Positions 1-64,000 of a stretch of DNA of 64,000 nucleotides are shown piece by piece. The stretch is from positions 1,879,970 to 1,943,969 of the forward strand of contig NZ_CP087263.1 of the NCBI RefSeq assembly GCF_020923435.1. The letters are read 5' to 3'. The position numbers were made by a program, and so were the translations under genes. The notes beneath the pieces were generated by a model. That model worked only from the letters and a program-made list of their open reading frames with translations, ran no database searches and was not told the DNA's origin. The stretch is from Brevibacillus humidisoli. GTDB taxonomy: Bacteria; Bacillota; Bacilli; Brevibacillales; Brevibacillaceae. The first letter of the stretch is position 1; each line of letters starts with the position of its first letter.

Positions 1-309
1 CCCTTCCGTTTTTCGCACATACTGATCCTGCTTCAACTGTGTCAACGACACGGGACCGAAGATCTCATCAGGTGTCGTAAATCGGGTCAACAGGTACTCG
101 AACCAATGTTCCGTACCAAACATTTGGGACAAGGCGCGAGCCAACTGTGATTTGGCTGTTCCAGGCGGTCCGATCAGAAGGGCGTTTTCTCCGCCCATGA
201 TCCCCAGAAAAAGCAAGCGGATCAATTCGCCACGCTCCAAAAAGCGTTGTTCCAACAATTGGATAGCTCTCTCAATGTTTCCCTGCAGCGTCGTAGGATT
301 GGCATTCAT
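1..309 (-). CDS. MoxR-family AAA+ ATPase, N-terminal part
   Basis: The gene reads leftward and is cut by the window edge, so only about 103 N-terminal residues are visible. A Walker A motif GPPGTAKS sits near residue 46, followed by a conserved RFTTPDEIFGP stretch, the hallmark of MoxR/RavA AAA+ ATPases. These ATPases work as chaperone-like remodelling factors, often paired with a VWA-domain protein that would lie outside this window. The ATG at 309 is the first usable start; a GGGAGGG sequence lies about 20 nt upstream, farther than ideal, so the start is less sure than the family call. Confidence 0.85.
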   Translation of the reverse strand, partial: MNANPTTLQGNIERAIQLLEQRFLERGELIRLLFLGIMGGENALLIGPPGTAKSQLARALSQMFGTEHWFEYLLTRFTTPDEIFGPVSLTQLKQDQYVRKTEG

Positions 310-478
310 CGAAGTGGCGCGAAGCGCTTCCCTCCCGTTCCGTAAAGATCGGTTGAATGGATGATTTCGCTTCCTATACTGACACAATCCAAGCAAAAAT
401 GCCAGCTTGTCACTTATGCAGACTGCTTGATTCGTCCAGAATGATACCAAATGATGACAATCGAAAGGAGGTTGCCGC

Positions 479-655
479 ATGCCCGATTTTCGATTATCTA
501 CAGAAGAATACGATCGCTTGATGGAGCGAATCTACCAGATACTGAATCGGACCGAACAGTTGGATCATGTCACTCACCATATGATGTGGGATGTGTGGCG
601 GTTGCTGTATTACAGCAATACAAACCGGTCGGACCCGTCGGCGTCCACCCAATAA
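479..655 (+). CDS. Small hypothetical protein, 58 aa
   Basis: A short ORF begins at ATG 479 after a near-perfect AGGAGG at 466-471 with 7-nt spacing, the main reason for calling it. The predicted product is hydrophilic and helix-friendly (many Glu, Arg, Asp, Leu), with no signal peptide, membrane helix or motif that I recognise. It is divergent from the MoxR gene and upstream of the membrane transporter at 775. No function can be assigned. Confidence 0.55.
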   Translation: MPDFRLSTEEYDRLMERIYQILNRTEQLDHVTHHMMWDVWRLLYYSNTNRSDPSASTQ

Positions 656-736
656 AAACGAATCACGATCCATGTGGACGGCAGTAGTTGGGCTGCTTTC
701 ACTCTTGCTCTCTCCTCCGCATAGTCTTTAAGCAAA

Positions 737-753
737 AGAGCAGTACCTGCTCT
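737..753. repeat. Perfect 7-bp inverted repeat upstream of transporter
   Basis: AGAGCAG-TAC-CTGCTCT is a perfect dyad with a 3-nt centre. It ends 7 nt before the AAGGAGG ribosome-binding site of the transporter gene. It could be an operator or a small mRNA hairpin; no T-tract follows, so a terminator is unlikely. Confidence 0.4.
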
Positions 754-774
754 ATGGACAAAGGAGGAATTCGC

Positions 775-2181
775 ATGGGTGTTGAGCTTGTCCTGCTGCA
801 CGCCGTTTATGTGCTTTTTGTCCTCCTCATCATCGGTATGATGATTGCGAGACGAGACACGAGTCTGATCTGTGTAATCGGCATCGCCTTGCTCGGTCTT
901 ACCGCGACCGGATCACTTGTTTCCTCTGTTGGCGGTATCTTTGGCAGTTTTATTTACGCGATTACCGAATTGCTGCCTACTATCTTGGTGATTTGCATCA
1001 TCGTGGCGATGAGTCACGTGCTGACGGAAACAGGAGTGAACCAAACGATGATCCAACCGATGACCCGGTTGATCCGCTCCCCTGGTCTCGCCTACTGGAT
1101 CATCGGACTCGTGATGATGGTCATCTCCTGGTTCTTCTGGCCGTCCCCTGCGGTCGCTCTGATCGGTGCCGTTATGCTGCCGGTCGCCCTTCGCGTCGGA
1201 CTGCCCGCACTCGGGGTGGCGATGGCGATGAACTTGTTCGGTCACGGAATTGCCCTCTCCGGAGACTACATGATTCAGGGCGCTCCTACGCTGACTGCCA
1301 AAGCAGCCGGAATTCCAGTCAGTGATGTGATGAGTGCCAGTGTACCCCTTGTCATCGTGATGGGTGTGGTAACGACGGTAACAGCGTTCTGGCTGCTTAC
1401 ACGAGACATGAAAAAAGGCAAACTAATCCCGGCAATCAACGATGAGTCCGTTTCTCTTTCCCCTCAACCTGTATCCGATGGCCCTGCCACTCCTCTCTCC
1501 TCTTCAGCACGCAGAGTATTGGCCCTGCTCGTCCCGATCCTGTTTTTGCTAGACGTCGCAGCCATGTTCGCACTGGACTTGCGGGGAGGAGATGCGACAG
1601 CACTGGTTGGAGGTACGGCTTTGATCATTCTTCTTGTGTCTGCGATGATGGCGCACAAGTCAGCCGGTTTGGAGAAAACGACCAGTTATCTCATTCAGGG
1701 ATTCCAGTTTGGTTTTAAAGTGTTTGGACCGGTCATTCCGATCGCTGCCTTTTTTTACATGGGTGACAGCGGCTTTGTCAAGGTATTTGGCGAAGTTCTG
1801 CCGGATGGATCGCAAGGAATTGTAAATGATCTTGGTATCGCGCTGGCTCACTCAATCCCGCTCAATCACGAAATCGCGGCGATTACATTGACGATCGTCG
1901 GTGTGATCACCGGTTTGGATGGCTCCGGATTTTCCGGTATTACCCTGGCAGGCTCAGTTGCCCAGTTGTTTGCTGCTGCATTAGGTACGGGGATTGACAC
2001 GCTAACGGCATTGGGTCAGGTAGCAGCGATCTGGGTCGGTGGCGGTACTCTGATACCGTGGGCCTTGATCCCAGCTGCTGCCATATGCGGGGTTGATCCT
2101 TTCGAGTTGGCCCGGCGCAATCTGCTGCCGGTCGGGATTGGACTTGCGGTGACGACCATCGTCGCCATGTTCCTGCTGTAA
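775..2181 (+). CDS. Multi-pass membrane transporter, ion-transporter/GntP-like
   Basis: The product (468 aa) is very hydrophobic, with roughly ten to twelve membrane segments and a hydrophilic loop near residues 210-245. The overall pattern, with two similar halves rich in small residues and conserved FGHGIALSGDY and HSIPLNHEIAAIT stretches, resembles the ion-transporter/GntP-type permeases for organic anions or Na+/H+ exchange. I cannot name the substrate. The start at 775 is chosen for the AAGGAGG at 761-767; an earlier in-frame start at 688 lacks such a site. A hairpin terminator follows at 2218. Confidence 0.7.
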   Translation: MGVELVLLHAVYVLFVLLIIGMMIARRDTSLICVIGIALLGLTATGSLVSSVGGIFGSFIYAITELLPTILVICIIVAMSHVLTETGVNQTMIQPMTRLIRSPGLAYWIIGLVMMVISWFFWPSPAVALIGAVMLPVALRVGLPALGVAMAMNLFGHGIALSGDYMIQGAPTLTAKAAGIPVSDVMSASVPLVIVMGVVTTVTAFWLLTRDMKKGKLIPAINDESVSLSPQPVSDGPATPLSSSARRVLALLVPILFLLDVAAMFALDLRGGDATALVGGTALIILLVSAMMAHKSAGLEKTTSYLIQGFQFGFKVFGPVIPIAAFFYMGDSGFVKVFGEVLPDGSQGIVNDLGIALAHSIPLNHEIAAITLTIVGVITGLDGSGFSGITLAGSVAQLFAAALGTGIDTLTALGQVAAIWVGGGTLIPWALIPAAAICGVDPFELARRNLLPVGIGLAVTTIVAMFLL

Positions 2182-2217
2182 GGAACACACAACGCTATCA
2201 AACTGATATCAATGATG

Positions 2218-2257
2218 GCTCCTCCCAGTAAGTGGTGAGGGGCGATTCTTCTTTTCC
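2218..2257 (+). terminator. Hairpin terminator after the 775-2181 transporter
   Basis: GCTCCTCCCA and TGGTGAGGGGC pair (one G-T wobble, one bulge) around a 5-nt loop at 2218-2243, followed by a T-rich run. It separates the transporter from the ykvI-like gene. Confidence 0.55.
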
Positions 2258-2327
2258 GACATTTCATTACTATCTCGTCCAGTCAAACATAAAATAGTAC
2301 CAGAAGGATGAAAAGGAGAGAGTTGTG

Positions 2328-3371
2328 ATGCAGGACTGGGGGAAAAGCATTCAAGTGGCTGCTACCTATATCGGAACGATCGTAGGTGCCGGTTTTGCCA
2401 GCGGCCAGGAAATCCTCGCCTTTTTCACCTCTTATGGTGTCTGGGGTACGGTAGGGATTGCCCTTACCACCGGGTTGTTCATGTGGTTAGGCTATAAGAT
2501 GATGCGAATTGCCCGCGAGATCGGTTCCCCATCGTACGAATCGTTTAACAAAGCGATGTTTGGGCCCCTGTTCGGACGGGTAATCAATCTGATCGTCTTC
2601 ATTACTCTGCTTGGCGTGACGACGGTGATGCTGGCCGGGTCGGGAGCTATTTACGAAGAACAGTTTAGGCTGCCTTATCTGATCGGCATTTTGGCAACCA
2701 TTGGCCTCGGCATGATCGCACTGAATAAAGGATTGGACCGCTTGCTCGTGGTCAACTCGATCGTGGTCCCTTCGATGCTGCTATTTTCTTGTCTGATCCT
2801 CTTTTCCAGCCCAGCAACCTCTCCTGTCATGCCAGAGGAACTGCCGACACAGTACGGCTTTATCTGGGAGTCGATTCTCTATGTCTCGTTTAATCTGGCC
2901 ATGGCCCAATCCGTATTAATTCCGATGGGGTATCAGATCAAGAATGTGCAGGTCTTAAAGAACGGGGCGATCATAGGTGGTCTCGGCCTCGGTTTCATGC
3001 TGATCGTGGCCCATATCGCGATGCTATCTCATTGGAACGATGTCCGCCTGATGGACATCCCGATGGCATTCATCACGGAGCAGTGGAATGACTATCTGGG
3101 TTTGTTCTTCATCATCGTACTCTATGCCGAGATCTTCACCACCCTGATCTCCAACGTCTACGGCATCACCGAGCAACTGCGGGAAATCTTTACGCTGGAA
3201 GAGAGAACGATTCATGTAACCTTGTTTACCGTCAGCTTCGCCTTCTGTCTGTTTGGCTACTCCCAACTACTGCTCTTTCTGTACCCGCTGTTCGGCTATC
3301 TCGGGTTGGCGACGCTTTTGCGGATCAGTGTGTACCGTCGCAGAGGAGGCGCGCATCCTGTCGGTCTTTAG
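2328..3371 (+). CDS. YkvI-family membrane protein
   Basis: This 347-aa integral membrane protein opens with [19 protein letters not shown], the signature of the YkvI family found in Bacillales. The family is distantly related to amino-acid permeases with the LeuT fold, and its substrate is not established. About ten hydrophobic segments are visible. ATG 2328 follows AAAAGGAGAG with good spacing; a GTG three bases upstream is also in frame. The 3' end overlaps a doubtful ORF on the other strand (3325-3600). Confidence 0.8.
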
Positions 3372-3600
3372 GCAACGATCCATACAGCAATGAGCAATGC
3401 GCTTTTTCAGAGTGAGGCACCAACCACTTCCGATCCACCGAGTAACGGGCAAACCCGAAGCCAATGTGATCATATATCCTGCCCCGATACATGGAGTCCA
3501 CGTTTTTTTCCACCATCCCGACTACCGACGGTTGATTTTCCAGGATCCCGTACCGCAGCAGGAACAGCAGATTGTGAATGATAAAAACAGCGACTACCAT
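3325..3600 (-). CDS. Possible small membrane protein
   Basis: A 91-codon ORF opposite the ykvI-ger gap starts with a hydrophobic segment of about 16 residues ([14 protein letters not shown]) and continues as a basic, mixed sequence. AGGTGG lies about 10 nt before its ATG, which favours a real gene. It overlaps the 3' end of the ykvI-like gene by 47 bp antiparallel, and its odd C-terminus argues against. I do not recognise it. Confidence 0.3.
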
Positions 3601-3604
3601 TGGA
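3575..3604 (+). promoter_or_regulatory. Weak sigma-G-like promoter for the germination operon
   Basis: TGAATG at 3575-3580 and CAT at 3598-3600 are separated by 17 bp, partly matching the forespore sigma-G pattern expected for GerA-type operons. The right half of the -10 is poor. The position, about 65 bp before the first ger start codon, is suitable. Confidence 0.2.
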
Positions 3605-3670
3605 ATAAAAATCCACCTAATAGGAAAAATAAAGATGATGATGGGATTTGATCAATCCGGAGGTTCGTCG

Positions 3671-5137
3671 ATGGCAAGAAGAAAACAAAACCAATCGATC
3701 CGGAACGATTTTTTCGGAGATATTCAATCAGCCCTTGGATTTCCGCTGGATTTGGTCTGCCGGTCCTTGTTTGTCCAAGAGGAACAAACCGTGCAGTGCG
3801 TTTATCTGGAATCGATGGTCGATAAAAAAACGATTGATGATTACATTTTGAAATCGTTCACGAAAAATACGTTTGCCGAAGGGGAAGCGCCCCGTTCGAC
3901 CGAGAGCGGTTTTTTGCACGTATTTTCTTTTTCCGATCCGTATGAAGAGTTGCGGGGACATGCCGTAAAAGCACTCCTTGCAGGTCATTGCGTGCTGACC
4001 GAATTTGCAAGGGAACGCGTTTGTCTCATCAACGTGACCAAACCCAGGCATCGCCCAATTGACGAACCGAAAGCGGAGTCGACTGTTCGTGGGCCACATG
4101 AAGGGTTTACGGAGAGCATTCTGACCAATGTGGGGCTTGTCCGCAAAAGAATCCGCAATCCGTTTCTCCGGTTTGAAAAGATGTACATTGGCAGTCAAAC
4201 CGGGACGACTTTGCTTATGGTGTACATGGAGAACCTCGCCCCGGATTCGCTGGTTCGGGAAGTGCGAGACCGGCTGTCGGCCATCCGGACCGACAGCGTG
4301 CTGGAAAGCACTTATGTGGAGGAATTTATCCAGGACCGGATTACCTCTCCTTTTCCAACGTTGACCAACAGCGAGCGCCCCGATATGGTAGCTGCCCAGT
4401 TGCTGGATGGTAAAGTGGCCGTGATGGTGGACGGGACGCCCAGCGTCCTGCTTGCCCCTATGACGTTTTTTGAGTTTTTCAGTTCCCCCGAAGATTATTA
4501 TCAACGGGCGGATATCGCCACCTTTGTTCGCTGGATTCGGCTGATCTCTTTTATTATGTCCGTGTTCATTCCTTCCTTGTATGTCGCGGCCACGTCGTTT
4601 CATCAGGAACTGATCCCGACCCAGTTGCTGATCAGTTTATCCGCCCAGCGGGAAGGGGTTCCCTACCCCGCTTTATTCGAAGTGTTGATTATGGAAGTCT
4701 TGTTTGAAATCATTCGGGAAGCGGGGCTGCGTATGCCCCGGGCGGTCGGACAGGCACTTTCGATCGTGGGGGCAATTGTGTTGGGTCAGGCGGCGGTGGA
4801 AGCCGGTCTTGTATCCGCCGCGATTGTCATTGTCGTTGCCGTTACCGGCATCGCCAATTTTGTCGTTCCGGTTTACAGCTTCGGCATGTCCCAACGTCTG
4901 CTTCGCTTTTCATTCCTGCTGTTGGCCGGTTTTATGGGGTTATTCGGCATTCTGTGCGGCGCTCTCTTTCTGGTCGCCCATCTGGTGTCGCTCAAGTCAT
5001 TTGGCGTTCCGTACATGACCCCCGCCGCGCCGTTCAAAGGAGCCGGCTGGAAAGATGTGCTGGTGCGGCTGCCCCGGCCCTGGCTGTATCCGAACCGTCT
5101 GCCCGGATATATTCGGAACCTGAAAAGAAAAAGGTAA
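3671..5137 (+). CDS. Spore germination protein, GerA family (A subunit)
   Basis: The 488-aa product matches the A subunit of Ger nutrient receptors of the spore inner membrane. The soluble N-terminal domain occupies roughly residues 10-280, including the conserved MVYMENLAPDSLV and GKVAVMVDGTPSVLLAP blocks. A membrane domain with about five helices follows, including the PTQLLISLSAQREGVPYPALFEVLIMEV segment (positions about 4620-4695). ATG 3671 is preferred over the upstream ATG at 3578 because GGAGG lies 7 nt before it. It is the first gene of an A-C-B-small operon with 15-nt or shorter gaps. The triggering nutrient cannot be predicted. Confidence 0.93.
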   Translation: MARRKQNQSIRNDFFGDIQSALGFPLDLVCRSLFVQEEQTVQCVYLESMVDKKTIDDYILKSFTKNTFAEGEAPRSTESGFLHVFSFSDPYEELRGHAVKALLAGHCVLTEFARERVCLINVTKPRHRPIDEPKAESTVRGPHEGFTESILTNVGLVRKRIRNPFLRFEKMYIGSQTGTTLLMVYMENLAPDSLVREVRDRLSAIRTDSVLESTYVEEFIQDRITSPFPTLTNSERPDMVAAQLLDGKVAVMVDGTPSVLLAPMTFFEFFSSPEDYYQRADIATFVRWIRLISFIMSVFIPSLYVAATSFHQELIPTQLLISLSAQREGVPYPALFEVLIMEVLFEIIREAGLRMPRAVGQALSIVGAIVLGQAAVEAGLVSAAIVIVVAVTGIANFVVPVYSFGMSQRLLRFSFLLLAGFMGLFGILCGALFLVAHLVSLKSFGVPYMTPAAPFKGAGWKDVLVRLPRPWLYPNRLPGYIRNLKRKR

Positions 5138-5152
5138 CTTGGAGGAGCACAC

Positions 5153-6325
5153 ATGGCCTACCGGTATGCAGCGGGCCTGTTCATCCTGATGATGTTTACC
5201 ACTCTGCTTACGGCTTGCTGGGACAAGACGGAGATGAACGAACTGGCGCTGGTCAGCATGGTGGGGGTGGACAGCGATCCGGACAGCGGCAAAAAAAAGG
5301 TGTATTACCAAATCATCAACCCGTTAAGCGGCACTTCCGCCAGAGGAACGCCGGGAGGCGAACAAGCCCCCGTCTACACCTACGAAATCAGCGGATCGTC
5401 TTTTGGGGAAATCAAATCAACCGTCTACCAATTGCTGCCCCGCAAATTATTCGTCGCCCATTATGAAGTGTTGCTCGTTTCCCAGCGGGTCGCCAGACAA
5501 GGCATCCGCGATATTGTCAACTTTATCGAAATGCAACCCAACGGCCGCTCGTCGGTCCCGATGCTGATCGTCGACGGACCGATATCTCAGGTCATGAAAA
5601 CATTTACTCCCCTGGAGCGGGTGCCGTCTGACGCGATCGATTCCAGGCTCAAACTGCTGATCCGCAATTCGCTCCTGGTGGGAAAACATATCAAGGTCAA
5701 TGATGTCATTGAACGGATGGAAAAGTCGGATACGATCGTATTGCCGTTGATCGCCGGAATGAAGGAGTCACCTTCTTCCAACAGCGGGGAAACGTCGGCG
5801 GATATCGACGCCAATCAAAACAACTTTATCGTCGGAGGCGGGGCGGTTTTCCGGGATTACCGCATGGCGGGCAAACTGAATGATGCACAACTGGTCTGGT
5901 ATCATTTGCTGAATGGCGATCGAGGTCGCCACGTGCGGCGGTTTCAGGTGGAGGGAAAACAGGTATCCGTAGAATTGAGACTGGTTCGCATAAAACGTGA
6001 GGTCTTTTGGAAATCCGACCAACCTGTCCTCCAGATCCGCCTGGACCTCGAACTGTCCACCGCCTTGGCAAGCGAGTTCATCCCGCATTCCCGGAATGAG
6101 GTGGAGAGGCTTGAGAACAGACTGGATCAAATCATAGCAGACGAGTCGCTCGCCTTTTATCAAATGACACGGGAGCGGGGCTGGGATCTGCTAAGAATCA
6201 GGGACTTGTTGCGTAAACAGACGCCAAATCATCCGGACATCGACAGGGCGGCGAAAAACGCGGAAGTCATGATTCATGTAAACACCCGGCTGTTGAGAAC
6301 GGTCAGCATAAGTCAACCTTATTAA
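5153..6325 (+). CDS. Spore germination lipoprotein, Ger(x)C family
   Basis: The product (390 aa) has a lipoprotein signal peptide ending in the lipobox LTAC at about residue 20, followed by the typical CWDKTEMNELALVSMVGVD opening of GerAC/GerKC proteins. GerC subunits are diacylglycerated and sit on the outer face of the spore inner membrane beside the A and B subunits. GGAGG lies 8 nt before ATG 5153, and the gap to the A gene is 15 nt. Length and domain order are normal for the family. Confidence 0.93.
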   Translation: MAYRYAAGLFILMMFTTLLTACWDKTEMNELALVSMVGVDSDPDSGKKKVYYQIINPLSGTSARGTPGGEQAPVYTYEISGSSFGEIKSTVYQLLPRKLFVAHYEVLLVSQRVARQGIRDIVNFIEMQPNGRSSVPMLIVDGPISQVMKTFTPLERVPSDAIDSRLKLLIRNSLLVGKHIKVNDVIERMEKSDTIVLPLIAGMKESPSSNSGETSADIDANQNNFIVGGGAVFRDYRMAGKLNDAQLVWYHLLNGDRGRHVRRFQVEGKQVSVELRLVRIKREVFWKSDQPVLQIRLDLELSTALASEFIPHSRNEVERLENRLDQIIADESLAFYQMTRERGWDLLRIRDLLRKQTPNHPDIDRAAKNAEVMIHVNTRLLRTVSISQPY

Positions 6326-6333
6326 GGAACAGG

Positions 6334-7434
6334 ATGAGGCCAATGATTTCCCGCTTCCAGTTTTATCTGCTGACGATCAACTATATACTCGGAACCACCC
6401 TTTTCGTGCTGATCCAACGGCTGGTCACACAGGCGGGACAGGATGCCTGGCTCATGCCCATGTGGGCAGGAAGTTTTGGCTTACTCGTCGGTCTGTTCTG
6501 GATCTTGCTTTTCCGATATTACCCGGGCAAAAGTCTGGTGCAAATCCCGATGGATGCGTGGGGACGTCCTCTGGGAATATTTGTTGCCGTCCTGTACTTT
6601 CTTTTCTTCTGTAATCTGGCCGGATGGGTCCTGCGAAATTTAAGCGATTTTATGAATGCAACCCTCATGCCGGAGACGCCGAAAAGCATGCTTCATGTCA
6701 TGTTTCTGCTTGTCGCCTGCTATTCGGTCGCTCACGGAGCGGAAACGATCGGACGATTGAATCAGGTCATCACTCCGTTTTTGTTCTTCCCGTTCTGGCT
6801 TGTTCTGTTGCTGGCGACGGTGAATTGGGATTGGGAAAGACTTCAGCCCGTATTCCATTCCGACCTGGGCGCCATCCTGCAATACCACTCCTTTATTGGT
6901 TTTCCGTATATGGAAACCATTGCGCTCACGATGTTGTTCCCGCTGGTCAAACAGGGGGCAGGCCGCCCCATTTTGCTTGGTATGTTGACCGCTTCCGTTT
7001 CGCTCAGCTTGACCATGTTTATGATTATCGGTTTATTGGGTGTGGAAAGGGCTTCCCGGCTTACTTTTCCGGTGTATACGGTCGTGCAGGAAGTTTCGAT
7101 CGGCGAGGCGATCATCAACATCCATTCCATCATCTCCGTCATTTTGCTGATACTGATTTTCATCAAGCTGCTGGTACTGATCTACGGGGCTTACGAAACG
7201 CTGCGTCAAGTATTTCGTCCCAAAACCCGCTGGCCTCACTTTCTGGGTTTGACGATTTTGTTGTCGGCCACCGCCCTGTCCATCTATGAAAACCCGATCC
7301 AAAACGGGGAATGGAATGTAAAATATACATTCATATACGACAGTTTCTTTGTTCTGCTGATCCCCTTTTTGTTGCTGGTGACAACATGGGCCAAACGCAG
7401 GTTCGAGAAACGAATCAAAAGGAGGATGAATTGA
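6334..7434 (+). CDS. Spore germination permease, GerB family (B subunit)
   Basis: The 366-aa product has about ten membrane helices and belongs to the GerB/endospore germination branch of the APC transporter superfamily, which contributes the nutrient-sensing subunit. The opening ISRFQFYLLTINYILGTTL is typical. Two in-frame ATG codons (6334, 6343) are possible; AAGGA lies 5 nt before the first. The gap to the C gene is 8 nt, and the 3' end carries the ribosome-binding site of the next small gene. Confidence 0.93.
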   Translation: MRPMISRFQFYLLTINYILGTTLFVLIQRLVTQAGQDAWLMPMWAGSFGLLVGLFWILLFRYYPGKSLVQIPMDAWGRPLGIFVAVLYFLFFCNLAGWVLRNLSDFMNATLMPETPKSMLHVMFLLVACYSVAHGAETIGRLNQVITPFLFFPFWLVLLLATVNWDWERLQPVFHSDLGAILQYHSFIGFPYMETIALTMLFPLVKQGAGRPILLGMLTASVSLSLTMFMIIGLLGVERASRLTFPVYTVVQEVSIGEAIINIHSIISVILLILIFIKLLVLIYGAYETLRQVFRPKTRWPHFLGLTILLSATALSIYENPIQNGEWNVKYTFIYDSFFVLLIPFLLLVTTWAKRRFEKRIKRRMN

Positions 7435-7436
7435 AC

Positions 7437-7655
7437 ATGTTGATGCTTCACATCCTGCTGGCGCCTTTGATAGGTATCCCGGTTTTGGGATTGCTTCGTA
7501 AGAAACTTTACCGGGATGCGGCAGTTTTTGGGGCTGTATCTGTTATCGGATACGGATTATGGGTTTGTGTCGTCAATCAGCGTCCTTTTATCATTACGAT
7601 TTTTATTGCGAGAATGATTGAGATGTTAAAATCCATTACAACTGTGATGATATAA
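7437..7655 (+). CDS. Small two-helix membrane protein of ger operon (D-subunit-like)
   Basis: This 72-aa product has two hydrophobic segments (about residues 3-19 and 30-46) separated by a basic turn (RKKLYRD), then a basic/hydrophobic tail. Short two-helix proteins of this size accompany some GerA-family operons and have been described as D subunits that modulate germination; assignment here rests on size, topology and position. GGAGG at 7421-7425 lies in the end of the B gene. A TTG at 7431 would place the start closer to it and would overlap the B stop codon; ATG 7437 is used here. Confidence 0.65.
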   Translation: MLMLHILLAPLIGIPVLGLLRKKLYRDAAVFGAVSVIGYGLWVCVVNQRPFIITIFIARMIEMLKSITTVMI

Positions 7656-7995
7656 ACGTAGAATGGGGATGATGCGTGTTGGAGCTGATACGGTGACCTC
7701 TCCTCGGCTAATCGATTGGGTTTAATGCTTGTTGCCATGGAGCACCTGTCTGGTTCCTGTCATCGCAGCGAGTCGGATAACCTCAGTCGATGCAAGCGAA
7801 TGGCATCATGATAATTTGGAGATGCAAACGTTCCATTTTCTATGTCCCTGGCGAGGATTTTATGCGCGATTGCTACTTGGCGCATGGGCGCTTCGGGTTC
7901 TTCCTCTCCCCCGAAAAGCGTAGTGCTTGTATTCCGCGATGTTAGCAAGAATGTATACTGCTACCGGCGTAGAACAAGGCCAACAACAGAAGTAG
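7656..7995. other. Gene-poor stretch between ger operon and regulator remnants
   Basis: No ORF here has a convincing ribosome-binding site or recognisable product, and all six frames are broken by stops. The sequence probably contains further decayed coding DNA, because a recognisable LysR fragment follows directly. No terminator was identified for the germination operon. Confidence 0.4.
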
Positions 7996-8208
7996 GAGCA
8001 ATGGAAAACGTTGCTTCAGCTTGCCTCCCTGGGTATGGGAATTACCCTGACCTCCAAAAGGATTGCGGAGCAGTTCAAGGCTACAGATTATTTCGAACTG
8101 CCCCCAACGTATCGATATGTCGAGAAATATTTGGTGACACGACTGCATTATGAGCTCTCACCACTGGAAAAGCAGTTCGTCGAAACAAGCCAACGTTCCT
8201 TTGCCTAA
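7996..8208 (+). pseudogene. LysR-family regulator remnant, C-terminal fragment
   Basis: The frame opened after the stop at 7993-7995 encodes about 70 residues. They include LQLASLGMGITLTSKRIAEQF, a good match to the end of the LysR effector-binding domain (compare [15 protein letters not shown] in the intact LysR at 61854). The DNA-binding domain and most of the effector domain are missing upstream. No start codon with a ribosome-binding site is present. Confidence 0.5.
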
Positions 8209-8228
8209 CTGCTCCTCTCCGTAAATGC

Positions 8229-8505
8229 TCAGCTCTGTGAAGGCGCGATACAGAATTGCTGTGTGATTTTCTGTTTTATCTCGTTGACAGGGTAATCATC
8301 AGGAAAAGTCGATATCATCAGCATCGCCCCATGCAGAGTGGAGGAAAAATAGAGAGAGCGCAAACGCCAATCGCTCACCCCCAGTTTGGCGAACATCTCG
8401 CACTGCACTTCAAGCCGTGCGTATATTTTCTTTCGTTGCTTCACGAATACGATCATTCTCTTCCCGGGTACGAGGCTTTTTACTAGTAGAAACGGTAACG
8501 ATAAA
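8229..8505 (-). pseudogene. TetR-family regulator remnant with deletion and frameshift
   Basis: In one minus-strand frame (8410-8505) the sequence reads KKPRTREENDRIREATKENI, typical of the extreme N-terminus of TetR regulators, and ends in a stop at 8410-8412. In the adjoining frame (8229-8408) it reads LRSLYFSSTLHGAMLMISTF and a C-terminal helix resembling the TetR ligand domain. The helix-turn-helix and middle of the protein are absent, so this is a dead gene with an internal deletion and frame change. Confidence 0.5.
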
Positions 8506-8637
8506 AGGCAGTCTGCCATCGGATGGGCATACTGCCTTCTTACTTGTTGGCTGCCTGCCTCTTGACCGTACCCTGAGGGAACAGGGTAAGCTTTTAGCAT
8601 AGGTGTATCACTTCATTGAGAAAGGAAGGATTTTCTT

Positions 8638-9171
8638 ATGCTGATGGGAGAGATCGCAAAGCGTACTGGCTTGACCAAGAAGGCGATCTGCTATTATATC
8701 GAGCAAGGCCTTCTCCATCCTGTCGGTGAAACAGAGAGCGGTTATCGGCATTTTACCACCGAAGAACTACAGAGGTTATTGATGATTAGAGAGCTGCGGG
8801 AGCTGGAGCGGTTTAAGCTGCCTGCAGAGATGGAAGGGTTATTTGACCTCTTGTCCGACAGCACCATCGAGGAGTTGATCGAACAAAACCGCAAACAGGC
8901 CTTGGAGTTGCTCGCCGCTTCGCCGGAAAAGCTGGCCGCGATCGCTGACCGTCTCCGCGAGCACTTGCACAGTCAACCCAACACCCTCTCCCAGCTCGCC
9001 TCTATGATGCGGGACAGCAAGCGTGTTCTCTCCCAAGCCGGGTATTACGAAGAGATTCCCCCTTTGATGAAGCGGATCAGCCCCCTCTATGCCGAATACG
9101 TAAACAGACTGGAACAACTGCAGGAGCGGTTGCCGGTTCAATTAGGGGAACAGGGCTATCACCTCCTCTAA
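8638..9171 (+). CDS. MerR-family transcriptional regulator
   Basis: The N-terminus, MGEIAKRTGLTKKAICYYIE, is the winged-helix DNA-binding domain of MerR regulators, followed by YRHFTTEELQRL and a leucine- and glutamate-rich dimerisation helix. The 177-aa length leaves a short C-terminal effector region without the cysteine cluster of metal sensors, so the signal is unknown. AAAGGAAGG precedes ATG 8638; an in-frame ATG lies two codons downstream. No obvious target gene is adjacent apart from the short ORF at 9220. Confidence 0.88.
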   Translation: MLMGEIAKRTGLTKKAICYYIEQGLLHPVGETESGYRHFTTEELQRLLMIRELRELERFKLPAEMEGLFDLLSDSTIEELIEQNRKQALELLAASPEKLAAIADRLREHLHSQPNTLSQLASMMRDSKRVLSQAGYYEEIPPLMKRISPLYAEYVNRLEQLQERLPVQLGEQGYHLL

Positions 9172-9219
9172 CCGCAAGTGATTTTAGCATCGCATCATGC
9201 GTTAAAATGATCACGCAGC

Positions 9220-9348
9220 ATGGGAGTGATTTCCCGCATGGGAGTTGAAATCGAACCAGGAAATGGTGCGATCGATGGCGTACCGGTAACCGTTGATTAC
9301 GATGGCAGAGGGCAAGATCGGGTTCTATTCATGAAGGAACTGCGATAG
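9220..9348 (+). CDS. Doubtful very small ORF, 42 aa
   Basis: This short frame between the MerR and chemoreceptor genes encodes an acidic, valine-rich peptide (for example GAIDGVPVTVDYDGRGQDRV). An internal ATG at 9238 has a GGGAG sequence about 11 nt upstream. The composition looks protein-like, but no family is recognised; it could be the remnant of a longer gene. The rest of 9172-9451 holds no recognised signal. Confidence 0.25.
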   Translation: MGVISRMGVEIEPGNGAIDGVPVTVDYDGRGQDRVLFMKELR

Positions 9349-9451
9349 GTGGGATGAGGCTTGTGTGAGAAAAATCACACCATTTTCCAGTGCATTCTGT
9401 TATCTTTGAATTGAAATCATGTATCTTTCTTGAAATCAAGCTGGGAACAGA

Positions 9452-10747
9452 ATGGGGTCGAACGAGATGGCAAAACCGAAATATAGTGTGGTTAAGAAAA
9501 TGGTATGGGGCATTACCGGGGTTTCCGTTATCACCTATGGGACGAGTGCGTTTTGTATCTTTACGTTGCAAGATGTGTTGAACCCCTACATCCCTGAGTG
9601 GCTCTTCATCTGGATCACACTTGCATTGGGTGTTTTCTGGACTGGTTTCTTGGGATGGCTTGCGGCCAGATGGTTCGTCCGACCGCTGCTGCAACTGACA
9701 GAAGCGGCCAACAGCGCCTCCGCGGGAAACTTGCGTGTTGAGATCATTCCGCATCAATCGGATGATGAACTGCGAGCACTCGGTCTATCATTTGCTCAGA
9801 TGATCCAAAATCTAAGAAAAATGATTGATGGCATTTCAACCAACTTCATGGCAACCGATGTCCATGTGGATGAATTAAGAACAGTGATTGGACAAGCTGC
9901 CTCTCACGTGGAATCGATCACTGCGACGATTGAAGATATCGCACAAGGAGCTGAGCAGCAATCGAAGTCTTCAGAAGCGATGTACGCTTCCGTCGAGCAT
10001 ATGACGAAGATCACGGATGAAATCAATGAAAAAGCTAGTACGGCACGAAATGTGACAAGTCAAATGGTGGCAACGATTGAGGATCACACCAGCGTGATCC
10101 AATCATTAGTGGACGGCATGCAAAAACTGGCCGCCTCCAGCCAAGAATCGATTGAGGTCGTCCGGTGTTTGGAACGAAACGCACAAGAAATAAGCGAAAT
10201 ATCCGGAGTTGTCGGTGAACTTGCCAACCAGACCCACTTGCTGGCTCTTAATGCTTCCATTGAAGCAGCGAGAGCCGGCGAATACGGAAAAGGCTTTGCG
10301 GTTGTGGCAGAAGAAGTGAAAAAACTGGCCGGACAAAGTTCTCAGGCTGTTCATGATATCAATCAACTGATCAGTCAAATTCAGTCCGAAGTAAGCAACA
10401 CCGTACAGAAAATAGCGGAGCAAAGTGATGTGGCCAAGCAGGAATCGGCCCACGGTGAAACGGCTGCTGTGGCCCTCCAACAGATCGCGGGAGAAGCCGA
10501 GAAAGTGGCGCAAACCGTGAATCATATCGCTTCCATGGTCTCCTACCAAGCGGATCAAGTACAGAGCGCCTTTCACGAAGCGCGTGACGTAGCTGACATT
10601 GCCTCCAAAATATGTCTGGGTGCAAAAGGCGTGTTCGCTTCCACCCAGGAACAAACAGCCGTGATGGAAGAAATCGCAGCATCGTCAGAGATCTTGCGAG
10701 AGCAGTCCAAAACATTAAAGCAGCAAATCGAGTATTTCCATGTGTAA
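9452..10747 (+). CDS. Methyl-accepting chemotaxis protein
   Basis: The 431-aa receptor has two membrane helices (about residues 19-43 and 54-77) joined by an external loop of only about ten residues, so it lacks a normal extracellular ligand domain. A HAMP domain (about 78-130) follows, then the cytoplasmic signalling coiled coil. The hairpin tip [20 protein letters not shown] and EVKKLAGQS identify the CheA/CheW-binding region. It may sense an internal or membrane-linked cue. The start could also be ATG 9467; neither start has a strong ribosome-binding site. Confidence 0.9.
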
Positions 10748-10887
10748 GACAGCCGGTATCCGCCCCTAACCATTCGCCTTGGCAAGAAAGCGCAGCATGC
10801 GGCTGATTAGCGGTGGAACGACCGAACCTTGGCCTGTGGGACCTCTTCCCGTTCCCGTAACGGTTGGACAACAAGGGCAGCATGAAA

Positions 10888-10942
10888 AACACCTGTTTGA
10901 ATGGCTGTTCGACCAATGCTTCATGCCATGCAAACAGGTGTT
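10888..10942. repeat. 12-bp perfect inverted repeat between convergent genes
   Basis: AACACCTGTTTG (10888-10899) and CAAACAGGTGTT (10931-10942) are perfect complements around a 31-nt loop. They lie between the chemoreceptor gene (+) and iolJ (-), so the structure could stop transcription from both sides, although neither side has a clear T-tract. The rest of 10748-10961 holds nothing else I can support. Confidence 0.5.
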
Positions 10943-10961
10943 GAAACGTCCAGGCAACTGG

Positions 10962-11570
10962 TTACTGATAGGCTGTTGACACGGTTACCAGCTTGTCTGC
11001 CTGTCCTGAAGAACCAAACTCTCTCATTTTTTGTTTTACAGTGTCTTGGATCGCTTCTCTGGCCGCTCCCAGGTAGGTGCGTGGATCATACAGCTTCGGT
11101 TGTTCCGCCAGTACCTGCCAAATGGCCCTGGTGGCGGAGATTTGATTTTCTGTATTAACGTTGATCTTGGCCGTGCCCAAAGCGATCGCACGCTGAATAT
11201 CCGGAAGCGGAATTCCGGTACCGCCGTGCAGCACGAGCGGCACTCCTGTTAAGCGCCGAATCTCCTCCATCTGAGCAAATCCAAGCCTGGGCTCCCCCTT
11301 GTATGGTCCATGGACCGATCCGAGGGCTGGTGCGAGACAATCAACCCCTGTCTCGCGCACCAGACGCGCACACTCTTCCGGGATTGCGTACATCGCATCC
11401 GCTTCAGCTACGATGATGTCATATTCTTGTCCCCCGATTCTGCCCAGTTCTGCTTCCACGGAAACGCCGAGCGCATGGGCAAACTCAAGGTTATTCAGGT
11501 TGAAATGACCCACGGCATACGTTTCGGCAAGGGCGTGTCCAAGGATTTCTTTCATGGAAACCAATGCCAT
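10962..11570 (-). CDS. iolJ: IolJ-like class II aldolase with internal in-frame deletion
   Basis: Last gene of the inositol operon. IolJ cleaves 2-deoxy-5-keto-gluconate 6-phosphate to dihydroxyacetone phosphate and malonate semialdehyde. The product is 202 aa, against about 290 for class II aldolases. It reads [13 protein letters not shown] (residues 18-30) and then jumps directly to [13 protein letters not shown], which normally lies about 95 residues later. The missing block includes the HLDHG region with the catalytic Asp and a zinc-binding His. The later zinc-site regions [11 protein letters not shown] and VLHGGTGIP are intact. The frame is open, so a protein may be made but should be inactive as an aldolase. 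AGGAGAG precedes ATG 11570. Confidence 0.85.
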
Positions 11571-11664
11571 GTATCGCCACTCTCCTTTCCCACGAAATTA
11601 CGATGTGTAGCTATAAGGGAAGAGAGAGCACCAAGCTGATGCAAACCTGGTACTCTCTGCTCAA

Positions 11665-13125
11665 TTACCAGCGGGCTGTCACCATCTTTTTGCGTGTGTA
11701 GAACTCTACGCCATCCGGTCCGTTGGCGTGGAGATCGCCGTAAAAGGAGTTTTTCCATCCCGAGAACGGGAAGAAGGCCATCGGTGCGGGCACACCTAGG
11801 TTTACTCCCAACATGCCGGCATCGATTTCTTCCCTGAATTGACGTACGTTGCTGCCATCTTTGGTATAGATGCAAGCGCCGTTGGCAAAGGGTGACTGGT
11901 TGGTTACCTCTATTGCTTCATCCAGCGAATGGACACGCACGATCGATAAGACAGGTGCAAAAATTTCCTCCTTCCAGATCGTCATATCCGGGGTGACCTG
12001 ATCGAAAATCGTGGGCCCGACAAAATAACCTTGTCGGTCAGCCGCTGCCTCTTTACGTCCATCGCGGATCAACAGCGCTCCCTCTTGGTCCCCGATTTCG
12101 ATATATTTTACGGTTCTTTCTTTATGTGAATCGCGAATCACCGGTCCAAGAAACACCCCTTCATCCAACCCGTTTCCGATCGTAATCTGGTCGGCGGCTT
12201 GAACCAATTTTTCGATCAGGGGTTCAGCAATCTCTCCAACCGGTACCACAACAGATGCTGCCATACATCTCTCACCGGCTGAACCATAGGCGGCATTGAT
12301 GATCTCCTTGACTGCCAAATCCAGGTCTGCGTCCGGCATCACAATCGAATGGTTCTTCGCCCCGGCCAATGCTTGAACACGTTTCCCTCGTGCGGCACCG
12401 GTACGATACACATACTCGGCAACCGGTTGTGAGCCGACAAAAGAGATCGCTTTGACCCCAGGGTGTTCCAGCAATCCGTTTACCACATCATGAGCGCCAT
12501 GAACGATGTTGAGTACTCCATCCGGAAGTCCAGCCTCCTGAAATAATGCTGCCAGACGGTTCGCCAATAAGGGGGTGCGCTCGGACGGCTTTAACACAAA
12601 GGTGTTTCCGCAAGCGATGGCGAGCGGGAACATCCAGCACGGAACCATCATCGGGAAGTTGAATGGCGTAATTCCTCCGACCACGCCAACCGGATAACGG
12701 TACATCCCGGATTCAATATTCGTGGCAATATCGGGAAGCTGCCTGCCCATCAGTAGCGTTGGAGCACCTGCTGCAAACTCTACGCATTCAATCCCGCGCT
12801 GTACTTCGCCGTATGCCTCTCCGTAGCTTTTGCCGTTCTCCAAGGTTACCAGGCGAGCCAGCTCTTCCCAATGTTCAACCAATAGTTGTTGGTATTTAAA
12901 CAGGATGCGCGCTCTCCGCGGAACAGCCGTTTTCCTCCAGCTTTTAAACGCTTCCTTTGCCGCTTCCACCGCCCGATCCAAATCTTCTCGGTTGGAGATC
13001 GATACATGGGCCAGCACCTCTCCCGTTGCGGGATTTGGTACGGCTTCGATTTTGTCGGAAGTGGACACCATCCATTGGCCGCCGATAAAGTTTTTTACTG
13101 TTTGCCCTTTCGTGTCTGTAGACAT
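11665..13125 (-). CDS. iolA: Methylmalonate/malonate-semialdehyde dehydrogenase (CoA-acylating)
   Basis: The enzyme (486 aa) oxidises malonate semialdehyde to acetyl-CoA and CO2, the last step of inositol catabolism. It is an aldehyde dehydrogenase of the MmsA/IolA type. [20 protein letters not shown] marks the NAD-binding region, and [17 protein letters not shown] contains the catalytic Cys. The length is normal. GGGGGAGAG precedes ATG 13125, and the gene follows iolC by 22 nt. Confidence 0.95.
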
Positions 13126-13147
13126 GTCTCTCTCCCCCTCTATTTTC

Positions 13148-14158
13148 CTATTTCATGACCCATTTTCTACTTTTGCACATCGCCATATAATCGTCGATTT
13201 GCTGTGCTGTTGGCATCGCATCTGAGCAACTGTGACTGGAAATGACGATAGAAGCGGCGGCTGCACCGTACTCCATGGCTTTTGGGATCTCCCACCCGTT
13301 CATCAGTCCGTATATAAACCCTGCAGCGTAGGAGTCCCCGGCGCCAAATGTTTTGATCACATTGGCCGGAAAGGTAGTTCCCCTATAGGCTTCTCCCTCT
13401 TTCGTGTAGGCAATGGAGCCATCTTTGCCGTGTTTGATCACGACAATCCTGGCGCAGTGGTCAAACCATTTGTTCGCTGTATAGCGATCATCGTGATTTC
13501 CATTTTGTTCGAAGCATTCCATCAGATCAAACTCTTCACGGGTTCCAATAATGACATCGCATTTCTCAGCCGCCAGATTGTAGTAAACCGCCGTCTCCTC
13601 TGGCGAAGTCCACGTATAGGGCCGGTAGTCGATGTCAAAGAAGACGACTACCTTGTGTTTTCTGGCATAATTCAGAGCCAGAAATACGGCTTCACGGGAT
13701 GGGCTGTGAGCCAATGCTGTGCCTGAAATCAAAAGCGCCTTTGCTTTTTGGATGTAGGCCTCGCTAACATCTTTTGGTTCCAGCTTCAAGTCGGCTACAT
13801 TATCGCGGTACATGAGAATACTGCAATCGGTCGGACTTTTGATTTCTGTGAAAGCAAGTCCTGTAACACTTCCCGTCCGATCCGTGATGACGCAGGAGGT
13901 GTCGATTTGGTTCTGATGCAGGTAGCGGACGATAAACCGCCCCATCTGATCATCAGCCACGCGGCCAATAAACCCTGTCTTCATCCCTAATCTGGACAGC
14001 CCAATCGCAATATTGGCCGGTGAGCCCCCCACATATTTCGTGAAGGTGACCGTTTCTTCCATCGGGCGATTGATCTCATTGGCGTTTAGATCGATACACA
14101 GGCGTCCCATCGCGATAAAATCGAGCGGTTTTTCGCCGTCAAACGTTACGTGATTCAT
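13148..14158 (-). CDS. iolC: 5-dehydro-2-deoxygluconokinase
   Basis: IolC phosphorylates 5-keto-2-deoxygluconate with ATP to give the substrate of IolJ. The 336-aa product is a PfkB-family sugar kinase, with [15 protein letters not shown] near residue 50 and the anion-hole motif [17 protein letters not shown] near residue 270, where Asp is the catalytic base. A strong AAGGAGGG precedes ATG 14158. It lies between iolB and iolA with short gaps. Confidence 0.95.
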
Positions 14159-14178
14159 CCGCTTTCCCTCCTTTCACA

Positions 14179-14997
14179 CTACTTTGCCGCCAGTTTACTG
14201 GTCATCACCCACTCGTGATCCGGATCGTTCTGAAACTTCCAGGTACGGACCGGGCCCGCCATCACGTTCAAGTAGTAGACTTCGTAACCAGGTGGAGCGG
14301 AAACAGGATGGTAACCCTTGGGCACCAATACCGTATCGCCGTTCTGGACGATCAGCGTTTCATCCAGAGAACGATCGTCCGTGTAGACTCGTTGTACGGC
14401 AAATCCGTGACCGGGATTTACTTTGTGATAATACGTCTCTTCCAGATAGGATTCATCAGGCAGGTTGTCTTGATCGTGTTTGTGCGGAGGATAACTGGAC
14501 CAGTTTCCTTCCGGCGTGAACACTTCTACTACCAGCAAGCTGTCCGCCGGTTTTTGTTCGGGAAGGATGTTGTGAATCTGTCTTTCGATGTTTCCAGCTC
14601 CCCTGATCTCGACACCTACGTCTGCAGGAGCAAGTAGCCGGGCAGGGTATGTTCCCTTGCCCGGCGCGCGGCATACGGCCAATTCCAGATCCGTAACCGC
14701 CTCTATTGAAAACGAATCTCCGGCAGGTACATAAGCGGAATAGGGGGGAATCTTTTCGAACACATTCATCCGCTGTCCGATGTTCTCCCATCTTTCTCGG
14801 TTGGTAGAGAGATGAGCGATTCCCGCCAGGAGAACAAGGCAGACCTCCTGATCAGCCGTTTCCTTTTTCAAGACTTGCCCTGGCTTCAGCGTGTAGACTT
14901 CAAAGCCGATATACTGCCACCCGGCGGATTTCGGGGTAATCGTCAACACGTTGCCTTCGTGATTGGGTCTTAGGCTGGGGACAATCAATCTGGACAT
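14179..14997 (-). CDS. iolB: 5-deoxy-glucuronate isomerase
   Basis: IolB converts 5-deoxy-glucuronate to 5-keto-2-deoxygluconate. The 272-aa product has the two-cupin layout of the KduI/IolB family; the C-terminal cupin carries PPHKHDQDNLPDESYLEETY, whose His and Glu residues form the metal site. Length and gene order (iolE-iolB-iolC) agree with other inositol operons. AAAGGGTGGAG precedes ATG 14997. Confidence 0.95.
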   Translation of the reverse strand: MSRLIVPSLRPNHEGNVLTITPKSAGWQYIGFEVYTLKPGQVLKKETADQEVCLVLLAGIAHLSTNRERWENIGQRMNVFEKIPPYSAYVPAGDSFSIEAVTDLELAVCRAPGKGTYPARLLAPADVGVEIRGAGNIERQIHNILPEQKPADSLLVVEVFTPEGNWSSYPPHKHDQDNLPDESYLEETYYHKVNPGHGFAVQRVYTDDRSLDETLIVQNGDTVLVPKGYHPVSAPPGYEVYYLNVMAGPVRTWKFQNDPDHEWVMTSKLAAK

Positions 14998-15013
14998 GCT
15001 TCTCCACCCTTTC

Positions 15014-15949
15014 CTATCCTTGACACATCGCTTTTACGGAGACGACGGTCGCGTCCAGGTACTCCTTTGCCAGTTTGGCGTACGTGTATGGATGAGCAAC
15101 CGCGGGATCTTGTTCGGCTTCCACAATGACCCAGCCATCGTAGTTTCGCTGGACAAGTTCCCGAAATATGGGCGCAAAGTCAATGCAGCCATCTCCTGGA
15201 ACGGTAAACATCCCTTTTAGCACCGCCGTGCGAAAATCGATCTGCTCCCTTCTGACCGTCTCCAAAATGTCACGGCGGACATCTTTTACATGGACGTAGC
15301 TGATCCGTTCATAATATTTCTGCAGAAGTTCCAGCGGATCATACCCGCCATACAGCGCATGGCCTGTATCGTACAAGAGATGGACCAGCTCGGGGTCCGT
15401 TGACGCCAGCAAGCGATCGATTTCGTCTACTGTCTCTACCGCTGTGCCAGCGTGGGGATGGTAGACAAGCTGCATCCCTGCTGCTTGGGCGAGTGTAGCC
15501 GCACGATGAAGTCCGTTCACCAGGTTTTTCCACTCTTCATCCGTAAATCTTTTGACATCTTTTGTTCCGGGAGGGCGACGTGGATCCCAATGCATGGAAC
15601 CACCCATTTCACATACGATCACATGTTCACAACCCATTTCCTTCAGATATTTCACCCAATTGCCGAAGGAGTGGAGCTCCTCATCCAGTCGATCTGCATC
15701 CGTAAACAAAGTCCCAACGAATTTGCTTGCCAACTGAATGCCGTACTCCGCCAATTTTTCCTTCAGAGCGGGGGGATCTTGCATGAACAAGCGCCCCATC
15801 TCGGTTGAGATGTACCCCAATGAGGCCATCTCAGACAAGACCTGGTCTTGCGAATAGTGATCGCCGAGACCAGAAATATCATCGTTTACCCAACTGATCG
15901 GAGCGATCCCGATCCGGAAGTGGTTCCTGGTCGTTTGCTCCACTGCCAT
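15014..15949 (-). CDS. iolE: Inosose dehydratase (2-keto-myo-inositol dehydratase)
   Basis: IolE removes water from scyllo-inosose to give the diketone used by IolD. The 311-aa product is a TIM-barrel of the xylose-isomerase-like family, with GIAPISWVNDD at the N-terminus and metal-binding positions in VYHPHAGT, LYDTGHA and YVHVKDV. ATG 15949 has AGGTGG 6 nt upstream; a GTG three codons earlier is less well placed. Confidence 0.95.
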   Translation of the reverse strand: MAVEQTTRNHFRIGIAPISWVNDDISGLGDHYSQDQVLSEMASLGYISTEMGRLFMQDPPALKEKLAEYGIQLASKFVGTLFTDADRLDEELHSFGNWVKYLKEMGCEHVIVCEMGGSMHWDPRRPPGTKDVKRFTDEEWKNLVNGLHRAATLAQAAGMQLVYHPHAGTAVETVDEIDRLLASTDPELVHLLYDTGHALYGGYDPLELLQKYYERISYVHVKDVRRDILETVRREQIDFRTAVLKGMFTVPGDGCIDFAPIFRELVQRNYDGWVIVEAEQDPAVAHPYTYAKLAKEYLDATVVSVKAMCQG

Positions 15950-15967
15950 CGTTTCCACCTCTTCAAA

Positions 15968-17902
15968 CTAGTATTTTTTTGCCTTTTTCAGATGGCTTTC
16001 TTTTTCCAGATAGGCGGCATTGACCTTGGGATTTTGCGAAGTGCCTGCTATCCCAACATGCCACCACGATTCATACCCAATGGTCATCGTCTTCGGGAGT
16101 ACTTTTATATCGATCAGCGTAGAGACGGTTTGCTTTTTGGCATCTTCAAGGGCTTCTTCCAGTTCTTTCAGCGTTTGCACCGAGTAAGTCTGGATGCCGT
16201 ATCCGGCTGCGCTTTGCGCAAAATCAATCTTGATGAACGGGCCGTCCAGCCGACCGGTATCGGGATTGCGGTAGCGGAATTCCGTGGCAAAGCTGCCCGT
16301 CCCATTATCCATTTGCAAGTTGTTGATGCATCCGAAGGAGGCGTTATCAAACAACAATACATTGATTTTTAGGCCTTCCTGGATGCTGGTGATCAATTCG
16401 GAATGCAGCATGAGATAGCTGCCATCCCCCACCAAGGCGTATATTTCTTTGTCTGGTTCAGCCATTTTGACGCCAAGCGCTCCAGATATCTCATAACCCA
16501 TGCAGGAATAGCCGTATTCCATGTGGTAGGTATTGGGGCGACGAGACTTCCACATTCTTTGCAAGTCGCCGGGCAGGCTGCCAGCAGCCCCGATAATGAT
16601 TGCATCTTCAGGGATGCGGCGATTGACCAACGCGATCACTTCTGTTTGGGTCAGACAGGATTGATAGGTGTCGATGAACTCCGGCAGTACTTCATCCAGA
16701 TGACCCGCCACCTCGGGGGTAAATCCTTCAGGGCGATAACGCACCTGGTACAGGCGATTCAATTCCCTCTCCCATGCCGTCTTGGCCGATTGGATTTCTT
16801 CCGTATAGGCGGAACGGTATCCGATCCGCTCCAATTCCGACTCCAATGCCTCAAGGGCTCGTTTCGCGTCAGCTACGATCTTCACAGAATCCAACTTGGC
16901 AGCGTGGTACTCGGAAACATTGATCGTCAGGAACTCTACCTCCGGATGTTGGAACAATTGTTTGGAGCCAGTTGTAAAATCCGAGTACCTGGTCCCAACC
17001 CCGATCACCAGATCAGCTTCTCTGGCGATCAGATTGGCTGCCAGGTTACCGGTTACACCGACTCCACCCAGATTCCACGGATGATCGCTTTCAATCGCAC
17101 TTTTTCCAGCTTGCGTTTCGGCATATGGGATGTTGAATTTCTCCGCGAACCGCTTTAATGTTGTGGCAGCTTCCGAGTATCGTACACCGCCGCCGCAGAT
17201 GATCACAGGTTTTTTCTTCCTTTGCAGCAGTTCCACCGCATCTTGTATATCCGCTTCATTTGGCACACGCCGTTCGATCCGATGTACCCGTTTGCGGAAG
17301 AAATAGGCGGGGAAATCATAAACCTCACCTTGCACATCTTGAGGCAAGGCAATCGTTACCGCCCCCGTATCCGCCGGGTCAGTGAGGACACGCATCGCAT
17401 GGATCATCGCTGTCATCAATTGTTCCGGTCGGTTGACTCGGTCCCAGTATTTGCTGACCGCCCGAAAGGCATCGTTCGTCGTGATCGTTGCATCATGGCA
17501 GCGTTCGATTTGCTGCAGGACAGGGTCAGGCTGTCTGGTGGCAAACGTGTCTCCAGGCAGCAGCAGGACAGGAATATTGTTGGCTGACGCGGTTGCTGCC
17601 GCCGTCACCATATTGGCTGCTCCCGGACCGACAGAAGAGGTGCAGGCCATGATTTGTTTGCGATGTTTTTGCTTGGCAAATGCAACCGCTGCTTGTGCCA
17701 TGCCTTGCTCATTTCTCCCCTGGTACACCTGGAGATCTCCCGGGTTCTCTTCCAATGCCTGGCCCAATCCTAATACATTACCGTGGCCGAAGATGGTGAA
17801 AACGCCTTTGACAAACCTCTCTTCTTTCCCGTCAAACTCTACATACTGCTGATGTAAAAACCTCACCAACGCTTGCGCCGTGGTTAACCTGATCAGATTC
17901 AT
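15968..17902 (-). CDS. iolD: 3D-(3,5/4)-trihydroxycyclohexane-1,2-dione hydrolase
   Basis: IolD opens the inositol-derived ring to 5-deoxy-glucuronate. It is a thiamine-diphosphate enzyme of 644 aa. The catalytic Glu lies in GRNEQGM near residue 83, and the cofactor motif runs from [12 protein letters not shown] to NASFGCINN near residues 500-530. Length is normal for IolD. AAAGGTGG precedes ATG 17902, and the gene follows iolI by 72 nt. Confidence 0.96.
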
Positions 17903-17974
17903 TCCGAACCTGTTCCACCTTTCCGTAAGGGGATACGCTTCACATGGACTGCCGAACAGTCCTGCTTGCCTCCT

Positions 17975-18817
17975 TCATCTTGTTTGCCTTGAAAAATGGC
18001 TGCGGATCACTCTCTCCGTCGTTTCTTTGCCCACTCGAATCGTTTTCTCCACATCCCATGCCCAGTACTCCGGTCGGAATAGCTCGATCGACGCCATTTC
18101 CCGGTAGCCGATCTTCTTGAGGGCGGCCAGGATGCCGTCCAGATCGATCGCTCCGGTGCCAGGCCATACCCTGTGATGATCCCGCAATGCGCCCGCAGGC
18201 AGATCTTCACAGTCGTCGATGTGGAAGACAAAGATTTTGCCGGGGTCCGCGCTCTGCAAATCTTGCAGACGCGAATTCATCGCATGAAAGTGGAAGCAGT
18301 CGAGCACCATTCCAACATTCTCCCGGTTTGCTTCGCGAACAATCTCATAGGCCTGCGCAAATGTATTGACTGAACAGGTGGGATAGCCGCAAAATTCCAA
18401 CGCCAGTCTCATACGATAAGGTTCAGCTTCTGCTGCCAACTCATGCAGCACGCGAACCGTTTCTTCTCTAATCTCTGTTTTGGTTCGATCACCGATGTCA
18501 AAGGTGGGGACGACGACGATCGTTTTACAGTGGATGATGTCACCGATCTCCAACAAAAACTGGAAATCCTCCTTGATTTGCCGGTACCCCTCATCGTCTC
18601 TGAACGTGATGAACTCCAGGGCATTAAAGGCATAAGGCTTGATCCGGTTCTGGTCAAAGAAGTTTTTCAGATCTTGCACGGTATATCTGGTCAAGTAGTC
18701 CCTGAGCTTATCCAGCCTGATCTCAATGTAATCGTAGCCGTACGTCTCACACAGCGTCAGATCCTTTTCCAGCGTCGACTGCTTCATCGTCGTCGCCTGG
18801 TTGAAAGCAATTTTCAT
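17975..18817 (-). CDS. iolI: Inosose isomerase
   Basis: IolI interconverts 2-keto-myo-inositol and 1-keto-D-chiro-inositol, letting the pathway take other inositol stereoisomers. The 280-aa TIM-barrel protein shows the family's LALEFCGYPTCSVNTF, DCFHFHAM and FHIDDCEDLP metal-site blocks and the ending SIELFRPEYW. ATG 18817 is used because GGCAGGAGAG lies just upstream; a longer frame to 18865 would overlap the preceding permease gene. Confidence 0.92.
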   Translation of the reverse strand: MKIAFNQATTMKQSTLEKDLTLCETYGYDYIEIRLDKLRDYLTRYTVQDLKNFFDQNRIKPYAFNALEFITFRDDEGYRQIKEDFQFLLEIGDIIHCKTIVVVPTFDIGDRTKTEIREETVRVLHELAAEAEPYRMRLALEFCGYPTCSVNTFAQAYEIVREANRENVGMVLDCFHFHAMNSRLQDLQSADPGKIFVFHIDDCEDLPAGALRDHHRVWPGTGAIDLDGILAALKKIGYREMASIELFRPEYWAWDVEKTIRVGKETTERVIRSHFSRQTR

Positions 18818-18839
18818 CTCAACTCTCCTGCCGTCTCCC

Positions 18840-19841
18840 CTAGGATTTTCTGTTTTTCCGGGCATCGATCAGCACCGCCGTGACAATGATCGCCCCTTTT
18901 AAGATTTGCTGCCAGTACGAGGATACGTTTAACAGATCAAGCCCGTTGTTCATGACCCCGATGATGAGCGCCCCTATAATCGTACCGCCAACGGTTCCAA
19001 TCCCTCCGGTAAGGCTGGTACCGCCAATGACCGCGGCAGCAATCGCGTCCAATTCATACATCACACCTGCGGTAGGCTGGCCTGAAGCAATCCGCGAAGT
19101 CAGGATGATACCAGCAATCGAGGATAACAAACCGGCGTAACCGTAAATCAGGATCTTGTACTTTTCCACATTGACTCCAGCAATAATGGCAGCTTGTTCA
19201 TTGCCACCGATCGCATAAACGTATTTGCCAAACTTGGTTTTGTTCAGCTGGAGATACGAAACAAAACCGACCAAGGCAAAGATGATAATCGGTACCGGTA
19301 GACCGAGGATCGCACCTTGACCGATGAACTGGAACGGCTCCGACAAGTTCCCGATCGGCCTACCGCCGCTGAACAGCAAAGCGGCACCTCTGGCAGCTGT
19401 CATCATGCCCAGGGTAACGACAAAAGGAGCAATTTTCCCTTTGGCAATAATCGTTCCATTAATCGCGCCCGTAAGCAGCCCTACACCCAGACCGATTGCA
19501 ACAGCGAGCAAAACAGAACTGTCTGGCTGCGCAAAACTGGCTACGATCACTGAGACAAGCGCAATGACGGAACCCGAGGATAGATCGATTCCCGTCGTGA
19601 TAATGACCATCGTGACCCCGATCGCCACAATGCCGATGACGGACATTTGCCTCACGATATTGAGCAAATTGCCGGTTGTAAAAAAGGTAGGTGAGAGAAT
19701 AGCCATCAAAATGATTAAGGCGATCAGGATGAACAGCATTCCGTAGCGACTGAGAATATGCGATACGATCCCTTTCCAATCGCTTTTTTTGGATGCTTCG
19801 GACTTTTCATGGTCCTTTGCAAGTGTAACATCACCGTTCAT
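18840..19841 (-). CDS. Sugar (probable inositol) ABC transporter permease
   Basis: The 333-aa product is an integral membrane protein of the RbsC/AraH family with about ten hydrophobic segments. [12 protein letters not shown] and [16 protein letters not shown] are typical cytoplasmic-loop sequences of this group. With the ATPase and lipoprotein genes upstream it forms a complete importer inside the inositol operon, so inositol is the likely cargo. GGAGGAAG precedes ATG 19841. Confidence 0.92.
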
Positions 19842-19879
19842 CTTTACTTCCTCCTGACTGATTAAACTGGCACGAGCAG

Positions 19880-21370
19880 CTATGCGGTGGCCAACGCCAT
19901 CACTTTTTCCTGTGTCGCCTCATCTCTGCTCAATTCCCCCGTCTTTCTGCCATCATGCATGACCAGGATTCTGTCGCTTATTCCTAAAATTTCAGGCAAC
20001 TCGGAGGAGATCACCACGATTGCCTTCCCCTTTTTGGCCATTTCAAAGATCAGATTGTAGATTTCCGACTTTGCCCCGACGTCAATCCCTCTCGTCGGTT
20101 CGTCCAGGATCAAGATGTCCGGGTCGTGGAGCAACCATCTGGCGATCAGCGCCTTCTGCTGATTGCCGCCGCTTAAAAGTCTGACCGCTTGGTTCAGGCT
20201 CGGGGACTTGATCGACAGCTGATCCATCTGTTTTTTACAATCCGCGTCGATTCGCTTCTGATTGAGGAAGCCGCCCTTTGCATATTGGTCTATATTGACG
20301 GTAATCATGTTGTCTTGCACCGACAGGGGCAGAAACAAACCCGTTACTTTTCGATCTTCTGTGAGCAGCCCGATTCCATGTTTGATCGCATCGCGAGGGG
20401 AGCGGATGATCTTTTTTTCGCCTTTGATGTAGATCTCACCCGAATCGGGTGGCGTGATTCCAAATACGCTCTCCATCACTTCCGTACGTCCTGAACCCAT
20501 CAAGCCGGCAACACCGACGATTTCCCCTTTTCTGACCTCAAAGCTGACGTTGGAAAACTTCCCTCTTTTGGTGAGCCCCTTCACCGACAAAGCCACATCT
20601 TTGATTTCAACTGCTTTTTTGTGGAATACCTGGTTGAGTTCCCGCTCCACCATCATTTGAATCAATTGTTCTTTTGTAAAGTTGCGGCTCGATCTTGTCC
20701 CGACGTACCTGCCATCTCGCAGAACGGTAAACTCGTCTGTAATTTGCGATAACTCATCCATCTTGTGTGTAATATAGATGATGGATACCCCTTGTTTTTT
20801 CAGGGAACGGATGATGGTAAAAAGGTGATTCACTTCTTTTTCGGTAATGGCCGACGTCGGTTCATCCATTATAATTAGTTTTGAATTATAAGAGATCGCC
20901 TTGGCTATCTCTACCATTTGGGTATTGGCTATGCTCAGATCGGCCATCCTGGCTTTCGGATCAATATCGATCTCCAGGCGTTCAAATAATTCTCTCGTAT
21001 TGGCTTCCAGTTCCTTCGCCTTTACCCAGCCTGTCATGCCCCAGCTCGGTTCTCTTCCCAGAAAAATATTCTCGGCTACCGTCATGTATGGAACCGGACT
21101 TAGCTCCTGATGAATCATCGAGATCCCTTTATCAAGTGCCTGTTTAATCGTGGATAGCTTCAACTCTTCCCCATCGAAGATGACCGACCCCTGATCGGGC
21201 GTATAGATCCCGATCAAAATCTTCATCAACGTTGATTTCCCGGCGCCATTCTCACCCATCAAGGCATGAACCGTTCCCCGCTCTACTCGGAGATGAACGT
21301 CATCCAAGGCTTTTACTCCAGGAAATTGCTTGCTGATATGTTTCATTTCCAAGATGTAATCTCTACTCAT
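19880..21370 (-). CDS. Sugar ABC transporter ATPase, RbsA type (two nucleotide-binding domains)
   Basis: This 496-aa protein carries two ABC cassettes in tandem. The first has Walker [10 protein letters not shown] and Walker [12 protein letters not shown]; the second has a degenerate Walker A (GLMGSGRTE) and a proper LSGGNQQK signature with [11 protein letters not shown]. This asymmetry is normal for RbsA/MglA. It drives the adjacent permease. ATG 21370 has AAGGAGGGA 9 nt upstream; a longer frame to 21448 is less likely. Confidence 0.93.
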
Positions 21371-21475
21371 GGTCATTCCCTCCTTTTCGACAGGATGGCT
21401 TTTGGGAAAGGACACCATTGCGGCGGAGTGTCCTTTCCCTTTTTGCATAACTCTTACGCCTCAGGCTTTAAAGCC

Positions 21476-22474
21476 TTATTGCCATTTCTTGATGTACTCT
21501 TCCACATTCTCTTTTGTTACCAGTTCATACGGTATCCAGTTGAACTGTTCTACCTGTTCCCCTTTCGCTGCTTTAATGGCCGTTTCCAGACCACCCTTTC
21601 CTTGTCCTGTGGCATTTTGGAACACGGTAACTTTTAATTGTCCGGATTTTACGTATTCGAGCGCATCTGGGGTTGCATCGATGCCTGCGACAATCACATG
21701 TTCCAGTTTTCCTGCTGCCTCCAAGGCCATAATCGCTCCGATTGCCATCTCATCGTTATTGGATACAACCGCATCGATCTGTTTGCCGGTTTGCAGCCAG
21801 TTCTCCATTAAGGCCATGCCTTTTGCCCGATCCCATTCACCAGTCCCCTCCAGAACAACCTGCATCTCCGGGTACTTGTCGATGATTTGTTTGTTTCCTT
21901 CCGTTCTCTTGATCTGCGCCTCATGTCCCATCTGACCGTTCATGATCACAATGTTTCCCTTTCCGTCCAGGAGTTTGGCCACTTCCTCCATCTGCATCAG
22001 CCCTGCCTTGATGGACTCCGATCCCACATAGGCAGTTGCCTTCTCAACACCTTCATACTGTCTGTTCACGACGACTATGGGAACGTTGGCAGCGTTTGCT
22101 TTCTCCACCATATTGGGAGCAGAGGTTGTGTCGACCGGCACCATCACGATGGCGTCCACTTGCTGCTGGATGAAGTTCTCGATTTGTGACAGCTGTTTGC
22201 TGGCGTCATTCATCGCATCGACGTAGATCACTTCTACATTTTCCTGGGTTGCTTCGTACTGCTTCATCCCATCCTGCAAGTAGCTCAACCACTTGTCGTC
22301 AAAGTCCGGTAGAGCTGCCCCAATGACAATCTTGTCGCTGTTTGCTGCACTGCCTTGCCCTTGCTGGCTTCCTTCCGCTGACGGCGCCGCACTTGGCTGG
22401 CTGCCACAACCTGCTGTCAATACCGCGATCATGAAAACCATCATGATGGAAAGCAAGTTCTTTTTCCTTTTCAT
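21476..22474 (-). CDS. Sugar ABC transporter substrate-binding lipoprotein
   Basis: The 332-aa product starts with a lipoprotein signal peptide ending LTAGC (residues about 19-23), a Ser/Gly/Gln-rich linker, then a periplasmic-binding-protein fold of the RbsB family (IVIGAALPDFDDKWLSY, VVSNNDEMAIGAIMA, VAGIDATPDAL). It would be anchored outside the membrane to capture inositol for the adjacent ABC permease and ATPase. Confidence 0.93.
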   Translation of the reverse strand: MKRKKNLLSIMMVFMIAVLTAGCGSQPSAAPSAEGSQQGQGSAANSDKIVIGAALPDFDDKWLSYLQDGMKQYEATQENVEVIYVDAMNDASKQLSQIENFIQQQVDAIVMVPVDTTSAPNMVEKANAANVPIVVVNRQYEGVEKATAYVGSESIKAGLMQMEEVAKLLDGKGNIVIMNGQMGHEAQIKRTEGNKQIIDKYPEMQVVLEGTGEWDRAKGMALMENWLQTGKQIDAVVSNNDEMAIGAIMALEAAGKLEHVIVAGIDATPDALEYVKSGQLKVTVFQNATGQGKGGLETAIKAAKGEQVEQFNWIPYELVTKENVEEYIKKWQ

Positions 22475-22523
22475 AGGTCATCCCCCTCATCTCATTTGTT
22501 TTGGTTTCTGCCTGTTACCCGGA

Positions 22524-23549
22524 TTAGGTTCTGGATGTTGCGTGTCCCACCTCCATGTGGACTGTTTCCCCCTTGTCAAAAGATGCTGTGGCAGCAATCG
22601 CGATCTCAAGGTTGATTTTGCCATCTATCTCAGTCACAATGGGGGTCTCTCTATTTGCTACACACTGGATGAAGTGATCCAGTTCCAGCCGGTAGGCATC
22701 TCGAAATCTGGTTTGAAAATCGGGAATAATCTCGTAGGTGCTTCCCCTGGCGGTAAGCAGCGTCACATCCTGGTTGCGCAGGGTTCCGATGAACAGGGAC
22801 CCTTCCGTGCCAATGATCTCCGTGCGAATGTCATGGCCATAGGGAGAGTTTCGACTCGCTTCCATATCCCCCGCCGCACCGGAATCAAACTGTACATACG
22901 TGATCGCCTGATCCACATCGTGAAACTCTTCCATGAAGGGATGCAGCAACACGCTACCGTGGGCCGAGACGGAACTGATTTCGGCTCCCATCAGGTACCG
23001 CGCAATGTCGTAATCGTGAATCGAGACATCCAGGAACATGCGACCACTGTTCTTGATAAACTCGGCAGGCGGTGAACCATCATCCCGGGTGATGCCTTTG
23101 AAATAGATCGGTTTGCCGATGTCCCCTGCGTCGATTCTTCTCTTTGCCTCCGCGTAAGCCGGATCAAATCTCCTCATAAACCCGACCTGGCAAATCACAT
23201 CCTGTTCCCTGATGGTTCGGATGATCTCATCTGCCTCGTCCAACTTTTGCGTAAGCGGCTTTTCTACAAAGATCGATTTCCCTAGTAACGCTGCTCTTTT
23301 GATCATCTCTGCATGGGTACTGGTAGGCGTCACAATGACGACCGCATCAATATCGGAATCTTCAAACACCTCATCCGGATTCTCTGTCCATTTCCTGATG
23401 CCAAACTCTCGTGCCACTTGTTCGGCCCGCCCTGCCATCGGATCGACGAGCGCGACTAATTCTGCCCCGCCGACTTGATGGGTGGCCAGGTTTTTGGCAT
23501 GATGATAACCCAAACGGCCCAAACCCAGAACCGCACAGCGAATCGCCAT
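22524..23549 (-). CDS. iolG: Inositol 2-dehydrogenase-type oxidoreductase
   Basis: The 341-aa protein is a Gfo/Idh/MocA dehydrogenase with the NAD fold motif VLGLGRLGYHHAKNL and the catalytic FVEKPL lysine. The later HDYDIARYLMG contributes the Asp/His typical of inositol dehydrogenases, which oxidise myo-inositol to scyllo-inosose. Of the three paralogues in the operon this one is the best IolG candidate. GGGGGAGTG precedes ATG 23549; a GTG two codons upstream is possible. Confidence 0.82.
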   Translation of the reverse strand: MAIRCAVLGLGRLGYHHAKNLATHQVGGAELVALVDPMAGRAEQVAREFGIRKWTENPDEVFEDSDIDAVVIVTPTSTHAEMIKRAALLGKSIFVEKPLTQKLDEADEIIRTIREQDVICQVGFMRRFDPAYAEAKRRIDAGDIGKPIYFKGITRDDGSPPAEFIKNSGRMFLDVSIHDYDIARYLMGAEISSVSAHGSVLLHPFMEEFHDVDQAITYVQFDSGAAGDMEASRNSPYGHDIRTEIIGTEGSLFIGTLRNQDVTLLTARGSTYEIIPDFQTRFRDAYRLELDHFIQCVANRETPIVTEIDGKINLEIAIAATASFDKGETVHMEVGHATSRT

Positions 23550-23614
23550 GAACACTCCCCCTCACTCATTCCTTTATGTAAAGCGCTGTTATGCAGCAGC
23601 AAACAAAATAACGT

Positions 23615-24787
23615 CTAGCTGGGTTGCGTGATCGTAGACAGTTGTACCCATTTCCCGCTTTCTGCGGACCGTTCAACAGCCTCAAGCACCTCTTGATTGC
23701 GAACGCCATCGGCAAAATTGGGGGCGGGGCTGAACCCGTCGGCGATGCCATTCATCATCTCTGCCAGCAGATTGATAAACGTATGCTCATAGCCGATGAT
23801 ATGGCCTGCAGGCCAGTACGCTCCGGCGTACGGGTGTTCCACTTCTGTACAGTTGATCGTGCGGAATCCCTGCAACCCTGGTTCATCCTCTTCCAAATAG
23901 ACTTGCAGGTTGTTCATGTTTTCCATATCCCAGCGAATCGAGCCTTTTTCACCATTGATCTCAAAACGGTTCCCGGCACGATTCCCCCTGCTGAAGCGGG
24001 TAGCCTCGAAGATTCCCAACGCCCCGTTTTCAAATCGAGCCAGAAAAGCGGAAGCGTCATCCACGTTTACTTCTCCCCATTTGTCCCCTTCCACACGCCC
24101 CTTTAGACGAATATCCATCTCGCCTAACGGCCGTTTTTTGACAAACGTTTCCTTCATTCCAGTCACTTCGCTGAATTCTCCGACCAGAAACCGGGCCAGA
24201 TCGATGATATGGGCACCCAGGTCGCCGAGTGTTCCAGAACCTGACACTTCTTTACGCAGCCGCCATGTGAGCGGAAAATCGGGTGACATCAGCCAATCCT
24301 GCAGAAAAGTGGCGCGAATATGAAAGATCCTTCCCAAACAGCCCTGCTCAATCAGTTTTTTGGCGAATTGCACAGCGGGAGCAAAGCGGTAATTGTGACA
24401 AATCATATGGACGACTCCAGTCTTGTTGACAGCGTCCAACATCAGTTGGGACTGCTCCACAGTCAATGCCAGCGGCTTTTCACAAATGACGTGCTTGCCA
24501 GCCTTTGCTGCCGCGATCGCGATCTCAGCGTGGGTGTTGTTTGGGGTGACAATGTCTATGAGATCGATATCTTCACGTTCGATCAACCGGCGCCAGTCCG
24601 TTTCATAAGAGGCCCATCCCATTTTTTCCGCTGCCTCTTTCACTCCCTGCTCGTCGCGTCCGGCCACTGCTTGCATAACCGGGTGCACACTGGTATCAAA
24701 GAAAAACGGGATATCTCGAAAAGCATGGCTGTGCGCTTTTCCCATGAACTTGTAGCCTACCATGCCGATCCGTACCTGTTTCTTCAT
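23615..24787 (-). CDS. Gfo/Idh/MocA-family dehydrogenase
   Basis: This 390-aa oxidoreductase has a slightly altered nucleotide motif (GMVGYKFMGKAHSHAF), the EKPLALT catalytic lysine and GDLGAHIIDLARFLVG. Location between iolG and a third paralogue suggests oxidation of another inositol stereoisomer or of an inosose-related compound; the exact substrate is unknown. ATG 24787 has GGAG 8 nt upstream; other in-frame starts lie at 24793 and 24829. Confidence 0.85.
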   Translation of the reverse strand: MKKQVRIGMVGYKFMGKAHSHAFRDIPFFFDTSVHPVMQAVAGRDEQGVKEAAEKMGWASYETDWRRLIEREDIDLIDIVTPNNTHAEIAIAAAKAGKHVICEKPLALTVEQSQLMLDAVNKTGVVHMICHNYRFAPAVQFAKKLIEQGCLGRIFHIRATFLQDWLMSPDFPLTWRLRKEVSGSGTLGDLGAHIIDLARFLVGEFSEVTGMKETFVKKRPLGEMDIRLKGRVEGDKWGEVNVDDASAFLARFENGALGIFEATRFSRGNRAGNRFEINGEKGSIRWDMENMNNLQVYLEEDEPGLQGFRTINCTEVEHPYAGAYWPAGHIIGYEHTFINLLAEMMNGIADGFSPAPNFADGVRNQEVLEAVERSAESGKWVQLSTITQPS

Positions 24788-24840
24788 CGCCATCTCTCCA
24801 CTCACCCATCCTTCTATTTGTCTCGCCACTTACACATTGT

Positions 24841-25842
24841 TTACATATGTGTTTTTTGGAATAAATCAATTGTTTTACCTGTTTTAGCGCTTTCATAAAT
24901 CGTTTCGAGCAAACGAATGGACTGAAAACCATCTTCAGCGGTCACAGGGGGGTTCGTTCCATTGACAATAGCATCGATGAACAGACGATCCTCTTCTATA
25001 TACCCCCACTTTTCCTCTATGGATAGTTGGAAAAAGTCGCTAATATGGGCAGCTTGTTTTAACCCGGGTGCGTACATCACCTTCTCCAATTCTTGTGTCG
25101 TAACAGTAGAATATTTGCCGTAGACTTCTATACTTTCAAAAGGAAAACTCCAACCAGCATGTGCAAAGGTTACAAAATTAGCAATCGTCCCCGATTCAAA
25201 GGTGAGCATGATGGCAAAGGTATCCAGCTCTGAGTCTGAGATATTCCGCCTGCCCTCGCATCGCACGGTGAGAACTTCACCGAACAAATAACGACTCAGG
25301 TCCATCAAATGAAAGGGGGTCTCATACAGAAAGCCGCCGGTAACCTTGGGATCAGACGTCCAGGCCGGATTCAGCAATTCTCCCCGGTTCATTTTTAAAT
25401 TGGCTAAATAGGGCTTTACCTCGCCCGACGTGATCAATCCCTTTACCCGTTTGTAAACAGATGCGAACCGCCGATTCATTCCCAGGTTGTAAACCGCTTT
25501 TGACGTTGCTGCAGCGTTTTTGATTTGCTCCGCTTCTGAAAGCGATGTAGACATCGGTTTTTCAGAAAAGACGTGAATGCCATTCTGGAGGCATTTCAGG
25601 ACAGGTTTCACATGCATGGTATTGGGAGTTGTTACGTAGACCGCCTGCACCCCCAAATCAAACAAATCTTCCAACGTGCTTACTGCTTTCGCATTCCCGG
25701 CTGCATTCGCCAAGGCAGCCGCTCTCTCTACCACAATATCGGCGACACCGATAATCTCCACTCTTTCATCCTGCTTCAGGATGGAAGTGTGAACGTTTGC
25801 AATCCAACCTGCTCCCAAAATACCTAGCTTCACCTTTGACAT
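24841..25842 (-). CDS. Gfo/Idh/MocA-family dehydrogenase, first gene of inositol operon
   Basis: The 333-aa product shows GILGAGWIANVHTSIL (NAD binding), SEKPMS (catalytic lysine) and ETPFHLMDLSRYLFG. It is the promoter-proximal gene of the 13-gene operon, with a leader of about 280 nt upstream. The substrate is not known; a scyllo- or chiro-inositol dehydrogenase is plausible from context. AAGGGAGACAGG precedes ATG 25842; an upstream extension to 25920 has no good start signal. Confidence 0.85.
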   Translation of the reverse strand: MSKVKLGILGAGWIANVHTSILKQDERVEIIGVADIVVERAAALANAAGNAKAVSTLEDLFDLGVQAVYVTTPNTMHVKPVLKCLQNGIHVFSEKPMSTSLSEAEQIKNAAATSKAVYNLGMNRRFASVYKRVKGLITSGEVKPYLANLKMNRGELLNPAWTSDPKVTGGFLYETPFHLMDLSRYLFGEVLTVRCEGRRNISDSELDTFAIMLTFESGTIANFVTFAHAGWSFPFESIEVYGKYSTVTTQELEKVMYAPGLKQAAHISDFFQLSIEEKWGYIEEDRLFIDAIVNGTNPPVTAEDGFQSIRLLETIYESAKTGKTIDLFQKTHM

Positions 25843-25964
25843 GTTTCCTGTCTCCCTTCTTTTCGATTGCCAGTTCTGCTTGCGATGCGTCCAATCTTCC
25901 CAGTCATAGTCTTGATCCATGATACGACCATCTTCATACCAACAGATAAGAGATCGTTACGAAA

Positions 25965-25976
25965 GAAAGCGTTTGC
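25965..25976 (-). promoter_or_regulatory. LacI-type operator-like site in inositol operon leader
   Basis: GAAAGCGTTTGC differs by one base from the 12-mer found near both local promoters (26107-26118 and 27407-27418). It lies about 120 nt before the first start codon, inside the leader, where it could serve as an auxiliary operator for DNA looping or as a cre site for CcpA. Confidence 0.5.
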
Positions 25977-26106
25977 ACACAATCCCCCGACAAACAGTAG
26001 TGTCCTGAATCTGATATACAGCATTTTGTACGGGAGTAATAAGGGTAAACCAACCAGATGTTGTGTCATCCGCTTGCTATCTCAGGAGGGAATGAGCTTT
26101 TTTTGC

Positions 26107-26161
26107 GCAAGCGCTTTCTCTAATTGCTTACAATTTTATTCATTCGTCACTCCGTTTGCAA
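26107..26161 (-). promoter_or_regulatory. Inositol operon promoter with operator
   Basis: Reading leftward, TTGCAA (26156-26161), a 17-bp spacer and TAAAAT (26133-26138) form a good sigma-A promoter. GAAAGCGCTTGC (26107-26118) follows 14 bp after the -10, covering about +8 to +20, a blocking position for a repressor. The 25843-26334 gap also holds the lacI terminator and the second operator-like site. Confidence 0.7.
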
Positions 26162-26242
26162 TACTTTTTTGAAAATTTTTATTTTGCTTTTGTTCAATCT
26201 AGTTGCCTTATCTCTTTTTTGGTCAATCCAGGAAATCATTTC

Positions 26243-26291
26243 AAAAAAAAAGACGATCATGCGCCACCTTAACCAGGTCAGCTCATGATCG
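26243..26291 (-). terminator. Rho-independent terminator of the LacI-family gene
   Basis: On the minus strand CGATCATG (26284-26291) pairs with CATGATCG (26254-26261), with an inner ACCT/AGGT stem, and is followed by nine T residues (26243-26251). It insulates the regulator transcript from the inositol promoter. Confidence 0.85.
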
Positions 26292-26334
26292 CTTGTCATT
26301 CACTCTTTAGTGAGGCGTTTTGCCCTGCATCCTT

Positions 26335-27336
26335 CTACAAGGCCTTCGTAGAACTGCGAACAATCAATTCAGGAGGGAATATAACCCGCTGCTTTGTTTT
26401 TTTCTCCCCTTCAATTTCCCGGACCAACAGATCCATCACCTGACGCGCCATCTCATCGATCGGTTGGGCAATGGTCGTTAATGGCGGGTCAACGATCGTA
26501 GCCAGTATCGTGTTATCAAAACCTACGACAGACAAATCATCCGGTATGGCAAGGTCCAACTCTTTGGCCGCCTGGTACACGCCAATAGCGAGGGAGTCAA
26601 AGTAAGCAAATATGGCTGTTGGTCTTTTTGGAGACTTCAGCAACGCAAGGGCTGCCTGTTTGCTGTCCTTGATCGAGTAGCCTGTTTTGATCACCAGCGC
26701 TTCATCATACTGTATCCCATTTTCATCCAGTACTTGCCGATACGCCTGATGGCGAAATCTTTCACTCGTACGAGTAAGCGCTCCCACCATCATGCCAATC
26801 CTGCTGTGCCCTAAAGAGACGAGATGAGAAGTTGCCATATATCCACCCAAAAAATCGTCTACCGTCACAACATCAATCGTCAATTCGGGGATATCCTGCG
26901 CGATCAGGGCAACAGGAAAACCGTCTTTGATCAAGCTGTGCAAACCGGTATGTTTTTTAGTAGTAGTCCCAATGATGAGACCATCAACACTCTTTTGTTT
27001 GATCAAAGACAGGTATATCTCTTCCGTATCCGGATTATTATCCGTGTTGCACATGATCAGGTTAAAACCTCGTCTTCTGCCGTGGTCTTCTACTCTTCTC
27101 GCAATCTCGGCAAAAAACGGGTTTGCGACATCGGGAATGATCAGTCCAACCGTACGAGTCCCCTTACCTGTAAGGGCAGAGGCGACCACACTTGGCTGAT
27201 ACTGCAGTTTGGCCATGACATCCAGCACCTTTTTTCTTGTCTTCTCACTGATTCGTCCTGTGTTGTTGATTACTCTAGAAACAGTGGAGATGGACACTCC
27301 TGCTTTTTCCGCAACATCGTAAATCGTTGTCTTCAT
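26335..27336 (-). CDS. LacI-family transcriptional regulator (probable inositol operon repressor)
   Basis: The 333-aa product opens with TIYDVAEKAGVSISTVSRVI, the LacI helix-turn-helix, then the hinge helix (VVASALTGKGTRTVG) and a sugar-binding periplasmic-like domain ending with VVGFDNTILATIVDPPLTTI. It lies directly behind the inositol operon promoter, and the same 12-mer is present downstream of both its own and the operon promoter. It is therefore the likely local repressor, with an inositol-derived inducer. B. subtilis uses the DeoR-family IolR for this job. Confidence 0.92.
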   Translation of the reverse strand: MKTTIYDVAEKAGVSISTVSRVINNTGRISEKTRKKVLDVMAKLQYQPSVVASALTGKGTRTVGLIIPDVANPFFAEIARRVEDHGRRRGFNLIMCNTDNNPDTEEIYLSLIKQKSVDGLIIGTTTKKHTGLHSLIKDGFPVALIAQDIPELTIDVVTVDDFLGGYMATSHLVSLGHSRIGMMVGALTRTSERFRHQAYRQVLDENGIQYDEALVIKTGYSIKDSKQAALALLKSPKRPTAIFAYFDSLAIGVYQAAKELDLAIPDDLSVVGFDNTILATIVDPPLTTIAQPIDEMARQVMDLLVREIEGEKKTKQRVIFPPELIVRSSTKAL

Positions 27337-27406
27337 GCTTCACCAGTCTTTCGCAATCGTATTCAACTACAAGTACCATCCATAGTTGCTTCCTGCCACC
27401 GGAAAG

Positions 27407-27463
27407 GAAAGCGCTTGCTCATATTTTCCTTTCTAGTTTACATGGTGTTACATGAATTCGCAA
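27407..27463 (-). promoter_or_regulatory. Promoter and operator of the LacI-family gene
   Basis: Reading leftward, TTGCGA (27458-27463), a 17-bp spacer and TAAACT (27435-27440) form a sigma-A-like promoter. GCAAGCGCTTTC (27407-27418, the reverse complement of GAAAGCGCTTGC) lies 16 bp further downstream, matching the spacing at the inositol promoter and suggesting autoregulation. Confidence 0.6.
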
Positions 27464-27525
27464 TATTTTACCGCTGACTTTCACGCTTTTCCATTCTGTT
27501 TAGGATGATGCTTCAACCGATCCCC

Positions 27526-27560
27526 AAAAAAAGAGAGTGCCCCGCAAATCAGGAACTCTC
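27526..27560 (-). terminator. Terminator overlapping the end of the LOG-family gene
   Basis: On the minus strand GAGAGT (27555-27560) pairs with ACTCTC (27533-27538), followed by seven T residues (27526-27532). The stop codon at 27549-27551 lies in the loop. Confidence 0.8.
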
Positions 27561-28145
27561 CCCGCTCCGTGAAAGCTGCTCCCACTTGTTTCCCAGCTCC
27601 GGAGGCTGATAATCCTTCAGCTTTTGAATCAGGATCAGGGCTTGTTCTGCCGATACAAACAGTTGTTTGTGGACTTCCCGGACAAATCCCGCCTTCACCG
27701 CGTGGCTGACCATCTCCAACAGCGGCGTATAGTAACCAGCGATGTTAAACAAACCAATCGGCTTTCGATGGATACCCAATTGCGCCCAACTAACCACCTC
27801 GAACAGCTCTTCAAACGTGCCAAAACCTCCCGGCAGCGCTACATAAGCATCTGAAAGCTGGCCCATGGTAGCTTTGCGTTCGTGCATATCCTTAACTTCG
27901 ATCAATTGGGTCAAGCCGGAGTGAACCATTTCTCCTTTGAACAGGGAAGTGGGCATGACACCAATCACTTTGCCGCCATGTCTCAGCACTTCATTGGCCA
28001 CTTCCCCCATTAGTCCAACCTGTGAACCGCCATAAACCAATTCAAGACCGTTCTCGGCAATCACCTTGCCTAACTCCCGAGAGAGCTGTGTGTACTCCTC
28101 GATCTTCCCGGCATTCGATCCGGCAAATACGCAAATCCGTCTCAT
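27549..28145 (-). CDS. LOG-family protein (nucleoside 5'-monophosphate phosphoribohydrolase)
   Basis: The 198-aa protein has the family signature PGGFGTFEELFEVVSWAQ (residues about 105-122) and the nucleotide-fold start ICVFAGSN. LOG proteins hydrolyse nucleoside monophosphates, releasing the base from ribose 5-phosphate; the bacterial role is usually uncertain. GGAGGG precedes ATG 28145. It is a single-gene unit with its own terminator. Confidence 0.92.
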   Translation of the reverse strand: MRRICVFAGSNAGKIEEYTQLSRELGKVIAENGLELVYGGSQVGLMGEVANEVLRHGGKVIGVMPTSLFKGEMVHSGLTQLIEVKDMHERKATMGQLSDAYVALPGGFGTFEELFEVVSWAQLGIHRKPIGLFNIAGYYTPLLEMVSHAVKAGFVREVHKQLFVSAEQALILIQKLKDYQPPELGNKWEQLSRSGESS

Positions 28146-28282
28146 TATGTAGAACCCTCCATCACAAGGTATAAGACGATCATACCAGTAAAATGCAAAT
28201 CGAGGAAGTATCGCTGCTATGATAGACGATTTTTCGGCCTCTCCTGATCGGCCAGCCCCTCTCTTCTTTTCAGCGAAACCGC

Positions 28283-28330
28283 TTGACTTGTCGGAAAAGA
28301 AGCGATACGATCCTAACTAACGTTAGTTAG
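28283..28330 (+). promoter_or_regulatory. Promoter with perfect TetR operator palindrome
   Basis: TTGACT (28283-28288), a 17-bp spacer and TACGAT (28306-28311) form a strong promoter. The perfect 18-bp palindrome CTAACTAACGTTAGTTAG (28313-28330) starts one base after the -10 and would cover the transcription start. Bound TetR protein would block transcription of its own gene and of the efflux gene. Confidence 0.85.
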
Positions 28331-28341
28331 GGAGGGGTTGT

Positions 28342-28923
28342 ATGACCGTTGAACGAATCAAGGCAGCCGCACTGAAACAGTTTGCCCAACATGGATACGA
28401 TGGCGCTTCCTTGTCTGATATCGCAAAAGAGGCAGGGATTAAAACACCCTCTATTTACGCCCATTTTAAAAGTAAGGAAGACCTGTTTTTGTCCGTCTTT
28501 GATGACCTGCTCAAGCTAGATGTGGAACAAACGATTCGCCTTGCGGAACAAATCGAAACGAAGACGGTGAAAGAGAAGTTACACGCTATTCTCATTCATT
28601 ACTGCAAAATCTTCGCCACTACCGAACAGGGGATGTTTTGGCAACGAGCGATGTTTTTTCCGCCAGAATTTTTGCGCGAGACACTGCAGATGTGGTTTGC
28701 CAACTACGAATCAAGATTAACAGGAATCCTCATCTCGATCTTTGAAGAAGCTATTGACACGGGCGTCATTGCCGCACAGGAACCGAGTGACTTGTTGGCG
28801 GCATACTACTGCATGCTCGACGGCCTCTCCATCGAGTGCCATTACTACAGTCCGGATGAATACGAGCGACGAATCGCTGCAGTCTGGTCGATTTTTTGGA
28901 ATGGGCTTCAAGCTCAGAGATGA
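28342..28923 (+). CDS. TetR-family transcriptional regulator
   Basis: The product is 193 aa. Its N-terminal helix-turn-helix reads [31 protein letters not shown], followed by the all-helical ligand-binding and dimerisation domain. It is preceded by a promoter-operator palindrome and followed 19 nt later by a small multidrug efflux gene, so it most likely represses its own operon until a cationic or lipophilic drug binds. GGGAGGGG precedes ATG 28342. Confidence 0.92.
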
Positions 28924-28942
28924 TAACGAGGAGTGCAGACCA

Positions 28943-29338
28943 GTGAAGGCATGGATTTATTTGATTATCGCGGGATTATTTGAGGTTGTTTGGGCTGTTG
29001 GTCTGAAGTACACACAAGGGTTCACCCGCCCGATCCCCAGCTTGATCACAGCAGGCGGGATGATCATCAGTTTCTACTTTCTGTCCCAATCGTTAAAGTG
29101 GCTGCCGATCGGTACAGGTTACGCTGTCTGGACCGGCATCGGAGCAGCGGGAACCATCATTATCGGCATGATCTTTATGGGTGAACCAAAAGATTGGCTG
29201 CGCATTACGTTTTTGCTGATGATTATCGGTGGGATTATCGGGTTGAAGGCTACTTCTACCGGTGTCGAAGCACACACTGCGGTCGATCAACCAACTCACA
29301 TTGTACAGGAACAATCAAAAGACGAACCCCGCCCCTGA
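28943..29338 (+). CDS. Small multidrug resistance (SMR) efflux protein, SugE-like
   Basis: This 131-aa inner-membrane protein has four hydrophobic helices and the SMR opening [20 protein letters not shown], where Glu 14 is the proton/drug-coupling residue. The GLKYTQGFT sequence points to the SugE/Gdx side of the family, which exports guanidinium or quaternary ammonium compounds. It has a hydrophilic tail of about 25 residues, longer than usual. The start is GTG 28943 with GAGGAG 9 nt upstream. Confidence 0.9.
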
Positions 29339-29365
29339 TCTCCCAATCAGGATGGCGGGGTTTTT
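29325..29365 (+). terminator. Terminator at the end of the SMR gene
   Basis: CCCCGCCcCTGAT pairs with ATCAGgatGGCGGGG around a short loop and is followed by TTTTT. The SMR stop codon (29336-29338) lies in the left arm. Confidence 0.9.
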
Positions 29366-29463
29366 CTGATGCGCGAATCTGGATCATCACCACCGCTCGC
29401 GGCAGTCTCTCATCTCACAGCGTTCCCCGTTTATTTTTTTGCTCGCAAACTCTTGTCAGAGGT

Positions 29464-30828
29464 TTATTCCGTCCAATAAGGAACAACCCACTGTGGCAGG
29501 TAATTGCTGTAGTAACCGGGGCTGCCGCTGATCCCTCGAATCAATTCTCGCTCTGTTCCTTCAGCGAGTTGTTTTAGATAAATCGATCCTTTGTGGGGCG
29601 CAGCAAGCCGTAAGTAGAGAAGCTGCTTTCCATCCGGTGAGAGCAGTGGTCCGTAATCGGCCGTGTCTGCAGTCCCTTCAGTGAGGACGGTCTGCGCACC
29701 GTCCATCGACTGTTGCCATATTCGCTGTCCAGGAACGTAAAGTCCATCGGGTTCAGCCAGATCTCCCCAATGTCGTTCTTGACCGCGCACAAACAAGAAC
29801 CCCCCGTCATCACCCAGCGGGATGGGAGCCGTATCCACAAAACCAGCCTGGCTGAGGTTTATCAGCTCACCCTTGTGTGTATCAAACAGCCGCAAATGCT
29901 TGTTGATCGTCGCTTCCCTGCCTCCCCCTCCGATAAAAGCCAGTTGACTGCTGTCAGCGGACCAGGCAAACCACTCTGGATAGGCCAGCCCATCCCCGAG
30001 CGACGTCGTTTCTCCCGTCGCCAGGTGCAGCAAGCGGATTTCAACGCCATCGGCGGTAATCGATGCTGAATTAGGCAGGGCAAAAAACGCCATGTATTCG
30101 CCGTTTGGGGACCAGGTCAGACCCGCCGCCTGTCGTACGTAGATGTCATCCATGTTAACCGGAGATGCGTCGGTGTACAGGTCACGCAGTTTGCCATCCA
30201 GTGACAGCAGGCCAATCTGCAATGGCTTCTCTTCTGTCCGCGGCTGCGAGATGGCGATTTGCTTGCCATCCGGCGCCCACGCCATCTCCACCACTTTATC
30301 CCCGGCAGGAAGCAGAACTTCATACTGGAGACTGCCGTCATCGGCTACGGTCACCATCTTTGCTGACTCCTCAGTGTGCTCACCATCTGCTGCAGATTGA
30401 TAGATGATGCGGTTATCCACCGGTGACCAAGCTGGCCTGCTGTTGACGGACTGTGGATCAACCTCGACAAGCTGTGAACCATCCGAGTTGACGAGATGCA
30501 AATATTTGCGGTGTTCTGGACCACTCTGCGGTTCAAACAGGAAGGCAAACCACTGCCCATCCAAAGACCACCCGATCATCTCATCAACACCCTGCGGTGT
30601 CACCGGCACAGGCTGCGCTGACGCATCACGGGCATCCATCATCCATAAACGCTCATCACTGACTAAAGCAAGTTTAGCAGGAAGAGTTGCCGACGATCCT
30701 CTTTGCACGGCTATTGACTGCATCGTTGGTTCTGTTATTACCTGCGGTTCAGCCACAACAGGGACTTGGTTTACTTGACTGACTAAGACCGACACTAACG
30801 CTCCACACTTGAGCAGGGAAATCAACAT
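29464..30828 (-). CDS. Secreted TolB-like beta-propeller protein
   Basis: The 454-aa product has an N-terminal hydrophobic segment (about residues 4-20) suggesting export or membrane anchoring. Repeated WSLDGQWFAF, WSPVDNRIIY, WAPDGKQIAI, WSPNGEYMAFF, WSADSSQLAFI and LSPDGKQLLYL blocks are the TolB/WD40-like propeller blades. The partner or ligand is unknown. GAGGAGAG precedes ATG 30828. The next upstream gene on this strand encodes the YedZ-like protein 74 nt away, so the two may be co-transcribed. Confidence 0.82.
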   Translation of the reverse strand: MLISLLKCGALVSVLVSQVNQVPVVAEPQVITEPTMQSIAVQRGSSATLPAKLALVSDERLWMMDARDASAQPVPVTPQGVDEMIGWSLDGQWFAFLFEPQSGPEHRKYLHLVNSDGSQLVEVDPQSVNSRPAWSPVDNRIIYQSAADGEHTEESAKMVTVADDGSLQYEVLLPAGDKVVEMAWAPDGKQIAISQPRTEEKPLQIGLLSLDGKLRDLYTDASPVNMDDIYVRQAAGLTWSPNGEYMAFFALPNSASITADGVEIRLLHLATGETTSLGDGLAYPEWFAWSADSSQLAFIGGGGREATINKHLRLFDTHKGELINLSQAGFVDTAPIPLGDDGGFLFVRGQERHWGDLAEPDGLYVPGQRIWQQSMDGAQTVLTEGTADTADYGPLLSPDGKQLLYLRLAAPHKGSIYLKQLAEGTERELIRGISGSPGYYSNYLPQWVVPYWTE

Positions 30829-30902
30829 CTAATCTCTCCTCGCTGGTTCAGATTCTCACTTACTGAGACGGCTAAACCAGGCAGGCTGTTACATCTAGAC
30901 GG

Positions 30903-31634
30903 TCACCGCTTCAGCTTGACACTTGAATACTTGCTGCGAACTACCGTCCAAATGAAAGTGATGGTTCTGACAAGGACGACAACAAACAGCAGCGGCAGCA
31001 GATCACCTGCTTCCAGCGGTTCTGCTTTGATCCCTTCCACATAAATGAGTCCATGAAGCGCAACCAACAAAAAGATGATGGGATTGCTCACGTGCAGCCG
31101 TCTCCAAGCAGTTCCCCCAAGCAGCCGTACTGCCCGATCGGACGAGGTGAGCCACATCGCCAGCAAACAGCAGAAGGCGATCAGACCAAGATAGTTGGCG
31201 ATCCCCATCATGCTGATTTTGATTGACCATCCACCTCGGTTCTGATCGAGGAAGAGATGGATCCAGCCCGTAGCCGGCTGTTGATCATCTAGGTAAAATA
31301 GAAATCGCGCACCATTCTCAAACGAAACCAGCACCAATCCAACGTGCAGAAAAACCGCTGCACCGGTCCAGATACCGATATCCCGCCGCAGATAGAGCAA
31401 AGAGGCAGTCCACCTTGTGGGCAGCCATTGTTTCAGCGGACCGATCAACAGCGTAATCCCGATGCCGATAAAAGCAATGTACCCCAGGATCATGCTCCAT
31501 GCTTCCCTTGACTGGAAGTGGGCAAAATCGGGCCAAAGCTGGCGTGAGAAGATAAGTACGGCGACCGCGATGATGATGTTGGCTGCCATCCTCTTCATAC
31601 GAGTCTGGTTGGAGCTTTCTGCCTGCTGATTCAC
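30903..31634 (-). CDS. YedZ/ferric-reductase-like haem membrane protein
   Basis: The 243-aa protein has six or so membrane helices and the DIGIWTGAAVFLHVGLVL and RLHVSNPIIFLLVALHGL helices, whose His residues fit the haem ligands of the ferric-reductase-like/MsrQ (YedZ) domain. Such proteins pass electrons from quinones or flavins across the membrane. No MsrP-like molybdoenzyme is adjacent. GTG 31634 is chosen for the GGAGG 10 nt upstream; the frame is open to 31688. Confidence 0.75.
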   Translation of the reverse strand: MNQQAESSNQTRMKRMAANIIIAVAVLIFSRQLWPDFAHFQSREAWSMILGYIAFIGIGITLLIGPLKQWLPTRWTASLLYLRRDIGIWTGAAVFLHVGLVLVSFENGARFLFYLDDQQPATGWIHLFLDQNRGGWSIKISMMGIANYLGLIAFCCLLAMWLTSSDRAVRLLGGTAWRRLHVSNPIIFLLVALHGLIYVEGIKAEPLEAGDLLPLLFVVVLVRTITFIWTVVRSKYSSVKLKR

Positions 31635-31705
31635 TGTTATCATTCCTCCCTGGAGTTGTATCCGCTTGTATGTGTTGGATGCAGCCACCCAGGGTTTTGT
31701 TACAT

Positions 31706-31735
31706 AAAAAAGACCCGAAGCTTATGCTCCGGGTC
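31706..31735 (-). terminator. Terminator of the phosphodiester glycosidase operon
   Basis: On the minus strand GACCCGGAGC pairs with GCTTCGGGTC (one G-T) around ATAA, followed by six T residues (31706-31711). Confidence 0.9.
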
Positions 31736-31797
31736 AAATCCCCATCAGCAAGGACCGGGACAGATCCTTCGTATCCGTCGATCCAGTGATAGGAGCG

Positions 31798-32865
31798 TCA
31801 AGGCAAAACTACGATATTGCTGGTCACAGGACGTTCACGACCATCCGACGGGCGATTGAGAATTTTCCCTTTGTAGTAGAATGCACTTGAACCACCGCCA
31901 TCCAGGTTGTAAGCATCGCGCACTTTGAACTCCAGCAGCTTGGACTGAGCCTCTTCCAAGGTGACGCCGTTGCTCCACCCTTTTCGCCTTCCGTCGATCA
32001 CGATAAACAACAGATCGCCGTTGGTAAAGTGACCAATCATCGTCCGGGGCTGTCGTGTGTTAGCCCAGTCACGCGGGATCGGCATTCGTTTACCGTCTTG
32101 CAGCAATGTAGGAAGGAAGCTGGCCCCCTGCAGAACATCCATCTGCTCCAATTGTTCTCTCGACGTCACTTTCCCGCCGACCAATCTCCCATTCTTGTTA
32201 AATCCGACAAAGGAAAGGTTGGTGTTGGTGGAGAAGGCAGCAATTTTTCCGTCAACCACTGTGGTACCCAGTACCGCCAACTTGCCATCCGTTTGATAGA
32301 AACCACCTGCATTGACCGCAAGCACGGCACCTTTTCGTTTGGCGGCGTGGCTGGTTGTTTCTCCGTTGCTGACCACTTTATCGTTGGCCAGAACCACTTT
32401 TAATGCGTTTGGGTTGTGCAGTCTTACTTTGGCCATGTAGCCTCGGTACCCTGCCTCTGTCAGCGAGTACACTTTCACCGTGGCATTCTCACCGAACGTC
32501 TGGCCGATCGGATCCCCCAACATACTGGACAAGATCTGATCCAGAACATCTTCTGATTTGGCCACCTGAGAATGGCTGGCTGCGACCAATTGCTCTATCT
32601 TTTTGTGATGCGTCTCATAATACTCCTTCTCTTCTTCGGCTGCTTCTTTCAAATCCTGAATCGCGTCGATCGCATCAGCAGTTATGTCCTTGGTCTCATC
32701 TACGGCACTGCTGACCTCCGTCAAACGTGTTTTTGTCTCATCCAGCGGCAGCTGCAGTCGTTCCGCTTGTAAAGTCTGGACCGGATTTGCGAGAGCGAAG
32801 GCGAGATAGAAACCGACAACGGGAGCAAGCAGAAAAGCGAGGAAGCCATGAGCCTTACCAGGCAC
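31798..32865 (-). CDS. Phosphodiester glycosidase family protein, membrane-anchored
   Basis: The 355-aa product has an N-terminal membrane helix (about residues 6-26), a long helical coiled-coil region (about 35-105) and a C-terminal NAGPA-type phosphodiester glycosidase domain with VLAVNAGGFYQ and the catalytic-site NLDGGGSSAFYYKG. The family removes N-acetylglucosamine-type caps from phosphodiesters or acts in exopolysaccharide turnover; the bacterial substrate is open. GGAGG lies 9 nt before GTG 32865; an ATG at 32874 directly abuts the GGAGG. The gene overlaps the coiled-coil gene upstream. Confidence 0.82.
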   Translation of the reverse strand: MPGKAHGFLAFLLAPVVGFYLAFALANPVQTLQAERLQLPLDETKTRLTEVSSAVDETKDITADAIDAIQDLKEAAEEEKEYYETHHKKIEQLVAASHSQVAKSEDVLDQILSSMLGDPIGQTFGENATVKVYSLTEAGYRGYMAKVRLHNPNALKVVLANDKVVSNGETTSHAAKRKGAVLAVNAGGFYQTDGKLAVLGTTVVDGKIAAFSTNTNLSFVGFNKNGRLVGGKVTSREQLEQMDVLQGASFLPTLLQDGKRMPIPRDWANTRQPRTMIGHFTNGDLLFIVIDGRRKGWSNGVTLEEAQSKLLEFKVRDAYNLDGGGSSAFYYKGKILNRPSDGRERPVTSNIVVLP

Positions 32866-33316
32866 GAGCTGCATCCTCCAGTTTCTTGAGTGAGCTTTTC
32901 AACTCGTCCAACTGCTTCGTCAACTCTTCGATCCGCTTTTCCAAAGCCTGCTTCGTCTCGTCGGTCCCGTTGAGGGTCTCTCCCGTCAATTCCAAATCTT
33001 CTTTTATATAATTCAACTCATCTTTCAATTCCGACATGTCATCCCGTACTTTTTCAACTTCTTCCTGCATCGTCTCTACTTGTTCGGTATTCGTCGCTTC
33101 CGCTTGCGTCAACCGCTGGTCAATATAAGCCCGTGTCTGATCAATATACCAGTCGGCCAGCAGATAGCCGCCGACAGCGAGGCAGAGCCAGAGCACGACC
33201 GAGATGACCAAAACGATATTCTTATTTTGCTTCCGTTTGCGCTGTTTTGGTTCCAGTCTTGTCCCACTCGTATCCGAGATCTCTGCCTGCAGATGGGCAG
33301 TTGTTTGTCTGTTCAT
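32855..33316 (-). CDS. Membrane-anchored coiled-coil protein
   Basis: The 153-aa protein has a basic cytoplasmic segment (residues about 20-32), one membrane helix (about 34-56) and an acidic/lysine coiled coil with heptad-like Leu/Ile/Val to the end. The 3' end overlaps the phosphodiester glycosidase start by 11 bp, so the two are translationally coupled. Both have a single helix followed by a long coiled coil, suggesting a hetero-oligomer at the membrane. AGGAGG lies 9 nt before ATG 33316. Confidence 0.7.
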   Translation of the reverse strand: MNRQTTAHLQAEISDTSGTRLEPKQRKRKQNKNIVLVISVVLWLCLAVGGYLLADWYIDQTRAYIDQRLTQAEATNTEQVETMQEEVEKVRDDMSELKDELNYIKEDLELTGETLNGTDETKQALEKRIEELTKQLDELKSSLKKLEDAARAW

Positions 33317-33428
33317 GGATTGAAGCCTCCTGCTACTAGTTGATCTTCTCTATTATATCATTCTATCAGTTGAAAACAGCCGGGGAAAAATAACCTGAAC
33401 AACTCATACCCATGCCAACAGGTTTGAC

Positions 33429-33462
33429 TGCTCGTTCACATAGACGTGTAGAACAACGAGCA
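33429..33462. repeat. 8-bp inverted repeat upstream of the coiled-coil operon
   Basis: TGCTCGTT (33429-33436) and AACGAGCA (33455-33462) are perfect complements. They lie between the kapB-like terminator and the coiled-coil gene, so they may be an operator or part of the kapB 3' end. No other signal is clear in 33317-33550. Confidence 0.35.
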
Positions 33463-33551
33463 TGTTTCATTCTTTTGGAGCATGTTATAGCTGAATGTTC
33501 TTCCGGTTTTGGCACCTGCACAAATCAGCGCTGGGGTTGCCCGCCGCAGAA

Positions 33552-33580
33552 AGAGAGCCAGACGGTATGGCCGTCTGGCT
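33552..33580 (-). terminator. Terminator of the kapB-like gene
   Basis: AGCCAGACGG and CCGTCTGGCT form a perfect 10-bp stem with a 5-nt loop (33556-33580), 5 nt past the kapB stop codon. The minus-strand tail, CTCTTTCT, is only moderately T-rich. Confidence 0.65.
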
Positions 33581-33585
33581 ATCGG

Positions 33586-33978
33586 CTATGATTGGGGAAA
33601 GTACTCTGCCTCCAGTTTACGAAGCTCTTCCAAAGCGCGGTCTGCCCAGGCTCCCGGCCGCTTGCTCAGTTCTTCTTTTTCTGTCTGCAAGGCTAGCCGG
33701 AGTGATTCCCGATAGTCGGGAACTGTCCCGTCATACGGCTGAAGCATCCTAAGCGGCACTATCACTTTTTCTTGATAGGCCAATGCTTTTCGCTGGTGAA
33801 ACAACATCACCTCCGCCTGGTACGGATGATGCAAGTCTCCTTGCAGCGGGTGTTTTCGAACGGCCAACACCTTTACAGTCGCTTTCTCCGGATACAATTC
33901 TATGATCTGAGCCATGTATTCCCCCGACTTGTAGGAGGCGATGACATACTCGCCTACACGTGGCGCAAACTCCTGCAT
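33586..33978 (-). CDS. kapB: KapB-like kinase-associated protein
   Basis: The 130-aa product matches the KapB family: GEYVIASYKSGEYMAQIIE, VKVLAVRKHPLQGDLHHP and LFHQRKALAYQEK are characteristic. In B. subtilis KapB is linked with the sporulation sensor kinase KinB. Here no kinB gene is adjacent, and the product lacks a lipobox or signal peptide, so it is probably cytoplasmic. A strong AGGAGGG precedes ATG 33978. Confidence 0.8.
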   Translation of the reverse strand: MQEFAPRVGEYVIASYKSGEYMAQIIELYPEKATVKVLAVRKHPLQGDLHHPYQAEVMLFHQRKALAYQEKVIVPLRMLQPYDGTVPDYRESLRLALQTEKEELSKRPGAWADRALEELRKLEAEYFPQS

Positions 33979-34026
33979 GCTTCCTTCCCTCCTTTTCCCT
34001 GATCTAATCTCTCCTGCCCAACACTT

Positions 34027-34200
34027 CTATAGCAAGTTTGTACCGATCAGACGATCGGCAAACGCTACTGGTACCTCGTCAGGCAAAGTCATCTGAACAT
34101 ACATAAATATGGCAATCGAAACAAGCGAGGCGACGACAAACAAGCTAAACACGATAAAGATCAGCCTCGCATGTCGTCTCTGACGCTCCTCTTCGTTCAT
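34027..34200 (-). CDS. Small single-pass membrane protein, 57 aa
   Basis: The short product has a charged N-terminus (NEEERQRRHAR), one hydrophobic helix (about residues 14-36) and a C-terminal tail with acidic and aromatic residues. It starts at ATG 34200 behind AGAGGGG and lies between the epimerase and kapB-like genes on the same strand. No family is recognised. Its conserved-looking placement suggests a real gene, perhaps cotranscribed with the epimerase gene. Confidence 0.5.
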   Translation of the reverse strand: MNEEERQRRHARLIFIVFSLFVVASLVSIAIFMYVQMTLPDEVPVAFADRLIGTNLL

Positions 34201-34261
34201 CCTTATCCCCTCTTTTCTTGAGTCCGATCCTCGAACCTGATAAAAAAACGCCGTTATCTGT

Positions 34262-35353
34262 TTAAGCCTCAACCGATTCAAGCACCTGTTTGATACCCAA
34301 GCCTGGGACTTCAGGCAGTTTGATCAATCTGCCCTCGTAGCTGACTCCTCCCTGAACCGGATCGTTTTTCAGCAACAACGGTGCGTCAAAGTCAAAACGG
34401 TTGATGTTCTTCTTGCTGGCTGCAAAATGGGCGGCTGCCGTAATACCCAGCCGAGATTCGATCATGCTGCCCACCATGCAGAAAATCCCGTTTTCTTCGG
34501 CAATACTGTTGATTACCTGTGCTTTATAGATCCCTCCGGCTTTCATCAGTTTGATGTTGATCAGGTCGGCTGCCCTCCTGCTCACCACTTCCAAGGCCTG
34601 TGCCGGAGAAAAAACGCTTTCGTCAGCCATGATCGGAGTGTAGACCGCATCGGTCACCATCTTTAATCCTGTGATGTCATGGGCCTTTACCGGCTGTTCC
34701 ACCAGTTCAATCTCCAATCCCATGTCTTCCATCTTGCGAATCGAGCGAATGGCCTCTTTTGCCTGCCATCCCTGATTGGCATCCAGTCTGATCTTGACAT
34801 CGTAGCCTACGCGATTGCGTATCTCTTGAATCCGATCAATATCACGATTGATATCATCTTTACCGACTTTTATTTTCAATATGCGGAACCCTTCCCGTAC
34901 ATAGCCAACCGCGTCCTCTCCCATCTCCTGGGGCGAATTGACGCTGACCGTATAGTCTGTTTCGATCTCGCTGCGATACCCACCCAGCAGCTGGTACAAA
35001 GGGAGTCCGGCGTGCTGGGCCAGCAGATCGTAAATGGCCATGTCGACAGCGGCCTTGGCACTGCTGTTCCCTACGATTGACTGATGCAGCAAATGGAACA
35101 CTTCTTCATAATTCAACAGATTTTTGCCAATCAACTGCGGCTTGATCGTATGGCTGATGGCTGATTCGATACTACCCAGGCTGTCGCCTGTGATGACCAC
35201 TGTGGCAGGTGCTTCACCCCATCCGGCAAGACCATTGTCACAGCTTACTTTGACGATGATCGACTCAGCCACTTCCACGGTACGCAATGCCGTCTTAAAT
35301 GGCTTTTTCAGGGGCACTGCTTGCCTCCTTACTGCAATGTCGGTAATCTTCAT
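34262..35353 (-). CDS. Dipeptide epimerase (L-Ala-D/L-Glu epimerase type)
   Basis: The 363-aa enolase-superfamily enzyme matches the YkfB/YcjG group, which racemises the Glu of L-Ala-D-Glu during murein peptide recycling. The catalytic KIKVGK lysine pair is near residue 160, metal ligands are in RLDANQGW, VEQPV and MADESVF, and the second lysine is in INIKLMKAGG. AAGGAGGC lies 7 nt before ATG 35353; a frame start at 35371 is less well placed. Confidence 0.9.
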   Translation of the reverse strand: MKITDIAVRRQAVPLKKPFKTALRTVEVAESIIVKVSCDNGLAGWGEAPATVVITGDSLGSIESAISHTIKPQLIGKNLLNYEEVFHLLHQSIVGNSSAKAAVDMAIYDLLAQHAGLPLYQLLGGYRSEIETDYTVSVNSPQEMGEDAVGYVREGFRILKIKVGKDDINRDIDRIQEIRNRVGYDVKIRLDANQGWQAKEAIRSIRKMEDMGLEIELVEQPVKAHDITGLKMVTDAVYTPIMADESVFSPAQALEVVSRRAADLINIKLMKAGGIYKAQVINSIAEENGIFCMVGSMIESRLGITAAAHFAASKKNINRFDFDAPLLLKNDPVQGGVSYEGRLIKLPEVPGLGIKQVLESVEA

Positions 35354-35465
35354 ATGTACTGCCTCCTTCATGCTTGGCCAAAAATCATATGTCTTTCGCG
35401 CTCTTTTTCAACAATCGGAGCAATCCGACGATTGGGTGAAAACGAAGCTTAGGGGCAGGCTAGGA

Positions 35466-36618
<1,153 letters not shown>

Positions 36619-36702
36619 TTAGTAGCATTGTTTCCATCCAGCGAATTCTTATCAGCCCATCAGGATGCGCTGTATAATGATCGCGAAGGGATATTTCTCT
36701 AC

Positions 36703-36731
36703 ATTGTATCCCTCTTCCATCAAAACGTCCA
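36703..36731 (-). promoter_or_regulatory. Probable mnmA promoter
   Basis: Reading leftward, TGGACG (36726-36731), a 17-bp spacer and TACAAT (36703-36708) form a sigma-A-like promoter, about 110 bp before the mnmA start. Short frames crossing 36592-36810 are probably not genes. Confidence 0.4.
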
Positions 36732-36811
36732 GTTGCACGGAGACCCACTCTGAACCAAAAGGAGTGTTCCTGCATTTCCTCTGGGTGAGAAGAAGCTCAG
36801 TATGGACGAAG

Positions 36812-36839
36812 AAAAACCTATCCGAGCCGGGATAGGTTT
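36812..36839 (-). terminator. Terminator of the GGDEF gene
   Basis: AACCTATCC and GGATAGGTT pair around a short loop, ending in a TTTTTC run on the minus strand, just downstream of the cyclase stop codon. Confidence 0.75.
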
Positions 36840-36847
36840 GTGTCCTT

Positions 36848-37810
36848 CTATTCAGATCCATTGAGGAGCAGATGACCTCCGGTTCTCCCCCCAGCATGGA
36901 TCGTACTGGGGCAGAACAGTGTGTACTGGTTCCTCCCTTGCGACTTGGCCTGGTAAAGGGCGATATCTGCGTGTCTCATCAACAACTCACCGGTACTGCC
37001 ATGCTCCGGGTAAAGAGCGACTCCGATGCTTACCGATGCGGTAAACGTATGCTGTCGGATCTTCCACGGCCGACGGACGGAGTCCAAGATGCGCTGCGTG
37101 AGCACGATCGCTTCGCCTTGATTCGCAACCGCGGGAAGCAGGATCATAAACTCGTCGCCGCCCATTCGCGCGATAGTATCGGAAGATCGCACGCAGCATT
37201 GCAACCGGTTGGCAAACTCCTGCAGAAACTGGTCGCCAATCTCATGCCCCATCGAATCGTTTATCTCTTTAAATAAATCGCAATCAAGATAAAGAATAGC
37301 CAATGGCAGTCCGGTCTTGACGGTCTGTGTCATAACCTGAGACAAACGCTCCTCGAACAACCGTCGATTGGGTAATCCCGTGAGCGTATCGTGATAGGCC
37401 ATAAACTGCAGTTTCTCCTCCAAGCGTTTGCGCTCGGTGACGTCTCTGGTAAGGGATAACACGTGAGTACATACGCCATCGGAATTGATGATCGGGGTAA
37501 GAACCGACTCACCACAGATCTCGTCGATCGACACAAACGATACCGGCTTCCCCACTTCCACTGCTTCTTGATACTTGCTAATCAGCAGTTCCGCCTTTTT
37601 GGGATCATCAGCGTACACTTCGTCAATTCGTTTTCCATAGGCACTTTCCGAAATCCTGGCGACTTTCATCGCCTCCCGGTTGATGAACACGTAACGGAAC
37701 TGGCGAAACCCCGCTACTTCCATCAAAAATACCATGTCTGCCGCATGATCAAAAAACCAACTGAGAACGTCTGTGTGTCGCTCGATTAGTTCGGTCACAT
37801 CTTTACGCAT
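36848..37810 (-). CDS. Diguanylate cyclase with PAS domain
   Basis: The 320-aa soluble protein has an N-terminal PAS-like domain (residues about 12-125), a short coiled linker (DVTERKRLEEKLQFMAYHD) and a C-terminal GGDEF domain that makes cyclic-di-GMP. The active-site loop is RMGGDEFMIL near residue 220. RSSD precedes it by five residues, a complete inhibitory I-site, so product feedback is expected. No EAL domain or membrane helix is present. AGGAG lies 9 nt before ATG 37810. Confidence 0.92.
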   Translation of the reverse strand: MRKDVTELIERHTDVLSWFFDHAADMVFLMEVAGFRQFRYVFINREAMKVARISESAYGKRIDEVYADDPKKAELLISKYQEAVEVGKPVSFVSIDEICGESVLTPIINSDGVCTHVLSLTRDVTERKRLEEKLQFMAYHDTLTGLPNRRLFEERLSQVMTQTVKTGLPLAILYLDCDLFKEINDSMGHEIGDQFLQEFANRLQCCVRSSDTIARMGGDEFMILLPAVANQGEAIVLTQRILDSVRRPWKIRQHTFTASVSIGVALYPEHGSTGELLMRHADIALYQAKSQGRNQYTLFCPSTIHAGGRTGGHLLLNGSE

Positions 37811-37870
37811 TCCATTTGGCTCCTTACCTGAAATCCCTTCGTCCCAGATGTCGGCCTACTATTCTGTCTA

Positions 37871-37892
37871 TACTACTATATCATTAGTAGTA
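37871..37892. repeat. 8-bp inverted repeat in the cyclase promoter region
   Basis: TACTACTA (37871-37878) and TAGTAGTA (37885-37892) are perfect complements with a 6-nt centre. The dyad overlaps the AT-rich region where the -10 box of the leftward cyclase gene should lie (about 60-80 bp before its start), so it may be an operator. Confidence 0.45.
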
Positions 37893-37909
37893 GAGCGACA
37901 AACAAGAGG

Positions 37910-39073
37910 CTAATATTGTCGAAATTTGGCCATTTGTTTAGCAGGCCGCTGCTTCGTCTGCAGTTCAGCCCCAGACCAGACCCACTGTCCGTCAGGAGTC
38001 TGTTGAGATGTGAGAAAAAGGGCGAACTGCAGCGGTCTTTGCACGGCTAACTTGTACAAGTCGGGTTGCCCCATCTCCCGGAAGATATCCCGCCCTGGCT
38101 TGGGATTGATTTCAATCAGCCAGACACGACCGATGACGTCGATTCCAATATCCAGCCCCAGTTCCATCATACGTCCAAAATGTCCCTCGACTGTGCTTGC
38201 CGTCTGATGCGCCAGTTGATGACATTCTCGGATAATCTCATCCGCCTTTTCTTCACCAAAATGGGATGCTAGAAATGGTTTGGCTTCGACTGCTTTTCCA
38301 CCACCATGCAGATTAGCTGTCGCGCTGTTTTCCGGACCGACGCGAACCCCCATTCCCGTGACCTTCCATTCGCCGCTGCCATCCTTTTGGATCAGGAGGC
38401 GAATGTCGACAGAGCGGTCGCGCAGCAGGCCCAGATCCAATCCTTGCTGCAGCAGGTACTTGTCGCGCCCAATCCAACGCTTTACACGAAGTGTCAAGGA
38501 GGATGCATCACGGGCGACAGCAGCTTTCTTGTTCCGATTTTTATCCCTGCCCAGCATCCGATAGTACCCGTTTTGCTGGTCGATTCGCAGAATGCCGCGC
38601 CCACCAGTCCCGTTGATTGGCTTGAGATAAATCACCTGATGACGTCGCAGCATCTCCAACAGCTTACGTTGTTGACTGGTATAGAGATACGTCTCCGGAA
38701 GCCACTTCCGCATGTTTTCGTCGTTGTACAATACTTCATGTGCTCGCCACTTGTTGGCAAAGCGACTGTTGGCATACAGAAAGTGCGGTTGTTTGCGAAA
38801 AGCGACGTACTCTTTAAAAATCGGCTTTTGCGTATACCAGTAACGGTCAATTACTACGTCAGGCCAGCGAAACCATCTGCTGGCCCATTTGTCCTCTGAC
38901 GACAAGAAAATCCCTTTTACTTTCTTGCTTTTTACGTTCACATCACCAGGGGAAAACAAAAAGACGGCAGCTCCCAACCTCCGTCCGGCACGTAACAGTT
39001 GTCGGAAGTACTCTGGCTCCTTAAACGTAGTCCCTTCCCGCCAAGTCAAGATGCCGATAGTGGGCTTATACAT
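37910..39073 (-). CDS. YheC/YheD-family ATP-grasp protein
   Basis: The 387-aa product starts with the typical PTIGILTWREGTTFKEPEYF and carries an ATP-grasp domain with KPINGTGGRGILRI and the catalytic IEINPKPGRD near residue 345. In Bacillus, YheC/YheD are spore-coat-associated proteins made in the mother cell; their substrates are unknown. Length is slightly larger than usual. AAAGGGG precedes ATG 39073. Confidence 0.85.
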   Translation of the reverse strand: MYKPTIGILTWREGTTFKEPEYFRQLLRAGRRLGAAVFLFSPGDVNVKSKKVKGIFLSSEDKWASRWFRWPDVVIDRYWYTQKPIFKEYVAFRKQPHFLYANSRFANKWRAHEVLYNDENMRKWLPETYLYTSQQRKLLEMLRRHQVIYLKPINGTGGRGILRIDQQNGYYRMLGRDKNRNKKAAVARDASSLTLRVKRWIGRDKYLLQQGLDLGLLRDRSVDIRLLIQKDGSGEWKVTGMGVRVGPENSATANLHGGGKAVEAKPFLASHFGEEKADEIIRECHQLAHQTASTVEGHFGRMMELGLDIGIDVIGRVWLIEINPKPGRDIFREMGQPDLYKLAVQRPLQFALFLTSQQTPDGQWVWSGAELQTKQRPAKQMAKFRQY

Positions 39074-39191
39074 GCCAACACCCCTTTATGTCTCGGTCTA
39101 CTCCTTGGCATTCTATTCATCCACTCCAGACAGGCGTGCACCCAAAGCTGAGCAGGCGCGTCCTCCCCTGATAAGCGCACAGGACCTGATG

Positions 39192-40106
39192 TTAGCCGGA
39201 ACCCAGTCTGTCGTGCAGTTGGAGCAGATCGTCCGGCCAGTTCGCCTCTACGATGACGCGATGTTCGCCGAAGGGGTGATTCAGTTGAAGCGATGCGGCG
39301 TGCAGAGCTACTCGGTCAATCAGTCCGGTTTTCCCTCCATACAGCACGTCTCCCATCAGAGGATGACCGAGATGACGGAAGTGGACGCGAATCTGATGGG
39401 TTTTTCCGGTATCCAGGATGCACTCGACCTGTGCTCCTCCTCTATACCGGTCCAAAATGCGATAATGGGTGATGGCCTGCTCCCCACCGCTCGTAACAAT
39501 CCGGCGTACAGCGTGGTGCCGGTCGCGCCCGATCGGCGCCTTGATCGTGCCGCTCTCCTGCTTAGGCTGACCATGGACAAACGCCACATATCGGCGGCTG
39601 ATCTCCCTCCTGCGCAGCCGTTCATCGAGCAGCGCGGCAGCCAATGCGTGCTTGGCGTACAGAACTGCGCCAGAAGTCTCACGGTCAAGACGGTGCACGT
39701 GACGAACTTTTGCCTCGATTCCTTTTTCAGCGAAGTAGCCGGCGACTAGGTGATCCAGCGTCACATCCAGGTTCGATGGTGTCGGATGGAGCAGACACCC
39801 GGCCCGCTTGTTTACGATCAGCAGGTGTTCGTCTTCATAGAGGATAGCCAGATCGCCCCGCCGCGGTTCCAGACCGAGCGGTTCCGGTTGACAAGCCCAT
39901 AGGCTGACGGCATCTCCCGGTTGGATCTTTTGCAGTTGGTTGACCACTTCGCCATTGATACGGACACCTTTTCCCTGAAACAGCAGGTGAACCGTTTTTT
40001 TGGGAAGCTTCCAGTGCTCACGCAGCAGTTGGCCCACTGTAACGGCAGGGACTTGTCCCGGGAGTGTGCCTGTCAGCCACTCCTCCTGTCTATCCATGAT
40101 GATCAT
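39192..40106 (-). CDS. RluA-family pseudouridine synthase
   Basis: The 304-aa product has an N-terminal S4-like RNA-binding region (residues about 25-70), the catalytic HRLDRETSGAVLYAKH containing the conserved Asp, and the C-terminal TGKTHQIRVHFRHLGHPLMGD block. It would isomerise uridines in rRNA or tRNA; the exact target is not predictable. GGAGG lies 8 nt before ATG 40106; two further ATGs exist within the first codons. The 39074-39191 gap holds no clear signal. Confidence 0.9.
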   Translation of the reverse strand: MIIMDRQEEWLTGTLPGQVPAVTVGQLLREHWKLPKKTVHLLFQGKGVRINGEVVNQLQKIQPGDAVSLWACQPEPLGLEPRRGDLAILYEDEHLLIVNKRAGCLLHPTPSNLDVTLDHLVAGYFAEKGIEAKVRHVHRLDRETSGAVLYAKHALAAALLDERLRRREISRRYVAFVHGQPKQESGTIKAPIGRDRHHAVRRIVTSGGEQAITHYRILDRYRGGAQVECILDTGKTHQIRVHFRHLGHPLMGDVLYGGKTGLIDRVALHAASLQLNHPFGEHRVIVEANWPDDLLQLHDRLGSG

Positions 40107-40216
40107 CAAAGATTCCTCCGCATCCGCAATGGCAAAAATGAGAGTGAACCGCGTGGCCCAAGGTCTATCCGCCAAGACGGCAGCTGGACCCGGTTGCGAG
40201 CAGCGCGGTGTATAGA

Positions 40217-40252
40217 GAAAAAACCGACACGATTGAAAAATCGTCTCGGTTT
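40217..40252 (-). terminator. Terminator of the iclR gene and glycolate operon
   Basis: On the minus strand AAACCGAgACGATT pairs with AATCGTgTCGGTTT (one mismatch) and is followed by six T residues. It marks the end of the lctP-glcE-glcF-glcD-iclR unit. Confidence 0.9.
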
Positions 40253-40263
40253 CGCGGGACCCA

Positions 40264-41031
40264 TCAGCCCCGATATCCCAGTCGTTCGGAAATTTTCCTA
40301 CCGACCTCCATGATCTTCTCCTTTAGTTCGCTCAGGCGTTGGTCGGTCATCCGGATCGTGGGACCGGAGATGCTGATTGCCGCTGTTACTTTCCCGTTAT
40401 ATCCAAAAATAGGAGCTGCAATACAGGTGATCCCTTGCTCGTTTTCTTCCAGGTCCAAGGCGTACCCCTTTTGTTTGATCTCCTGTAGATGATGTTGAAA
40501 GGTATCATACTGCGTAATGGTCCGCTCTGTATGCCGGGGAAGCCCCTTTTTCTCCACAATTCGTTCCATCTCGGCCGGCGGCAGATGGGCCAAAATCACT
40601 TTGCCAACACTGGTGCAGTGCATTGGAGCGCGCTTGCCTACCTGTGAATGCATGCGGAGCATTTCATTGCCTTCCAGTTTTTCGATGTAGACCACTTCCC
40701 CCTGATCATAGACGACGAGGTGAATCACCTCATTTGTCAGGGATTCCAGTTCTTTTAGATACGGTCGTGCTTCCGCCCGCAAGTCGATGGAATCGAGCAG
40801 TTTTGCGCTCAATTCCAGTACTTTGTATCCCAGCTTGTAGCGACCCGTTTCCTGATCCTGCTCCACATAGCCATGCGTCGCCAAGGTTGACAGGATACGA
40901 TAAACAGAACTTTTATTCAGATCGATTTGCCGTGCAAGTTCGGTCACTCCAAACCCCTCTTTTTTGGTGCTGACGAGGTGAACGACCTGCAAGGCTCGAT
41001 CCACCGACTTTACCATGCTTTCCTTTTCCAT
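40264..41031 (-). CDS. IclR-family transcriptional regulator
   Basis: The 255-aa product has the IclR winged helix (VTELARQIDLNKSSVYRILSTL) and the GAF-like effector domain (MHCTSVGKVILAHL, CIAAPIFGYNGKVTAAISISGP). Being encoded at the end of the glycolate operon, it most likely responds to glyoxylate or glycolate and regulates both divergent units; twin candidate sites lie at 47237 and 47440. ATG 41031 is used; ATG 41016 is an alternative with AAAGGAAAG just upstream. Confidence 0.9.
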   Translation of the reverse strand: MEKESMVKSVDRALQVVHLVSTKKEGFGVTELARQIDLNKSSVYRILSTLATHGYVEQDQETGRYKLGYKVLELSAKLLDSIDLRAEARPYLKELESLTNEVIHLVVYDQGEVVYIEKLEGNEMLRMHSQVGKRAPMHCTSVGKVILAHLPPAEMERIVEKKGLPRHTERTITQYDTFQHHLQEIKQKGYALDLEENEQGITCIAAPIFGYNGKVTAAISISGPTIRMTDQRLSELKEKIMEVGRKISERLGYRG

Positions 41032-41132
41032 CCAGGGAACCACTCCACTACTCCAGCTTGGACTAACCAGCCCATTATACCATATTTTTTGACAGCAGTC
41101 GTTTTCAATGGGGATCAACCATTCCGGCGTTC

Positions 41133-42551
41133 TCAGGAGGAATGGAGAGCGGACTGCTTGATTTCCACACATCGGCTGGGAGAAGGGAACAGTTTCCCCG
41201 GGTTTAGCAAATCCTGCGGGTTAAACACATTGCGAATCTGGATCTGCGCCTCGATTTCCTCCTCCGTCAGGATGAACCGCATCTCTTCCTTTTTTTCTAG
41301 GCCGACGCCATGCTCACCCGTGATCGAACCACCTACATCGGTACATACTTTCAGTACTTCTGAACCTACTCTGGTTGCCAGTTCCGTCTCTCCGGGGTTA
41401 CGGGCATCAAAGAGGATCAGCGGATGCAGATTGCCATCTCCGGCGTGAAACACATTGGCGATCCGCAGTCCCGATTGTTCGCTGATCTCGCGGATTCGCT
41501 GGAGCACCTCTGGCAGGCGGGAGCGCGGAATCACCCCGTCCTGCACCAGGTAATCAGGGGAGATCGCTCCCATCGCACCAAACGCCGTTTTGCGATTGGC
41601 CCACCATCGTGACCGCTCCTGATCGTCTGCTGCTACTTTAACCTCTCTGACATTCCGTTTCCGGCATACAGCGACGATCTGCTCAATCTGTTCGTCGATC
41701 CCCGCTGCAATCCCATCTACTTCCGCCAATAGGAGTGCAGCAAGATCTTTTGGATGACCAACCGGGTAGGTCGCCGCTTCCACACCCTCAATGGCGGTTT
41801 GATCCATCATTTCCAGTGCTGCCGGCACAATCCCGGCTGCGATGATATCCGACACCGCATAGCTTGCGTCTTCTACCCGGTCGAAGTAAGCGAGAACGGT
41901 CTGTTTTGCCTGCGGATTTTTCAAAATCCGCACCGTAATTTTCGTCACGATCGCCATCGTACCCTCCGATCCGGTCAACAGTCCCAGCAAATCATAGCCT
42001 GGTGCGTCAGGCATACCGCCCAGTTCCACGATCTCGCCATCCGTCAGTACCACTTCCAGTCCGAGGATGTGATTGGTCGTTACACCATACTTGAGACAGT
42101 GCGCGCCACCAGCGTTTTCCGCCACATTGCCGCCAATCGTACAGCAGTACTGGCTGGATGGATCAGGTGCGTAGTAGTATCCTCTGTGAGCGATCGCATG
42201 GGTCAGCTTCAGATTGACAAAACCAGGCTGCACCACAGCCAGCCGATTTTCCCAATCAACGTGCAGCAGTCGCTTCATCCTGACCAGACTGATGATCACT
42301 TCTCCGCCGAGTGGAATCGCCCCGCCGCTCAATCCCGTCCCCGCGCCCCGCGGGATAAACGGAATGTTGTTCTGCGACAGGTACCGGACTACGTTTGATA
42401 CTTCTTCCGTGGACGATGGCAAAACAACTGCCCGAGGCATCCCACGCTGAATTGTATAACCATCACATTCATAGGCGATCAAATCTTCCGGTCGGTACAG
42501 GACGGAATCTGTACCGACCAACCTCACCAGATCGCGAATCAACGCATCCAT
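41133..42551 (-). CDS. glcD: Glycolate oxidase subunit GlcD (FAD-linked)
   Basis: This 472-aa protein oxidises glycolate to glyoxylate, with FAD bound by a PCMH/VAO domain (FIPRGAGTGLSGGAI, VGGNVAENAGG-type block at TIGGNVAENAGGAHCLKYG). The C-terminal region has the metal-linked HAGDGNLHPLI and GSITGEHGVG. The length is normal. It works with GlcE and GlcF as a membrane-linked oxidase donating to quinones. The gap to glcF is 10 nt. Confidence 0.95.
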   Translation of the reverse strand: MDALIRDLVRLVGTDSVLYRPEDLIAYECDGYTIQRGMPRAVVLPSSTEEVSNVVRYLSQNNIPFIPRGAGTGLSGGAIPLGGEVIISLVRMKRLLHVDWENRLAVVQPGFVNLKLTHAIAHRGYYYAPDPSSQYCCTIGGNVAENAGGAHCLKYGVTTNHILGLEVVLTDGEIVELGGMPDAPGYDLLGLLTGSEGTMAIVTKITVRILKNPQAKQTVLAYFDRVEDASYAVSDIIAAGIVPAALEMMDQTAIEGVEAATYPVGHPKDLAALLLAEVDGIAAGIDEQIEQIVAVCRKRNVREVKVAADDQERSRWWANRKTAFGAMGAISPDYLVQDGVIPRSRLPEVLQRIREISEQSGLRIANVFHAGDGNLHPLILFDARNPGETELATRVGSEVLKVCTDVGGSITGEHGVGLEKKEEMRFILTEEEIEAQIQIRNVFNPQDLLNPGKLFPSPSRCVEIKQSALHSS

Positions 42552-42561
42552 ATCGTGTCAC

Positions 42562-43926
42562 TCACCTCCGTTGTCCCGCCACTTGATCCCGTTCGAGCGA
42601 GCGGTCTGTTTCCTGCGCATACGCCCAATCGAGCAACTGTATAGTATGAACGACTCTGCCCTTGTGGCCATGCTTTTTGACTCCTTTCGCTACTTGCAGC
42701 ATGCAGCCGGGATTGCCCATGGTGATCCACTCTGCTTCCCTCGGAATATCGTCCATTTTACGATCGAGCAGTGCCTCCGCCATCTCCGGGTTGGTCAGGT
42801 TATAAATCCCGGCGCTGCCGCAGCAGCGGTCAGCATCGGGCAGCTCCAACAGCTTTACTCCCGGTATCTGCTGCAGCAATTGTCGTGGCTCCTCGCGAAT
42901 TCCCTGCCCGTGCGCGAGATGACAAGCGTCATGGTAGGCAACCTGGGTATCAAGGTGCGCCTCTGGTTTTTCATAACCAACCTGGTGCAAAAACTTGGAG
43001 ATGTCCTCCACTTTTGCAGAAAAGCGTTCTGCCTTTTGCCGGTAAACCGGATCGCTGTGCAGCAGTTCCGGATATTCTTTTAACGCACAGCCACAACCAG
43101 CCGAATTAACAATGATCGTGTCGACACCGGCTGTGAGAAAGGCATCAATATTTTCCCGGGCCAGCCGTTTTCCTGTCTGCCTGTCGCCGGCGTGGATGTG
43201 CAGCGCACCGCAGCATCGTTGTTCTCGCGGGATGACAACCTCGCTGCCGTTGCGGGCAAGCACGCGAATCGTCGCTTCGTGAACGTCGGAAAAGATCACG
43301 TCCATCACACAGCCCGTGAACAGCGCGACGCGTCGTTTTGTTTCCCCAAGTGACGACTTTATTGTCGTGGGGTATGTGGACAGCACCGATGGCTTTGCCT
43401 CTGGCAGAATCGCTTCCATCGCCCGCAGATGGGATGGCACGACGCGAAGCAGCCCGATTCGATGCAGCAGTGTGCGCAAGCCGCTCTTTTGATAAAATCG
43501 CAGCAACTTTCCTAACAACTGCAACCTCGATGGATAGGGAAACACCTTGCGAAAAAACAGGCTGCTGATCCACTTGCGCCACCCTTTTAAGGGGATCGCC
43601 TGCCTGATCTGTCCTCTCGCTTCTTCGATCAATAAACCAACCTGTACGCCGGCCGGACACGCCGTTTCACATGCCCTGCAATCCAAACAGGTGAAGATCG
43701 GGTTGGAGAACGCTTCGTTTAGCTGTATCTTTCCTTCTGCTGCAGCCTTTATCAGGTGCACGCGTCCGCGAGGCGATTGCTGTTCCTGCCCCATTTCCTG
43801 ATACGTCGGGCATGATTCCAGACACAAACCGCAGTGGACGCATTGTGAATACTTTTCTTCGTCCGGCGGATCCTCCCATAGATAATGGCTGCCCGATATA
43901 CAATCTGATTCTTTTGGCAGGTTCAA
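42562..43926 (-). CDS. glcF: Glycolate oxidase iron-sulfur subunit GlcF
   Basis: The 454-aa product carries two 4Fe-4S motifs, CVHCGLCLESCPTY and CLDCRACETACPAG, and two CCG domains (EQRCCGALHIHAG, DADRCCGSAGIYNL) that bind cofactor and pass electrons to the membrane. The start is TTG 43926, 7 nt after GGGAGGG and only 1 nt past the glcE stop codon, so translation is coupled; the frame runs open to 43977. Confidence 0.94.
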   Translation of the reverse strand: MNLPKESDCISGSHYLWEDPPDEEKYSQCVHCGLCLESCPTYQEMGQEQQSPRGRVHLIKAAAEGKIQLNEAFSNPIFTCLDCRACETACPAGVQVGLLIEEARGQIRQAIPLKGWRKWISSLFFRKVFPYPSRLQLLGKLLRFYQKSGLRTLLHRIGLLRVVPSHLRAMEAILPEAKPSVLSTYPTTIKSSLGETKRRVALFTGCVMDVIFSDVHEATIRVLARNGSEVVIPREQRCCGALHIHAGDRQTGKRLARENIDAFLTAGVDTIIVNSAGCGCALKEYPELLHSDPVYRQKAERFSAKVEDISKFLHQVGYEKPEAHLDTQVAYHDACHLAHGQGIREEPRQLLQQIPGVKLLELPDADRCCGSAGIYNLTNPEMAEALLDRKMDDIPREAEWITMGNPGCMLQVAKGVKKHGHKGRVVHTIQLLDWAYAQETDRSLERDQVAGQRR

Positions 43927-43927
43927 C

Positions 43928-45247
43928 TTACATCCCTCCCACAAACCGCTTGGCATTAAGCGTGCCTTTTGGGTCAATCGCTTCTTTCAATCGTTTTAAA
44001 ACGGGAAAATAGGCAGGCTCAGCTCCCCAGACCAGCAGTTGCTGACGCATCTCCAAAGGCGCGTGCTGCAAGATGGCATAGCCTCCGCGTTGTTCCACGA
44101 CAGAGCGTGTCTGTGCGACGTAGGAGGAGAGCTGTTGCTTTTCTCCTATTGCATGCACTCTGGTAATCCCGTGCGCCAGTCCACCGTGGGCTTCCACATC
44201 CAAACCAATGGCTTCCGCCAGCCGCTGACATTGATCAACGATCGTTAGTACATCCATGTTCTTGCTGCCGATCTTTAGACTGATCCGGGTTTTCTCAGGA
44301 TCGTGAGATTGATGATCTTGAGCGATCGGCGGCAGTTGGGCCAAACACCTCCACCAACTCCTCGCCTCTTCCCCAGTGAGGCGTTCGCAATCGGCTGCCT
44401 GTGGCAGATGATCGATTACCCACTTTTCCTGATACGCGACAGATGATGCCACATCTTCAAAGGCGACTGCCAGGCCGGGCCCGACACGGTTTGACAGTCG
44501 CATCATCACAGCCGGACTTAGCCACTCCAATGAAGTCGGCTCTAGCGGAGAGTCGAGCAGGGAAAGGACAAAGGACCTCGCGTGTTCCGGTTGATCCGGG
44601 GGAAAGCCGATCACCATCAAGCTCTCCTGCTGCGGGAGGGGACGCAGCTTCAGTGTCAGCTCACTGATCACGCCCAGCGTCCCCATCGAACCGATGAACA
44701 GCTTGTTCATGTCATATCCCGCTACGTTTTTCACCACTTTTCCCCCTGCTCGAATCATCCGTCCGTCAGGGTAGACCAGACGCAATCCGATCACCCAGTC
44801 ACGCGCCGAACCGTACCGACAGCGTTTGGGACCACTGTCGTTAGCTGCTATCACCCCACCGATCGTCGCATACTGAGGCCAGAAGGGGTCCAAGGGTACC
44901 ATTTGACCGTACTGGGAAAGATACTCGTTGAGTTGATCCATCGTGGTACCCGCTCGGACTGTGACTGTCATATCGCCAACCGAGTGCTCCGTAATCCCCG
45001 TCATCCTAGAGAGCGAGAGAATCAAATCAGCTTGTTCTACTAGACCACCAAAGCCCCTTTTGCTACCCCCTCCCTGGGGTATAACCGTCAATGAATGCTT
45101 GTTCGCGTAGGAGAGGACAGTCGCAATCTCTTGTTCCGTCTGCGGACATACGGTATAGGCAGCAGTGTTGCCAAGAGTGTCAGCGGGCTGAGGGTGACGA
45201 GTAACGGGTAGATCCGGTATCAAATCGGCTAGTTCGGTTATCAGCAT
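43928..45247 (-). CDS. glcE: Glycolate oxidase FAD-binding subunit GlcE
   Basis: The 439-aa protein is the second FAD-binding subunit, with IPQGGGSKRGFGGL and ATIGGVIAANDSGPKRCRYGSARD. It forms a complex with GlcD and GlcF. Start ATG 45247 has AAGGGG 9 nt upstream, with a longer frame to 45277. The gene follows the permease by 149 nt, and glcF starts at its stop codon. Confidence 0.93.
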   Translation of the reverse strand: MLITELADLIPDLPVTRHPQPADTLGNTAAYTVCPQTEQEIATVLSYANKHSLTVIPQGGGSKRGFGGLVEQADLILSLSRMTGITEHSVGDMTVTVRAGTTMDQLNEYLSQYGQMVPLDPFWPQYATIGGVIAANDSGPKRCRYGSARDWVIGLRLVYPDGRMIRAGGKVVKNVAGYDMNKLFIGSMGTLGVISELTLKLRPLPQQESLMVIGFPPDQPEHARSFVLSLLDSPLEPTSLEWLSPAVMMRLSNRVGPGLAVAFEDVASSVAYQEKWVIDHLPQAADCERLTGEEARSWWRCLAQLPPIAQDHQSHDPEKTRISLKIGSKNMDVLTIVDQCQRLAEAIGLDVEAHGGLAHGITRVHAIGEKQQLSSYVAQTRSVVEQRGGYAILQHAPLEMRQQLLVWGAEPAYFPVLKRLKEAIDPKGTLNAKRFVGGM

Positions 45248-45396
45248 GAGGATGCACCCCTTTCTTTTCATAGCCATACGCTCTATTATGTTCGGTATGG
45301 CAGAACAGTGTCGCGAAGTTTGGTTGGCTTTGCAGATCTAAGGTGCGAAGCAGATTTGACGGAGTTGATTTGATTTAAGTCATACTCTGGCCTGCT

Positions 45397-47196
45397 TTAC
45401 GATCCAATCCGCTTATCGACTGGGACCCATGGACGACGGTTGTGTTTGTAGATGAGGTAGACAACCGCACAGACGATCAACAGAACCAATAGCGAACCGA
45501 TGTGAAACAGTCCTTTCTCTGCTGCCCAGACGATAGAATAACCAAGCGAACCGGAGAGCAGGGCATAGTAGGCAAACGGAACCAGGGTCTGACGTATGAC
45601 AATTCCTTCTTTTCCTAACAAACCAACCACTGCAGAAGCAGCGACTACATTGTGGACACAGATCATGTTCCCGGCAGCACCGCCAACCGCCTGCAAGGCG
45701 ACGATCCAGGTAGGATCGACGGCGATCCGTTCCCCCACTCCGAACTGGAACAGCGAGAACATCATGTTGCTGATCGTGTTGGAACCGGCTACGAACGCCC
45801 CAAGCCCGCCGATGAATGGGGCAAAGATCGGCCAGGCCGAACCGGTCAATGCAGCGACTCCCTCAGCAAGTGCAATCGGCATCTGGTCATAGCTGGCAGA
45901 CCCACCGCCTGTGTTGATAAACACCTGGACCATCGGCACTGTAAAAAGAAGAGCTGTCGAGGCCCCCCATGCCGTCTTGGCGGAGTTGGACCAGGCTCGT
46001 TTATACGACGACCCGTCCATGTTGTGGAGGAAATAGGTAATCACAGATACAAGAATAAAGATGGTTCCCGGCAGATACAGCGGTTGAAAGCTGGCAGTGA
46101 TGTCCGTGCCGAATATGTTGGGGAACTGTACAGTCCAGGCTTTCATCCAACTGCCAAATGGCAGCGCTGTCAAACGAGTGATGACCAAGAAAAGGCCGAC
46201 CAGTACATAAGGGGTCCATGCCTTGAAGGTACTCATCTCTTTTGAAGCACCGGCAGCATCCCGGATTTCAATCCGGCCACTCCACTCCGGATTCCACTTG
46301 TGCTTCTCATCAAAGTCCCAATATTCCTCTTGTTTCGGCAGGAAGAGTCCCCTTTTGGCCACCCTGACCACGATCGCAAGCCCGATCAGCCCGCCGATCA
46401 TGGAAGGAAACTCCGGTCCAAGCAGATTGGCGACGATCAGGTAGGGAACGGTCATCGCCAAAGCAGCAAACAGAGCAAACTTCCAGACACGCAGTCCCTC
46501 ACCGAATGACTTGTTTTTGCCGTAAAACCGCGTCATGAAAGAGACCACCAACAATGGCACCAACGTGCCGGTGATCGCATGCAGCAGGGCCACTTTGGTG
46601 CCGATCATGGAGAGAAAGGCAGTCCAGTCCTGAAATCCAATGCTGGCAGCATACGATTGAACGGTATCATCCGTACCAAGCCCGTTGCCGATACCGACCA
46701 GGATCGGCGTGCCGACAGCACCAAATGAAACGGGGGTACTTTGAATGATCATCCCGGCCATCACCGCAGCCATCGCGGGAAAGCCCAATCCTACCAGCAG
46801 TGGCACCGCTACGGCGGCTGGGGTCCCAAAACCGGAAGCGCCTTCAATAAAAGATCCGAACAGCCAGGCAATGATGATCACCTGAATCCGCCGATCAGGT
46901 GTAATCCTCGTGAACCCCTGCCGTATGGCGCTTAGGCCGCCGCTTTCCTGCAGCGTATTGAGCAGCAGAATCGAGCCAAAAATGATAAATAACAGTGTGG
47001 CAGCCACAACCAGGCCGTTAATCGTAGCAGCCGCCACTTTTGCCCCTGGCACACCCCAGACGAACAGGGCCAGTCCCACCGCCACCAGATACGAAATCGG
47101 CATTGCCTTGCTCGCCGGCCAGCGCAAAATAATGAGAAACAGAGCTACAGCAGCGATAGGCAGGAGTGACAATACAGCCAGAATTCCGACACTCAT
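45397..47196 (-). CDS. Lactate/glycolate permease, LctP family
   Basis: The 599-aa integral membrane protein has about 14 hydrophobic segments. GSFIEGASGFGTPAAVAVPLLVGLGFP, GGASYDQMPIA and FIGGLGAFVAGSNTISNMMF are LctP/GlcA signatures. The family imports 2-hydroxy acids with protons; operon position with glcE, glcF and glcD makes glycolate the likely main substrate, though L-lactate is also possible. GGAGGAGG precedes ATG 47196. Confidence 0.93.
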   Translation of the reverse strand: MSVGILAVLSLLPIAAVALFLIILRWPASKAMPISYLVAVGLALFVWGVPGAKVAAATINGLVVAATLLFIIFGSILLLNTLQESGGLSAIRQGFTRITPDRRIQVIIIAWLFGSFIEGASGFGTPAAVAVPLLVGLGFPAMAAVMAGMIIQSTPVSFGAVGTPILVGIGNGLGTDDTVQSYAASIGFQDWTAFLSMIGTKVALLHAITGTLVPLLVVSFMTRFYGKNKSFGEGLRVWKFALFAALAMTVPYLIVANLLGPEFPSMIGGLIGLAIVVRVAKRGLFLPKQEEYWDFDEKHKWNPEWSGRIEIRDAAGASKEMSTFKAWTPYVLVGLFLVITRLTALPFGSWMKAWTVQFPNIFGTDITASFQPLYLPGTIFILVSVITYFLHNMDGSSYKRAWSNSAKTAWGASTALLFTVPMVQVFINTGGGSASYDQMPIALAEGVAALTGSAWPIFAPFIGGLGAFVAGSNTISNMMFSLFQFGVGERIAVDPTWIVALQAVGGAAGNMICVHNVVAASAVVGLLGKEGIVIRQTLVPFAYYALLSGSLGYSIVWAAEKGLFHIGSLLVLLIVCAVVYLIYKHNRRPWVPVDKRIGS

Positions 47197-47236
47197 CCGA
47201 CCAACCTCCTCCGTTATGCTAATTGTTGCTTAATAC

Positions 47237-47256
47237 GAAACATCGTTCCTTAATAC
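47237..47256. promoter_or_regulatory. Candidate IclR operator B, before the permease gene
   Basis: The 20-mer GAAACATCGTTCCTTAATAC matches the malate-synthase site (47440-47459) at 16 of 20 positions in the same orientation. It lies 41 bp before the permease start codon. Confidence 0.55.
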
Positions 47257-47301
47257 TACTAAAAAAATATATGGCCATATCCATAACTTGATACCAATTC
47301 G

Positions 47302-47330
47302 ATTAAAACATCATAACGCTTGCAACTCAA
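47302..47330 (-). promoter_or_regulatory. Candidate promoter of the glycolate operon
   Basis: Reading leftward, TTGAGT (47325-47330), a 17-bp spacer and TTTAAT (47302-47307) fit a sigma-A promoter. The leader would be about 100 nt and contain operator B. Confidence 0.4.
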
Positions 47331-47399
47331 TTTTTTATTTGCGTCATTTTTCGACAATTCCGAATTAAAAAAATATGCTGATTGGTTGCCTGTTTCTTC

Positions 47400-47459
47400 T
47401 TTACGCCTGAAAAAAGGCGTGGTATGATACTCAATATAAGAAACAACGTTGTTTATTAC
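47400..47459 (+). promoter_or_regulatory. Malate synthase promoter with candidate IclR operator A
   Basis: TTTACG (47400-47405), a 17-bp spacer and TATGAT (47423-47428) form a sigma-A promoter. From 47440 the 20-mer GAAACAACGTTGTTTATTAC follows, with the perfect palindrome AAACAACGTTGTTT at 47441-47454. A bound protein would cover about +4 to +24, suggesting repression. Confidence 0.6.
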
Positions 47460-47487
47460 GCAACAAAAAAACAAGGAGGTTGAGAGA

Positions 47488-49095
47488 ATGAGTACTGATC
47501 AGTTGTCCTTTCCTTCTGGGGTGACCGTCGCTAGTTCGCTGAGCCCCTCTTTTCGCGAAATCCTCACACCAGAAGCGCTCACATTTGTCACCAAGCTTTC
47601 CCGCTCTTTTGCAGAGCGACGTGACGAGCTCTTGGCCAACCGGGCAGCCCGTCAGCAACAAATCGACGCCGGTGTCTTACCCGATTTTCTCCCTGAAACG
47701 GCAGACATCCGCAACGGCGACTGGACTGTAGCACCCATTCCCGACGATCTGCAAGATCGGCGAGTGGAGATCACCGGCCCTGCCGGCGACCGCAAGATGG
47801 TTATCAATGCGCTCAACTCTGGTGCAAAGGTATTCATGGCCGATTTTGAGGATGCCAACTCCCCTACCTGGGAAAACACCATTCAGGGGCAGATCAATGT
47901 GCGGGACGCCGTGAATCGAACGATCCGCTACGTCAGCCCGGAGGGAAAGGAGTATGCCCTCCACGATCAGATCGCTACCTTGATCGTGCGTCCACGCGGA
48001 TGGCACCTGGAAGAGAAACACGTGCTGATCGACGGGAAACCGGTCTCCGCCAGCATATTTGACTTTGCTCTCTACTTTTTCCACAACACGAATGAACTGA
48101 TTAAAAAAGGATCTGGGCCCTATTTTTATCTGCCCAAAATGGAAAGCCATCTGGAAGCACGCCTCTGGAACGACATCTTCGTGATGGCGCAAAACGAGCT
48201 GGGTATCCCCCAGGGGACGATTAAAGCAACGGTCCTGATCGAGACCATTCTCGCCACATTTGAAATCGACGAGATCCTCTACGAACTGCGCGAGCATATC
48301 GCCGGAATGAACTGCGGCCGGTGGGACTACATCTTCAGCTATATCAAAAAATTGCGCAATCAACCTGACGTAATTCTCCCCGATCGTTCGCAGGTTACGA
48401 TGACGGTTCCCTTTATGCGAGCGTACACGCTGCATACGATCAAGACTTGCCACAAACGAAATGCTCTTGCCATTGGCGGGATGGCAGCGCAAATCCCGGT
48501 GAAAAACAATCCGGCAGCCAATCAAGAGGCACTGGACAAAGTGAGAGCGGACAAAGAACGGGAAGCGCGTGACGGGCACGACGGGACATGGGTGGCCCAC
48601 CCTGCTCTCGTCCCGGTAGCACGAGACGTGTTTGATCAGCTTATGCCGACGCCCAATCAAGTAGAACGGAAGCGCGATGACGTCAACGTGACCGCCGCTG
48701 AGCTGCTCGCTGTCCCGGAAGGCACGATAACCGAAGCGGGTCTGCGCAACAACATCAGTGTCGGTGTCCAGTACATCGAGGCCTGGCTGAACGGCTCCGG
48801 CGCCGTCCCGATCTTTCATCTGATGGAGGACGCCGCGACGGCGGAGATCTCCCGCGCCCAGGTCTGGCAGTGGATACGCCATCCAAAAGGCTTACTTGAC
48901 GATGGCCGAAAGGTGACAGAAGAACTGGTCCGACAACTGTTGGACGAAGAACTGGCCAAGATCAAGGATACGGTGGGAAAAGCCCGTTATCAACAAGGAA
49001 AATACGAAGTCGCCACCTCCTTGTTCACCACCCTCTCATTTGCTGACGAGTTCGTCGAATTCCTTACCCTACCTGGGTACAACTATCTGAATTGA
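47488..49095 (+). CDS. aceB: Malate synthase (A type)
   Basis: Malate synthase condenses glyoxylate with acetyl-CoA to give malate. The 535-aa length and the motifs [31 protein letters not shown], the catalytic-loop [15 protein letters not shown] and MGGMAAQIP-type block ([12 protein letters not shown]) identify form A. It is divergent from the glycolate oxidase operon, so it should consume the glyoxylate made there. No isocitrate lyase gene is in the window. AAGGAGG lies 8 nt before ATG 47488. Confidence 0.96.
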
Positions 49096-49193
49096 TAAGC
49101 TGATCCTACACATGCAGCAACACGGAGAAAACCTTTTTGTGAGGAAAACGAGTAGGCTCGTCCAGACAGCTAGGTTTCACGTGTAAACATCAC

Positions 49194-49222
49194 GAAGACC
49201 GTTCATTTGAACGGTCTTCTGT
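49194..49222. terminator. Hairpin between malate synthase and convergent gene
   Basis: GAAGACCGTTC and GAACGGTCTTC are a perfect 11-bp stem around ATTT. T-tracts are short on both sides. It lies between two convergent genes and may act on both. Confidence 0.6.
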
Positions 49223-49287
49223 AATCATCCAGCTATCTTCCATCATGCATCATACTGCAGATGCTTCTTGTCAAGCTTTCAATCTCC

Positions 49288-50934
49288 CTATACCTCCTGC
49301 ATGCTTTGCTTGTCACGCGAGAAGGACAGCGGAGAGAACATTCGTCTGATGCCGTATATGGCATTTGCTGCTGTACAGGCCGCTACATGCCGGCTTGTGC
49401 GAAGGGGATGAGAAACTTCGGCTCTGTGCCTGTACTGCTTCAGCTGTTCCAACGTTAGCCTTTTCGCTGCCATCGCCTCCTCAAACTCCTTCTGTGCAGC
49501 CTGTTTAGCCTTAAACAAGGTCATCTGCACCCTGCTGTATACATTGATCGCCCCGTCACCCGTTGTTTCAATCGGCAGGAAGATGGCATCCGGGTATTTT
49601 TCGGTAATCAGGGACTGCACCCCATCAGAGACGCCAGAAGACGGCATGCAGCCGAAAGGCTTGACGGAAATCGTCATATTTACTTTCCGCTTGACCACAT
49701 TGAGGATCAGCTTGCCTACTTCCATATGTCCCTCGCCGCCACGCAGATGGTTGTTGTAGTGATCATGGGCTACGCCTGCGATCTCGTCCATATCAGGCAG
49801 ATGGTAGTCCTTTAGGCCAATCGCCTTTGCGTAGGTCTGGAACATAATGCGCAGTACGCGGTCAGCCAGCCACAGCATCCGCAGACGGGTGACCGGGTTT
49901 TTCCCTTCCAATCCGTAGCGCCCGCCGTCCTCTCCACGCAGCTTCATTCGTTTCTTGGTGTCGTAGCGCCCTTCCCAGATCAGGTACAAGATCCACGCTG
50001 TAAGGGACTGTACTTCTACTTCGGCCCCTTCCTTTTCCAGAAAACGCTGCAGTTGATAGTTTCCGTCCCCCTCTGTGGTCATCGCCCAAAACTCGCCGAG
50101 AATGCTCACTTTTGGCTTGACCAGCGTCCGATCAACCTGGATCGTGCTTAATTCCTTACGACATGTGAGCAAAGTAGGGAGCAGTGACTTGCCCTGTTTT
50201 AGTGTTTCGTACAGCATCTTTTTACAGCGCTCCATCACGGCATCGGTGGATCCCGCTACCACTTCGTAAGGGCGAATACGGTAAGCAGCGGCGTTGAGAA
50301 TATCCCCCAGCAGTACCGCTTTTAAAAAGCTGAGGAAGAACGAGGTGTCCAACTTTAACGCAGATTCGTCTCCAGTGGCCTGTTTTAATCCGCTCTGCTG
50401 CTGGAACAACAGCACGCGGAACCCGTCAAAACCTGCATCGCGCAATGCTTTACGGTATTCGGTCACATAAGTGCCAAAGCGGCAGGGACCACAGGAACCG
50501 CTGGTGATGAACAGGTAGTTGCCGACGATTTCCTCTTTCGATTTCCCTTCAACATCCCGCAAGTGATGCAGGTATTTGATCAGGTTGCCCACGGTGAAAT
50601 AGGTCGGGTTGCACTGACCACGGTTGCCAAATTCTTTGCCAAATCGCAGCGAATCGTTGTCCGGACAATCGAGGTGGCGTACCTTGTAGCCAAGTCCGGC
50701 TAGTGCCCCTTCCACCAGGTAATCGTGCGCCATCGTCAATCCGCCAAACAAGATCGTGGTCGTCTCCTTATCCTTGGCAAAAAACTGGCGCGGAACCGGA
50801 TCAAACCACTGCGCTCTTTTTTCCTGCTGCAATCCCAAAGCCAGCTCTTGTTCAGCCTGGAACCGAGCCAGTTCAGCCTCCTTCGGAGACTGTTCGATTC
50901 TTTGCCCGTCGGCCGCTTCTTTGATCGTTGACAT
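49288..50934 (-). CDS. 2-hydroxyacyl-CoA dehydratase-like protein
   Basis: The 548-aa product resembles the D-component/activase-associated family of 2-hydroxyglutaryl-CoA dehydratase. Conserved Cys-containing blocks include LFITSGSCGPCRFGTY (near residue 145) and VKPFGCMPSSGVSDG (near residue 455), likely iron-sulfur ligands. It is encoded 18 nt after the giant ATPase gene, so the two work together. In this aerobic-type gene context no hydroxyacyl-CoA pathway genes are visible. ATG 50934 follows AAGGAG; a GTG at 50946 is possible. Confidence 0.8.
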   Translation of the reverse strand: MSTIKEAADGQRIEQSPKEAELARFQAEQELALGLQQEKRAQWFDPVPRQFFAKDKETTTILFGGLTMAHDYLVEGALAGLGYKVRHLDCPDNDSLRFGKEFGNRGQCNPTYFTVGNLIKYLHHLRDVEGKSKEEIVGNYLFITSGSCGPCRFGTYVTEYRKALRDAGFDGFRVLLFQQQSGLKQATGDESALKLDTSFFLSFLKAVLLGDILNAAAYRIRPYEVVAGSTDAVMERCKKMLYETLKQGKSLLPTLLTCRKELSTIQVDRTLVKPKVSILGEFWAMTTEGDGNYQLQRFLEKEGAEVEVQSLTAWILYLIWEGRYDTKKRMKLRGEDGGRYGLEGKNPVTRLRMLWLADRVLRIMFQTYAKAIGLKDYHLPDMDEIAGVAHDHYNNHLRGGEGHMEVGKLILNVVKRKVNMTISVKPFGCMPSSGVSDGVQSLITEKYPDAIFLPIETTGDGAINVYSRVQMTLFKAKQAAQKEFEEAMAAKRLTLEQLKQYRHRAEVSHPLRTSRHVAACTAANAIYGIRRMFSPLSFSRDKQSMQEV

Positions 50935-50952
50935 CTCGTACTTCACTCCTTT

Positions 50953-53900
50953 TTACTGAGAAGATGCTCGATTTTTTTCCATTTCCGCTTGCGGTTGGTT
51001 CGTCTCATCGGCCCGTGTTTCCGCTGTCGATCGCCCAAACAGTTCCATTCTCTTTTCCTCGATAAGCCGCTGCAGCTCCGCTTTTTTACGGGCCAGATCC
51101 TCCAAGCGTTCTTCGTGCAGCCCCAAGCTATGGGCATAGGTTTTAACCCGGATCTTGATCGACCCGCTCGGCTTGTTTGCATCTATATCATGTAGGGCGG
51201 AGTACGGTGTCCCCGCTGTGGAGATGATCGAGTCGATCAGCCCATACGTAGGAGCATCGTGTCCACACTTGAAGCTGGACAAGTCCAATACCGCCACATT
51301 GGGGTGACGGGCTGCAAACTTGGCCGCCCACACCTTTTGCACACTGTTGGAACTGAAGTTCTCCGGCCAAACATCAGTCACATCCAAAGCGTATTCCACA
51401 CGTCCGTTCTCCAGATCGTCGCGGAAGAAGCGGCGTAGCCAGGCTTCGTCCTTGGGGATGGAACGCATCGAGAGAATCGGGTAGCCCAATACCTGGAACT
51501 CCTCTAGCACTCCGTGGTTCAGTCCGGGATCGGAATGATAGGGTCGTCCAATCATCAGGATCGCGATGCGATTTTCTTCCTCTACCTGTTCCAGAATCAC
51601 TTTTCCTCGCTCCTGCATCTCCGCGTCAAACAGGTTCATCGCTTGCCAGGCCTGCTCCACCGCGAAATCACTCTCATCTTCTGTGATTTCCAACTCGTCT
51701 TGGAATGCTTGATACAACTGTTGCTTCATCATGTGCAGTTCCGTGAAGGTGACCGCCGGATCGAGGTAGGTTACTCCTCTCGTCTCAAAAAAGTTTACCT
51801 CTTTCGTAAAAGCGGCCTTGATCACGTTGGGTGCTCCGGCTACGATCGGACAGCTGGCCGAATCCACCACGTTTTGCAGGTGTGTTGGGATATGGGTGAT
51901 ACAGGGAAAGAAGATGTAGTTAAGCGCCTTTCGCTCGTGGTGCTTGAAGAGCAAGTTATGGATGTGGGCCTGTGCCACTTTGGACGGATAACAAGGATCG
52001 ATCGATCCGTACTTGCCCCCTTCCTGCCACATCTCTTCACTGGTGAAGTCGCTGAACACGATGTTGCGTTTGTCGATGCCGAGTGTCTCAAAGTAGGTAC
52101 GCCAGAAGGGTGCTGTTGACCAGATGTTGAGCACGCGCGGAATACCGATCCGCAGCTGACTTCGCCGTTCTGCCGCTTCCTTGGAGGAGCGCTGAAAACT
52201 GCGACGGTAGGCCGTTTTTCGCATCCCGCCCAACCCGAACAAAGCGCGTTTCACTTTGAAATCCTCGACAGGCGCATCTCCCTCAGGCATTGGCTCCGGA
52301 TCGTAGAAATGTTGGTACATCCGCTGAGCCTCGTATTCGACCAGGTTGGGATAGTGTTTTTTCAGCGCCTGCCGCTTCTTGGTCAGTTCAACAACCGCTT
52401 CCTTGTCTTCAACGGTTCCTTTTTCACAGCTAAAACCGGAGATGTAGCGTGCCACCTGACCATCGGGCGTCTTGGAGTCGATAAACGTCCGGCTGCAGTG
52501 GTTGGGACAAAAGTTGCAGCGGGTCGATTCATCGTTGCGGGTGACGTAGTTTAAGTAGATCGCCGCATCCAACCCTAAAAACGTGGAGTACCCTCTGCGT
52601 TTGACTACTCGCAGTGTCTCCATTGCAGCGCCGATCGCTCCAGCCTCACCCGGATGAGGATGGACGTAGACCTCTGCATCAGGAACACGCTCCTTGATAT
52701 AGTCGACCTGCGCCTTGACGGCCGCGAGATTGTACTGCGTCCCGCCCTGCAGAACAAACTTGCGTCCTAGCTCAGCCATCCGCGGGATTTGTACCACGTA
52801 CTGCCATACATTTTTCGGCAGAACCATAGCAAGTCCGGCCAGCAGCTCTTCTTTGCTATAGCCCTCTTTTTGGAAGTTGACCCGATCTGCATCGAGAAAG
52901 ACTGCACACCCGTAGGAAAACTTGGGAGAGAGATCTGCTTTGAACGCTGTGTATGCATATTCTTGAATCGGAATGCCAAACTGGTCGGCCATCGCCTGCA
53001 GGAGCATGCCGTTCCCGGCCGAACATTGGTTGGACAGCCGGAAGTTGCGGATGTCTCTATTTTTTAGGAAGAGTACCTTAATGTCCTGACCGCCGATATC
53101 ACAGATCACATCGACGTCGCCAAACTGGTGGACGGCACTCATCATATGGGCGACGGTTTCTACAATGTTCACATCCGCCTGCAGGGTCTTCTCCAAAACA
53201 TCAGCGGCATATCCGGTAGCCCCGAAGCCGATGATCTCCAATTCCGCTCCCGCTCCTGTCACCTTGTCGCGGATTCGCTTCAGCATTTCCCTAGTGTCTT
53301 CGAGGGGGTTTCCTTTGGACAGTTGGTATTCTTTCAGCAGAATGGTACCGCTTTCATCCACCAGCACAGCCTTGGAAGAGGTGGAACCACCATCGAGACC
53401 AATCACTGCTTTCACTTTTTGGCCCGGTTTAAACTCTGCAGGTGTAAATTTCGGGATGCTGTAGGTCTGTCGGAATTTGTCCAGTTCGGCCACATTGTCA
53501 ACCAGAGGAGGACCGGCCTTCTCACCCAACTTTGCCTTTCGACCGTGAGCAATAAAATTTTTCAAACCCTCCAGACCGGTGTAGATCCCTACATCGGCTG
53601 GTTCGTGCATCCCGTACATCACCGCTCCGTAAGCCGCATAGTACTGGGAGTTTTCCGGCACGAAGATCAGTTCTTCCAGCGGTATGTCTTTGGGATATGC
53701 GTATCCCCGTTCCTCCCATGATTCAGGAATTCGCTTGCGCCAGCATTCCTGGAGAAAAGGTAGGTATGTATTGGGGCCACCCAGCAGAAGGACGCGATGC
53801 CGGAGCGTGTTGCCCCTAGTGAGAACCGACAGGTTTTGCATGACGATCGCATCTGCGAGCGAACACATGATCTCGGCTGAAGGAATGCCGCTTTTGACCA

Positions 53901-54474
53901 GGTTGACGATGTCCGTCTCCGCAAACACGCCGCATTTCGCCGCTACATGGTGCAGTTTCGAATCGTCAAAATGGAGCCGTCCTACCTCTTCGATCGGCAT
54001 GCCCACCTTGATCATGCATTTGTCAATCGTGGCTCCTGTACCGGACGCACACTTATCGTTCATGGAAGTGAGTGCCTGTTTGTCGCCGGTTTCTTGATTA
54101 GTCTTGAAGATGATGATCTTGGCGTCCTGCCCACCTAGTTCAATGACGCTCCCCACATCCGGATGCAGCCGCTCAACCGCCATCGTGACCGCATTTACCT
54201 CTTGTACAAATTTTGCTCCAATATGCTCGGCTATCGGTCCAGCTCCGGAACCGGTCACAAACACGCGGATCCGGTTTTGCGGAACACTGGCGAACTGATT
54301 GCCGATAGTAATCAAAAACTCCAGCACCTTCTCGGCCTGCTTGGTGTGGTGACGCTGATAGTCGGACCAAAGGATTTCATTGTTTGCTGGATTGACAACG
54401 GTGGCTTTGACAGTCGTCGAACCCACGTCAATGCCGATAATCAAAGAATCGAAGCTCTTTTCACCACTTTCCAT
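50953..54474 (-). CDS. Large BadF/BadG/HgdC-type ATPase with two ASKHA domains
   Basis: The 1173-aa protein begins with an ASKHA activase domain (IIGIDVGSTTVKATVV, then CASGTGATIDKC) at residues about 12-260. A second follows (VIGLDGGSTSSKAVLVDESG, then NQCSAGNGMLLQAM) at about 360-600. Next come a CxxCxxxC cluster (CNFCPNHC, about 655) and a DUF2229-like region (about 730-1000). HgdC-type ATPases inject electrons into dehydratases or reductases by ATP hydrolysis. The physiological substrate of this fused version is unknown. The gene lies immediately upstream of the dehydratase-like partner. Confidence 0.88.
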   Translation of the reverse strand: MESGEKSFDSLIIGIDVGSTTVKATVVNPANNEILWSDYQRHHTKQAEKVLEFLITIGNQFASVPQNRIRVFVTGSGAGPIAEHIGAKFVQEVNAVTMAVERLHPDVGSVIELGGQDAKIIIFKTNQETGDKQALTSMNDKCASGTGATIDKCMIKVGMPIEEVGRLHFDDSKLHHVAAKCGVFAETDIVNLVKSGIPSAEIMCSLADAIVMQNLSVLTRGNTLRHRVLLLGGPNTYLPFLQECWRKRIPESWEERGYAYPKDIPLEELIFVPENSQYYAAYGAVMYGMHEPADVGIYTGLEGLKNFIAHGRKAKLGEKAGPPLVDNVAELDKFRQTYSIPKFTPAEFKPGQKVKAVIGLDGGSTSSKAVLVDESGTILLKEYQLSKGNPLEDTREMLKRIRDKVTGAGAELEIIGFGATGYAADVLEKTLQADVNIVETVAHMMSAVHQFGDVDVICDIGGQDIKVLFLKNRDIRNFRLSNQCSAGNGMLLQAMADQFGIPIQEYAYTAFKADLSPKFSYGCAVFLDADRVNFQKEGYSKEELLAGLAMVLPKNVWQYVVQIPRMAELGRKFVLQGGTQYNLAAVKAQVDYIKERVPDAEVYVHPHPGEAGAIGAAMETLRVVKRRGYSTFLGLDAAIYLNYVTRNDESTRCNFCPNHCSRTFIDSKTPDGQVARYISGFSCEKGTVEDKEAVVELTKKRQALKKHYPNLVEYEAQRMYQHFYDPEPMPEGDAPVEDFKVKRALFGLGGMRKTAYRRSFQRSSKEAAERRSQLRIGIPRVLNIWSTAPFWRTYFETLGIDKRNIVFSDFTSEEMWQEGGKYGSIDPCYPSKVAQAHIHNLLFKHHERKALNYIFFPCITHIPTHLQNVVDSASCPIVAGAPNVIKAAFTKEVNFFETRGVTYLDPAVTFTELHMMKQQLYQAFQDELEITEDESDFAVEQAWQAMNLFDAEMQERGKVILEQVEEENRIAILMIGRPYHSDPGLNHGVLEEFQVLGYPILSMRSIPKDEAWLRRFFRDDLENGRVEYALDVTDVWPENFSSNSVQKVWAAKFAARHPNVAVLDLSSFKCGHDAPTYGLIDSIISTAGTPYSALHDIDANKPSGSIKIRVKTYAHSLGLHEERLEDLARKKAELQRLIEEKRMELFGRSTAETRADETNQPQAEMEKNRASSQ

Positions 54475-54594
54475 TCGCTCACGTCCTTTTACATTACTTC
54501 CACTTATATCATGGCTATTTGTGAGACTCGGTATACCTGCAAATCTTGTTGGTGGATGGTATCATTTTCTGGAGAGCATGATTCAATAGAAAGT

Positions 54595-55289
54595 TTGACG
54601 GGCGATGAGGTCTTGCATACAACCGAAGTTCAGTTTGATAGAGTGGCAGAGGAATACGATTTTGTAGCCAGTCTCTTGAATGACAACACCTTTTTTCTTT
54701 CCAATCTGCCATCCAAGAGAGGAAGAGCGTTAGACATCGGGTGCGGTTCGGGGATTCTGGTTGATGCGTTAGCACCTTACTTCGATGAGGTGATCGGGAA
54801 CGATGTTTCAAATGAAATGCTTCACATTGCCAAAACAAAACGAAGCGATCAAATACCCGTTATGTGAACATGGACGCAGAACAGCTAGCGTTCCCCTATT
54901 CATTTGATTTCATCGTAAGCAGAACCACATTCCATCATCTGCAAGATCTGCAAGACGTACTCTTTCAAATAAAGGAAATGCTAAATGAGGGTGGCAAAAT
55001 CGTTATTCTGGATAATGTATCTGAGGTGGAGACTCCGCCTTCATATGGAGCGATACAAGAGTTTATCCCAAACTGCTTCCGATTTGGGATCAAAAACGCG
55101 GTACGGATCTGCAAGCACCAGACGTCAAAATCATGGCTAGACCACTTGGCGTCAGACAAGTACCTGTCCGAGCAACAATACTATGATCTATACGGGAAGA
55201 TACTGCCCAAATGTAGATTTCATAGAATGGGATGGGCGATGGGGGTCGTATGGGAGAAGCATCCGGGGTCTAGACAAGCACAACCTTAG
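54595..55289 (+). pseudogene. SAM-dependent methyltransferase, frameshifted
   Basis: The first frame (to the stop at 54865-54867) has TEVQFDRVAEEYDFVAS and the SAM motif I ALDIGCGSGILVDAL. The second frame (from about 54864) continues with DAEQLAFPYSFDFIVSRTTF, HHLQDLQDVL and NEGGKIVILDNV, the next class I methyltransferase motifs. Joined, they would be about 230 aa. A single lost base near 54862-54866 explains the split, either a real mutation or a sequencing error. The start is uncertain; TTG 54595 is a guess. It is divergent from the giant ATPase gene. Confidence 0.7.
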
Positions 55290-55310
55290 CCCCAAAACAC
55301 CGGGCTAAGG
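55284..55310 (+). terminator. Hairpin after the methyltransferase gene
   Basis: CCTTAGCCC and GGGCTAAGG form a perfect 9-bp stem, overlapping the end of the methyltransferase frame. No T-tract follows, so termination is uncertain. Nothing else is recognised to 55437. Confidence 0.45.
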
Positions 55311-55437
55311 TCGTGGGTTACATTGATGAGGTTCTAGTAAATGGCAGCGGAGATCAAAGGAAGATGAAACCGTCTGACAATGGGAGGTTCGTGTAACCCG
55401 AAGCGATCGGCGCCACACTACCAGACGGCTCCATGAA

Positions 55438-56178
55438 TCATGCGGAGTCTTCGATACCAGCAACTTGAAACCAGCGGTCAGGGTAGTTTGTGCAAATCTG
55501 GATCGCTTCGTGCCATTGCGCTACCATCCGCATATGATCCGGGTGATCGATCGTCCAGGCGATCAATTCCACTCCCCAGGACACCACCTCTTCCGCCAGC
55601 TCAGCCGACAGATACGGGTAGGCAAGCGATACGATGCCTGCTCCCAGCTCAGCCACCTGATTACGGAGCAGCACCGGCAGCCCGTGGATAATCGGGCCAA
55701 CTGTCAACTCAGGAGCCAGCTGCTTCACTTTCTGCACACTCAGGTGGTCAAATGAGGTGACCACCACTTGTTCCTGCATGCCGCGCCGGCGGATCAACGA
55801 GACCACCTTTTCCTCCAATCCACGGTAGCGGTTAGCAGCTTGTTTCAATTCGATATTAAGGCGTTTCTTGCCGCGGGAGACGACCAGCACCTCCTCCAAA
55901 GAGGGAATCCGTTGCGCAGCGTATTTGGGATCGAACCAACTTCCTGCATCCAGCTGGCGCAGTTCTTCATACGTGTGCTGCATTACCAGACCGGAGCCGG
56001 TTGTCGTCCTCTCCAGTGTAAAGTCGTGGATCACCACCGGAACGCCATCTCTTGTCAGCTGCACATCGATCTCGATTGCGTCTACACCCGGATGGTCTAA
56101 GGCCATGCCGATGGCAGCCAGTGTATTTTCCGGTGCGGCACCTGACCATCCGCGGTGGGCCATGCATTGATTTCTCAT
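55438..56178 (-). CDS. Glycerophosphodiester phosphodiesterase, UgpQ/GlpQ-like
   Basis: The 246-aa cytosolic enzyme hydrolyses glycerophosphodiesters to glycerol-3-phosphate and an alcohol. MAHRGWSGAAPENTLAA, EIDVQLTRDGVPVVIHD and LNIELKQ are the catalytic and metal-binding blocks of the GDPD family. No signal peptide is visible, matching a role downstream of the adjacent uptake system. It is separated from ugpB by 175 nt containing a strong hairpin, so it may be only partly cotranscribed. Confidence 0.9.
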   Translation of the reverse strand: MRNQCMAHRGWSGAAPENTLAAIGMALDHPGVDAIEIDVQLTRDGVPVVIHDFTLERTTTGSGLVMQHTYEELRQLDAGSWFDPKYAAQRIPSLEEVLVVSRGKKRLNIELKQAANRYRGLEEKVVSLIRRRGMQEQVVVTSFDHLSVQKVKQLAPELTVGPIIHGLPVLLRNQVAELGAGIVSLAYPYLSAELAEEVVSWGVELIAWTIDHPDHMRMVAQWHEAIQICTNYPDRWFQVAGIEDSA

Positions 56179-56307
56179 CCCTTCGCCTCCTCACCATTAG
56201 AAAACGCGGCTTGTCGCCTGATTCCAACGGCGTGGCCGACGTTTTTCATATCCAGTCCATCCCTATCGCGTGCCCGAGACCAACTGTCCACTTTCGATGA
56301 TACAAGG

Positions 56308-56342
56308 GGAAAAGGCTGTACCGATCGGTTTCAGCCTTTTCC
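56308..56342 (-). terminator. Strong hairpin between ugpB and the phosphodiesterase gene
   Basis: GGAAAAGGCTG and CAGCCTTTTCC form a perfect 11-bp stem with an inner CCGATCGG dyad in the loop. The minus-strand tail CCCTTG is poor in T, so it may attenuate rather than stop transcription, or stabilise the upstream mRNA. Confidence 0.6.
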
Positions 56343-56353
56343 TTGCTGTCCTC

Positions 56354-57673
56354 TTATTTTAGCAGTTTTTGCGCTTTTTCGGCAGCTGTTTCCAGTGCTT
56401 CCTCCGGTGACGCCTGACCTAGAATGGCACGTTGAATCTCTGTCATGATAATCTCCTGCAGTTCCTTGTACCCTGGTGCCTTCGGACGTGGTTTCGCATA
56501 TTCCAACTGGTTGACGGCTACTTGGAACTGTGGTTTTTCGGCGTACAGCTTTTTCATCTCTTCGCTGCTCAGCGCAGACTGCCGAACCGGCATATATCCG
56601 GTGTTTTTACTAAAAGTTGCCGTATTCTCCGGACTGGTGAGCCACTTGATAAATTTCCAGGCAGCCGCTTTTTCTTCTGCACTGGACTTGGCCAAAACCA
56701 CCAGGTTGGCTCCGCCAGTCGGCACTCCGTAGCTTTCTTTTGCCGGCAAAAAGGCAGTACCAACATCGAACTTGGCCTGTTCGAGCAGACCGTTCAAGTC
56801 GCCTGTCGAGGTAAAGATCATCGCTACTTTCTGGTTGATAAAGTCACTCTTGGCCACATCCCAGGCGTTGTACTTCTCACCCGGCGGCATCTTCATGATG
56901 CCCTCGTCAATCATCTCTTTCCAGAAACGGATCGGCTCGATCCCCTTAGGCTGGTTAAACATCACGGTTTTTCCATCTTCGCTGAGGATGTTGCCGCCAT
57001 TCTCGAACACCAGCGCCTCATAGAACCAGATGTCGATCGGTGTGGAGAAGCCCCACGTCTGCTTCTCTCCCTCTCCACCGCTCGACGCCTTGGAAAACGT
57101 ACGAAGTTCATCCCAGGTTTTCGGTCCCTCAATCGGCAGATCGGCCTGTTTTAGCATATCCCGATTGATGTAGAGTAGTGGCGTAGAACGATTAAAAGGG
57201 ATAGCATACAACGTATCTTTCCAATACGAGTTGCCCATCAATCCGGGAATGTAATCGTTCAACTCAACGCCATCGCTGCCGTTCACATAGGATTCCAGCG
57301 GCTCTAGTGCGCCGTTTTCGGCAAAGGCGGCGATAGAACCGATCTCTACCATCGTCAGATCGGGTTGGTTGCCAGCAGCGATCGCTGACATCACTTTTGC
57401 ATGATTTTCGTAATAGTCCCCTTGATAAGCTGCCTTGATCTTCACTTCGTTCTGCTCGCTGTTAAACTGTTTCACCAGCGTTTCAATCACTTCTCCGTTT
57501 TTCCCGCCGAGTGAATACCAGAAATCCACCTCAATCGGTCCCTTGCTATCCGTAGAAGCAGTCGTTGTCTGCGAACCGCTGTTAGCCGTAGTCTGTGTCT
57601 GCTGACTGCCGCAGCCGGCGATCACGGTAACGGCTGCCAGTACAACGGCGATCCAGGATTGTCTCTTATACAT
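56354..57673 (-). CDS. ugpB: Glycerol-3-phosphate ABC transporter substrate-binding lipoprotein
   Basis: The 439-aa product has a lipoprotein signal (VIAGCG near residue 22), a Ser/Thr-rich linker and a family-1 extracellular solute-binding domain (VDFWYSLGGKNGEVIETLV, NSYWKDTLYAIPFNRSTPLLYIN). The FNRSTPLLY block and operon partners (glpP, ugpA, ugpC, ugpE and a GDPD) indicate glycerol-3-phosphate or glycerophosphodiesters as ligand. GGAGGG precedes ATG 57673. Confidence 0.88.
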   Translation of the reverse strand: MYKRQSWIAVVLAAVTVIAGCGSQQTQTTANSGSQTTTASTDSKGPIEVDFWYSLGGKNGEVIETLVKQFNSEQNEVKIKAAYQGDYYENHAKVMSAIAAGNQPDLTMVEIGSIAAFAENGALEPLESYVNGSDGVELNDYIPGLMGNSYWKDTLYAIPFNRSTPLLYINRDMLKQADLPIEGPKTWDELRTFSKASSGGEGEKQTWGFSTPIDIWFYEALVFENGGNILSEDGKTVMFNQPKGIEPIRFWKEMIDEGIMKMPPGEKYNAWDVAKSDFINQKVAMIFTSTGDLNGLLEQAKFDVGTAFLPAKESYGVPTGGANLVVLAKSSAEEKAAAWKFIKWLTSPENTATFSKNTGYMPVRQSALSSEEMKKLYAEKPQFQVAVNQLEYAKPRPKAPGYKELQEIIMTEIQRAILGQASPEEALETAAEKAQKLLK

Positions 57674-57690
57674 GGAATCCCTCCACACGA

Positions 57691-58521
57691 TTATTTCACT
57701 CCAGAGTAAATAAAGGCACGAATGATGTGACGCTGTGCGACAAAAAAGATGATGAGAATCGGAATGACCAGTATCACGTTACCAGCCATGACAACGTTCC
57801 AGGCAACACCCCCCTCGTTCTCTTTCAACATGGCGATTCCGACAGGCAGCGTGCGAAACTGATCCTGATTGGTCATTACCAACGGCCAGAAATAGTCATT
57901 CCAGTGATAAATAAAGCTGAACAAGCTAAAGGTAACCAATACAGGCTTGGCCATCGGCACCATGATTCGCCAGATGATCTGCCACTCGCTTGCTTTATCC
58001 AGTCTCGCTGCTTCAATCAGTTCCTCGGGAACTTGGAGAAACGATTGACGCAGGAGAAAGATACCGAAGGCACTGGCCGCATACGGGAGAATCAGCGGCA
58101 AATAGCTGTTGATCACGTCCCACTCGCTCATCTGGATAAAGACTGGCAAGAATGTCAGCTGAGGTGGGATCATCAAGGCGATCAGCGTAATGCCAAACAA
58201 CAGTCTCGAGCCGCGAAAACGGTAGCGGGCAAACGCATATGCTGCTGGGATTCCGGTCGCCAACTGCAGCACGAGTATCGACACAGCGACAAACAAACTG
58301 TTAAAAAAGTAAGTAAAAAAGGGGCCTGATTCCCATGCCTGGACGAAGTTCTGCCAGATCGGCACATCAGGAATCCACTTTGGAGGGAATATCATCACCT
58401 CGTCAAATGCTTTCAGCGAAGTAAGCATCATCCAGACAAACGGAAAAATAAAGACGAGTGCTACCAGCAGCAATACTACTCTTTCCAAATGCTTGCTCCA
58501 TGCGTACAATCGGTGTAACAA
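57691..58521 (-). CDS. ugpE: Glycerol-3-phosphate ABC transporter permease UgpE
   Basis: The 276-aa inner-membrane protein has six hydrophobic helices and the EAA motif ELIEAARLDKASEWQIIWRI in its cytoplasmic loop, which docks to the ATPase. It belongs to the MalG/UgpE type. The start is TTG 58521, 8 nt after AAGGAGG. The gene lies 17 nt before ugpB. Confidence 0.9.
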   Translation of the reverse strand: MLHRLYAWSKHLERVVLLLVALVFIFPFVWMMLTSLKAFDEVMIFPPKWIPDVPIWQNFVQAWESGPFFTYFFNSLFVAVSILVLQLATGIPAAYAFARYRFRGSRLLFGITLIALMIPPQLTFLPVFIQMSEWDVINSYLPLILPYAASAFGIFLLRQSFLQVPEELIEAARLDKASEWQIIWRIMVPMAKPVLVTFSLFSFIYHWNDYFWPLVMTNQDQFRTLPVGIAMLKENEGGVAWNVVMAGNVILVIPILIIFFVAQRHIIRAFIYSGVK

Positions 58522-58565
58522 GCAGATCGCCTCCTTCTGTCAACGCTGACTGTAGACCGCCTGGA

Positions 58566-59438
58566 CTACCGGTAGTGAACCCGTTTGGCCAGCAGCATGA
58601 AATGAACGGCGGTCAGTACTCCGACCAAGATCAGCAGTACCACGCCGGCGGCCGCCGCGTAGCCAATCTTGAAGAAGTCAAACCCGTATTCATAGATAAA
58701 GAAGACCAGCATGTTGGTGCTGTTGACCGGCCCTCCCTGAGTCATGATCTTGACGGTGTCAAACACCTGAAAAGAGGCGATCGTGTTTACCACCAACAGA
58801 AAAAACAAGGTGGGAGACAGCATTGGCAGCGTAATAGCCACAAATCGACGCCAGGCAGGGGTTTTGTCCAATGCCGCGGCTTCGTATAGCTCCTTGGGAA
58901 TGCTTTGCAAACCTGCAACACAAATCAGGGTATTGTACCCGACGATCTTCCACACGCTGACCAAGATCAACCCCCAGATCGCAGAAGATGTGTCAGCGAG
59001 CCATTGTGACGGCGGCAGTCCGACCATGTGCAGCAACGCATTGAGCAGTCCATACTGCGGGTCCATCATCCACAACCAGAGCAGGGATACAGAGACCAAC
59101 GAGATGATGTACGGACTAAACACGGCCCCCTGGATCAGACTGTAAAACCATCCCCGGCGATTCAGCCAGAGCGCCATCAACAGACCGAGCAGCAGGGAAA
59201 TCGACACCGTGACAACTGTGTAAAACAAGGTATTTCCCAACACCTGTACAAACTCGGGATCGGCAAGCAGTTCCCGGTAGTTGTCCAATCCGACGTATTC
59301 TTTGACCGGATTGATCAGGTTCCACGAGGTGAAGCTCAGGTAGACCAGGTACAAGATCGGGTACAAGAAAAACAGGGCGAATACTATCAATGATGGCGTT
59401 AGATAGAGATAAGGGCGCAGTCCGAAGGCCGTACGCAT
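58566..59438 (-). CDS. ugpA: Glycerol-3-phosphate ABC transporter permease UgpA
   Basis: The 290-aa protein has six membrane helices and the MalF/UgpA-type EAA loop (PKELYEAAALDKTPAWRRF). It pairs with UgpE to form the translocation channel. GGAGGG within the 3' end of the ATPase gene precedes ATG 59438, and only 2 nt separate the two genes. Confidence 0.9.
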   Translation of the reverse strand: MRTAFGLRPYLYLTPSLIVFALFFLYPILYLVYLSFTSWNLINPVKEYVGLDNYRELLADPEFVQVLGNTLFYTVVTVSISLLLGLLMALWLNRRGWFYSLIQGAVFSPYIISLVSVSLLWLWMMDPQYGLLNALLHMVGLPPSQWLADTSSAIWGLILVSVWKIVGYNTLICVAGLQSIPKELYEAAALDKTPAWRRFVAITLPMLSPTLFFLLVVNTIASFQVFDTVKIMTQGGPVNSTNMLVFFIYEYGFDFFKIGYAAAAGVVLLILVGVLTAVHFMLLAKRVHYR

Positions 59439-59440
59439 CC

Positions 59441-60616
59441 TTACTGCCCTCCGATCTGCAATTGCCGCTGCTCGCTGGAGAGCTTGCCAGTGCTGTAATA
59501 GGCTTCGCGCGGTATGCGATTCCCTTTGGGGTCAAAATAGTGACAATGGATGTGCGGCAGGGAAACCAGTACCCGCTGGTCAAGCTGAAACAGTTCATCG
59601 TGGTAATCGCGTGCAGTCAAGGTTCCCAGTGGTGTATCAACCGTATAAATGGTTTCCGCACCGAGCGCCTCCCGAGAGACAATCACGCCGTTGGTCTCGT
59701 AAGCAGCTGTCTGCGGAGCCGTGATATCCAGATCAGCACGGCTGAGCTTTACTTTCTCCGGTCGTATCCCCAGATAGACGCTTTGTCCTCGCCAGTCGCG
59801 GAGCGATTGCCCATGTGGTTGAGAGAGCGTCAGCAGGATCGCCTGTCGGCCAACTCCCATTGTCGTCCCGGACGGATCGACAACAGCCCTTAACAGGTTC
59901 ATTGGCGGTGTACCGATAAACTGTGCGACAAACAGATTGCTGGGTGTGTCATAGACCGTGAGAGGTTCCGCTGCCTGCTGGATCTGACCTTCGTTCATCA
60001 GCACAATCTGATCCCCCATTGACATTGCCTCTGCTTGATCATGGGTAACGTAGATGAACGTGGTACCCAACTGCTTGTGCAGTTGTATCAACTCCTGCCG
60101 CATCTGTTGGCGCAGTTTGGCATCCAGATTGGAGAGAGGTTCGTCCATCAGAAATACACTTGGCTTCTTCACCATCGCTCTAGCCAAGGCGACCCGCTGA
60201 CGCTGGCCGCCAGAGAGCGTCCCTGGTTTTCTGGACAGATAATCTTCCAGGCCGACCACCTGGGCGATCTCCTCCACCAGTTGTTTTCGCTCGTTCTTCG
60301 GGACTTTCCGGTTGCGCAGTCCAAACTCGATGTTCTCTCGTACACTCATCGTCGGATAGAGCGCGTAGTTTTGAAACACCATGGCTAGATCGCGATCGCC
60401 CGGCGGTTTTGCCGTCACATTCTCCTCTCCGATCCACACTTCTCCCGATGTGACCTGCTCCAGCCCGGCAATGATCCGCAGCGTCGTTGACTTGCCGCAG
60501 CCTGAGGGACCAAGCAGTACAGTAAACGATCCCTCAGTTATTTCGATGGATAGATGTTCCATGACCACCTGACGATCATACGATTTGGTTACGTCTTTTA
60601 GTCTAACGGAAGCCAT
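59441..60616 (-). CDS. ugpC: ABC transporter ATP-binding protein UgpC
   Basis: The 391-aa ATPase has Walker A GPSGCGKST, signature LSGGQRQRVALARAM, Walker B FLMDEPLSNLDAKLR and a C-terminal TOBE-type regulatory domain, typical of the MalK/UgpC group. GAGGAGGAG precedes ATG 60616, which lies inside the end of glpP (14-bp overlap), so translation is coupled. It follows a GlpP homologue rather than a typical sugar regulator. Confidence 0.9.
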   Translation of the reverse strand: MASVRLKDVTKSYDRQVVMEHLSIEITEGSFTVLLGPSGCGKSTTLRIIAGLEQVTSGEVWIGEENVTAKPPGDRDLAMVFQNYALYPTMSVRENIEFGLRNRKVPKNERKQLVEEIAQVVGLEDYLSRKPGTLSGGQRQRVALARAMVKKPSVFLMDEPLSNLDAKLRQQMRQELIQLHKQLGTTFIYVTHDQAEAMSMGDQIVLMNEGQIQQAAEPLTVYDTPSNLFVAQFIGTPPMNLLRAVVDPSGTTMGVGRQAILLTLSQPHGQSLRDWRGQSVYLGIRPEKVKLSRADLDITAPQTAAYETNGVIVSREALGAETIYTVDTPLGTLTARDYHDELFQLDQRVLVSLPHIHCHYFDPKGNRIPREAYYSTGKLSSEQRQLQIGGQ

Positions 60617-61235
60617 GCACGCTCCTCCTCTCTTGATTGGCGCTCCAGCGACTGATCGCATCCGTTCTCCATAGTTCCGGGTTTCCCGTGGATACTGCCA
60701 GTGCTCCGCAGCGGAGCGGTTCCAGCAGATGCTCTTCCTGCTCGATCAATCCGCCGGTAATAATCGGAATGCTGACATTCCTGCGAATACGTGCGATCAA
60801 CTCTGGAATTCTCGCCGGCATCAGTTCCGCCGCATCCGGCATGGAATCCCGCAGTGCTTCCACCCCTGTGTCCAGCGCGTCACTATCTATGCAAAAGATC
60901 CGCTGAACCGTCAACATATTCAGTTTTTTCGCCTGCTTGATCACACTGCTCTTGGTCGAGATAATCCCGGTCGGCTTGACGGTTTGGGCAATAAATTCCA
61001 ATCCCTCCCTGTCGTGGCTCAGTCCCCCGATCAGATCGACATGGAGCAGTACAAACTTATCGTGCGCCTTGAACAAATCGACATACCGCTTTACCACGCT
61101 GATGTTGCCGGTAAGCAAAAAGACGCCTCCTACATCTGCTGATAGTGCTTTCTCGATCGTTTTCGGCGATTTCACCGTGGCAATCAGGGGGCATGTATGC
61201 AATCGATCATAGAAGAGTTGTCTCGTTGTGGCCAT
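60603..61235 (-). CDS. glpP: GlpP-family glycerol-3-phosphate-responsive antiterminator
   Basis: The 210-aa TIM-barrel-like product matches GlpP: LIATVKSPKTIEKAL, VFLLTGNISVVKRYVDLF, LLHVDLIGGLSHD, GIISTKSSVIKQAKK and ITGGLIEQEEHLLEPLRCGALAVSTG are conserved. B. subtilis GlpP binds leader mRNA with glycerol-3-phosphate and prevents termination at glpD and glpFK. Here the gene is first in the ugp operon, just after a leader terminator, implying autoregulation. GGAGAGG precedes ATG 61235. Confidence 0.92.
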   Translation of the reverse strand: MATTRQLFYDRLHTCPLIATVKSPKTIEKALSADVGGVFLLTGNISVVKRYVDLFKAHDKFVLLHVDLIGGLSHDREGLEFIAQTVKPTGIISTKSSVIKQAKKLNMLTVQRIFCIDSDALDTGVEALRDSMPDAAELMPARIPELIARIRRNVSIPIITGGLIEQEEHLLEPLRCGALAVSTGNPELWRTDAISRWSANQERRSVHGFR

Positions 61236-61268
61236 CTGTCATCCTCTCCTTTTTAGAGGCGCTGCGGC

Positions 61269-61334
61269 AAAAAAAGAAAACCTATGAACACGTAACCGGG
61301 TGCAATCCACCGCTGCTACGTTTTCCATAGGTTT
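61269..61334 (-). promoter_or_regulatory. Leader terminator/attenuator of the glpP-ugp operon
   Basis: In the leader, AAACCTATG and CATAGGTTT form a 9-bp outer stem. Inside, ACGTA/TACGT and GGGTG/CCACC (one mismatch) build a longer branched hairpin, and the minus strand then reads TTTTCTTTTTTT. A full terminator between promoter and glpP is the expected target of a GlpP-type antiterminator. It might alternatively bind another ligand or protein. Confidence 0.7.
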
Positions 61335-61382
61335 CTGATTCCTCTCTACCCTTGTCACGCGCTATCTACTTGTCATGACTCA

Positions 61383-61447
61383 AGTGTACAAGGGATTGAT
61401 TAAGTTGTTACGAACCGCCCGTAAAGGGTTTGTTAAAGGTTGGTTAA
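61383..61447 (-). promoter_or_regulatory. PhoP-box array and -10 of the glpP-ugp operon
   Basis: On the minus strand TTAACC (61442), TTAACA (61431), TTTACG (61420), TTCGTA (61409) and TTAATC (61398) recur exactly every 11 bp, the layout of PhoP sites in Bacillus (TT(A/T)ACA repeats). TACACT (61383-61388) is placed as the -10, without a normal -35. The first repeat overlaps the end of the thioredoxin-like gene. Confidence 0.6.
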
Positions 61448-61791
61448 GCCTCGCTTAAAGCCTCACTGATCTGGACCGTGCGATCGAGAAAATGCTCAAT
61501 CTCTTCTCTGCTTTTGCCCAGCTTGCTGACGAAGCGGATCAATTCTTTTCCCTGCTGAAACGCGATGAAACTGGGGATGCCCAGCACGTCCAACTGCTCG
61601 GCCAGCTCAGGCAAATGATCGCGGTTGACCGCCACCATGTCCAGTTTCTCTTGATAGGCCGCTTCCACTTCTGGCATGAATGGATCGATTCTATGGCAGT
61701 CAGGACACCACGTAGTATAAAACTTGACCACTACAGGTTTGTTGGATTGAATCGCCCGCTCAAACTCCGCTTGGTTGGCAATCTCTTTCAT
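61444..61791 (-). CDS. Thioredoxin-family protein
   Basis: The 115-aa protein has one thioredoxin domain with the active-site motif WCPDC (residues about 30-34) rather than WCGPC, and [18 protein letters not shown] with the conserved cis-Pro. It is probably a cytosolic redox or disulfide-exchange protein, similar to YtpP-type thioredoxin-like proteins. GAGGAGGG precedes ATG 61791; the frame is open to 61812. It lies between the LysR gene and the ugp operon promoter. Confidence 0.87.
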
Positions 61792-61853
61792 GCAGATCCC
61801 TCCTCTTCTCACGTTTTGTATAGTGTATCACGCTGACGCTTTTTTTGTCCCCC

Positions 61854-62756
61854 TCACTCGACACTTTCGACAGGGTGTTCTCCTCTACCCAGCAGGATGT
61901 CGATAAAGGCACGGGCGGGTTGAGAGAGCCTGCGATCTTTGCGGTACGCCACTACGAGTGTCCTCTCCGGCCTGGTCCGCAGACGGACGTAGGCAGGTGC
62001 CGTCGTTCCCCAGGCGGAGCGCGTAATCATCTCCGGTGCGAACGAAACGCCCATCCCTGCAGCCACCAATGACTGAACGGTTTGAATGTTGCTGCTCTCA
62101 AAGACGATCCGCGGTTGAAAGCCAGCCTGCTCACAAAGCGAGAGGGAGATCTGGCGAAAGCCCTGCCCTTCCTTTAATAGGATAAACGGCTGAGTGGACA
62201 ATTCAGCCAAATCAACTTCTGCCTGCTCGGCAAAAGGATGCGACGGCGGCAGCGCCAAGTATATCTCTTCCTGAATGGCCGACTCATATCGTATCGTCGG
62301 CTCACTGATCGGCATCGTCAACAGACTGACGTCCAGTTTTCCGTTGACCAACAATTCTTCCAAGTGGCTGGAGGTCTCTTCGATCAACTGCAGTTCCACA
62401 TTGGGAAACTGTCTGGTAAAAGAAGGAATCACCTGTGGCAGCACGTACGCTCCGGTAATCGGCAGACTGCCTACCAAGAGTCTACCTGCTTGGCCAGAGG
62501 CGTACTCCCTCATCTCCCGTACCAGCCCTTCTGCCTGGTCCAGCAGCTTCTGCGCCACCTGAACAAACCGTTCCCCGGCGTCCGTCAAATCCACCTGCTG
62601 CGGCAGACGATGAAACAAACGAGTACCCAGAGTTTTTTCCAGCTTGGCGATTTGCTGGCTGAGCGACGGCTGAGCCAGATGCAGCCGGGCCGCAGCCCTG
62701 GAAAAACTTCTTTCCTGTGCGACTGCCAGAACATAACGGATTTGCCGCAGTTCCAT
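61854..62756 (-). CDS. LysR-family transcriptional regulator
   Basis: The 300-aa product starts with the LysR winged helix ([39 protein letters not shown]) and an effector-binding domain of the CysB/periplasmic-binding type. It is divergent from leuC, and a T-N11-A palindrome between the two genes fits its binding site, so it probably controls leucine biosynthesis in response to an isopropylmalate-type signal. AAGGGAGAG precedes ATG 62756. Confidence 0.9.
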
Positions 62757-62793
62757 CTCTCTCTCCCTTCCTATAACGATTTCCTATCACACG

Positions 62794-62839
62794 TATAATT
62801 ATTATATCTTTGACCTATTTCTATTCTGTATGATACAAC
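62794..62839 (+). promoter_or_regulatory. LysR-type box and leuC promoter
   Basis: TATAAT-T-ATTATA (62794-62806) is a perfect T-N11-A palindrome, just upstream of TTGACC (62810-62815) and, 18 bp later, TACAAC (62834-62839). An activator bound there would touch the -35 region. The distance to the leuC start leaves a short leader of about 50 nt with no room for a T-box. Confidence 0.5.
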
Positions 62840-62892
62840 GATTACATAGGAGAAGCAACGTACTGCTTCCTTTTTGGAAAAGGGGGATATCC

Positions 62893-64000
62893 GTGAAACC
62901 ACGTACCTTGTTTGAAAAGATCTGGGATCAACACGTCATCCACGAAGAGACAGGCAAACCAAGCCTGTTGTACATCGACCTGCACCTAGTCCACGAGGTG
63001 ACGTCACCACAAGCATTTGAAGGGCTGCGGTTAGCTCGACGAAAGGTGCGCCGTCCTGACTTGACGTTTGCCACGATGGACCACAACGTGCCGACCAAAG
63101 ACCGCTACAACATCACTGACCCCATCTCCCGCCAACAGATGGAGACACTGACCAAGAATTGTGCGGAATTCGGCATCCCGCTGGCTGACCTGTCCAGCCC
63201 GGATCAGGGGATCGTACACGTGATCGGACCGGAACTGGGACTCACTCATCCCGGGAAGACGATTGTTTGCGGCGACAGCCATACCTCGACGCATGGCGCA
63301 TTTGGCGCTCTGGCTTTTGGGATTGGCACCAGCGAAGTGGAACACGTCCTCGCCACCCAGTGTCTGCAACAGTCCAAACCGAAAACACTGGAAGTACATG
63401 TAAATGGACAACTTCCGCCTGGAGTGACTGCAAAAGATTTAATCTTGGCAATCATCGCCAAGTTCGGTACCGATTTTGCCACCGGCTACGTGATCGAATA
63501 CACTGGCGAAGCGATCAAGCAATTGACCATGGAAGAACGGATGACGGTCTGCAACATGTCGATTGAAGCAGGGGCGCGAGCCGGACTGATCGCACCCGAT
63601 GAGACCACATTTGCCTATCTAAAAGGGCGCCGCTACGCCCCACAAGGGGAAGATTTTGCAGCCGCTGTCGGAAAATGGAAGCAGTTGGTAACCGATCCTG
63701 GTGCCACTTATGACCACCGTGTCGAGATCAATGCCGCCGAAATCGCCCCGCAAGTAACCTGGGGTACCAGCCCTGGTATGGGAACAGACATTACGAGTGT
63801 CGTACCGGATCCTGCGTCGTTTGCTTCGGCTACACAGCGCAAGGCTGCTGCAGACGCCCTCGCATACATGGGACTTGCTCCAGGAACACCGATTAGTGAG
63901 ATCAAGATCGACCGCGTCTTTATCGGTTCCTGTACTAACGGCCGGATTGAGGACTTGCGCAAAGCCGCTGCGGTAGCAAAAGGACGCAAGGTGTCCGCTG
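62893..64000 (+). CDS. leuC: 3-isopropylmalate dehydratase large subunit, partial
   Basis: LeuC isomerises 2-isopropylmalate to 3-isopropylmalate in leucine biosynthesis. About 369 codons are visible; the gene continues beyond the window. The opening [61 protein letters not shown] and [14 protein letters not shown] are typical, and Cys in SCTNGR is a 4Fe-4S ligand. The start is GTG 62893, with AGGGGG 6 nt upstream. leuD probably follows outside. Confidence 0.96.

Follow-up and report, generated by a model that had tools for sequence, protein, structure and literature searches.

A likely GlpP-type attenuator behind a Pho-type promoter precedes glpP itself and a ugp-type operon in Brevibacillus humidisoli

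GlpP antitermination is already known, and the GlpP binding site has reportedly been mapped by Holmberg, Rutberg, Glatz and Darbon, at a site that may overlap the element described here. The cited passages of PMC9604022 name glpD, glpF, glpK, glpT and glpQ as GlpP targets in Bacillus subtilis, and those of PMC4415409 describe dual phosphate and carbon control of Escherichia coli ugp via PhoB and CRP; further background is given in passages of PMC7430163, PMC3997798, PMC3750489 and PMC7793946. The open-licence literature searched gave no report of a GlpP–ugp arrangement. The new parts of the system presented below are the ugp target, the layout and one letter of the 5′ box.

Within the window (the whole 64,000-nt stretch of B. 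humidisoli DNA that was analysed), the minus strand carries, in order, a Pho-type array, a −10-like TACACT, a leader of ~140 nt, glpP, ugpC, ugpA, ugpE, ugpB and a diesterase gene. We consider it highly probable that a GlpP-type attenuator behind a Pho-type promoter gates this glpP3–ugp operon, which would give phosphate-gated positive feedback. The features are as follows.

61398–61447, minus strand: Pho-type box whose five TT(A/C/T)A-type hexamers start every 11 nt, at 61447, 61436, 61425, 61414 and 61403
61383–61388, minus strand: putative −10 TACACT, with the predicted transcription start near 61376
61361–61373, minus strand: 5′ box ACAAGTAGATAGC, close to the predicted start of the RNA
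61329–61351, minus strand: antiterminator candidate, in which GGGU (61351–61348) pairs with ACCU (61332–61329) around a purine-rich loop
61276–61335, minus strand: stem of the terminator hairpin (folded region 61266–61338), whose 5′ arm (61335–61324) includes the antiterminator's ACCU
61269–61280, minus strand: terminator T-run TTTTCTTTTTTT, its first letters also paired in the stem
61243–61250, minus strand: ribosome binding site AGGAGAGG
60603–61235, minus strand: glpP3, GlpP-family antiterminator of 210 aa (Pfam PF04309, E 8.1e-60)
59441–60616, minus strand: ugpC-type ATPase (best family NF008653 UgpC, 419.5 bits, under the 432 cut-off)
58566–59438, minus strand: ugpA-type permease (best family NF007852 UgpA, 163.6 bits, under cut-off)
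57691–58521, minus strand: ugpE-type permease (best family NF008210 UgpE, 150.9 bits, under cut-off)
56354–57688, minus strand: ugpB-type substrate-binding lipoprotein (best family NF008211 UgpB, 167.3 bits, under cut-off)
55438–56178, minus strand: glycerophosphodiester phosphodiesterase (Pfam PF03009, E 4.2e-41)

By its family match, the identity of the first gene as glpP is firm: GlpP3 scores 201.6 bits against PF04309 (cut-off 27) over profile positions 2–173 of 173, and its structural matches are PDB 3kts (E 2e-35) and 1vkf. None of the four transporter genes reaches its NCBIfam UgpABCE equivalog cut-off, though in each case the Ugp family scores best, and the substrate that these best but below-cut-off families imply is a likely one. 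The start of the ugpC-type gene at 60616 is a predicted one within an open frame that begins at 60661, and the diesterase gene is probably the last of the operon. An Rfam sR7 match inside the ugpE-type gene (58348–58402, minus strand, E 0.0017) falls below the gathering score and is probably due to chance. Elsewhere in the window, a pair of large acyl-CoA-dehydratase-activase-like genes, named by eye, occupies 50953–54474 and 49288–50946 near the operon, and a LysR-type regulator (61854–62756) diverges from a leuC-like gene (62830–64000, leuC by eye) in an ordinary layout.

Folded alone, the leader hairpin reaches −29.9 kcal/mol compared with −14.9 ± 3.1 kcal/mol in 200 shuffles (z −4.8), none of which folded as well, and TTTTCTTTTTTT follows the stem. 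An intrinsic terminator is therefore found in the 5′ UTR, between the putative promoter and the first gene, where the preliminary description had placed a hairpin with a T-run. That description had also called the terminator branched, which does not hold, as the minimum-energy fold is a single extended, unbranched stem with internal loops. The hairpin was absent from the list given by a generic terminator pattern scan of the window, probably because its long stem and internal loops misfit the scan's stem and loop rules. The run's final T and the glpP ATG (61235–61233) are only 33 nt apart, and this interval already contains the ribosome binding site, so that there is hardly space for a promoter between hairpin and glpP, a position that the preliminary description had held to be incompatible with its reading.

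Before the terminator's 3′ arm is made, the minimum-energy fold of the window RNA is the GGGU/ACCU pairing, at −4.0 kcal/mol for the 52-nt piece. The short stem alone is worth −1.7 kcal/mol, against about −30 kcal/mol for the terminator. With an antiterminator so much weaker than its competitor, everything would rest on the protein, and such weakness is expected if a protein must hold the stem.

We then compared the leader with those of relatives. A GlpP search in 59 related genomes gave matches in 51, and the 30 best loci (window included) are of the GlpP3 type. A leader defined by ACAAGT[AG] followed by a terminator end of GGTTT type lies upstream of glpP at 29 of these 30 loci, L031 being the sole exception, and a ugpC-type gene falls within the fetched flank at 28. 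The conserved order is promoter, 5′ box ACAAGT-RR-AtA, a GGTT/AACC-type stem around a GGAG N4 GGAGA purine loop, and a terminator that draws the AACC strand of the short stem into its own 5′ arm. ACAAGT is constant in the 29-leader alignment by construction, since rows were chosen with the ACAAGT[AG] search; G40, G41, G44, A58 and C60 of the antiterminator region (leader-alignment numbering) are invariant independently of the selecting pattern. The window's copy is a diverged member, in which the second GGAGA reads TCAGA, and relatives carry a similar TACCAT at the −10 position.

Two leader models extended this comparison. Model R1, built from 18 leaders without those of the window, L006 and L018, placed the window leader first of 9 matches in its own 4.9-Mb genome, but weakly (15.4 bits, E 0.89). 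Model R2, trained on 35 leaders, among them glpD and glpF types and the window leader itself, also ranked the window leader first, followed by the glpD1 and glpD2 leaders, neither of which was in training; the glpF leader of the same genome gave a weak match only (E 0.29, local search). Across 299 genomes of the class, 80 have an R2 match at E up to 0.02. We annotated 76 matches, a chosen part of two model searches that excludes most same-family GlpP3 matches already collected and two matches from genera of the glpD type (G306 and G150), and nearly all matches with E above 0.02 from one of the two pooled searches lie outside this set. In 67 of the 76, the first matched gene within 900 nt downstream is a glp or ugp gene (GlpD1-like 40, GlpP3 12, GlpD2-like 8, GlpF 3, GlpP2 2, UgpC 2). 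The nine without such an assignment comprise five glpT genes (NCBIfam), two of which are followed by a diesterase-like gene (one of the two tested), one dhaK, one gene for a 2-aminoethylphosphonate-type binding protein, one HAD/MFS cluster and L085, a match judged to be chance and retained in the count. The R1 matches L091 and L093 were also judged to be chance and were excluded from the 76.

Some of these leaders have other neighbours. The GlpP-type leader before dhaK (L140 in G185) precedes a dihydroxyacetone kinase gene, a target unnamed in the cited passages, and that of L113 (G092) stands before the 2-aminoethylphosphonate-type gene, whose family score is below cut-off. L082 and L149 (family f22) hold a distant GlpP and ugpB-like pair with the leader stem CAGGC/GCCTG.

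Scanned with an exact pattern, 84,980 named genomes yielded 56 stretches, mainly from Paenibacillus, Brevibacillus and Aneurinibacillus. Fifty-four precede ugpB (22), glpP3 (18), glpD (13) or ugpC (1), and two end too early to assign, one of them with a GlpD-like frame. Most of the glpD and glpF leaders that the models recovered also carry the ACAAGT-type 5′ box. Because the same 5′ box, covarying stem and terminator precede glpD, glpF and glpT, known GlpP-controlled targets in B. subtilis, the window's hairpin resembles a GlpP-type conditional terminator.

Covariation in homologous leaders, a check proposed in the preliminary description, shows the antiterminator stem being kept by letter changes. 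Duplicate rows were removed before the counts, taking 107 rows to 85 for the helix score, with 105 for the terminator and 69 for exact complementarity; since related genomes do not count as independent samples, the shuffle counts cannot be read as probabilities. In a test that lets the stem register shift, the helix score of the short stem averaged 10.9 over 85 distinct leaders compared with 8.9 ± 0.24 for shuffled partners, a value matched in 0 of 1000 shuffles. Exact Watson–Crick complementarity of at least 4 letters was found in 54 of 69 leaders (30.7 ± 3.3 when shuffled), with pairs as different as GGTT/AACC, GGTC/GACC, GTAGA/TCTAC, TGTGA/TCACA and CAGGC/GCCTG. When columns are held fixed, the covariation is modest: 94.8% of cells are paired in 88 aligned leaders versus 92.3% after shuffling, with 13 doubly changed cells versus 5.0 (0 of 500 shuffles), and only two of the four pairs change on both sides; 35 rows gave 2 doubly changed cells versus 0.3. 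As an alternative to the terminator, the leaders can thus form an antiterminator stem that shares letters with its 5′ arm, though with modest covariation in fixed columns. The T-run adjoins a terminator stem of at least 8 closing pairs in 101 of 105 distinct leaders, against 32 on average with the stem region shuffled. No pairing of the 5′ box with other leader parts was seen by eye.

PhoP boxes consist of tandem TT(A/C/T)A(C/A/T)A hexamers that repeat every 11 nt. Upstream of the −10, the window's array (TTAACC, TTAACA, TTTACG, TTCGTA and TTAATC at exact 11-nt steps) agrees with this consensus, and it is unique on both strands of the 64 kb as a set of four repeats scoring 21 or more of 24. 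A four-hexamer array (p 0.05 versus shuffles) precedes 36 of 42 ugp leaders, versus 5 of 63 other leaders. In the named set it accompanies 19 of 22 ugpB-first, 16 of 18 glpP3-first and 0 of 1 ugpC-first leaders (35 of 41 ugp leaders in total) and 0 of 15 glpD leaders. The Pho box of the preliminary description is thus present, as is its combination with an attenuator; such double control is not peculiar to this window, since the combination recurs in Brevibacillus, Aneurinibacillus and Paenibacillus.

From this arrangement we infer protein binding, the inducer, the direction of control, the acting paralogue and feedback as follows. Phosphate shortage would start transcription from the Pho-type promoter, as suggested by the repeat array, and RNA polymerase would transcribe the 5′ box and then the GGGU...ACCU region. 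If active GlpP is absent, the ACCU strand would join the long terminator stem and the transcript would stop before glpP. GlpP with glycerol-3-phosphate would instead bind the short antiterminator stem and its purine loop, so that the terminator stays open and transcription runs on through glpP3–ugpC–ugpA–ugpE–ugpB and the diesterase gene. The first round would have to come from leaky read-through or from the two further GlpP paralogues. Because glpP3 lies behind the terminator and the operon imports the likely inducer, positive feedback gated by phosphate shortage would follow. The main proposal of the preliminary description, a GlpP-type attenuator on a Pho-type promoter preceding glpP itself together with ugp, is therefore largely right.

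The position of glpP3 relative to the terminator differs between lineages. It is first behind the leader in 18 named stretches (Brevibacillus, Aneurinibacillus and one Paenibacillus, L225), as in the window. The ugpB-first stretches are nearly all from Paenibacillus, and 21 of 22 have a GlpP3-type gene upstream on the same strand, outside the terminator, at 60–303 nt to the matched end; the one without it, L249, is a 7.5-kb contig. On one contig of an uncultured Brevibacillus (G010:C15), two leaders, L224 and L247, stand ~4 kb apart, before glpP3 and ugpC. With glpP3 just outside and upstream of the leader in Paenibacillus, self-inclusion is a lineage variant of a wider GlpP3–ugp partnership. 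Both wirings, glpP3 behind or before the terminator, are natural, making the effect of a feedback loop directly comparable.

Which GlpP acts on the leader bears on the strongest rival. The genome of B. humidisoli has three GlpP paralogues; outside the window, two more glpP genes stand before glpFKD and glpD2, with the same kind of leader (L004:5966-6110 and 8462-8530; L005:5041-5160), and GlpP2 lies near an ABC transporter cluster (L005, by eye). The attenuator could thus be worked mainly by GlpP1 or GlpP2 in trans, leaving glpP3 as a passenger or with another task and no true self-control, a reading that we consider unlikely. It can draw on the three genes themselves and on two genomes. G024 has a ugp leader (L089), and its sole GlpP match, encoded on a different contig, is of the GlpP2 type (87% to GlpP2); G157 has a GlpP3-type protein only, yet a glpD-type leader, so that one protein probably reads both leader kinds.

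Phylogeny and gene neighbourhood argue for GlpP3 instead. The tree separates GlpP1 (32 rows) from GlpP2 plus GlpP3 (46 rows) with support of 100/100, and GlpP3 forms its own clade of 40 rows, L031 included (100/99). A GlpP3-type gene adjoins 39 of the 41 named ugp leaders (among 56 named stretches), and a GlpP1-type gene lies upstream of 13 of 15 named glpD leaders, the other two having no GlpP within the stretch. In G072, the GlpP3-type gene sits in the same ugp cluster (L084), beyond the diesterase gene. Self-control by GlpP3 is what we infer from this locus pairing, with G024 speaking against it.

The ugp leaders also share a purine after AAGT that is missing from most glpD and glpF leaders. 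In the named set, whose search pattern left this letter free, all 41 ugp leaders carry a purine here and all 15 glpD leaders a T. Among distinct rows, a purine follows in 37 of 37 ugp leaders, although 29 ugp rows of the wider set were chosen by ACAAGT[AG] and the purine is built into these, and T follows in 37 of 42 GlpD1 and GlpF rows (32 of 37 and 5 of 5, respectively). Of the five non-T rows, two have a double AAGT mis-scored as A and three lack AA[GC]T. GlpD2 rows have 3 G and 2 T, and four weak GlpD and two GlpP2 rows lack AA[GC]T. In G157, G092, G177 and G311 the only GlpP resembles GlpP2 or GlpP3 more than GlpP1 (leaving aside another, very weak match in G311), yet their leaders are of the T type; together with G024, these genomes speak against a strict code, and a paralogue code in this letter is a possible reading of the alignments.

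A broader proposal is that each cell runs parallel GlpP channels, GlpP1 for glpF and glpD and GlpP3 for a phosphate-gated ugp, told apart by AAGT-T versus AAGT-purine, with the 5′ box as a second, specificity-giving protein contact. We hold this tentatively, at somewhat less than even chances. If it is right, the Brevibacillus-type ugp channel, in which the terminator stands before the channel's own antiterminator gene, could act as a switch with memory, armed by the phosphate signal and triggered by glycerol-3-phosphate, and Paenibacillus would have the same parts wired without the loop. Should the 5′ box set specificity, these leaders would offer a clean system for studying how cross-talk between paralogous RNA-binding antiterminators is prevented.

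An ordinary constitutive terminator, either that of the upstream gene or a fixed leader terminator without regulation, is very improbable. Intrinsic terminators are common, and a co-oriented thioredoxin-like gene (61444–61812) does lie about 210 nt upstream of glpP; the hairpin, however, follows a promoter-like sequence, with the next start codon about 30 nt further on, the leader 5′ of the hairpin is better conserved than the hairpin itself, the short stem covaries, and the element occurs behind differing upstream genes and before known GlpP target genes. Slimmer still is the chance of a protein-free riboswitch sensing glycerol-3-phosphate or another small molecule, which the conserved loop letters and riboswitch-like expression platform would suit, given that the conserved part is small (a ~10-nt box and a 4–6-bp stem with a purine loop), that the element precedes genes reported as GlpP-dependent in B. 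subtilis in the cited passages of PMC9604022, and that 4227 Rfam models searched at E up to 1 over window positions 55000–64000 and nine related loci gave only unrelated matches, all below gathering scores, none on a leader and none of a riboswitch kind.

The GlpP-type attenuator can finally be set beside the known systems. With the LicT, SacY and GlcT antiterminators and their RAT sites it would share a short, protein-stabilised hairpin competing with a terminator (the RNAs were compared through Rfam), whereas those proteins belong to another family and respond to PTS phosphorylation (PMC7430163). Like the E. coli system in the cited passages of PMC4415409, the window would place a ugp-type importer under phosphate and carbon signals; E. 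coli does so with two promoters and a DNA-binding activator, and the window would use one promoter and an RNA attenuator. B. subtilis GlpP at glpD, glpFK and glpT/glpQ has in common with the window a PF04309 regulator and a 5′ UTR terminator, and across many genomes of the class the leaders of glpD, glpF and glpT have the same box, antiterminator stem and terminator as the window. The window differs in its ugp-type ABC importer target, in having glpP itself first behind the terminator, in its Pho-type promoter, and in a purine, rather than T, after AAGT in the 5′ box.
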